NCBI GenBank assembly: GCA_025928955.1
Contig: JAICNA010000004.1
Location: 1 to 34,225 of the forward strand
Reading direction: 5' to 3'
DNA: 34,225 bases
Source of the DNA: Gemmatimonadales bacterium
GTDB lineage: Bacteria > Gemmatimonadota > Gemmatimonadetes > Gemmatimonadales > GWC2-71-9
Part shown: positions 1 to 34,225 of the stretch, in pieces
Layout of the letters: each line of letters starts with the position of its first letter
How positions within the stretch are numbered: the stretch's first letter is position 1
Notes under the pieces: model-generated
Databases searched by the model: none
What the model was told of the DNA's origin: nothing
Seen by the model: only the letters and a program-made list of their open reading frames with translations
Translations under genes and position numbers: made by a program

Positions 1-651
1 ACGATTCCGCATGCCTACGTGGCGGACGGGCATCACCGCTCGGCGAGCGCGTGGCGCGCCGGGCGCGAGCTCCGGGCCCGGGCGCGCACGTCACACGGCA
101 ACGAGGAGTACAACTGGTTCCTCGCGGTGCTCTTTCCCGCCGAGCAGCTGCAGATCCTTCCATATAATCGGCTGGTGCGCGACCTCAACGACAAGTCGGC
201 CGACGAGGTGCTCGATGAGCTTCGAGCGCTCGGCACGGTGGCGCCGACCGACCAGCCCGCCCCGGATGCGCCCGGAACGCTCGGCGTGTACCTCGCGGGC
301 CGGTGGTACCGGCTGACACTCGATCCCGAGACGATCGACCGCGAGGACCCGATCGGATCACTCGATGTGAGCCTGCTGCAGGAGCGCATCCTGACGCCGA
401 TCCTCGGCGTCGGCGACCCGCGGATGGACACGCGCATCGAGTTCGTCGGCGGGATCCGCGGGACCCGCGAGCTCGAGCGGCGCGTCAGGTCGGGCGAGAT
501 GGCGATCGGCTTTGCGATGTACCCGACCACACTGGAGCAACTGATAGCCGTCTCCGACGCCGGCCTCATCATGCCCCCGAAGAGCACCTGGTTCGAGCCG
601 AAACTCCGGAGCGGCCTCTTCGTGCACACACTCGATCAGCCGGAGACCTGA
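1..651 (+). CDS. DUF1015 family protein (5'-truncated by window edge)
   Basis: Frame 1 is open from base 1 (TIPHAYVADGHHRSASAWRAG...); ADGHHR signature typical of DUF1015; stop at 651 directly before serA. Confidence 0.8.
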   Translation, partial: TIPHAYVADGHHRSASAWRAGRELRARARTSHGNEEYNWFLAVLFPAEQLQILPYNRLVRDLNDKSADEVLDELRALGTVAPTDQPAPDAPGTLGVYLAGRWYRLTLDPETIDREDPIGSLDVSLLQERILTPILGVGDPRMDTRIEFVGGIRGTRELERRVRSGEMAIGFAMYPTTLEQLIAVSDAGLIMPPKSTWFEPKLRSGLFVHTLDQPET

Positions 652-1868
652 ATGAAGGTCCTCATCGCCGACAAGTTCGAGAAGGTTGGGATCGACGGGC
701 TCAAGGAGCTCGGCGCCACCGTCGTCTCGAAGCCGGAGCTCACGGCGGACGATCTGCCGGGCGCCCTCCGCGAGGTCGATCCGAACATCCTCATCGTCCG
801 GAGCACCAAGGTCACGGCTGACGCGCTCCACGCCGGCAAGAGCCTCGGGCTCGTGATCCGCGCCGGCGCCGGCATCGACACCATCGACGTGCCCGCCGCC
901 TCGGCGCGCGGCATCTTCGTCTCGAACTGTCCCGGGCGGAACTCGATCGCGGTGGCCGAGCTCGTGATGGGGCTCGTGCTCTCCTGCGACCGCCGGATTC
1001 CCGATCAGGTGGCCGACATCCGCGCGGGAAAGTGGAACAAGGCGGAGTACTCGAAGGCGCGGGGACTTCACGGCCGGACGCTCGGCATCGTCGGGCTGGG
1101 GCAGATCGGGCGGGAGATCGCGGTCCGCGCGCGTGCCTTCGGCATGCATGTGGCCGCGTGGTCCCGCAACCTCACGATCGAGAGCGCGGAGCATCTCGGC
1201 GTCACGTACTGCGAGTCGCCGCTCGAGGTAGCGCGGGTGAGCGACGTGGTGTCGATCAACGTCGCCTCCACGGCGGAGACGAAGCACCTGGTCGACGCCG
1301 AGTTCCTCGGCTCGATGCGGCGGGGGGCCTACCTCGTGAACACGTCGCGCGGCCAGGTCGTGGACGAGGCAGCCCTCGCGCAGGCGGTGCGGACCCGCGG
1401 GATCCGCGCGGGCCTCGACGTCTTCCAGAACGAGCCCGCGGGCGGCACGGGCGAGGTGGCGAGCGAGCTCGTCAGGGAGCCCGGGGTGTACGTCACCCAC
1501 CACGTCGGAGCCTCGACCGAGCAGGCGCAGACCGCGATCGCGCACGAGGTCCTGCGCATCGTCCAGGAGTACGCGGAACGCGGCGGCGTCCCCAACTGCG
1601 TCAATCGCCTCGCCAAGAGCACCGCGACGCATGTCCTCGCCGTGCGGCACCAGAATCGGCCGGGGGTGCTGGCGCACGTCTTCCGCGAGCTCGCCGACCG
1701 CGGCGTGAACGTCGAAGAGGTCGAGAACATCATCTACCACGGTGCCAAGGCGACGCTCGCGCGCGTGCACCTGAGCTCGCGCCCCGACGACACGGCACTC
1801 GCCGCCATCCGGGACGGCAACTCCGACATCATCAGCGTCGACCTCACCGCCATCGACAGGTCCGCCCC

Positions 1869-1872
<4 letters not shown>
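652..1872 (+). CDS. serA: D-3-phosphoglycerate dehydrogenase (NAD-binding 2-hydroxyacid dehydrogenase with C-terminal ACT-like domain)
   Basis: [10 protein letters not shown] nucleotide-binding motif, [22 protein letters not shown]-terminal ACT-like segment; followed by serC. Confidence 0.9.
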
Positions 1873-2963
<1,091 letters not shown>

Positions 2964-3075
2964 GCCGCGTCACGACATCGCGCTGCGATCCGCCGCATCC
3001 TCCGACCCTCGGGCCCCTGTCCCGGGGGTCGCTCATTTGTGGCCGTCGCCATCGACGGCCGGAGAAGGAGGAGGC

Positions 3076-4086
3076 ATGCACGTACAGCTGAAGCGGATCG
3101 AGGACCAGATCATCGTCATCACCGGCGCATCGAGCGGGATCGGACTCGCGACCGCGCGAATGGCTGCGCGCCGCGGCGCGCGGGTGGTGCTCGTCGCGCG
3201 CGGGGAGGGCGCGCTCGAGCGGGCGCTGGCGAAGGTGCGCGAGGACGGCGGCGCGGGTGTCACCGTGGCCGCGGACGTCGGCAATCCGGACGATATGGTG
3301 CGGGTGGCCGACCGGGCGCGGGACGAATTCGGGCGGTTCGATACGTGGGTGAATGGAGCAGCGGCCGCGATCTACGGGCGGCTCGACGAGATTTCGCTCG
3401 AGGACAAGCGAAAGCTGTTCGATACGAACTTCTGGGGCGTGGTGCACGGCGCGCGGGCGGCACTTCCCGAGTTCCGCCGGCGCGGCGGGGCGCTCATCAA
3501 TATCGGCAGCATGCTCTCCGACGTGTCGATTCCGTTGCAGGGGATCTACAGCGCGTCGAAGCATGCCGTGAAGGCCTATACCGCGACACTGCGGATGGAG
3601 CTCGAGCAGGAGGGCGCGCCGGTCTCGGTGACCCTGGTGAAGCCGGGGGCGATCGACACGCCGTATTACGAGCATGCACGGAACTACATGGAGCGCGCCC
3701 CGACGCCGCCCCCGCCGGTGTACGCGCCTGAGGCGGTCGCGCGGGCCATCCTCACCTGCGCTGCCCGGCCGGTCCGCGAGATCGTCGTGGGCGGCGCTGC
3801 GCGCGCCGTGATTGCGGGCGCCGGCATCGCGCCGCACCTTTCCGAACGGATCATGGAGCGCACGATGTTCGAGGCGCAGAAGTCCGGCCGGCCGCCGCGC
3901 CGCGCGGGCGATAATCTCCATGGCCCGGCCGATCCCACCGCGCGCGAGCGGGGGCGCTATCCCGGTCCAGTGCTCGAGCGCAGCCTCTATACGTCCGCGG
4001 CATTGCATCCGACCCGCACCGCGCTCGCCGCGGCCGGCATCGGGCTCGCGGTCGCGGCAGGAGTTCGTGCCATGCGCACCAGGTGA
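3076..4086 (+). CDS. SDR family NAD(P)-dependent oxidoreductase
   Basis: TGASSGIGLATA cofactor motif; YSASKHAVKAYT (YxxxK); RBS ggaggc just before ATG 3076. Confidence 0.92.
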   Translation: MHVQLKRIEDQIIVITGASSGIGLATARMAARRGARVVLVARGEGALERALAKVREDGGAGVTVAADVGNPDDMVRVADRARDEFGRFDTWVNGAAAAIYGRLDEISLEDKRKLFDTNFWGVVHGARAALPEFRRRGGALINIGSMLSDVSIPLQGIYSASKHAVKAYTATLRMELEQEGAPVSVTLVKPGAIDTPYYEHARNYMERAPTPPPPVYAPEAVARAILTCAARPVREIVVGGAARAVIAGAGIAPHLSERIMERTMFEAQKSGRPPRRAGDNLHGPADPTARERGRYPGPVLERSLYTSAALHPTRTALAAAGIGLAVAAGVRAMRTR

Positions 4087-4934
4087 CCACACCGAAGGCG
4101 TTGGTCTCGACGGAATGGCTCGCCGACCGTCTGGGCGAGCCCGGCATCAGGCCGCTCGATGCCTCGTGGCACCTGCCAGCCGCAGGCCGGGACGCGCGCG
4201 CAGAGTACCTCGCCTCGCACATTCCCGGCGCCGCGTTCTTCGATCTCGAGCGGATCTCGGACCATCGGAGCGGCTTGCCGCACATGCTCCCGCCAGCCGA
4301 GGAGTTCGCGGCCGCCATGTCGGCACTCGGTCTCGACAGCGGCGACATGATCGTCGTGTACGATGCGACGGGCGCGAACATGACCGCCCCGCGGGCCTGG
4401 TGGACCTTCAGGGTGATGGGACACGATCGCGTTGCCGTGCTCGACGGCGGGTTCCGGAAGTGGGTGCGCGAGGGCCGCCCGGTGGAGAGTGGCGAGGCGC
4501 GCCTTCCGGCGGGCCGCTTCTTGGCGCGGCTCGATCGCGCGCGCGTGCGAGGCGTCGAGGAGATGCGCGCCAACCTTACGACGCGCCGCGAACAGGTGAT
4601 CGATGCCCGGTCCGCGGGGAGGTTTGCGGGAGCTCAGCCCGAGCCGCGCCCGGGGCTCAGGGGCGGCCACATTCCGGAGAGCAGGAGCCTGCCGTACACC
4701 GAGCTCGTCGATGAGTCTGGCGTCATGCTGCCTCCCGACGAGCTCGCGCGGAAGTTCGCCAGTGCTGGCCTCGACCTGCATGCCCCGGTCGTGGCCACCT
4801 GCGGATCGGGTGTCACCGCGGCCGCGCTCGTCCACGCCCTGTACGTGCTGGGCCACGACGAGACGGCGCTTTACGACGGGTCGTGGACCGAGTGGGGCGC
4901 GCGCGAGGATCTTCCGGTAGAAACAGGCAGCTGA
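4083..4934 (+). CDS. Sulfurtransferase (tandem rhodanese, thiosulfate/3-mercaptopyruvate type)
   Basis: Two rhodanese-like halves; active-site CGSGVTA; GTG start overlapping the SDR stop (GTGA). Confidence 0.9.
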   Translation: MTTPKALVSTEWLADRLGEPGIRPLDASWHLPAAGRDARAEYLASHIPGAAFFDLERISDHRSGLPHMLPPAEEFAAAMSALGLDSGDMIVVYDATGANMTAPRAWWTFRVMGHDRVAVLDGGFRKWVREGRPVESGEARLPAGRFLARLDRARVRGVEEMRANLTTRREQVIDARSAGRFAGAQPEPRPGLRGGHIPESRSLPYTELVDESGVMLPPDELARKFASAGLDLHAPVVATCGSGVTAAALVHALYVLGHDETALYDGSWTEWGAREDLPVETGS

Positions 4935-4943
4935 AATGAAATA

Positions 4944-4973
4944 GCGGCCCGATCACCCGGCGATCGGAGCCGC
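4944..4973. terminator. Stem-loop after the rhodanese gene, possible terminator
   Basis: gcggcccgatc-acccggc-gatcggagccgc: 11-bp stem with one bulge; TTTTCTT only about 15 nt further on. Confidence 0.4.
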
Positions 4974-5022
4974 TCCGCACTCGGACCTTTTCTTCGACCT
5001 CGTCCTTCGAGGCGACGCTCGC

Positions 5023-5448
5023 TCAGGTGAGCGGCCGGGCGCGCCAGGTGCTGAGCACCGAGCCGACGGTGCGGACGAGGATCGAGGGGCAGACGGGCTT
5101 CCGCAGGAACGGCGTCCGCAGATCGATGAGTCCGCGCTTGAGCCCTTCCTCCCGCGCGAAATCCGCCATGGCGATCACGGGCACGTACGGGCGCAGCGCC
5201 TCGAGCGAGGCGCCGAAGTGCCACGCGTCGTCGTGGGGATGCGCGGCATCCACCAGCACGAGGTCGGGACGTGTGGTCGCCTGACCGGCGCACCATTGCG
5301 CCTCCGCGGCGTTTCGCGCGGGGACAGCGGCATACCCGCTGTCCCTGAGCGTGCGGCAGAGCGAGGTGCGCACTGCTTCGTCCGCATCAACGACGAGGAT
5401 CGTCCTCGAGCGGCGCGGGACATGATGTGGCGCGGCCGGTTCGGCCAT
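5023..5448 (-). CDS. Stand-alone response-regulator receiver domain protein (degenerate)
   Basis: RTILVVDADEAVRTSLCRTLRDSGY...PDLVLVDAAHP...FLRKPV. Confidence 0.8.
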   Translation of the reverse strand: MAEPAAPHHVPRRSRTILVVDADEAVRTSLCRTLRDSGYAAVPARNAAEAQWCAGQATTRPDLVLVDAAHPHDDAWHFGASLEALRPYVPVIAMADFAREEGLKRGLIDLRTPFLRKPVCPSILVRTVGSVLSTWRARPLT

Positions 5449-5721
5449 GCGGTCTCCGTGGTGCGATGTCGAGGGGAATCAGCCAGGATCGGCGCAACAC
5501 TCGTGCCTCGCTCCCGACCGCGCCGGAAGCAGTTCCCGGCGCGCTTGCGATCGATGGCAAGGTGTGAAATGCGAGACGCATGGTACACCGCGATACCTGT
5601 GACCATCCTCACCGTATGTGCCGGTACCGCGGGATATGCTGTCACACATCGAGCATGCGCGCGCCGACCGTGGCGACCTCGGTGGCACTGCGGCTCGCGC
5701 GCTCCGGAAGTAAGGGAGGCG

Positions 5722-6699
5722 ATGATGGCACGGGAGAAACAGGGACGGGGGAAACAGGGAGGCCGCGGAGAGCGCGACGCCGCGCGGCAGTCCGATCGAG
5801 AGGAGCAGTACGGGGGATTGCAGGATGACGGCATGAACGAGCCGGGCCGCGGCTTCGGCGGCCAGCAGCGATACGCAGGCGGCGGATACGGTCAGGGCCA
5901 GGAAGGCAGCGACTGGCAGGGCCAGAGCAACTGGCAGGACCAGCAGTACGGTGGGAGCGGCTCCCGCGGGCAGGGTTTCGGCACCGGCGGGGCGCAGCAG
6001 CAGCATGATCCCGGCTTCGGACGGCAGTTCGGAGGCGGGCCCATCGGTGAAGGGCGCGGGGAAACGTGGGGAACGGGTGGTCACGGGTCTGGCAGCTTCG
6101 GCCAGAGCGCCTCAGGGCAGGGACGGAACTTCGGGCAGGGAGATTACTACCAGGGTCAGGACTACGGTGACCGATTCGGCCAGAGCGGGCGATCCGGACA
6201 GGCCGGACGCTACGGCCAGCAGGGCTACGGCCAGCAGGGATTTCAGGGCGGATTCGAACAGCAGGGAATCGGAAGCGGCTTCGGCAGCGAGTCAGGTCGT
6301 GGTTACGAGAGCGGCCGGCAGATGGGATACGTCGGGCGCGGGCCGAAGGGATATCGGCGCTCGGATGACCGGATCCGCGAGGATGTGAGCGAAGAGCTCA
6401 CGCAGCATCCCGGAATCGATGCGAGTGACATCGAGGTACGTGTCGAGAACGGGGAAGTGACCCTGACGGGCACGGTGGAAAGCCGTCAGGCGAAGCGCAT
6501 GGCGGAGGACTGCGTCGACCGGTGCTCCGGAGTGAAGGAAGTGCACAACCAGTTGCGAGTGAACCGGCAGGGAAGTCAGCAGGGCAGTACACAGGGCAGT
6601 CTGCAGGATAGTTCGCAGGGGGCCGGCCAGTCGGAAGGCCGGAAGCAGGGAAGCGAAGAGTCGCGGTCACGCTCTTCGCCGGCTCGCGGGCGGCAGTAG
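5722..6699 (+). CDS. BON domain protein with long Gly/Gln/Tyr-rich low-complexity N-terminus
   Basis: RBS gggaggc before ATG 5722/5725; IREDVSEELTQHPGIDASDIEVRVENGEVTLTGTVESRQAKRMAEDCVDRCSGVKEVHNQLRV is a BON domain; N-terminal YGQQGYGQQGF repeats. Confidence 0.85.
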   Translation: MMAREKQGRGKQGGRGERDAARQSDREEQYGGLQDDGMNEPGRGFGGQQRYAGGGYGQGQEGSDWQGQSNWQDQQYGGSGSRGQGFGTGGAQQQHDPGFGRQFGGGPIGEGRGETWGTGGHGSGSFGQSASGQGRNFGQGDYYQGQDYGDRFGQSGRSGQAGRYGQQGYGQQGFQGGFEQQGIGSGFGSESGRGYESGRQMGYVGRGPKGYRRSDDRIREDVSEELTQHPGIDASDIEVRVENGEVTLTGTVESRQAKRMAEDCVDRCSGVKEVHNQLRVNRQGSQQGSTQGSLQDSSQGAGQSEGRKQGSEESRSRSSPARGRQ

Positions 6700-6780
6700 C
6701 AGCAGTCAGCGGTCCGCGAGGCAGGACGGGGCGAGTCGTGGAGGTTCACGGCTCGCCCTCGTTCGTGCAGCCGATCGTGC

Positions 6781-8418
6781 TCACCGCGCACGGTCGACCG
6801 GTGCACTCCGCACCCCACACCGCGCCAGGATCCGCCGCGGCTCGCCGTGATTCGGCGCGAGCTCGTGCGCGCGTGCGGCGTGCGCGCGCGCGGACCGGCA
6901 GCCGGCTGCCCGCTGCGCGAGGAGGATCTGGAGCCGGAAGCTGCCGGGGTCGAGCACGGACGCCCAGCGCAATCGAGCCAGGGACTGGCCTGATCCCGCC
7001 ATGCCGATGCTCGCGGCCTGGGCCGTCGCATACGAGGCGAACGCGATGCCAAGGGCCGCTGCGAGCACGCCGATGGCACGCTGCGCGCGCGGCTGGGTGA
7101 TCCAGAGAATCTCTCTCGGCGCCGGGTGGAGTGAGCCGAGGATCGCCCAGACGAAGAAGCCGGGAGCCGCGAGGAGCAGGACCGCATCGAAGGTTCCGAC
7201 CACCCCGGTGACGACGATCGTCGCGATCATCGCGAGACCGCTCAGGCCGTCGGTCGTCCGGCCCTGCTGCCGCGACCGGCGCCAGCCGACGAGAGCCATG
7301 GCGATGCCGGCCGCCAGGAACAGCAGCGTCGCCGGAATCCCGCGCTCGGCGAGCATGGCCACCCAGTCGCTGCTCGGCCACGGGTTCGTCGGGATGGGGT
7401 CTCCGGCATCGAATGCCGGATCGCCCGGCGAGGTATAGCGGGGATACTCGACGGGCCAGTTTCCCGGTCCCACGCCGAGGATGGGATTGTCGCGCGTCAT
7501 GCGCAGGGTATTCTCGTACTGGATCAGGCGTCCGCGTCCGCTCCCTTCGCGGAAATTCGCGACACCGACGAGCGTCTCGAGGTACGGCATGTCCGAGCGC
7601 CACTCGAGCGTGTTCGGCAGCGCCATCGCGAGCCCGAGCCCCGCAATGCCGGCGGCGACCGCCCCGCCGAGGCGCTGCCTGATCCGCGGATCGCGCCAGA
7701 GTCCGCTCACCGCGATACCCTCCACGAGGAAGATCGCGAGCCCGGCGGCCACCGCGAGCCACGCGGCGCGCGAACGCGAGAGCAGCAGCGCCGCCGCCGA
7801 GATGGCGATGCCGAGGGGTCCGAGAATCACGGCGCTGCGCGAGCGGGACTCGATCGTGAGGAAGGCGAGCAGCGGAAGGCCGATCGCGGTGAGATGCGCC
7901 ATGAAGTTGCGATTCCCGAACGTTCCGCCCGGCGCGCGGCGGGGGGAGGCGAAGGGGATCTCCACCCCGTACGCCTGCAGGAGCCCCGTCGCGGCACCCA
8001 GGACGGTCGCGAAGGCCAGCATCGAGAGGAGCGGCCGCGAGAATCCCGCCCGGGCGATCGCGCGCGCGGTCCAGAACAGCACGAGCCCCGCGCAGGTGAC
8101 GCCGGTGGCACGGAGGGCGAGCCAGGAATTCGTGGCGAAGACCGCGGAGATGACACTGAGGAGCGCGAAGCCGATCAGCGGCACGTCGACGGTGGCGAGG
8201 GGCATGCGCCGCGCCTGGCGAAGCGCAAGGAGCGCCGCGCCGAACGCCGCGAGATGGAGCACGAGCTCCTTCGGCACCAGGTACCGGTCGAGCTCGAACA
8301 CTGCGCCGGGCATCGCGACGAGGACGATGAGCGGAGCCGCGGCCTGCAGCAGGCGTCGGGCGCTGCGCACCGTCAGGCGGCGGCATCGGGAGGCATGCGA
8401 CGAAAATAGCCGCAACAT
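6781..8418 (-). CDS. O-antigen ligase/polymerase (Wzy/WaaL-like) membrane protein
   Basis: Many hydrophobic segments; GNRNFMAHL, NPILGVGPGNWPVEYPRY motifs typical of O-antigen ligase family; start taken at ATG 8418 within the longer ORF 6781-9120. Confidence 0.82.
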   Translation of the reverse strand: MLRLFSSHASRCRRLTVRSARRLLQAAAPLIVLVAMPGAVFELDRYLVPKELVLHLAAFGAALLALRQARRMPLATVDVPLIGFALLSVISAVFATNSWLALRATGVTCAGLVLFWTARAIARAGFSRPLLSMLAFATVLGAATGLLQAYGVEIPFASPRRAPGGTFGNRNFMAHLTAIGLPLLAFLTIESRSRSAVILGPLGIAISAAALLLSRSRAAWLAVAAGLAIFLVEGIAVSGLWRDPRIRQRLGGAVAAGIAGLGLAMALPNTLEWRSDMPYLETLVGVANFREGSGRGRLIQYENTLRMTRDNPILGVGPGNWPVEYPRYTSPGDPAFDAGDPIPTNPWPSSDWVAMLAERGIPATLLFLAAGIAMALVGWRRSRQQGRTTDGLSGLAMIATIVVTGVVGTFDAVLLLAAPGFFVWAILGSLHPAPREILWITQPRAQRAIGVLAAALGIAFASYATAQAASIGMAGSGQSLARLRWASVLDPGSFRLQILLAQRAAGCRSARAHAARAHELAPNHGEPRRILARCGVRSAPVDRAR

Positions 8419-8487
8419 TTCCCCGTCGCGCCCCGTATTACGATCTGGCGACCCGAATGGCGAATGTTCATTTCTGACGGAGGTTCG

Positions 8488-9087
8488 ATGCTGTCGCTCC
8501 TTACGATCCTGACCCTGACGCTTCCGGCGCCCGTCTCCGCCGCGGAGCCGGCAGCGCCGCCGGCCGATACGGTCACCTATCGGATCGACGTCGGCCATTC
8601 CGAGCTCACCTTCCGCGTCCGTCACCTGATGAGCCGGGCAAACGGAACCTTCCGCGAGTGGTCCGGCACCATCACGGCCGACCCGGCGGACTGGTCCACC
8701 GGAAAGGTCGACGTGACCATCCAGGCGGCCAGCATCGATACGCGCCACGAGCGGCGGGACCAGGACCTGCGGTCGGACAATTTCTTCGATGTGGCCAATC
8801 ACCCGACGATCACCTTCAAGAGCACGAAGGTCGAGGTCGAGGGAAACCGGATCGTGGTCACGGGAGATCTCACGATGCGAGGCACCACCCGTCCGGTGGT
8901 GCTCACCGGTGAGTTCCTCGGCAGGCAGGGTGCCGGGACGGCACGGGAGCGGATCGGCTTCAGCGCCTCCGGAGAGCTCGACCGCACCGCCTACGGGATC
9001 GTCTGGAATCGCGCCGTCGAAGGAGGCGGAGTGCTCCTGGGGGACGAAGTGGAGCTGACGATTGCCGTAGAAGCCGTGCGCATGTGA
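8488..9087 (+). CDS. YceI family protein with signal peptide
   Basis: MLSLLTILTLTLPAPVSAAEP leader; YRIDVGHSELTFRVRHLM...GTITADPADWSTGKVDVTIQAASIDT; RBS ggagg before 8488 (ORF track start 8464). Confidence 0.92.
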   Translation: MLSLLTILTLTLPAPVSAAEPAAPPADTVTYRIDVGHSELTFRVRHLMSRANGTFREWSGTITADPADWSTGKVDVTIQAASIDTRHERRDQDLRSDNFFDVANHPTITFKSTKVEVEGNRIVVTGDLTMRGTTRPVVLTGEFLGRQGAGTARERIGFSASGELDRTAYGIVWNRAVEGGGVLLGDEVELTIAVEAVRM

Positions 9088-9103
9088 CCCTCCCCACGGC
9101 GGC

Positions 9104-9141
9104 AAAGCCGGACGGGCCATAGCTTTGGCTCGTCCGGCTTT
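9104..9141. terminator. Rho-independent terminator-like hairpin
   Basis: AAAGCCGGACGGGCCA-tagctt-TGGCTCGTCCGGCTTT, 16-bp stem with a single G.U wobble, A-run and T-run on the flanks. Confidence 0.85.
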
Positions 9142-9181
9142 CTATTGGAAGTTCAGTGGAACCAACGACGTAGGGGGATCG

Positions 9182-10846
9182 ATGCGCCGCTTGCTCCAGT
9201 GTGTGTTCCTGAGCTTCCTTGTCGCCGCCACGGCCTGCGGGGGCGTTTCACGCGAAGAGATTCATGCCGCATTGGCAGGGGCGTTGGCGGACTCCACACC
9301 GCCCGAGTACATCGAGGCATCGTCCTGGAAGATCGCTCGTGAGATCTATTCGGACGCGGGCGGCAATCCGCTGTGGGTCGAGGGTGGGGCTCCGAAGAAG
9401 CGGGCTCGCGCGCTGGTCGAGGCGGTCGCCGCCGCCGAGGATCAGGGACTCCGTACTGCGGAATACGATCTTGAGGGTCTCGGACAGGCGTTGCAGCGCG
9501 CGTACAAGGACGATGAGACCGAGCCTGCGGAGCTGGCCGAGCTCGACCTCCGCCTGACCGAGCTGTACCTCGAGTATGGTCGGCACCTCCTGTCCGGCCG
9601 GCTCGACCCTTCCCGCGTCAACGAGGACTGGTTCATCCGCACGCGTCGCGCGACGGTGGACAGCACGTTACGGGCTGCAGCGCCCGCTGAGGATCTCGAG
9701 AAGGCCCTCGCGGAGTTCCTGCCGGCCGCGCCCGACTATCGAGCGCTCATGACGGCACGTGCGCGATATGCCGCGATCGCCGGTCAGGGCGGATTTCCGG
9801 AGGTAGCTGCCACGGTCGCACCCGGGGACACCGGCGCGGCCGTCGCCGCGGTGGTGCAGCGTCTGGTGATGGAGGGTGATCTCGATTCGTCCGCCGTGGC
9901 GCTTCGAACCTATGACTCCGCCCTGTCGCAGGCGGTGGAGCGCTTCCGCCGGCGCTTCGGGCTCGAGGCAGGAAAGGGTGTGGACCAGGCGATGCTCGCG
10001 GCGATGAAAGTGCCCGTGGACCGCCGCATCCGGCAGATCGAGCTGAACCTCGAGCGCCTCCGCTGGCTCCCGAACGAGTTCGGCGCGCGCTACGTCGCCG
10101 TCAACATTCCGGACTTCCAGCTTCATGCGTACGACGACGGGCGTGAGGTGCTCACGATGCGCGTGATCGTGGGCGACGAATACGACGGAACGACGCCCGT
10201 CTTTGCCGACACGATGAACCAGGTCGTCTTCCGGCCGTACTGGAACGTCCCTTCGAGTATCGCCCTCGAGGAGATCCTGCCCCTCGTGCAGCAGAACGAG
10301 TCCTACCTCGCGCGGAACGAGTACGAGGTCGTGCCCGCAAAGAGCTCCACCCCCGTCGATCCCCGCTCGATCGACTGGAACGACCTCGACAGCACGAACT
10401 TTCCCTACCTCATCCGGCAGAAGCCGGGGCCGCGGAACGCGCTCGGTCTGGTGAAGTTCCTGTTCCCGAATCGGTTCGACATCTACATGCACGATACGCC
10501 GGGCGATCATCTCTTCCAGCGGAGCAAGCGCGCGCTGAGCCACGGCTGCATCCGGCTGGAACACCCCGACAAGTTCGCCGAGTACGTCCTCGAAGGCACC
10601 GGCAACTGGACGCCCGACCGGATCAAGGCGGCGATGAACGCCGAGGAGCAGCAGCAGGTTCCACTCAAGCGCCCGCTGCCCGTGTACATCCTCTATCTCA
10701 CCGCGTTCGCGCGGGACGGCGAGGTGCATTTCCGCCCGGACCTCTACGACGTCGACGCCCGCGGCATGGAGCGCCTCGGCAAGGCTCCCCCGGCAGCGCA
10801 GATCGCGGCCCTGCGCGCGACGTTCGAAGAGCTGATGAAAGGGTAG
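9182..10846 (+). CDS. L,D-transpeptidase (YkuD/YcbB-like), putative lipoprotein
   Basis: Leader MRRLLQCVFLSFLVAATACGG; catalytic HDTPGDHLFQRSKRALSHGCIRLEHP motif; start 9182 preferred over 9125. Confidence 0.92.
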   Translation: MRRLLQCVFLSFLVAATACGGVSREEIHAALAGALADSTPPEYIEASSWKIAREIYSDAGGNPLWVEGGAPKKRARALVEAVAAAEDQGLRTAEYDLEGLGQALQRAYKDDETEPAELAELDLRLTELYLEYGRHLLSGRLDPSRVNEDWFIRTRRATVDSTLRAAAPAEDLEKALAEFLPAAPDYRALMTARARYAAIAGQGGFPEVAATVAPGDTGAAVAAVVQRLVMEGDLDSSAVALRTYDSALSQAVERFRRRFGLEAGKGVDQAMLAAMKVPVDRRIRQIELNLERLRWLPNEFGARYVAVNIPDFQLHAYDDGREVLTMRVIVGDEYDGTTPVFADTMNQVVFRPYWNVPSSIALEEILPLVQQNESYLARNEYEVVPAKSSTPVDPRSIDWNDLDSTNFPYLIRQKPGPRNALGLVKFLFPNRFDIYMHDTPGDHLFQRSKRALSHGCIRLEHPDKFAEYVLEGTGNWTPDRIKAAMNAEEQQQVPLKRPLPVYILYLTAFARDGEVHFRPDLYDVDARGMERLGKAPPAAQIAALRATFEELMKG

Positions 10847-10888
10847 GGCGGCCCTTCCGGCGCCGCGGCCGGCGGCTATCGTAAGAGC

Positions 10889-12229
10889 ATGTGGCTTCTT
10901 CCGTGGCTCGGACCGATCGCCCGCGCGGCCGCGGGCGTCTACTATCGCACCACCGTCTCGGGCGGCTCGCTCCCGGAGGGCCCGCTCCTCATCGTTGCAA
11001 ACCATCCCAACGGACTGATCGATCCGCTGCTCGTGAGTGCCGCCGCCCGCCGCCCGGTGCGTTATCTCGCCAAGGCGCCGCTCGTCTCGCACCGGTGGGT
11101 CGGCTGGTTCTTCCGCGCGGTCGGAAGCATTCCGGTCTATCGGCAGCAGGACGATCCCGGGCTCATGGAACGCAATGCCGACTCGCTTCGTGAGGCGCAG
11201 GCCGCGCTCGGCAAGGGCGCGGCACTGGCCCTCTTCCCCGAGGGCATCAGCCATGATGCCCCATCGCTCTCGCCCCTCAAGACCGGAGCCGCGCGGATTG
11301 CCCTGGGTGCGGTACCGATCGCGGGCGGCCAAGTGGCGATCGTGCCTGTCGGCATCGTCCTCCGGGACAAGCAGGCCTTCCGTTCCGACGCACACGTCGT
11401 CGTCGGCGATCCGATCGAGTGGGCCGATCTCTCGCGGCGACCGGTCGAAGACCAGGGCGCGGTGCGCGAGCTGACGGCGCGGATCGAGGAGGGACTCCGC
11501 AGCGTGACGGTCAATCTCGAGGCGTGGGAGGACGCGCCGCTCGTCGAGTGCGCGGAGGCCGTGTGGGCTGCGGAGCGAGGCGCACCCAGGGACGCGGCGG
11601 CGCGCGTCGAGAGGCTGCGCGTCGCGACCGAGCTGCTCCGCGAGATCCGGCACGACCCGGAAGGGCGCTGGGCGCCGCTCGTGCATGCGGTCGTCCGCCA
11701 CTGCCGCTCCCTCGAGCGGATCGGGCTCGCACCGGCGGACCTCCACACCGACCTCTCGACGGACAACGCACTCCGCTGGTCGCTGCGTCGCATCCCGCTC
11801 GTCGTGCTTCCCGTCATCGTCGCGGGCATTGCGGGGTGGGTCCTCTGGTGGCCCGCGTACCGCCTCACCGGGGCCGTGACGGACCGGGTCGCGGGATCAC
11901 GCGACGTTCGCGCCACCTATCGACTGGTGGGCGGCGCCGTCATCTACGGCCTGTGGCTCGCCGCGCTCGTTGTGGCGGTCGCGACGTGGTCCGGTGCCTA
12001 CGCCGCCGTCCTGACCGCGTTCGGTGCGCCGGCGCTGGGGATGGCGGGCCTCTGGATTCGCGAGCGGTGGCACGCTGCCTGGCTCGATGCCCGGCGCTGG
12101 TTCCTGCTCCGCGGCCGCCGCTCACCCCTTCGCGACCTTCGCCGGCGGCAGTGGGAAATCGCCGAGCGCCTCGATGCGCTCCTCCGCGCTGCCCCCCGCT
12201 CACCCACCGCCGATCCGGTCCTCCACTGA
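10889..12229 (+). CDS. Lysophospholipid/glycerol-3-phosphate acyltransferase (PlsC-like) with C-terminal membrane region
   Basis: VANHPNGLIDPLL (HX4D-like NHPNGLID), FPEGISHD motifs; hydrophobic segments in the C-terminal half. Confidence 0.85.
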   Translation: MWLLPWLGPIARAAAGVYYRTTVSGGSLPEGPLLIVANHPNGLIDPLLVSAAARRPVRYLAKAPLVSHRWVGWFFRAVGSIPVYRQQDDPGLMERNADSLREAQAALGKGAALALFPEGISHDAPSLSPLKTGAARIALGAVPIAGGQVAIVPVGIVLRDKQAFRSDAHVVVGDPIEWADLSRRPVEDQGAVRELTARIEEGLRSVTVNLEAWEDAPLVECAEAVWAAERGAPRDAAARVERLRVATELLREIRHDPEGRWAPLVHAVVRHCRSLERIGLAPADLHTDLSTDNALRWSLRRIPLVVLPVIVAGIAGWVLWWPAYRLTGAVTDRVAGSRDVRATYRLVGGAVIYGLWLAALVVAVATWSGAYAAVLTAFGAPALGMAGLWIRERWHAAWLDARRWFLLRGRRSPLRDLRRRQWEIAERLDALLRAAPRSPTADPVLH

Positions 12230-12300
12230 GCCGAAGTGGGTCCTGCATCACGGCGAGCGCACGGTCGAACCGCCACCGTTGGGCCCTCGTTTCCTCAACC

Positions 12301-14952
12301 ATGACAGGCATGCTCGAATCCGATATTGCCGTACTTCCCGAAGCGCTCGAGGTGCGTCGGCTCCGGGCGCTCCGGGGGCCGAATGCCTGGAGCCTCGATC
12401 CGGTCATCGCGTGCGACGTCGTCCCCGGCGCGCTGTGCGAGGTGAACAGCGCCGACGTCCCGGGCTTCACGGACCGTCTGCTCGAGGCGCTCCCCTCACT
12501 CTCAGAGCACCCGTGCTCGATCGGGTCTCCGGGAGGATTCGTGCAGCGACTCCGCGAAGGCACGGAGTGGCCGCACATCCTCGAGCACGTGGGGCTCGAT
12601 CTGCAGGGGCTCGCGGGAAGCGAGGTCCGGTTCGGCCGCGTGGTCCGTGGGGGAAGCCCCGGGGTGTGGCGGGTCGTCGTCGAGTACGAGCACGAGGACG
12701 TCGGCCTCCAGGCGATGCGTGACGCCGTCGCCACCGTCCGTGCCTGCATCGGCGGTGAGGCGCCCGACATGCATCCGGTCGTCGAGGCGCTCCGGCAGCT
12801 GCACGCATCGATCCGGCTCGGCCCGTCCACCGCGGCGATCGTCGAGGAGGCGCGCCGGCGCGGGATCCCGGTGCGGCGCCTCAACACCGGTTCCTTCATC
12901 CAGCTCGGGCTCGGCCGTCACCTGCGCCGGCTCAAGGCGACGATGAGCGACCAGACGAGCATCATCGGTGTCGAGATCGCCCAGGACAAGGATCTCACCA
13001 AGCGCATCCTCGGCAACATCGGCTTGTCGGTGCCTGCCGGGGCGCTCGCGGCGAGCGTCGATGACGCGGTCGCCGCAGCGAATGAGATCGGCTACCCCGT
13101 CATCCTCAAGCCTCGCGACGGCAATCAGGGCCGGGGCATTTCGGGCTGCCTCACCGATGCAGCGGCCGTGCGCGACGCGTGGGAGGCCGCGGCGGCGCTC
13201 GGGCGTGCGGTGATCGTCGAGCGGCACTCGGCCGGCCGCGATCATCGGGTGCTGGTCGTGAACGGAAAGGTCGTCGCCGTGGCCGAGCGCATCGCCGCGC
13301 ACGTCACGGGCAACGGGCGGTCGACGATCCGGGAGCTCATCGCGGACGCGAATCTCGACCCGAGGCGCGGTGAGGGACACGGGAGCATCCTCACGCTCCT
13401 GCCCGCCGACGCCGCGACCGAAGCGCACCTCGCGCTCTCGGGCCGCGGGCTCGACAGCGTGCCCGCGGATGGCGAGCGGGTCTTCCTCCGCGGCACCGCG
13501 AATCTCTCGACCGGCGGGACGTCGATCGACCGCACCGACGAGATCCATCCCGACAACGTCACCGCATGCGAGCTCGCCGCCAGCGTCGTCGGGCTGGATA
13601 TCGCGGGGCTCGACATCCTCACGCCCGACATCTCGGTCCCGTTCCACGAGAACGGCGCCGTCATCATCGAGGTGAATGCTGCGCCGGGCGTGCGCATGCA
13701 CACGCACCCGGTCGAGGGAAAGCCGAGGAACGTGGCCGGCGCCATCCTGGACATGCTGTATCCCGCCGGCGCGCGCACGGCGATCCCGATCATCGCCGTG
13801 ACCGGCACGAACGGGAAGACGACCACCACGCGCCTCGTCGCCCACCTCTTCCGCAACACCGGACGCACCGTCGGGTTCACCACCACGGACGGGGTGTACC
13901 TGCAGAACCGCCTCGTCGCGTCCGGCGACATGACGGGGCCGTTCGCCGCGGGCATCGTGCTCTCCAATCCGATCGTGGAAGTCGCCGTGCTCGAGACGGC
14001 GCGCGGCGGGATCCTCCGCTCGGGGCTCGGCTTCGAGGAATGTGACGTCGGGATCGTGCTCAACGTTTCCGGCGACCACCTCGGCCTGCACGGCGTCCAG
14101 ACGCTCGAGGAGCTGGCCGAAGTGAAGGCCGTGGTACCTGCGGTCGTGAAGCGGCGCGGGCATGCGGTGCTCAATGCCGATGATCCGCTCGTGCGCGGCA
14201 TGGGCGAGCGGACGAGCGGTGACGTGGTCCTCTTCTCGACCGAGCCGGACGCAGCGAACCCGGCCATCAAGGCGCACGTGGAGGATGGCGGCACGGCGGC
14301 GTGCATCGAGCAGGAGACGTTCGTCATCCGCCGCGGGCGGCTCCGGATCCCGATCGCCGCGACCGGCGAGGTGCCGCTCACCATCGGCGGGGCGGCTCGA
14401 TTCCAGTATCAGAACATCCTGGCGGCGATCGCCGCCGCGTACGTGCAGGGCATGCGGTACGAGGATATCCGTGCGGGACTGATGTCGTTCTTCCCCTCGC
14501 CGTCACTCACGCCCGGCCGGATGAACCTCCTGCGGGTGGGACGCGGCCAGGTCCTCGTGGACTATGCGCACAACGCCGCGGCGATGTCGGGCCTCATGGA
14601 CCTGGTGGCGCGCATCGATGCGGCGCGGCGCATTGCCGTGCTGGCCGGGCCGGGGGATCGTCGCGACGAGGACCTGCGCGCGCTCGGTCGGAGCGCGGCG
14701 GGGTTCGATTTCGTGATCATCAAGGAAGACGACGACCTGCGAGGCCGGAACCCGGGAGACGCCATCGCGCTGCTTCGTCAGGGGCTGCTCGAGACCGGGA
14801 TGGCGCCGGAGCGCATCGAGGTGCATCCCCGGGAGCGGGACGCCGTGTCCCGCGGGCTCGAGCTGCTGCAGGGGCACGACCTGCTCGTGATCCTCGCCGT
14901 AGACGTGCCGGCGGTGCTGGAGCAGCTCCGGCCGATCTCGACGAGCCTCTAG
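12301..14952 (+). CDS. cphA: Cyanophycin synthetase, copy 1 (N domain + ATP-grasp + Mur ligase)
   Basis: LKPRDGNQGRGIS, VERHSAGRDHRVLVV, IIEVNAAPG (ATP-grasp); VTGTNGKTTTTRL, LETARGGILRSGL, VDYAHNA, DDDLRGRNPGD (Mur ligase). ATG 12301 is the start inside ORF 11419-14952. Confidence 0.93.
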   Translation: MTGMLESDIAVLPEALEVRRLRALRGPNAWSLDPVIACDVVPGALCEVNSADVPGFTDRLLEALPSLSEHPCSIGSPGGFVQRLREGTEWPHILEHVGLDLQGLAGSEVRFGRVVRGGSPGVWRVVVEYEHEDVGLQAMRDAVATVRACIGGEAPDMHPVVEALRQLHASIRLGPSTAAIVEEARRRGIPVRRLNTGSFIQLGLGRHLRRLKATMSDQTSIIGVEIAQDKDLTKRILGNIGLSVPAGALAASVDDAVAAANEIGYPVILKPRDGNQGRGISGCLTDAAAVRDAWEAAAALGRAVIVERHSAGRDHRVLVVNGKVVAVAERIAAHVTGNGRSTIRELIADANLDPRRGEGHGSILTLLPADAATEAHLALSGRGLDSVPADGERVFLRGTANLSTGGTSIDRTDEIHPDNVTACELAASVVGLDIAGLDILTPDISVPFHENGAVIIEVNAAPGVRMHTHPVEGKPRNVAGAILDMLYPAGARTAIPIIAVTGTNGKTTTTRLVAHLFRNTGRTVGFTTTDGVYLQNRLVASGDMTGPFAAGIVLSNPIVEVAVLETARGGILRSGLGFEECDVGIVLNVSGDHLGLHGVQTLEELAEVKAVVPAVVKRRGHAVLNADDPLVRGMGERTSGDVVLFSTEPDAANPAIKAHVEDGGTAACIEQETFVIRRGRLRIPIAATGEVPLTIGGAARFQYQNILAAIAAAYVQGMRYEDIRAGLMSFFPSPSLTPGRMNLLRVGRGQVLVDYAHNAAAMSGLMDLVARIDAARRIAVLAGPGDRRDEDLRALGRSAAGFDFVIIKEDDDLRGRNPGDAIALLRQGLLETGMAPERIEVHPRERDAVSRGLELLQGHDLLVILAVDVPAVLEQLRPISTSL

Positions 14953-16595
14953 CGCTCCGCTTCCGCCGCGCGCAGCAGCTCGAGCACGCGGCCGCGCTCC
15001 TCGTGAACCAGGAGCACGAGCAGGTCGCCGGGCTCGGCCCAGGCGAGCGCGCGTTCCGCCGCCTCGACCTCGGTCTCGACGTCCTCGAGCGCGTCCTCGG
15101 CAAAGCCGGACGCCAGGAGCGCCTTCCGCAGGACGGCACGCACCTCCCCCGGACCTCTTCCCCTCCGCAGCGTCGGCAGCTCCTTGAGCAGGATGCGGTC
15201 CGGCGAGAGCTCCAGCGCGGCGGCCGCGAGCTCCGCGATGGCCGCATCGTCGCGGTCTCCCGCCTGGCCGAGGAGGATGAGGCGGCGCCGGGCGGGAATG
15301 GTGTCGAGAAACCCTCGGAGCGCATGGATGCCGTGCGGGTTGTGCCCGTAGTCGACGAGCACATGCGCCCCGCCGATGTCGAGGACCGTGCCGCGCCCCG
15401 GGTTGTCGACCGCCGGCTCGAACCGGCGGAGCGCCGGCGCGATCGCCGACTCGGGGACGCCGAGTGCGAGCGCGAGGGCCGACGCGGCCAGGACGTTCTC
15501 GATCTCGTAGGGCGCGGTCGCGCCGGTGGCATGACGGAGGTCGTCGATCGCGGCGAGCACGCGCCGGCCTCCGGCGTGCAGCACGACCGAGTCCCCCTCC
15601 AGGCACACCTGCCGTGCCGCCCCGCGAACCGGACCGCCGCGCGAGAACCAGGTCACTCCCGCCCTCCGCTCTCCTTCGCCGCGGAGCAGCGCGTCGTCCG
15701 CATTGAAGATGATCGCCCCTTCGCGCGGGACGACGCGCGTCACGACGAGCTTCGCCGCGAGGAGCTGCTCGACCGAGCCGACGCCGAAATCGCCCAGGTG
15801 GTCGGCGGCGATGTTCGTGACGAGCGCTGCGTCGGCGCGCCGCACGGCGAGCCCCCGCCGCAGGATCCCGCCACGCGCCGTCTCGAGGATCGCGATCGTG
15901 ACCCGCGGATCGCGGAGGACGACGCGCGCGCCCATCGGGCCGGCGAAATCGGTCGGGACGATGAGCTCGCGACCGACGCTCACCCCGTCGGTCGAGGTGT
16001 AGCCCGGCGTGTGCCCCGCCTCGCGTGCCATCGCGGCCGCGAACCGGACGGTGGAGGTCTTGCCGTTCGAGCCGGTGACGAGGCCGATCGGAACGTCGTG
16101 GATGCCCGACCAGTCGATCGTGGAAGGATCCGGGATCTCGTCGTTGGGCCAGAGGCGGACCCCCCGACCCGATCCGACCGATGCACCGTCATCGTCGTGG
16201 AGGAAGGTGAGGCCTCGGCGCGCTGCCTCCGCTTCGAGCGCGAGCAGCGCGGGATTCCGGTCCCGCTCGATCCGCTCGCGCAGCCGGTCGATCGCGCCGG
16301 CGGCGGTCGGCCCGCCCGATGTCGCGGCACTCCACGCGAGCTCCGCGAGATCGGTGGCGGGATAGAGACCATCCAGCGGCGCGCTCACGAAGAGATGCGC
16401 ACCACCGGGGAACGGCCGGACGACCGTCGTTTCCGCGCTCCAGCCGACGGCATCGAGGAGCCGCCGCGCTTCGGCTTCCCACGTCGCCGCCCGTTCGTCC
16501 TGGTCGACAGCGAGGAAGACATCGAATGCGGCGCCGGTGCGGTCTCCGAGGAGGTGCGGGCCGGTGATCCGGCGCGCTTCGGGCTCCGCGGTCAA
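14949..16595 (-). CDS. CphA-derived Mur ligase family protein lacking the ATP-grasp domain
   Basis: VTGSNGKTSTVR P-loop, LETARGGILRRGL, NFADD-type NADD, VDYGHNPHG; no KPxxxNxGRG or EVNAAPG motifs. TTG start at 16595 overlaps the stop of the upstream cphA (TTGA). Confidence 0.85.
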   Translation of the reverse strand: MTAEPEARRITGPHLLGDRTGAAFDVFLAVDQDERAATWEAEARRLLDAVGWSAETTVVRPFPGGAHLFVSAPLDGLYPATDLAELAWSAATSGGPTAAGAIDRLRERIERDRNPALLALEAEAARRGLTFLHDDDGASVGSGRGVRLWPNDEIPDPSTIDWSGIHDVPIGLVTGSNGKTSTVRFAAAMAREAGHTPGYTSTDGVSVGRELIVPTDFAGPMGARVVLRDPRVTIAILETARGGILRRGLAVRRADAALVTNIAADHLGDFGVGSVEQLLAAKLVVTRVVPREGAIIFNADDALLRGEGERRAGVTWFSRGGPVRGAARQVCLEGDSVVLHAGGRRVLAAIDDLRHATGATAPYEIENVLAASALALALGVPESAIAPALRRFEPAVDNPGRGTVLDIGGAHVLVDYGHNPHGIHALRGFLDTIPARRRLILLGQAGDRDDAAIAELAAAALELSPDRILLKELPTLRRGRGPGEVRAVLRKALLASGFAEDALEDVETEVEAAERALAWAEPGDLLVLLVHEERGRVLELLRAAEAER

Positions 16596-19411
16596 TCCTC
16601 GCCCTCGACCTCGGCTTCGACCTTTCGCGCGAGGCGCACTCCGCGCACATCGCGCACGAGAGGACGCGCCGCCTCCGGCGCGGGAGCGGCCGGCGGTGCC
16701 ACGGGAAGCGCGGCCGCCGTGCCGTTCCCCGAGACGCCGCGCCGAGCGCTCCGCCGCTCCACCTCGACCGGGCGGAACGACGAGATCTGCTCCCATGTGC
16801 GCGCGACGGCGTCCCCGAAGATGAGCACGAGGTCCCCGGCACGCGCCTCGGAAAGGGCCTGGGCCGTGGCCTCCTGCTCGTCCGGCACGACGGCGATCTG
16901 CTCCTCCGGGACGCCGAACTCGAGCAGCGCATCGCGGAGCATTCGCGGGATCTCGTCCGGCGTCCGTCCCCGGAGCCCGTCATCCCGGCGGCAGATGTAC
17001 CGGTCGAACCATCCCGCGGCGATCCGCGCGATCTCCTTCACGTCCTCGTCCCGCCGGTCTCCGGGCGCCGCGAGGACGACGATGCGGCGGCCACCGGTCT
17101 GCAGCCGGTCGACGAACTGCACCATCGCCTCGACAGCGGCGGGATTGTGGCCGTAGTCGAGGATCACCTTGAACGGATGGTCGTCGAAGACGTTGCCGCG
17201 GCCGGGGGCCTGGAAGAAGGTCGTGTCGAACGTCTGCAGCCCGTGGCGGATGTTCTCCAGCTTGAGGCCCATGCTGAACGCGAGTGCGGCCGCGAACATG
17301 GCGTTCTGCACGTTGTGCAGCGCGCGCCCGTCGAGGGTCGCGGGCACGAGATGCGCCGGGAGCAGGGGGATGTGTGCGCCGTGGTCGTAGAGGGTGATCA
17401 TGCGCCCCGTCATGCTCCCCTCGAGCACGATGCCCCGGCCACCCGCCTGGATGTGCTCGCGCACGAGCTCGTGATTCGGATCCATCGTCACGTAGCACAC
17501 GTGCTTCGCGTCGGTATGATCGGCCATCGCGAGGCAGAGCGGGTCGTCGGCGTTGAGCACCGCCGTGTCCCGCGCTACTTCGACCACGATCCGCTTGACC
17601 TTCGCCAGCTCCTCCACCGTGTCGATGCCCCGGCGGCCCAGGTGGTCCGACTTCACGTTGAGCACCGCGCCGACGTCCACCTGCCGCACCGCGAGGCCCG
17701 CCCGCAGGAGGCCTCCGCGCGCCACCTCGAGCACCGCGACATCCACGAACGGATCGCTCAGCACCATCCGCGTGGCGCGCGGGCCCGTCATGTCGCCCGA
17801 GACGGTTCGCTGCCCGTCGATGTAGACGCCGTCGGTCGTGGTGAGGCCGACGTGGTGGCCCGCGAGCTTGTGGATGTGCGCGAGCATGCGCGCCGTCGTG
17901 GTCTTGCCGTTCGTGCCGGTGATCGCGGCGATCGGGATCCGGCTCGGCGCCCCCGCCGGGAATAGCATGTCGAGCACCGGCCCCGCGACGTCGCGCGACT
18001 TCCCTTCGCTCGGCGCCATGTGCATCCGGAATCCGGGCGCGGCATTCACCTCGACGATCGCCCCGCCGACCTCCTTGTACGAGCGGGTGATGTCGCTCGT
18101 GAGGAAGTCCACCCCGCCCACGTCGAGCCCGATCGCCTCCACGGCGCGCACCGCCATGTCGGCGTTGTCCGGGTGCACCACGTCCGTCATGTCGATGGCG
18201 GTGCCGCCGGTCGAGAGGTTGCCGGTCGACCGGAGGAAGACGCGCTCGCCGCTCGCGGGCACCGTGTCACGGCCGTAGCCGAGCCTGGACAGCAGCATCT
18301 CCGCCTGCCCGTCGATCTCGAGGCGCGTCAGCACCTTCTCGTGGCCGATGCCACGGCGCGGATCGTCGTTCACCTCCGCGACGAGTTCCTCGATCGTGTG
18401 CACGCCGTCGCCGATCACATGGCCGGGAATCCGCTGGGAGACCGCGATCAGCCGCCCATTGACCACGAGGATCCGGTGGTCGTACCCGCTCACGAAGGTC
18501 TCGATGATCACGCTCCGGCTGTGCTCGCGCGCGGTGGCGAACGCGGCGCGTACCTGATCGGCCTCGAGCAGGTGGATGGAGATCCCGCGCCCGTGGTTGG
18601 CGTTGTACGGCTTCACCACGACCGGATAGCCGATCGCCTCGGCGGCGCGCACGGCGGCTTCCGGGGTCTGCACGAGGCGCTGGATCGGCACGGGAAGCCC
18701 GAGATTCGCGAGCAGGCGGTTCGTCTCCTCCTTATCGGAGGCGAGCTCGACCGCGATGTGGGACGTGTTGCTCGTGACCGTCGCCTGCACCCGCCGCCGG
18801 TAGCGCCCGTGCCCGAACTGGATCAGGCTGTTGGTGCCGAGCCGCATCCAGGGGATCCGCCGCTCCTCCGCCGCGTGCACCAGCGCCGCCGTGCTCGGCC
18901 CGAGGGCGTGCCGCTGGGTAAAGCGGATGAAGTCGTCCCGCTCGGCCGCGAAGTCGAATCCCTCCGGGACCGCCTCCTCGTCACGCAGCTCGCGCGGGAG
19001 GAGGCTCAGGAGGAGCGTGCGCGCGAGCTCGCCGGCCTCGAGGCCGACTTCCTCCTGCTCGTACTGGTAGACGATCCAGTAATGCCCGCGGGGGCCGAGC
19101 GAGCGCGTCTTGCCGAAGGTGAGCGGATGGCCGGCGACGTTCTGGAGCTCGATCGCGACGTGTTCCAGGATATGCCCCATCCACGTACCGTCGCCCTCGG
19201 TGAGACGCCGGACGAAGCCGCCGGGCTCGCCGTAGGAACAGCCGTGCTGCGTGAGCCCCGGAAGCGCCGACAGCAGCCCGTTGATGAACTCGGGGCCGAG
19301 CTTTGCCGACGGCCAGTCCTCGAGGACGCCGAGGTCGACGTCGAGCCGGATGACGGGAAAGTGGGCATAGAGATTCGGGCCCACGTACACGGCGCGGTCG
19401 AGGATCCGCAT
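16592..19411 (-). CDS. cphA: Cyanophycin synthetase, copy 2 (N domain + ATP-grasp + Mur ligase)
   Basis: MRILDRAVYVGPNLYAHFPVIRL start; VKPYNANHGRGIS, SGYDHRILVVNG, IVEVNAAPG; ITGTNGKTTTARM, LEVARGGLLRAGL, LDYGHNPAA, DDGLRGRTPDE; about 50-aa Pro/Ala/Arg-rich then acidic C-terminal tail. Confidence 0.95.
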   Translation of the reverse strand: MRILDRAVYVGPNLYAHFPVIRLDVDLGVLEDWPSAKLGPEFINGLLSALPGLTQHGCSYGEPGGFVRRLTEGDGTWMGHILEHVAIELQNVAGHPLTFGKTRSLGPRGHYWIVYQYEQEEVGLEAGELARTLLLSLLPRELRDEEAVPEGFDFAAERDDFIRFTQRHALGPSTAALVHAAEERRIPWMRLGTNSLIQFGHGRYRRRVQATVTSNTSHIAVELASDKEETNRLLANLGLPVPIQRLVQTPEAAVRAAEAIGYPVVVKPYNANHGRGISIHLLEADQVRAAFATAREHSRSVIIETFVSGYDHRILVVNGRLIAVSQRIPGHVIGDGVHTIEELVAEVNDDPRRGIGHEKVLTRLEIDGQAEMLLSRLGYGRDTVPASGERVFLRSTGNLSTGGTAIDMTDVVHPDNADMAVRAVEAIGLDVGGVDFLTSDITRSYKEVGGAIVEVNAAPGFRMHMAPSEGKSRDVAGPVLDMLFPAGAPSRIPIAAITGTNGKTTTARMLAHIHKLAGHHVGLTTTDGVYIDGQRTVSGDMTGPRATRMVLSDPFVDVAVLEVARGGLLRAGLAVRQVDVGAVLNVKSDHLGRRGIDTVEELAKVKRIVVEVARDTAVLNADDPLCLAMADHTDAKHVCYVTMDPNHELVREHIQAGGRGIVLEGSMTGRMITLYDHGAHIPLLPAHLVPATLDGRALHNVQNAMFAAALAFSMGLKLENIRHGLQTFDTTFFQAPGRGNVFDDHPFKVILDYGHNPAAVEAMVQFVDRLQTGGRRIVVLAAPGDRRDEDVKEIARIAAGWFDRYICRRDDGLRGRTPDEIPRMLRDALLEFGVPEEQIAVVPDEQEATAQALSEARAGDLVLIFGDAVARTWEQISSFRPVEVERRSARRGVSGNGTAAALPVAPPAAPAPEAARPLVRDVRGVRLARKVEAEVEGED

Positions 19412-19422
19412 GGCAGGTTCCG

Positions 19423-20331
19423 TTAGACGCGAAGCGCGATCGCCGGAGCGGGCGCGGCCTCTCGCGTATGAAGGTTGTACGTGGAGCCGTGGTCGAGGAT
19501 GTGCAGGCGGAGGCCGATGAGGCACACCGGATCGTTCTTCCGCACGCGCGCCATCGAGCTGAACGTGATCTCGGACGGATCCACGACGGTCAGCGATCCG
19601 CCGCCCACGACCTCGAGGTTGTTGTCCGGCCCGATGAAGGCCGCCGTATTCTCGTCGAGCCCGATGCCGATGGCGAACGGGTTGTAGCCGATCGCGGTGA
19701 GCAGGCGGCCGAGGCGGTCGCGCTGGCGGAAATGCTGGTCGATGATCACGCGGTTGGTGAGGCCGAGCCCGGGCGCGAGCGTCACGATCTTCGCCCGTGG
19801 CGAGGCGCCCTCCCGGCCGAACGCGATCATGTGCTCGCAGAGGAACGCGGCCCCCGCCGAGGTGCCCGCGACGTGCACGCCGGACGCGTTCCGGCGGCGT
19901 ATTGCCCGCGCCACGTCGGTGCCGCCGATGAGCGTGGAGAGGCGCAGCTGGTTCCCGCCGGTGAGGAAGATCCCGTCCACGTCCTCGAGCGGCTCGACGT
20001 GATTCGGGTCCATCGCGTGGCTCCGGTCGGTGATCGGCAGGACGACCGTCTCCGCCGCGCCGAGCGTCGTGAACAGCGTCGCGTATTTCTGGCCGGTATC
20101 CGAGAGCTCGGAGGCGGTGGGGATGATCGCGATCCGCGCCGACGGCCCGCCGCAGAGCGCGACGAACCGGCGGAGGATCATGATGTCCCCGACCTTCTCT
20201 TCCGCGCCGCCGACCGGGATCACGAAGCCGCTGCCGAGAACGTCCCGCACATCGGGATCGGCGGGTTCGATCAGATCGCCAGATCCTCGAAAGTTCCGCG
20301 ACGAACCGCTCGACCGTTTCGTACGTGCCAT
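19423..20331 (-). CDS. cphB: Cyanophycinase (start uncertain: 20331 ATG, or GTG near 20250)
   Basis: GSGFVIPVGGAEEKVGD...; GIFLTGGNQLRLSTLIGG; nucleophile motif GTSAGAAFLCEHMI; neighbours cphA and iadA. Confidence 0.9.
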   Translation of the reverse strand: MARTKRSSGSSRNFRGSGDLIEPADPDVRDVLGSGFVIPVGGAEEKVGDIMILRRFVALCGGPSARIAIIPTASELSDTGQKYATLFTTLGAAETVVLPITDRSHAMDPNHVEPLEDVDGIFLTGGNQLRLSTLIGGTDVARAIRRRNASGVHVAGTSAGAAFLCEHMIAFGREGASPRAKIVTLAPGLGLTNRVIIDQHFRQRDRLGRLLTAIGYNPFAIGIGLDENTAAFIGPDNNLEVVGGGSLTVVDPSEITFSSMARVRKNDPVCLIGLRLHILDHGSTYNLHTREAAPAPAIALRV

Positions 20332-21443
20332 TGCCCTCTCACCATGACGTCACGGATGGCCCCGGCGGCATCGAGCACGACGACGTCGGCATCGGTACCC
20401 GGGGCGATGCGCCCCTTGCGGGGCAGCAGGAGGAGCCGCGCCACGTTGGCCGTGAACGCGGGAAGGACGCGAGCCAGCGGCTCGCCGCGCGCGAGGAGCG
20501 CGCGCAGGGTGTTGCCGAGTGCGGCGGGCCGCCCGACGTCCATCGAGGCGACGCGCCCGTCGCTGTCGAATACCGGCAGGCACCCGCCGGCGTCGCTGCT
20601 CACCGTCACGTTTCCCGGGGGAAGCTTCGCGTCGAGGTACCGGACGAGCGCTTCGTCTGCGGGCCACGCATCCTCGTCGGCTCCGACGGGAAAGGCGGTG
20701 ATGTCGATCACGGTGCCGTTCGCCGCGAGCGCGCACGCCTCGTCGAACAGCGCGCGCTTCCGGTTCACGTGCGTCGGATGAAAGACCGACGGCGGCAGCT
20801 CGCTCGTCGCGAGCGCCTGACGAACGAGGTCGAGGCCGCGCGCGCCATCGCCCATGTGCAGGTGCACGATCCCCGCCTTGCCCGTCATCATCCCTGCCAC
20901 GTGCGCATCGGCGGCGATCCGCAGCAGCTCATCGAGCGTCGGCTGGCTCGAGCGATGATCGCTGAGTGCCACCTCGCCGATCCCGATGATCCGATCGATG
21001 AGGACGATGTCGCCCCGGACGCTTCCGGTGACCGTCGCCGGCGGAACGTGGTATCCGCCGGTGAGCGTGTACGCCGTGAGCCCTTCCGCCTCGAGCGCCC
21101 GCGCCGCGGTGACGAGCTCGGCCGGGGTGCGGACGACGTCGTCCGTGCCGAGCACGCCGACCACCGTCGTCGTCCCGCCCGTGGTGAACCGGCTCAATGG
21201 GACCGGCGGGACCCGTGTATGCGGGCCCGCCTCGCCCCCGCCACCGGTCAGGTGGGCGTGACAGTCGATGAAGCCCGGGACGACCCGCAGCCCGCCCAGG
21301 TCCGTCACTTCGGCGCCGAGCGCGTCGGGCAGCTGCGGCGGCTCCGTGCCGAGCCAGGCGACGCGATCACCCGTGACCAGCACGTGGCGGCGCCCGAGCG
21401 GCTCCGGGGCGTAGAGATCCGCATTGAGCAGAAGCTGGATCAT
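20271..21443 (-). CDS. iadA: Beta-aspartyl (isoaspartyl) dipeptidase
   Basis: VVPGFIDCHAHLTGGGGEAGPHTR, GEVALSDHRSSQPT, GKAGIVHLHMGD; amidohydrolase family IadA pattern. Confidence 0.93.
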   Translation of the reverse strand: MIQLLLNADLYAPEPLGRRHVLVTGDRVAWLGTEPPQLPDALGAEVTDLGGLRVVPGFIDCHAHLTGGGGEAGPHTRVPPVPLSRFTTGGTTTVVGVLGTDDVVRTPAELVTAARALEAEGLTAYTLTGGYHVPPATVTGSVRGDIVLIDRIIGIGEVALSDHRSSQPTLDELLRIAADAHVAGMMTGKAGIVHLHMGDGARGLDLVRQALATSELPPSVFHPTHVNRKRALFDEACALAANGTVIDITAFPVGADEDAWPADEALVRYLDAKLPPGNVTVSSDAGGCLPVFDSDGRVASMDVGRPAALGNTLRALLARGEPLARVLPAFTANVARLLLLPRKGRIAPGTDADVVVLDAAGAIRDVMVRGQWHVRNGRAVRRGTFEDLAI

Positions 21444-21712
21444 GCGCGGGAAGTTAGTCCGCGGTGGGCCCGGACGTAACGGATGAGATCCGGTGTGCGC
21501 TCCACGACGATGACGCCCGGCATCCGGAGCGCCACGAGGCGCGGCTCACCCCTGAGGTCGAGGTGCGGCCACTTCACGTTCCCGAGCTGCAGCGCCTGTG
21601 GTGGCGCGCCGACGAGCACGCGGAAGGCCTCCAGCTCGTCGATGTCGTTGCCGGTCGAGACCACGTGCGACCAGCCACGCGCGAAGAGATTCTCCCGGTC
21701 CATGACGATCAT
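21440..21712 (-). CDS. Small conserved-looking protein, possibly DUF4031-like
   Basis: 90 aa MIVMDRENLFARGWSHVVSTGNDIDELEAFRVLVGAPPQALQLGNVKWPHLDLRGEPRLVALRMPG...; ATGA overlaps on both sides; family call by eye only. Confidence 0.6.
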   Translation of the reverse strand: MIVMDRENLFARGWSHVVSTGNDIDELEAFRVLVGAPPQALQLGNVKWPHLDLRGEPRLVALRMPGVIVVERTPDLIRYVRAHRGLTSRA

Positions 21713-22590
21713 CGGCGCACCGGGGCGCGGGAGACGAACTCCACCGTGCGGCGCATGATCTCCGGATCGCGAATCACCGCCCGGTGGCCGAGGCCGGAGG
21801 TGATCATCAGCTCGGCCCCCGGCCACGCGGCATGGATCGCCTCGGCATCGGCCACGCTCACGTCCGGGTCGTTCGCGTCCTGGACGATGAGCGCCGGGGC
21901 AGCGAGGCGGGCGGCCAGGGTCGGGAGGTGCAGGTGCTTCCATTCGACGCCGAGCCGACGCTCGAGATTCGACTGCATCGTGCGGCGAACGGCGGGCGGG
22001 ATGTCGAGCACCATCGCGAATCGGTCCGCGAAGACCTCCGGGTTCGAGGGCGCCGCGATCAGCACCGCACGCTCCGCCGGCAGCCCTCGACTGAGCGCCA
22101 CGGCGATCGCCGCGCCACCCAGCGAGTGCCCCACCACGCCGTGCGCGGGGCCGAGCTCGGCCACCACGCCGAGCAGCGCGTCGGCGAACTCCGGCAGCGA
22201 TGCGAAGCGTCCCGGCGAGCGGCCGTGCCCGGGCGCGTCGTAGGTCGCGACCCGGAATCCTTCGGCGACGAGGAGCGGGGCGAGCGTCGCCCACCGACCC
22301 GCGCGACTTCCCCAGCCGTGCGCCAGGACTACGAGCGGGCCCTCGCCCCATTCCCAGGCGCTGAGCGTCGTCCCGTTCGTCGCGGTGAGCGTCAGGGGCC
22401 GCCCCGTTGCCAGGAATGCCTCCTCCGCCGGACGAGCCTCCTGCCGCGGCGGGCGGCAGAAGAGCGACTCGGCCCAGCGCGCCGCCACGCCGGGGGCGAC
22501 AGTGCCGGCGGTCCGGAATAGTGCGCGGAGCGCGGTGATGCGCGCTCCGCGGGGGGTGGAGTCCGGAATCGGGGGTTGTGGCGCCGCCAT
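21709..22590 (-). CDS. Alpha/beta hydrolase
   Basis: VVLAHGWGSRAGRW oxyanion region, GHSLGGAA nucleophile elbow, DANDPDVSV acid, GLGHRAVI histidine. Confidence 0.9.
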   Translation of the reverse strand: MAAPQPPIPDSTPRGARITALRALFRTAGTVAPGVAARWAESLFCRPPRQEARPAEEAFLATGRPLTLTATNGTTLSAWEWGEGPLVVLAHGWGSRAGRWATLAPLLVAEGFRVATYDAPGHGRSPGRFASLPEFADALLGVVAELGPAHGVVGHSLGGAAIAVALSRGLPAERAVLIAAPSNPEVFADRFAMVLDIPPAVRRTMQSNLERRLGVEWKHLHLPTLAARLAAPALIVQDANDPDVSVADAEAIHAAWPGAELMITSGLGHRAVIRDPEIMRRTVEFVSRAPVRR

Positions 22591-22686
22591 GCGGCAAGAT
22601 AGCAGGGGGCCGGGTGCCGCCGGTCACAGCCCACGCTGCCCTGCAGCGGTACCCTGAAGCAGCTGGCTCAATTCCGAGGAGGACCA

Positions 22687-23046
22687 ATGTTCCGACTGAT
22701 CGCGCGCTCGGCCGCGGCTGCGCTGTTCGTGCTCGCCGCCCATTCGGCGACTGCGGCGGCGCAGGTCGCGCCGACGCTTCCGAGCGATACCCTGCAGGGC
22801 AGAAAGCTGCCGCCCGAGGCGAACGTGCCGCGGCAGGTCATCGCGCCGACGCTCCCGAGCGATACCCTCAAGGCGGCCGAGCGGCACTGCGCCGAGACGC
22901 TGGCGCAGCGCCCGGTCGCCTCGACGCCCCGGCTCCCCGCGCGGACCGATACGGTCGCCGCGGCCGCCGACACGACCGCCGCGCCCTGTCCTGTCGCGCC
23001 GGCATCAACCGATTCCGCCGCGCAGAAGGAGGACACGAATGACTGA
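22687..23046 (+). CDS. Secreted/periplasmic hypothetical protein with internal duplication
   Basis: RBS gaggagg; leader MFRLIARSAAAALFVLAAHSATAAAQ; VAPTLPSDTLQ / IAPTLPSDTLK repeated. Confidence 0.65.
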   Translation: MFRLIARSAAAALFVLAAHSATAAAQVAPTLPSDTLQGRKLPPEANVPRQVIAPTLPSDTLKAAERHCAETLAQRPVASTPRLPARTDTVAAAADTTAAPCPVAPASTDSAAQKEDTND

Positions 23047-23395
23047 TCCCGATCGCCGCCTCGACGCCGAGCGCGGCGCGGCAGACGCCGCGGACCGCGA
23101 CGCCACGGATCCCACGTGGCTCGCCGCCTGGGAGACCGAGGACAACTACTGGCACGAGAACTTCACGAGCCGACCGTATACGATAGGGCCCGACTACTAC
23201 GAGCGCTTCCGGCCCGCCTATCGCTACGGCTTCGAATCGGCGACGCGGCTCGGCGAGCGGTCGTGGGAGGAGGTCGAGGCGGACCTGCGCGCCGGCTGGG
23301 ATCGGTACGAGTACCGGAAGGACAACACCAGCACGTGGGAGGACATCAAGGGCGCGGTGCGTGATGCGTGGGATCGGGCGCGGGGGAGGGAGTGA
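23039..23395 (+). CDS. Hypothetical protein, Tyr/Trp-rich (YYERFRPAYRYGFES...W..VRDAWDRARG)
   Basis: 118-aa ORF overlapping the preceding stop by 8 bp; pattern resembles uncharacterised stress-type proteins. Confidence 0.7.
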   Translation: MTDPDRRLDAERGAADAADRDATDPTWLAAWETEDNYWHENFTSRPYTIGPDYYERFRPAYRYGFESATRLGERSWEEVEADLRAGWDRYEYRKDNTSTWEDIKGAVRDAWDRARGRE

Positions 23396-23504
23396 GGGAG
23401 GACGGAAAGACGGAAGGACGGAAGGGTGATCGATGTGGCGAGGCCCGCGGTGCAATCTCCGCGGGCCTCGTCTCCTTTCCGTCCTTCCGTCCTTGCGTCC
23501 TCCC
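23396..23504. repeat. Nested inverted repeat between convergent genes (probable bidirectional terminator plus repeat arms)
   Basis: Outer arms GGGAGGACGGAAAGACGGAAGGACGGAAGG (23396-23425) / CCTTTCCGTCCTTCCGTCCTTGCGTCCTCCC (23474-23504); inner perfect 12-bp stem CGAGGCCCGCGG (23439-23450) / CCGCGGGCCTCG (23459-23470). Confidence 0.85.
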
Positions 23505-23509
23505 GTGCC

Positions 23510-24325
23510 CTACGGCTCCAATCCCGCCGGCAGCCCGTTCGGGAACTCCGCCGCGATCGCCTCTTCGAGGCGGCCGATACGGTTCTCGGGGCTCGGATGG
23601 GTGCTGAAGAATTCCGGCTGCCGTCCGCCGCCGCCGGCTTCGGCGAGGATCTGCATGACCCGGACCATCGACCGCGGATCGTATCCGGCCTCGCCCATGA
23701 AGCGGACGCCGAGACGGTCGGACTCGAGCTCGTCCTCGCGGCCGAACTTCATGTTGATGAGCTGGCCGATCATCATCGCGACCGCGGCACTGCCCTGGGT
23801 CGACGGGTTGTTCGGGTCATAGGTCGCGAGCACGGCGGCACCGGTGAGTCCCTGCGTGAGCTGCTGCTTGGCGATGTGCTCCGCACCGTGCCGTCCCACC
23901 ACGTGCGCGATCTCATGGCCGAGCACCCCGGCGAGCTGGCCTTCGGTGTCGAGCCGGCGCATCAGCGCCTCGGTGATGAACACCTGGCCGCCCGGCAGCG
24001 CAAAGGCGTTGACGGTGTTCTGATCGGCGAGCAGGTGGCAGTCGTACCGATAGTATTCGGTGCTTGGCTGCACGCTGCTGCGCGAGACGAGCCGCGCACA
24101 GACGTCCGTGACGAGCTGGCGCGCCTCCGCACTCTGGCTGAGTCCACCGAACTGCTGCGCCATCTCCGGCGCGGCCTGCAGGCCAAGCGCAACTTCCTGG
24201 TCGGGGGTGATGTCGCCGACGCGCTGAACTTCCCCGGTGACCGGGTTCTCGCTGCTTTTCCCGAAGTATGCAACCAGGCTGATGATCGCGATGATCGCGG
24301 CGATCACGAATCGGCCCCGACTCAT
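23510..24325 (-). CDS. M48 family metalloprotease
   Basis: HEIAHVVGRHGAEH zinc motif; ELESDRLGVRFM; N-terminal TM/leader. Confidence 0.92.
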   Translation of the reverse strand: MSRGRFVIAAIIAIISLVAYFGKSSENPVTGEVQRVGDITPDQEVALGLQAAPEMAQQFGGLSQSAEARQLVTDVCARLVSRSSVQPSTEYYRYDCHLLADQNTVNAFALPGGQVFITEALMRRLDTEGQLAGVLGHEIAHVVGRHGAEHIAKQQLTQGLTGAAVLATYDPNNPSTQGSAAVAMMIGQLINMKFGREDELESDRLGVRFMGEAGYDPRSMVRVMQILAEAGGGGRQPEFFSTHPSPENRIGRLEEAIAAEFPNGLPAGLEP

Positions 24326-24351
24326 GAGTCCTCCTCCGGCGCTGTACGCAG

Positions 24352-25653
24352 TTACGAGAGGCGAAAGCCTCCGACCGCGCTGGTGAGCTTCTCCGCCGCG
24401 TCCGCCAGATGGCCGGCGGACGACGAGATCTCTTCGGTCGACGCATTGAGCTGCTGCGCCGCGGCGGCGATCTCCTGGGCGGCCGCCGCATAGTCCTCGG
24501 TGCCGGCGGACACCTCACGCATCCGGCCGGCGATTCCCTCGATCAGCCCCCGCACCTCGTCCGCGGAGGTGGAGATGCGGCGGGTCCACTGGTCGTTTTC
24601 CTCCGCATCGGTGGCGACGTTGAGCAGGCCGTCGGCGGCGGCATGCGCGGCGTCCCGCGCCAGCATCCCTCCCTGGCCCAGCCGCAGCAGCCGCTCCCGG
24701 GCCGTCTGCACGCGATCGAGCACCGTCTGGACCGTGTTGCTCGTCGACGCGGCCGCCTGTGCCGCCTGGTTCGCGAGCTTCCGCACCTCCTCGGCAACGA
24801 CGCTGAAGCCCTTGCCTTCTTCGCCCGCGCGCGCTGCCTCGATCGAGGCATTGAGGGCGAGCATGTGCGTCTGCTTGGCGATCGCCTTCGTCTGGGTCAC
24901 GAACTTCTCGATCTCGCTCGAGGCGGCTGCGAGCGCGTCTGCTTCCACGGCGCCGCGCTCGACCTCCTCGGTGAGTCGTTCGAGCTCGGTGGTGCTGGCA
25001 TCGAGCCGCGCCTTGTGCGCGCGCGCGGCGCGGGCGAGGGCGGCATTCCGATCCGCGGCCTGCACGGCGCCGGCCGCCAGGTCCTGGGAGATCGTCAGGA
25101 TCTTCCCGGCATCGTCCGCCGCCGCGCGCACGATGATGGCCTGCTGGTTGGCGCGCTCGGTCAGCTCGCCGGTGGTGCTCGCCACCTCCTCGGTGGACGC
25201 GGTCATCTCCTCGGTCGACGCAGCGATTTCCTGGGCCATCGCGGCCGCATCGGTCGACGCGTTCTGGATCGCGCCGGTCAGGTCGCGGAGCGCGTTCACC
25301 ATGCCGGACACGCTCGTGAGCAACTGGCCGCCCCGGGTGCCCCGTCCGTTTCCCGCGAAATCGGTGGCCGTGAGATCGCCGCGAGCCACGCGCGACGCGA
25401 CCATCTCCGCCTTGACGAGCGGCTCGACGATCTGGCGGCGCAGCCACCAGACCATCAGCAGCTCGAGGATCACGGCGCCGACCATGAAGGCGAGCACGCC
25501 CGGGAGCACGAGCGCTGCGTGGTCGGTCCCGGCGGGCGCGGCATTTCGCGCGATGACCCACATCGCGCCGCCCGCAAGCGCGGTGAGGACGAGGACGGCC
25601 AGCGCGCCCACGCGATGCAGCGCTCGCGTCAGATTCAGATGATCGGCAGCCAT
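24352..25653 (-). CDS. Methyl-accepting chemotaxis protein
   Basis: Two closely spaced hydrophobic segments, then [39 protein letters not shown] signalling tip; start chosen at ATG 25653. Confidence 0.9.
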
Positions 25654-25876
25654 GTCTCCGGGTGGGGCTCGAGGTGGGAGTCGGTCTAAGGTAGCCCGTT
25701 CCGCCGCTCGAACGCCACCCGCGCAACGATCCATTCGCCAGCGCCGTCGACGCCAAGATGGCGGACGCCGGCGGGGCCGGCGATGATGCGGGTCACACGC
25801 CGTCGCATGGCACTAACCCGCTGTTCCCGATAGATTTACCGCTCGAGCCGCGCGAACCCTCCCCGTGCAGTGACCG

Positions 25877-28282
25877 ATGAGCGATACGCAGACGACGACC
25901 GTGGACCAGGCCTATCACCCCGAGATCGTGGAGCCGAAGTGGCAGCGCCGCTGGGCGGAGCGCGGCACCAACGCGCCCGACCTCGACGCGGCCACGCGTC
26001 CGTTCTTCAACCTCATGATGTTCCCCTACCCCTCCGCGGAGGGGCTGCACGTCGGGAACATGTTCGCCTTCACGGGAAGCGACGTCTTCGGGCGATTCAA
26101 GCGCCTGCAGGGGTTCGACGTCTTCGAGCCGATCGGGTATGACGCGTTCGGAATCCACAGCGAGAACTTCGCACTCAAGGTCGGGACGCATCCGGGAAAG
26201 CTGATCCCGCAGAACATCGCGAACTTCCGCCGGCAGCTCACCCGCATCGGGGGGATGTTCGACTGGCGGCACGAGCTCGCCACGACCGATCCGGCCTACT
26301 ATCGCTGGACGCAGTGGCTCTTCCTGCAGCTGCTCAGGGCCGGCAAGGCGTACAAGAAGGCCGCGGCCGTCAACTGGTGCCCCAACGACAAGACGGTGCT
26401 CGCCAACGAGCAGGTCGTCGGCGGGCGCTGCGAGCGGTGCGATGCCCTCGTCGAACAGCGGATCCTCGAGCAGTGGTTCTTCCGGATCAGCGACTACGCG
26501 GACCGGCTGCTCGCCAATCTCGACGACCCCTCGAAGATGAGCTGGTCCGAGACGACGGCCACGGCCCAGCGCAACTGGCTGGGCCGTTCGGAAGGGGCGC
26601 AGATCGTCTTTCCGGTGGACGCGGGCCGGTCGATCGAGGTCTACACGACGCGCCCGGACACCATCTTCGGTGCCACCTTCATGGTCCTCGCGCCCGAGCA
26701 TCCGCTCGTGGATGCGATGGTCACGCCCGGCCAGCGCGAAAGCGTCGACGCCTACCGCCGTGCCACGCTGGCCCGGGACCTCGTCAGCCGGAAGGTCGTG
26801 GACAAGGAGAAGACGGGGGTCTTCACCGGCGCCTTCGCCCGGAATCCCGCCACGGGGCGCCGGATTCCCGTCTGGGTCGCCGATTACGTGCTGATGGGGT
26901 ACGGCACCGGCGCGATCATGGCCGTGCCCGGCCATGACGAGCGGGACCGCGAGTTCGCGGAGAAATTCCGCCTCCCCATCGTCGAGGTGATCGACGCGGA
27001 CGGCCGGCTCGCCGAGTCGGATCGCTTCACCGGCATGCCGGCGGACGAGGGGAAGACCGCGATCATCCGCTGGCTCGAGTCGGGCGGCGCAGGGAAGGGG
27101 AAGGTGCAGTATCGCCTGCACGACTGGTGCATCTCGCGCCAGCGCTACTGGGGACCGCCGATCCCGATCATCTACTGCGACACGTGCGGCGCCGTGCCGG
27201 TGCCCGAGTCGCAGCTGCCGGTGCTCCTCCCGGAGATCGAGGACTTCCGCCCTGACGACACCGGGATCTCGCCGCTCGCCCGGCACGAGGAGTGGTACTA
27301 CACCCCCTGTCCGACCTGCGGCGCGCGCGGTCGGCGCGAGACCGACGTCTCGGACACGTTCCTCGACTCGGCGTGGTACTACCTGCGCTACACCAGCACC
27401 GAGTTCGACGACCGCCCCTTCGATCGGGACCGCGTGCGGCGCTGGTGCCCGGTGTCCACCTACATCGGCGGGAACGAGCACGCGGTCCTGCATCTCCTCT
27501 ACGCGCGGTTCATCGCGATGGTGCTCGAGGAGCTCGGCCATGTGGAGTTCGACGAGCCGTTCCGCGTCTTCCGCGCGCACGGACTCATCGTGAAGGACGG
27601 CGCGAAGATGTCGAAGTCGCGCGGCAACGTCGTCATCCCGGACGAGTACATCGCCAGGTGGGGCGCTGACACCTTCCGCATGTACCTGATGTTCCTCGGC
27701 CCCTTCCAGGAGGGAGGCGATTTCCGCGACGAGGGCATCAGCGGCCCGCGGCGCTTCCTCGACAAGGTGTGGACGCTGGTCGGAGAGGCGACGCGCAACA
27801 TCATCGCCGACCTCCCGCGGCACGTCGAGATCAAGTGGCACGAGACGATGAAGAAGGCGCACGACGCGATCGAGGGCCTGCACTACAACGTCGCGATCGC
27901 GGCGTACATGGAGCTCGTCAACACGCTGCGTGACGCGGGCTCGGCCGACCGGCGGATCGTGGAGGATCTCGTGGTGATGATCGCGCCCTTCGCGCCGCAC
28001 TTTGCCGAGGAGTGCTGGGAGCGGCTCGGCCACGGCGGCTCGGTCTTCGAGGAACGCTGGCCGGAGTGGGAGGAGTCGCTCACGGTGGAGGAGAGCGTGG
28101 AGGTCGCCGTGCAGGTGAACGGGAAGACGCGTTCCCGCATCGTCGTGCGCCGGGACGCCGGGGAAGAAGCCACCGTCGCCGCCGCCCTCCTCGACGACAC
28201 CACCCGCCGCTTCATCGGCGACCAGGCGATCCGGAAGGTCATCTACGTCCCGAACCGGCTCGTCAATCTGGTGGTGGCTTGA
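25877..28282 (+). CDS. leuS: Leucyl-tRNA synthetase
   Basis: MMFPYPSAEGLHVGN (HIGH-like), KMSKSRGNVV, editing domain TTRPDTIFGATFMVLAPEHPLV. Confidence 0.97.
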   Translation: MSDTQTTTVDQAYHPEIVEPKWQRRWAERGTNAPDLDAATRPFFNLMMFPYPSAEGLHVGNMFAFTGSDVFGRFKRLQGFDVFEPIGYDAFGIHSENFALKVGTHPGKLIPQNIANFRRQLTRIGGMFDWRHELATTDPAYYRWTQWLFLQLLRAGKAYKKAAAVNWCPNDKTVLANEQVVGGRCERCDALVEQRILEQWFFRISDYADRLLANLDDPSKMSWSETTATAQRNWLGRSEGAQIVFPVDAGRSIEVYTTRPDTIFGATFMVLAPEHPLVDAMVTPGQRESVDAYRRATLARDLVSRKVVDKEKTGVFTGAFARNPATGRRIPVWVADYVLMGYGTGAIMAVPGHDERDREFAEKFRLPIVEVIDADGRLAESDRFTGMPADEGKTAIIRWLESGGAGKGKVQYRLHDWCISRQRYWGPPIPIIYCDTCGAVPVPESQLPVLLPEIEDFRPDDTGISPLARHEEWYYTPCPTCGARGRRETDVSDTFLDSAWYYLRYTSTEFDDRPFDRDRVRRWCPVSTYIGGNEHAVLHLLYARFIAMVLEELGHVEFDEPFRVFRAHGLIVKDGAKMSKSRGNVVIPDEYIARWGADTFRMYLMFLGPFQEGGDFRDEGISGPRRFLDKVWTLVGEATRNIIADLPRHVEIKWHETMKKAHDAIEGLHYNVAIAAYMELVNTLRDAGSADRRIVEDLVVMIAPFAPHFAEECWERLGHGGSVFEERWPEWEESLTVEESVEVAVQVNGKTRSRIVVRRDAGEEATVAAALLDDTTRRFIGDQAIRKVIYVPNRLVNLVVA

Positions 28283-28293
28283 GTCGTTGTTGA

Positions 28294-28509
28294 TGAACCA
28301 CGGAGGCGCGGAGGGACGGAGACACGTGGAGCGGGTCGAGTTCCCTGCGGCATGGTCGTACGGCGGAGTAGAACGCGGACGGAGTCCCAGCTGACAAGGC
28401 GTGTTGTCGTGCGCCGCTCCTGAGTCCGCCCATATCGCGATCCCGACCCGCCGCATCCACCGGGATCACTTCTCCGCGTTCCTCCGCGCATCCCTGCCTC
28501 CGTGGTTCA
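28294..28509. repeat. Large imperfect inverted repeat between convergent leuS and prfC
   Basis: TGAACCACGGAGGC (28294-28307) pairs perfectly with GCCTCCGTGGTTCA (28496-28509); adjacent GCGCGGAGGGACGGAGA pairs approximately with TCTCCGCGTTCCTCCGCGC. Confidence 0.8.
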
Positions 28510-28513
28510 ACTT

Positions 28514-30127
<1,614 letters not shown>

Positions 30128-30161
30128 GGCGCGGGGAAGGTAACCGGTCGCGTCGCGGCGG

Positions 30162-31082
30162 TCATCCTGCCGGCACGGCGAGCGCACTCATGAGCGCCAC
30201 GACGGCGCGCTCCTTCGCCTTGGCCTCGACGTCGACCGTGAGCCGCCGGCCGAGCCATGCGGCGGGGAAGTCCACCGGATCGATGTAGTCTGCGTGGGGC
30301 CGGGGGTTTCGCGCCGACCACCCGTCGCGCGGCGAGGAGATATGCACCCACGGCTCGCGCTCTCCCCAGGTCTCCCCCGCCGCATCCGTCGCATCGATGA
30401 CCTCGAGGCCATCGGGATGGCAGCGGTGGTGGTGCGCGTCGTAGACGAGCGGAACTCCGGCGATGCGGCAGAGCGGGAGGAGGTCGGATGGCGTGAACTG
30501 ACGATCGTCGTTCTCGAGCGCGAGCCGCGTGCGTGCTCCGTCCGACAGCCGGTCGATCCCCCGGGCGAGCCGATCGACCGCGGCGTCCCCGCCGCCCGTC
30601 ATCGAGCCGCCGTGCAGGACCAGCGTATCCGCGCCGATGAGCGCGGCGACGCGAGCCTGGAAGTCGAGCTCGCGCACGGACGACGCGACGACGTCGTCCC
30701 GGATCGAGTTGAGCACCACGAACTGGTCGGGATGGAACGAGAGCCGGACGCCGAGTGCTGCCGCGCGTGCCCCCGCACCAGCGAAGGCGGCGTGCAGGGA
30801 GCCATCGGCGTCCAGCGACTCGAGCGAGTAGCCGGTCACCGGGTGGGTACCGAGCGGGAGGATCTGGCTGTTGATGCGGAACGCGCCGATGCCGAGCGCC
30901 GCACACGTGTCCACGGCCCGGAGCAGCGATGCGGCGTTGTCGCGGGCGATGGCCCGCAGGTACTCGGCGCGGGCCCCCGGCGCGAGCGCGCCGGCGAAGC
31001 GATGCGTCGCCGTGCGGAACTTGATCGGCGCGTCGAGGAACTGGCAGCAGAGCCCGAAGCGGAGCGTGCCCGGAGCGTGCAC
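30162..31082 (-). CDS. uvsE: UV damage endonuclease (UvsE/UVDE family)
   Basis: RFGLCCQF, RINSQILPLGTHP, LSFHPDQFVVLNS, LALENDDRQFTPSDLLPLC, DAHHHRC; GTG start. Confidence 0.93.
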   Translation of the reverse strand: MHAPGTLRFGLCCQFLDAPIKFRTATHRFAGALAPGARAEYLRAIARDNAASLLRAVDTCAALGIGAFRINSQILPLGTHPVTGYSLESLDADGSLHAAFAGAGARAAALGVRLSFHPDQFVVLNSIRDDVVASSVRELDFQARVAALIGADTLVLHGGSMTGGGDAAVDRLARGIDRLSDGARTRLALENDDRQFTPSDLLPLCRIAGVPLVYDAHHHRCHPDGLEVIDATDAAGETWGEREPWVHISSPRDGWSARNPRPHADYIDPVDFPAAWLGRRLTVDVEAKAKERAVVALMSALAVPAG

Positions 31083-31083
31083 G

Positions 31084-32205
31084 CTAGAGGATCTTCACGA
31101 CCCACTCGCCGAGGAAATACCCGGCGATGGCCACTCCGAGGCCGACGAGGAACATGTCCAGGCCGCTCTTGAAGATCCCGCGGCCGGTGAAGAAGCTGCG
31201 CGCGGCGCCGACGCCGAAGTGCGAGAGCATCGCCAGGGCGAACGAGGTCCAGATCGCGCCGGGGCCGGTCGAGAAGAGGAACGGCGCCACCGGGATGAGC
31301 GCGCCGAGCGCCGTCGCCGTGCCCGTGATCCACGCTTCGCGCATCGGTGTCGAGGTCGCCTCGCCGATCTTGAGCTCCTCGCGCACTTTCTCCGCGAGCG
31401 CCTGCTCCGGATCGGTCATCACCTGGGTCGCGAGCGCCTCGGCCTGGGCGCTGGGGATACCCTTCGCCTGGTACAGGAGGCTGAGCTCGTCCCGCTCGAG
31501 CTCGGGCATGAGGCGGATCTCCTCGCGCTCCATCGCGATCTCGTGCTCGAACACCTCCCGCTCGCTCTTGGCCGCGAGGTAGCCGGAGGCGCCCATCGAC
31601 AGTGCGTCCGCGACCACCCCGGCGAGGCCCGCGACGATCAGCGCATGCTCCACCGTATCGAAGGAGCTCTGCGCCCCGATCATCCCGGCCACGAGGCCGA
31701 AATTCGCCGTGAGGCCGTCGTTGAAGCCGTACACCACGTTCCTGAGGAAGCCGCCGGCGCCGGTCTTGTGCCAGGGCTCGCCGCTGGAGCCGGCGAGCTG
31801 CGCGAGCGTGCCCGCATGCTCCTTCGACTCCTGCGCGAGCCTGAGCGCCGTCGGTGCGGCATCCGCGTCGGGTGCCGAGCGATAGAGCCGGAGGTAGCCC
31901 TTCACCTCGCGGCCTTCCTCTTCGAGGAGCATGGGGAGGAGCACGCCGCTCCCCACTCGCCGCGCGACCCAGGCCCGGAAGCGGGCCCCGCGCGAGGGCA
32001 TCGGGATCCCGACCGGGTTCCCATGCTCCGCCAGCAGCTTCCTCCACATCTCGACGTGCCGGTCCTCGACCTCCGCCAGCTCCCGATAGATCCGCGACCG
32101 TTCCGCGTTCTCCTCCGAGCGGGCGAGCTCCCGGTAGAGAAACGCCGCGTCGGCTTCGTCTTCGAGGTGGTGGAGCCAGGTCGAGGTGTCGGTGGGGGTC
32201 GTCAT
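31084..32205 (-). CDS. Ferritin-like (erythrin) domain fused to VIT1/CCC1 transporter domain (MbfA-like)
   Basis: N-terminal YRELARSEENAERSRIYRELAEVEDRHVEMWRKLL di-iron-type helices; C-terminal VVYGFNDGLTANFGLVAGMIGA...ADALSMGASGYLAAKSEREV VIT1 domain. Confidence 0.92.
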   Translation of the reverse strand: MTTPTDTSTWLHHLEDEADAAFLYRELARSEENAERSRIYRELAEVEDRHVEMWRKLLAEHGNPVGIPMPSRGARFRAWVARRVGSGVLLPMLLEEEGREVKGYLRLYRSAPDADAAPTALRLAQESKEHAGTLAQLAGSSGEPWHKTGAGGFLRNVVYGFNDGLTANFGLVAGMIGAQSSFDTVEHALIVAGLAGVVADALSMGASGYLAAKSEREVFEHEIAMEREEIRLMPELERDELSLLYQAKGIPSAQAEALATQVMTDPEQALAEKVREELKIGEATSTPMREAWITGTATALGALIPVAPFLFSTGPGAIWTSFALAMLSHFGVGAARSFFTGRGIFKSGLDMFLVGLGVAIAGYFLGEWVVKIL

Positions 32206-32267
32206 GCCGGAAAGATAGCCGGAAAAGGTCACGCAGAACCCGGGAACGTTTCCGGATCCGACTGGTC

Positions 32268-32624
32268 GAAAAACGGCACACGAAAGCACGAAAGGGGGCG
32301 GTGGCGGGCGCGCTCCCCGGGTGACGGGCGGGCAGGGTCGGTGAGGTCGGCGCTGGCCCAATCGCGAAAACGCGAAACGCAAAGCAAACCGCGGACAGCG
32401 CCGTGGGCCGCCGGCGGTCCGAATCCGTGGCAGGTTCGGAGCTGTTGCTTTATTTGGGCGTTTGCGAGGGATCCGCGGCCGACAGCGACTCCTCCGTGGC
32501 TTCCCGTTCCGTTCGCGGTTTCGCGATTCTGCCGAGCCCGGGCATGCCCCGATCCCGAGCCATTCCGAAAGCCAGCCCGCCCACCGGCCCGTTTCGCCCC
32601 TTGCTGTCTTCGTGTGCGTCTTTC
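32268..32624. repeat. Large nested imperfect palindrome between divergent genes
   Basis: Inner arms AATCGCGAAAACGCGAA (32360-32376) / TTCGCGGTTTCGCGATT (32512-32528), 16 of 17 paired; outer arms GAAAAACGGCACACGAAAGCACGAAAGGGG / CCCCTTGCTGTCTTCGTGTGCGTCTTTC with small gaps. Confidence 0.65.
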
Positions 32625-32734
32625 AGCTGGTTTCTGCGCCGACCCCCGTCAGATACCCCGATCCCGACACCTGACGGCCCGTTCCTACGTCGGGTTTGCG
32701 ACGATTCCGGCTCCTGCCGCATCTTTAGAACACC

Positions 32735-33289
32735 ATGACCCGAGCGCTCTTCATGGATCCATCCTTCGTGGCGAACGCCGACGCCGTCCTGGCCCGTGCC
32801 CGGACCGGCGATGCCGCGGCCCTCGAAGCCCTGTTCCGGGCCTTCGAAGGGCCGGTCTACAACCTCGCCCGGCGCATCTGCCGGACGACGGAGGACGCCG
32901 AAGACGTGGTCCAGGAGACCTTCTTCGAGGTCTGCCGGAGCATCCGGAACTACCGCGGGGATGGGAGCATCTGGGGCTGGATCCGCAGCATCACGGCCAG
33001 CAAGGCGCTCATGCGGCTCCGGCGCAACAAGTACCGGGACACCGACGAGCTCGACGATCAGGTGACCCCGATGCGGCGCGAGGACACCGCCCTCCGGATG
33101 GACCTCGAGGCCGCGCTGGAGCGGCTCGGCGAGACTTCCCGCGCGGTCGTCTGGCTGCACGACGTCGAGGGATACACACACGAGGAAATTGCAGGGATGA
33201 TGGGCAAGACGGTGAGCTTCTCGAAGTCCCAGCTGGCCCGGGCCCACGCCCGGCTGCGCCGCTGGCTTGGAGAGGAGGTACCGGCATGA
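32735..33289 (+). CDS. ECF-type RNA polymerase sigma factor
   Basis: TEDAEDVVQETFFEVCRSIRNYRGDGSIWGWIRSI (region 2); VVWLHDVEGYTHEEIAGMMGKTVSFSKSQLARAHARLRRWL (region 4). Confidence 0.92.
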   Translation: MTRALFMDPSFVANADAVLARARTGDAAALEALFRAFEGPVYNLARRICRTTEDAEDVVQETFFEVCRSIRNYRGDGSIWGWIRSITASKALMRLRRNKYRDTDELDDQVTPMRREDTALRMDLEAALERLGETSRAVVWLHDVEGYTHEEIAGMMGKTVSFSKSQLARAHARLRRWLGEEVPA

Positions 33290-33906
33290 CACACCTGACC
33301 ATGGACCAGCTGGTCGCACTCAGGGACGGGAGCTCGGAGCCCGGGACGGCCGCGGCCCGCGAACATCTCGAATCCTGCGCGCAGTGCGCCGCAGAACTCG
33401 ACCGGCTGCATCAGCGGATCGCCCGGCTTCGCGCGCTGCCCAACCTGCGTCCTTCGCGGGACCTCTGGCCGCAGATCGACGCCGAGCGCCGCCGGCTTCG
33501 CCGTGGGCGGCGGACCCGCTGGATGGGCATCGGCGGCCTCGCGCTCGCCGCCTCGCTCGCCGGCGTCGCCGCGATCGGGCCGGGCATGGAGCGGTCCGAT
33601 CCGGCCGGCGCCGAGCTTCCCGTCGAAGGGGAGCTGGCCGCCGTCCGGGAGCGTTCCCAGGCACTCGAGACGATGCTCGACGCCTACAATCCCGACGCCC
33701 GGGTGATCGACGGGCAGACCGCCCGGGTGGCGCAGGCGCTCGAGGACCGGATCGCCGACGTCGACCACGAGCTCCAGGTCACCGAGCTCCAGCGCGAGGC
33801 ACCCGATCAGGACGAGGTGCTGCTCGATCTCTGGCGCGAGCGTGTTGGACTGCTCGACGCCCTGGTGGACGTGCACGTGACGCGTGCCAGCAATGTGGGG
33901 CTGTAG
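33286..33906 (+). CDS. Anti-sigma factor with HC2-type zinc finger and one TM segment
   Basis: REHLESCAQCAAELD (Hx3Cx2C), TM GIGGLALAASLAGVAAIG; ATGA overlap with the sigma gene. Confidence 0.85.
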   Translation: MTHLTMDQLVALRDGSSEPGTAAAREHLESCAQCAAELDRLHQRIARLRALPNLRPSRDLWPQIDAERRRLRRGRRTRWMGIGGLALAASLAGVAAIGPGMERSDPAGAELPVEGELAAVRERSQALETMLDAYNPDARVIDGQTARVAQALEDRIADVDHELQVTELQREAPDQDEVLLDLWRERVGLLDALVDVHVTRASNVGL

Positions 33907-33910
33907 GAGG

Positions 33911-34225
33911 ATGGAGATGAAGCAGTCGCTGATGTTCGTGCTCGGCCTGGCGCTCGTCGGCACGGCGGCCGCCGAGGCGCAGGAGCCGGCACGCGCCGGA
34001 AGCGGCGTTCGCAGCACCACCCCCTACCGGTACGTCACCTCGAGACCGCACCTCGGCTTTTCCGTGACGACCCGGCCCACGGTCTCGGACACGATCGGCG
34101 CGCTCGTCGAAAGCGTGACCCCGGGCAGCCCGGCCTTCCGCGCCGGAATCCGGTCGGGCGACGTGATCACCAGGATCAACGGTCACGCGCTCGTTGCACG
34201 GATGGCACCCGGTGTCCGGACGCTC
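33911..34225 (+). CDS. PDZ domain protein with signal peptide (3'-truncated by window edge)
   Basis: MEMKQSLMFVLGLALVGTAAAEAQ leader; LGFSVTTRPTVSDTIGALVESVTPGSPAFRAGIRSGDVITRINGHAL; RBS taggagg; open to window end so absent from the ORF track. Confidence 0.85.
   Translation, partial: MEMKQSLMFVLGLALVGTAAAEAQEPARAGSGVRSTTPYRYVTSRPHLGFSVTTRPTVSDTIGALVESVTPGSPAFRAGIRSGDVITRINGHALVARMAPGVRTL

Follow-up and report, generated by a model that had tools for sequence, protein, structure and literature searches.

The functional unit at this locus appears, from sequence comparisons, to be a pair of enzymes rather than a trio: one of two full-length cyanophycin synthetases, CphA_b, and Mur3, a CphA-like ligase lacking an ATP-grasp domain, which emerges as the conserved and dedicated partner of this synthetase class in at least nine phyla. 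Mur3 is a widespread, intact accessory ligase, and its partner ends in a tail with a C-terminal aspartate, which is a new observation. No description of Mur3 was found in the literature searched for a third ligase, self-priming or an adjacent Mur ligase. The window (the whole stretch analysed, 34,225 nucleotides) belongs to a draft genome of 2.77 Mb, and its relevant features are collected in Table 1.

Table 1 Features of the cyanophycin locus, numbered from the first nucleotide of the window
Feature	Position	Strand	Basis or remark
CphA_a, 883 aa	12301-14952	+	Open frame, TIGR02068 match
Cx19HxxEH primer-making (endo-cyanophycinase) motif, CphA_a N domain	12514-12588	+	Sequence; exact match
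Mur3 (third ligase), 548 aa	14949-16595	-	Degenerate N plus M, without G (ATP-grasp)
Mur3 counterpart of CphA DDxLRGR	15156-15188	-	Acidic pair not conserved; one residue inserted
P-loop TGSNGKT of Mur3 M domain	16056-16076	-	G175, N177, G178 and K179 invariant in 40 Mur3
CphA_b, 939 aa, Acinetobacter-like class	16592-19411	-	N, G, M and C-terminal tail
TTGA overlap, CphA_b stop / Mur3 start	16592-16595	-	Mur3 start codon is TTG
CphA_b C-terminal tail RDVRGVRLARKVEAEVEGED	16595-16654	-	Last residue Asp; alignment of Mur3 partners
Cx21HxxEH motif, CphA_b N domain	19160-19240	-	Spacing exceeds that of the published Cx19HxxEH by two residues
CphB, cyanophycinase	19423-20331	-	TIGR02069; same operon in relatives
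IadA, isoaspartyl dipeptidase	20271-21443	-	TIGR01975; same operon in many relatives
Alpha/beta hydrolase	21709-22590	-	Inside the range, up to 22590, of the earlier note

All five frames of the cyanophycin genes are open and match relatives along their entire length. The two synthetases exceed the NCBIfam cutoff of TIGR02068 (850 bits) with 1088 bits for CphA_a and 1125 bits for CphA_b, while CphB reaches 257 bits against TIGR02069 and IadA 407 bits against TIGR01975, above the equivalog cutoffs of 127 and 331, respectively. These profile matches bear out the earlier note, which had placed here two full CphAs, a CphA-like ligase without ATP-grasp, a cyanophycinase and an isoaspartyl dipeptidase, and had assigned them to the synthesis and degradation of cyanophycin. 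Its statement that both functions share one operon is correct for iadA-cphB-cphA_b-mur3, the conserved minus-strand operon, and incorrect for CphA_a, which lies outside as a convergent neighbor, its stop overlapping that of Mur3 by 4 bases. The suggested three-ligase unit does not survive: CphA_a is convergent and usually absent, which rules out three ligases in one operon, and it adjoins the operon in only 2 of the 47 CphA_b genomes of the phylum. The double CphA is therefore incidental and rare, and Mur3 is tied to CphA_b alone (45 of these 47 genomes). The synteny comparison that the note had proposed gives the same answer, since relatives of the window keep the order iadA-cphB-cphA_b-mur3, with mur3 directly 3′ of cphA_b, and CphA_a is not part of this conserved unit.

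The two synthetases are different enzymes. Both combine an N, an ATP-grasp G and a Mur-type M domain above the TIGR02068 cutoff, which places them in the CphA1 class, and both possess the complete set of M-domain catalytic motifs (P-loop, ARGG, DH, GR, DYxHN and RGR). A tree of 69 CphAs assigns them to well separated groups, CphA_a clustering with nine CphAs from genomes without Mur3. The nearest solved structures of CphA_a are of the cyanobacterial type (7WAC and 7LG5), and that of CphA_b is the Acinetobacter baylyi enzyme (7LGM). The primer-making site that marks primer-independent CphA1 enzymes has been defined as Cx19HxxEH (PMC9262961); the motif is exact in CphA_a, has a putative Cx21HxxEH variant in CphA_b and is absent from Mur3. 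This variant recurs in 75 of 76 Mur3-partnered CphA_b. CphA_a terminates in ...RPISTSL, without an Asp tail. One conceivable role for Mur3, that of supplying arginine for a dead M domain of CphA_b, is ruled out, as the P-loop and ARGG motifs of CphA_b are intact in 76 of 76 cases.

Mur3 itself scores 299 bits against TIGR02068, below the cutoff of 850, and only over model positions 478-859, the Mur-ligase part. Pfam detects no ATP-grasp domain, which sets the protein apart from CphA1, and returns 60.0 bits for Mur_ligase_M (gathering cutoff 24) and 48.6 bits for Mur_ligase_C (cutoff 28.4); together with the retained catalytic residues, these scores assign Mur3 to the Mur ligase superfamily. 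It is not a CphA2 either, a class defined by an active G and an inactive, shortened M domain, since Mur3 has no G domain and its M domain is intact. The earlier note had called it a reduced third Mur ligase. This is right as regards the missing ATP-grasp domain, but Mur3 is not merely a stand-alone Mur enzyme: its first ~165 residues are a degenerate CphA N domain, in which the characteristic start R..L.GPN... is kept and from which the metal site HxxEH has disappeared (0 of 84). The AlphaFold2 model of Mur3 (mean pLDDT 93, pTM 0.92) superimposes on complete CphA structures (query TM-score 0.83, 884 columns); for a query of 548 residues, this span implies that N and M align and that G is skipped. 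Sequence and predicted structure together thus describe Mur3 as a CphA minus the G domain and the N-domain protease site, with an intact M-type ligase.

Across 40 Mur3 sequences, K179, E238, H266, K282, R401, D415 and H418 are invariant. Mur3 departs from CphA in two other motifs. The acidic pair D810/D811 of CphA_b, conserved at 100% and 97%, respectively, has no conserved counterpart in Mur3, where this region contains one inserted residue and commonly an aromatic residue or His; likewise, the CphA motif GPGDRRDED is replaced by GQAGDRxD. By analogy with MurE, we take it that D810-D811 may hold a cationic side chain.

In the M-domain tree, the Mur3 sequences form a single clade (support 100) to which none of the sampled CphA M domains belongs. 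This topology rules out a recent duplication of the neighboring CphA_b M domain, and the sequences point to a single origin of the family. The earlier note had also considered that the third ligase might be a decaying pseudogene in relatives. We reject this possibility: more than 100 loci carry intact Mur3 copies beside CphA_b, and a rough estimate from comparison with the nearest relative (dN 0.43, dS 1.19) indicates purifying selection. On these sequence grounds, Mur3 is very likely functional in the cyanophycin pathway.

When 85,488 species genomes were scanned for Mur3-specific motifs, at least 80 loci were retrieved. Their titles name at least nine phyla, namely Gemmatimonadota, Planctomycetota, Acidobacteriota, Rhodothermota and Pseudomonadota, together with Myxococcota, Fidelibacterota (Neomarinimicrobiota), Eisenbacteria and Chloroflexota (Ardenticatenales). 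Among the matches listed, CphA_b adjoins Mur3 in nearly all loci that are sufficiently long, and where both genes occur, mur3 almost always lies immediately 3′ of cphA_b. Within the phylum of the window, 47 of 301 genomes carry CphA_b-type genes; Mur3 was recovered by search in 41 of them and by inspection in four more (G239, G096, G312 and G273), which the score limit had made to look devoid of Mur3. In another of the 47 (G289), the sequence stops within CphA_b, so that Mur3 is not judgeable, and a distant CphA_b-like gene (G228) is without Mur3. Mur3 proper occurs in 0 of 25 genomes of the phylum that have only other CphA types. The same pattern is found in 339 Gammaproteobacteria and 246 Alphaproteobacteria, in 250 genomes of the Rhodothermales phylum and in 298 of one gammaproteobacterial order. 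RefSeq lists Mur3 as "Mur ligase family protein", for instance WP_160788060.1 (Shinella) and WP_117873666.1 (Ruegeria).

Some genomes depart from the standard arrangement. In two of them (G081 and G320), Mur3 is unlinked from CphA_b yet kept, and in a third, a single draft genome (G042), CphA_b is lost, cphB is shortened and Mur3 is frameshifted, with iadA intact. A hit in G233 proved to be a plain MurE. It is also worth mentioning that genome G230 encodes a G-less ligase, with the motif KEHSRYRRGR, beside a CphA without an Asp tail; this ligase evolved separately from Mur3.

The second distinctive trait of the pair is the C-terminus of CphA_b. In aligned Mur3-partnered CphA_b, an Ala/Pro-rich linker of 35-64 residues is followed by the motif (R)DxRGVRxA and then by an acidic end. 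Among 105 distinct complete CphAs with Mur3, the motif is present in 104 and the terminal Asp in 103, the exceptions being a gene split by a frameshift (L086) and a protein that ends right after RGVRLA (L141). Glu occupies position -4 in 91 of 104 tails, positions -2 and -3 are variable, and the distance from motif to end ranges from 3 to 13 residues. That the terminal Asp is kept despite this spacing suggests that the end itself is under selection. No such fixed last residue is found in Mur3, CphB or IadA, whose ends are mixed. Among 39 CphAs without Mur3, the tail occurs only once, in a locus (L034) whose contig ends before the mur3 position. RefSeq proteins from Shinella (WP_160788061.1) and Ruegeria (WP_117873663.1) possess the Asp tail as well. 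In the AlphaFold2 model of CphA_b (pLDDT 82), residues 918-927 form two strands (pLDDT ~80), flanked by the disordered linker and a disordered end. A 25-residue tail query matched no solved chain in the PDB; since this query picks up 58 of 76 true tails, the absence of the tail from 7LGM and 7LGN is supported only moderately by the result. The tree places the tail and Mur3 on a single branch, with one gain each, so that finding them together does not count as independent support for a functional connection and, given this shared ancestry, a Fisher's test of tail against Mur3 is not relied on.

Based on the above data, we tentatively propose, with somewhat less than even confidence, that the operon encodes a cyanophycin system in which Mur3 acts as a dedicated helper ligase and priming takes place on the C-terminal Asp of CphA_b. 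The M reaction of cyanophycin synthesis couples an amino acid to a C-terminal Asp via the Asp side-chain carboxylate; the minimal primer is (beta-Asp-Arg)-Asp (PMC9262961). In the proposed mechanism, CphA_b would present its own C-terminal Asp as the starting point, and Mur3, having M activity only, would form the first side-chain bond on this residue. The G domain of CphA_b would then add Asp, producing a protein-bound equivalent of (beta-Asp-Arg)-Asp, which G and M would extend in the usual cycle; the N-domain protease of CphA_b could later release the chains. CphA_a, tail-less and independent, would use cut primers to synthesize ordinary cyanophycin. The stronger form of this proposal, that cyanophycin of the whole CphA_b class is protein-primed, with Mur3 modifying the tail Asp and the polymer growing from the synthetase, is possible, although we hold it with more doubt.

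Such a mechanism would explain why Mur3 needs no G domain, the first Asp being encoded in the CphA_b protein itself. It would also account for the loss of both G and the protease site alongside a retained chain-binding N fold, and for the flexibility of the tail and its terminal Asp. The domain make-up of Mur3, its catalytic residues invariant in 40 sequences and the purifying selection are consistent with priming. So are the partnership with CphA_b, the retention of Mur3 where unlinked and its breakage where CphA_b is missing, and the Asp end of 103 of 105 tails set against the mixed ends of the other operon proteins. Against priming, the single gains of Mur3 and tail mean that their match could reflect shared ancestry, and CphA_b, in keeping Cx21HxxEH, may already cut its own primers. 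The ligase of G230 beside a tail-less CphA indicates that G-less ligases can do without a tail. Finally, the lack of conservation in Mur3 of the acidic pair that is invariant in CphA_b speaks against arginine as the donor, and the amino acid added by Mur3 may, by analogy with MurE, be a different one.

This last point keeps alive the idea of a modified polymer. Mur3 might decorate the product, placing a non-arginine amino acid on some Asp residues of the backbone made by CphA_b and yielding a mixed polymer or a capped end, with the tail only recruiting Mur3 or holding the chain. The motifs that line the amino-acid site by comparison with MurE differ from those of CphA in just this manner (D810/D811, the insertion and GQAGDRxD), the independent G-less ligase of G230 has the same change with no Asp tail on its CphA, and IadA accepts many beta-aspartyl dipeptides (PMC10206079). 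However, the arginine-holding residues of CphA are assigned by MurE analogy, and decoration leaves the obligatory terminal Asp of CphA_b unexplained; we regard it as rather unlikely.

The two tail strands, predicted with pLDDT ~80 in an otherwise disordered region and seemingly docked within CphA_b, would suit a regulatory or scaffolding pair: the tail would mimic a substrate, dock on CphA_b or Mur3 and switch activity, Mur3 catalysis being secondary. Since Mur3 keeps all its catalytic motifs, unlike known non-catalytic Mur relatives, we judge this improbable. It is a little less probable still that Mur3 makes free starters, such as beta-Asp-X from free Asp, for extension by CphA_b. Mur3 does hold only the domain required for a beta-Asp-X bond, and the unprimed first steps of CphA1 enzymes, which begin with beta-Asp-Arg, are very slow (PMC9262961), but CphA_b carries an HxxEH site for making primers by cutting, and the tail would be left to some other job, with no role in this scheme. 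Chance inheritance of CphA_b, tail and Mur3 as one co-travelling operon with no direct working link would fit the single tree change for each trait and is very improbable, given a tail end retained over nine phyla despite a free linker and a Mur3 that persists when unlinked and is broken when CphA_b is lost.

Work on cyanophycin synthetase has so far treated the enzyme as self-sufficient. The present comparison associates an entire CphA class with a second ligase, conserved and apparently active, and with an enzyme tail fixed at Asp. How chains start, and whether natural cyanophycin contains side chains beyond arginine and lysine, become directly testable with proteins from culturable bacteria, e.g. 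Shinella zoogloeoides ATCC 19623. If true, priming on the synthetase would add a new way of initiating a storage polymer, by a route not described for cyanophycin, and Mur3 could serve as a tool for altered polymers.

Both synthetases share all three domains with CphA1 enzymes of known structure (SuCphA1, 7LG5; TeCphA1, 7WAC; AbCphA1, 7LGM; TmCphA1, 7LGN). CphA_b differs from these solved chains in its conserved Asp-ending tail, within the sensitivity of the 25-residue search, which finds 58 of 76 true tails; Mur3 resembles CphA1 in having an N fold followed by an M fold, and lacks the entire G domain and the N-domain metal site. In cyanobacterial CphA2, a relative of CphA, one of the two ligase activities has been lost (PMC9427784); CphA2 retains G and loses M activity, whereas Mur3 shows the reverse. 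Genes cphA, cphB and iadA lie side by side in 37 of 231 genomes having all three, as reported in PMC10206079; synthesis and breakdown genes are thus adjacent there as here, but a third ligase, present in our operon, is not mentioned in the excerpt of that survey considered here. With MurE and other Mur ligases (1E8C, 4C12), Mur3 has in common the M-domain fold and the P-loop chemistry. It is nevertheless nearer to the M domains of CphA; its N domain is of the CphA type, and its gene sits in cyanophycin operons. Glycogenin is a self-priming polymer enzyme, in which the polymer is begun on a residue of the enzyme itself. If priming holds, the CphA_b-Mur3 pair would resemble it, except that the first bond would be left to a distinct ligase acting on a C-terminal Asp.

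A second ligase composed of N and M domains without the ATP-grasp (G) domain is found in genome G230; its loss of the G domain evolved independently of that in Mur3, the G-less third ligase of the window operon, and its ancestor is a CphA_a-type (cyanobacterial-type) gene. Its donor motif, KEHSRYRRGR, resembles that of Mur3, and the Asp tail is absent from the CphA of the same genome. Among intact Mur3-partnered CphA_b synthetases (the Acinetobacter-like type), only that of L141 has a tail that ends at RGVRLA, without the acidic Asp end. In the G042 operon, CphA_b is missing, cphB is truncated and Mur3 is frameshifted, with iadA intact; this damage could alternatively be caused by an assembly fault. 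On a Deinococcus plasmid, a normal cphA has two neighbours, one called a "Mur ligase" and the other, which is short, a "cyanophycin synthetase"; these look like a single CphA-like gene broken into two frames.

Coordinates of the ligases, accessory proteins and neighbouring genes
Feature	Position	Strand	Remark
N+M ligase without G domain	L193:4359-6263	+	separate origin from Mur3
Mur3-partnered CphA_b, deviant tail	L141:8879-11794	-	tail end
Degraded operon, G042	L036:6392-12095	-	gene content
"Mur ligase" + short "cyanophycin synthetase"	L180:10475-12974	+	Deinococcus plasmid
Alpha/beta hydrolase	window 21709-22590	-	upstream of iadA
O-antigen-ligase-like protein + YkuD L,D-transpeptidase	window 6781-10846		flank locus
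N-domain-only small protein	L033:8833-10011	-	CphA N domain PF18921
N-domain-only small protein	L133:9306-10622	+	CphA N domain PF18921
N-domain-only small protein	L134:4531-6114	-	CphA N domain PF18921
N-domain-only small protein	L135:5928-8207	+	CphA N domain PF18921
N-domain-only small protein	L136:3571-4734	+	CphA N domain PF18921
N-domain-only small protein	L196:2899-4056	-	CphA N domain PF18921

The O-antigen-ligase-like protein and the YkuD L,D-transpeptidase flank the locus in the window, G014 and G021. G014, the nearest relative, has an equivalent of the alpha/beta hydrolase in the same position, at 58% identity; none was seen upstream of iadA in the remaining relatives compared.

In other Gemmatimonadota, CphA_a-type genes are adjoined by a small protein whose sole CphA domain is N, supplemented by a C-terminal part without annotation, and which is followed in the gene order by a second cyanophycinase; the window CphA_a has no such adjoining protein. 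The protease-site motif Cx19HxxEH is kept in the single copy examined at full length, and the protein is possibly a stand-alone endo-cyanophycinase or primer maker.

Follow-up and report, generated by a model that had tools for sequence, protein, structure and literature searches.

Textbooks present cyanophycin, a bacterial nitrogen-storage polymer, as made by a single enzyme and as carrying one main side-chain amino acid. The window analysed here, a stretch of 34,225 nucleotides from a Gemmatimonadales bacterium (contig JAICNA010000004.1), raises the question of what a second ligase gene does directly behind a complete gene for cyanophycin synthetase, cphA. The product of this gene, here called MURX, has Mur_ligase_M and Mur_ligase_C as its only Pfam matches, and its relatives are annotated by PGAP merely as 'Mur ligase family protein'. 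The first-pass annotation had proposed a CphA-like Mur ligase that has lost the ATP-grasp domain and retains a degenerate CphA N-terminus, and motifs, profile alignment and structure agree on this description.

Gene model and locus

MURX occupies positions 14949..16595 of the minus strand and encodes 548 amino acids from a TTG start (stop codon included; 14952-16595 without it). The TTG at 16595 shares bases with the TGA of the upstream cphA in the form TTGA. An alternative in-frame ATG is present at 16796; the shorter form is favoured because most relatives in the family alignment begin a few residues before 'DSRRLTGPN'. The gene directly upstream, whose stop overlaps the MURX start, is cphA1 (16592..19411, minus strand), encoding a complete N-G-M cyanophycin synthetase that scores 1125 bits with TIGR02068 (cut-off 850). 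Beyond it lie cphB, for cyanophycinase (19423..20331, minus strand; TIGR02069, 257 bits, cut-off 127), and iadA, for isoaspartyl dipeptidase (20271..21443, minus strand; TIGR01975, 407 bits, cut-off 331). On the other side, a second cphA, of another CphA subclass (12301..14952, plus strand), is convergent with MURX, and the two stops overlap by 4 bases.

The N-terminal region

Residues 1-95 (16311..16595, minus strand) form a reduced CphA-type N domain without the Cx19HxxEH segment, as judged by hhalign and by AF2 and Foldseek with residues 3-168. Pairwise BLASTP of the MURX N-terminus against that of the partner CphA gave no match (E 16), and profiles and structures were therefore used; Pfam PF18921, the CphA-type N domain, was also below detection in MURX. 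The local hhalign score of MURX with the CphA N-terminal profile was 38.7, whereas none of 100 column-shuffled profiles scored above 21.7. Folded alone, the N-terminal 166 amino acids gave a pLDDT of 95.9, and 11 of the 12 highest-ranked Foldseek matches to this model were structures of CphA1 or CphA2 (best E 2.4e-5), with TM-scores by query of about 0.5-0.6 against CphA structures. The full model aligned over the entire length of CphA1 (about 870-880 columns), with TM-scores by query of 0.77-0.82 for the four best matches. The structural comparison that had been suggested as a check thus yields a CphA-like N-terminus and does not bear out unrelatedness; on the evidence of the shuffled controls and of structure, the CphA-type N domain is present in MURX in a smaller form.

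Two pairings with CphA that had been made by eye were recovered by computation: global hhalign aligns RRxxGPxLLxDxxGAxxDV with the CphA start, and both local and global hhalign place NPALLALEAEAARRGLTFLHDDDGASVGSG on the CphA LGPST...GIPxxRLxxxSxxQxGxG segment. The latter sequence corresponds to residues 96-150 (16146..16310, minus strand), a stub of the ATP-grasp module; its CphA counterpart is the beginning of the part common to GshAB 3ln7 and is followed next by the ATP-grasp catalytic core, which is missing from MURX. The segment bearing KPxxxNxGRG, GxDHR and EVNxxPG had been reported as absent, and these motifs occur in 65/66, 66/66 and 59/66 CphAs, respectively, and in none of 100 MURX members; no Pfam match to an ATP-grasp G domain was obtained for MURX either. 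Loss of the ATP-grasp domain is likelier than its original absence, because a stub of the module persists. The initial account of the missing part was correct for the ATP-grasp core but incomplete, since the N-domain stretch bearing the primer-making HxxEH site has also gone: HxxEH was found within the first 200 residues of none of the 100 MURX members, whereas C-x(15-24)-HxxEH is present in all 66 CphAs. The Cx19HxxEH site is found in 83% of CphA1 and is thus not strictly defining (PMC9262961).

The ligase half

The Mur ligase middle domain (Mcore; residues 173-374, 15474..16079, minus strand) was located by Pfam and by its motifs, namely the P-loop GSNGKTST, ETARGGILRRGL, ADHLG and K282, and the C-terminal domain (Mlid; residues 401-528, 15012..15395, minus strand) contains PGR401 and DYGHN (H418). 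With TIGR02068, MURX scores 298.9 bits over profile positions 478-859 only and does not reach the cut-off of 850 bits. Its generic Mur domains and the label given to its relatives would also suit an ordinary peptidoglycan-type, MurE-like ligase that adjoins cphA by chance. However, the CphA model gives 299 bits, compared with at best 88 for MurE, 53 for MurF and 32 for FolC, and among solved structures MURX scores 194 bits with CphA and 49 bits otherwise. In the tree, CphA and MURX form a group apart from MurE with support of 100/100, to which the CphA-like N-terminus may be added. An M domain of the CphA type is thus present on the basis of bit scores and tree, and a closer homology to MurC/D/E/F or FolC, which would have overturned the first-pass annotation, was not found. 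Within this group, MURX is a separate sister clade to all sampled CphA M domains (99/94), and a recent origin from the neighbouring cphA was rejected on this ground.

The P-loop Lys, the Mg-binding Glu, the ADHLG catalytic Asp-His pair, PGR and D(Y/F)xHN are all invariant or nearly so in MURX, as is the Lys that corresponds to the carbamylated Lys of MurE. The CphA residues equivalent to the Lys of the P-loop and to the Glu, Arg and His make contact with ATP or Mg (PMC9427784). A search with GxNGKT suggested loss of the P-loop in 26 members; these carry GTNGKS, and the site is intact.

Family, operon and co-evolution

The MURX family is defined here by an RRxxGPN-type start, a reduced N domain, an ATP-grasp stub, an M domain without DDxxRGR and a gene directly behind cphA, and the window protein meets all of these traits. 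The family is widespread, with members in Gemmatimonadota, Proteobacteria, Acidobacteriota, Planctomycetota and others that share only about 30-50% identity with the window protein. In 72 of the 74 testable loci cphA is the adjacent upstream gene and has the same orientation, and further Mur-ligase genes lie elsewhere in the genome, both of which count against an ordinary peptidoglycan-type ligase. The peptidoglycan reading, to which we had left almost no weight, is refuted by bit scores, tree, N-terminus and cphA linkage together.

cphB is present in 53/59 loci and iadA in 27/59, and iaaA recurs in 13 loci, the commonest arrangement being a cphB-cphA-MURX operon that also includes iadA or iaaA. 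Distances within MURX and within the partner CphAs are correlated (r = 0.83; maximum 0.11 in 1000 permutations), and one in-frame fusion of a CphA M domain to MURX occurs (L114). MURX is therefore a conserved operon-bound family and not a single decaying gene. Operon linkage is in itself no proof that cyanophycin is the acceptor. The tight linkage, the co-evolution and the single fusion would also be compatible with a non-catalytic, regulatory subunit that uses the N-M interface to join CphA1 and modulates it, ligating nothing itself. We consider this improbable, since members as divergent as these have kept their ATP-binding and catalytic residues, and a pseudoenzyme would have lost some of them.

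No prior description of the family was found in the literature, although most subscription papers were outside the scope of the search and an earlier description is not excluded; MURX is not the subject of the Francisella cphA papers.

The amino-acid pocket

The acidic residues of CphA D810 (92%), D811 (77%) and D867 (89% D, 7% E) are replaced in MURX by M/L/I, by variable residues and by H/L, respectively. DDxxRGR is present in 65/66 CphAs and in 2/100 MURX members; in the window protein the corresponding loop, (K/R)xDDxxRGR in CphA, reads KELPTLRRGR (15156..15185, minus strand). Arg787 of the CphA GDRRD motif is D/S/T in MURX, and R448 and the RGR motif are conserved. By alignment, the acidic residues fall on the diaminopimelate site of Escherichia coli MurE, which we take to be the site of the incoming amino acid. 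No CphA structure with bound arginine was found.

A non-arginine substrate is probable because the acidic site of CphA is replaced across the family while catalytic and acceptor-side residues are kept. This inference rests on the alignment to the MurE site without biochemical data; the pocket residues point away from the ligation of arginine to Asp side chains that characterises CphA1. MURX might instead be a helper that also adds arginine (or lysine), filling Asp residues left bare by the M domain of CphA1 or hastening a slow step; the common operon and fold, the intact catalysis and the conserved R448 and RGR motif are all consistent with this. We regard it as unlikely, as nearly all CphAs keep the acidic site and nearly all MURX members have lost it, Arg787 is also replaced, and an arginine pocket would be expected to persist in a redundant helper. 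A division of labour with partner CphA1s that have lost their own M activity was rejected, the partner motifs being intact. These partners look complete and could presumably make cyanophycin alone.

Proposed function

We propose, with a probability of roughly 55%, that MURX works on the Asp chain of CphA1 as a second, free-standing side-chain ligase, probably adding a non-arginine amino acid. On this view, MURX is an ancient paralogue of cyanophycin synthetase. It would have retained the polymer-holding N scaffold together with the Mur-type side-chain ligase, while the ATP-grasp domain that polymerises the backbone and the hydrolase site that makes primers were both lost. The G domain of the partner CphA1 would provide a chain ending in, or exposing, a bare Asp; the chain would be bound between the N and M parts of MURX, which would phosphorylate the Asp beta-carboxylate with ATP and attach the amino acid through an isopeptide bond. 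As a tailoring ligase, MURX may thus furnish the polymer with side chains of a second type or with a distinct end group. That such a protein could carry out only the side-chain-type reaction, on a substrate supplied by others, had been anticipated and follows from its architecture; the reaction, its action on cyanophycin and the use of an amino acid other than arginine remain inferred.

Neighbouring genes say little about which amino acid is used, since only iadA, iaaA and cphB recur and none of these is for amino-acid biosynthesis. MURX might instead make beta-Asp-X dipeptides or cap chain ends, perhaps with ammonia in the manner of MurT, setting primer supply or chain length and not composition. 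Without the HxxEH site for primer making, the N domain of MURX must have another purpose, and the minimal CphA1 primer is (beta-Asp-Arg)-Asp (PMC9262961). Nevertheless, the 66 partner CphA1s all carry C-x(15-24)-HxxEH and are therefore expected to make their own primers, and no GatD-like amidotransferase recurs beside MURX, which leaves a starter or end-group enzyme with only a slight chance.

If the side-chain ligase reading is true, the one-enzyme textbook pathway would become a two-ligase pathway in MURX organisms, an operon gene labelled only as a Mur ligase family protein would be explained, and a tool for designed poly-Asp polymers would be available. The native polymers of these bacteria should then hold as yet undescribed side chains or end groups. 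The broader statement, that many bacteria of several phyla make, instead of plain Asp-Arg cyanophycin, a polymer to which a dedicated stand-alone ligase encoded behind cphA adds another, non-arginine side chain (or whose ends it amidates or caps), is tentative and somewhat short of an even chance.

Comparison with known systems

MurE, the closest Mur family after CphA, shares ligase fold and chemistry with MURX but has another N domain and another acceptor and falls outside the CphA and MURX clade. CphA1 (7LG5/7LGQ from Synechocystis, 7WAE from Trichodesmium and 7LGN from Tatumella) shares with MURX the N-domain fold, the ATP-grasp start and the Mcore and Mlid catalytic motifs, and the two stand in a common operon with cphB and iadA/iaaA; MURX differs from CphA1 in lacking the ATP-grasp core, and hence the ability to extend the backbone, in lacking the Cx19HxxEH hydrolase site and in having its acidic pocket replaced. 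CphA2 (8FXI, 7TA5), which re-polymerises beta-Asp-Arg dipeptides, is generally described as acting through its ATP-grasp domain, with a reduced M domain. Like MURX, it is a CphA relative minus one of two ligase activities, but it is the mirror image, since MURX retains the M domain and has no active ATP-grasp domain. The CphA2 N domain also lacks the HxxEH motif (PMC9262961). Tandem cphA/cphA pairs (Fuser and Steinbuchel 2007, as cited in PMC10687191) resemble MURX loci in that a second CphA-related gene adjoins cphA. In such pairs (L119-L128), however, a full N-G-M CphA comes first, and its neighbour, which is not MURX, starts with an N domain of the CphA type that belongs to the same subclass.

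A parallel in architecture is a plasmid protein of Legionella adelaidensis (WP_058462805.1; L144), which consists of N and M parts without ATP-grasp, with the deletion at about the same place, and whose gene adjoins those for a cyanophycinase and an isoaspartyl peptidase. Unlike MURX, it falls within the CphAs, beside Synechocystis CphA1 (99/92), retains HxxEH and a partly acidic pocket, and has no adjoining cphA. MURX is a clear example of how a multidomain polymerase can lose a module, and the L. adelaidensis protein lost its ATP-grasp domain independently.

Relationship of MURX to cyanophycin synthetase

The ligase half of MURX (548 residues; 14949–16595, minus strand, stop codon included) is closer to that of cyanophycin synthetase (CphA) than to any other Mur ligase compared, as the first-pass annotation had supposed: residues 167–542 scored 299 bits against CphA models versus 88 for MurE, 53 for MurF and 32 for FolC, and among solved structures CphA1 scored 194 bits versus 49 for MurE. 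In a careful maximum-likelihood tree of the ligase domain (67 rows), CphA and MURX were split from MurE with support of 100/100, MURX forming a single clade (99/94) and all sampled CphA the other (97/89). On this topology MURX dates back as far as the sampled CphA family; being sister to all sampled CphA, it is not a recent copy of the neighbouring cphA.

Pairwise BLAST of the MURX N-terminus against CphA detected nothing, and a Pfam search did not match PF18921 to MURX. When profiles of 74 MURX and 76 CphA N-termini were aligned, the E-values were 5e-5 (local) and 4e-6 (global), with scores of 38.7 and 32.5 versus at most 21.7 and 11.7, respectively, in 100 column-shuffled controls. The N-terminal 166 residues, folded in isolation, gave a predicted structure with a pLDDT of 95.9, for which 11 of the 12 best PDB matches were CphA1 or CphA2 chains. 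The full-length model (pLDDT 91) spans whole CphA1 chains, with TM-scores by query of 0.77–0.82 for the four best and about 0.55 for MurE. The resemblance to the CphA start, previously noted only by eye, is thus upheld by profile and by fold.

The N domain of MURX is interrupted by an in-frame insertion in three Proteobacteria (L103, 2469–2970; L104, 8295–8802; L107, 4337–4820). The insertions, of about 150–200 codons, encode an endonuclease-like domain of the DUF559 type (two were scanned and matched PF04480 at 1e-29 to 1e-33), are flanked by inverted repeats, each about 45 bases long (CTTCTCCC..GGGAGAAGGTGCCCGAAGGGCGGATGAGGG), and look like a mobile element tolerated within a coding gene; two of the three hosts are Xanthomonadales (Luteimonas and Lysobacter).

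Probable loss of the ATP-grasp domain

The ligase-domain tree by itself does not separate gain from loss of the ATP-grasp domain. In the convergent CphA of the window, LGPST lies at residue 173 and the match to GshAB (3ln7) starts at residue 172, so that the LGPST segment is the beginning of a module common to CphA and the ATP-grasp half of GshAB. In MURX the equivalent segment is retained and leads directly into the Mur domain; because it belongs to the start of the ATP-grasp module, the stub is most simply read as a remnant, and hence as loss rather than original absence. The same excision can arise independently: a 630-residue plasmid-encoded protein of Legionella adelaidensis (L144, 4299–6188), whose gene adjoins those of a cyanophycinase and an isoaspartyl peptidase, is a CphA that has independently lost the ATP-grasp domain and retains the HxxEH N domain and the M domain, and it nests with Synechocystis CphA1 (99/92). 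The hydrolase motif HxxEH of CphA, which makes primers (PMC9262961), is absent from 100 of 100 MURX sequences, and global alignment suggests that the N-domain stretch around it was also deleted.

Predicted activity and amino-acid pocket

The ATP/Mg contacts of TeCphA1, Lys499, Thr500, Glu558, Arg731 and His748 (PMC9427784), have motif counterparts in K179, T180, E238, R401 and H418 of MURX, all conserved (many members have Ser in place of T180). The catalytic Asp-His pair of SuCphA1, D585 and H586, which has been inactivated experimentally (PMC9262961), corresponds to the invariant D265-H266. Because these residues are conserved, MURX should be an active ATP-dependent ligase, a prediction from sequence alone.

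The pocket itself differs. As reference we took the site at which E. coli MurE is known to bind diaminopimelate (the DNPR motif and its neighbours). At these positions CphA carries D810, D811 and D867 (92, 77 and 89% of sequences), where MURX carries M/L/I, a variable residue and H/L, together with a one-residue insertion, usually Tyr. DDxxRGR is present in 65 of 66 CphA versus two of 100 MURX sequences; RGR itself and the conserved GDR arginine are retained. Read most economically, and by inference, MURX has kept its side for the acceptor, the Asp chain, and changed its donor amino acid; if so, it would probably attach a non-arginine residue to the chains that CphA1 makes. Residues 180, 471 and 531 vary together across the family: most members, including those of Gemmatimonadota, have GKT-K-H, and Colwellia, Glaciecola, Woeseia and relatives have GKS or GKT with A/S/V and L. 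The two patterns perhaps mark two donor specificities.

Genomic context and distribution

The MURX open reading frame is real; its TTG start at 16595 overlaps the stop codon of the upstream gene, and its third-position GC is high (0.85; 70% GC across the whole window). The contig comes from a 2.77 Mb draft genome. Its assignment to Gemmatimonadota is inferred from motif sequences, which are shared between MURX proteins of the same-phylum search (L012, L015, L018) and those of named Gemmatimonadota records (L039, L046, L093). MURX comes next after a complete cphA (16592–19411), with cphB (19423–20331) and iadA (20271–21443) as further neighbours, all on the minus strand. A second cphA, of a different subclass (12301–14952, plus strand), converges on it, the stop codons overlapping by four bases; in several same-phylum genomes without MURX (L119–L128) CphA belongs to this other subclass, often as tandem pairs.

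By count of the matches listed, about 47 of 298 same-phylum genomes contain MURX, 43 of these also contain CphA, and about 24 have CphA without MURX. Wherever the genes could be placed, MURX follows CphA immediately on the same strand, except where the contig ends. Of 80 named loci from many phyla, 74 could be judged, and 72 of these have CphA directly upstream, usually within tens of bases; cphB is present in 53 of 59 loci, iadA in 27 of 59, and iaaA recurs at 13. MURX distances track those of the partner CphA (r = 0.83 versus at most 0.11 in permutations). A Neisseriaceae MAG (L114, 6786–9701) has one open reading frame in which a CphA1-type M domain is joined in frame to an entire MURX; no CphA N/G part lies upstream, and a full CphA is on another contig of that genome. 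In Deinococcus sp. KNUC1210 (L142, 4510–7180), iaaA and cphB are followed by a second cphA that is broken into two overlapping frames of 751 and 210 residues and is probably frameshifted.

Comparison with known systems

PGAP labels relatives of MURX 'Mur ligase family protein'. A 2023 survey of cyanophycin genes looked for cphA1, cyanophycinases, iadA and iaaA, and searches of its main text showed no MURX gene (PMC10206079). The individual parts of MURX are already known. Their combination, a free-standing N-M ligase that is bound to the operon and has an altered pocket, was not described in the literature open to searching.
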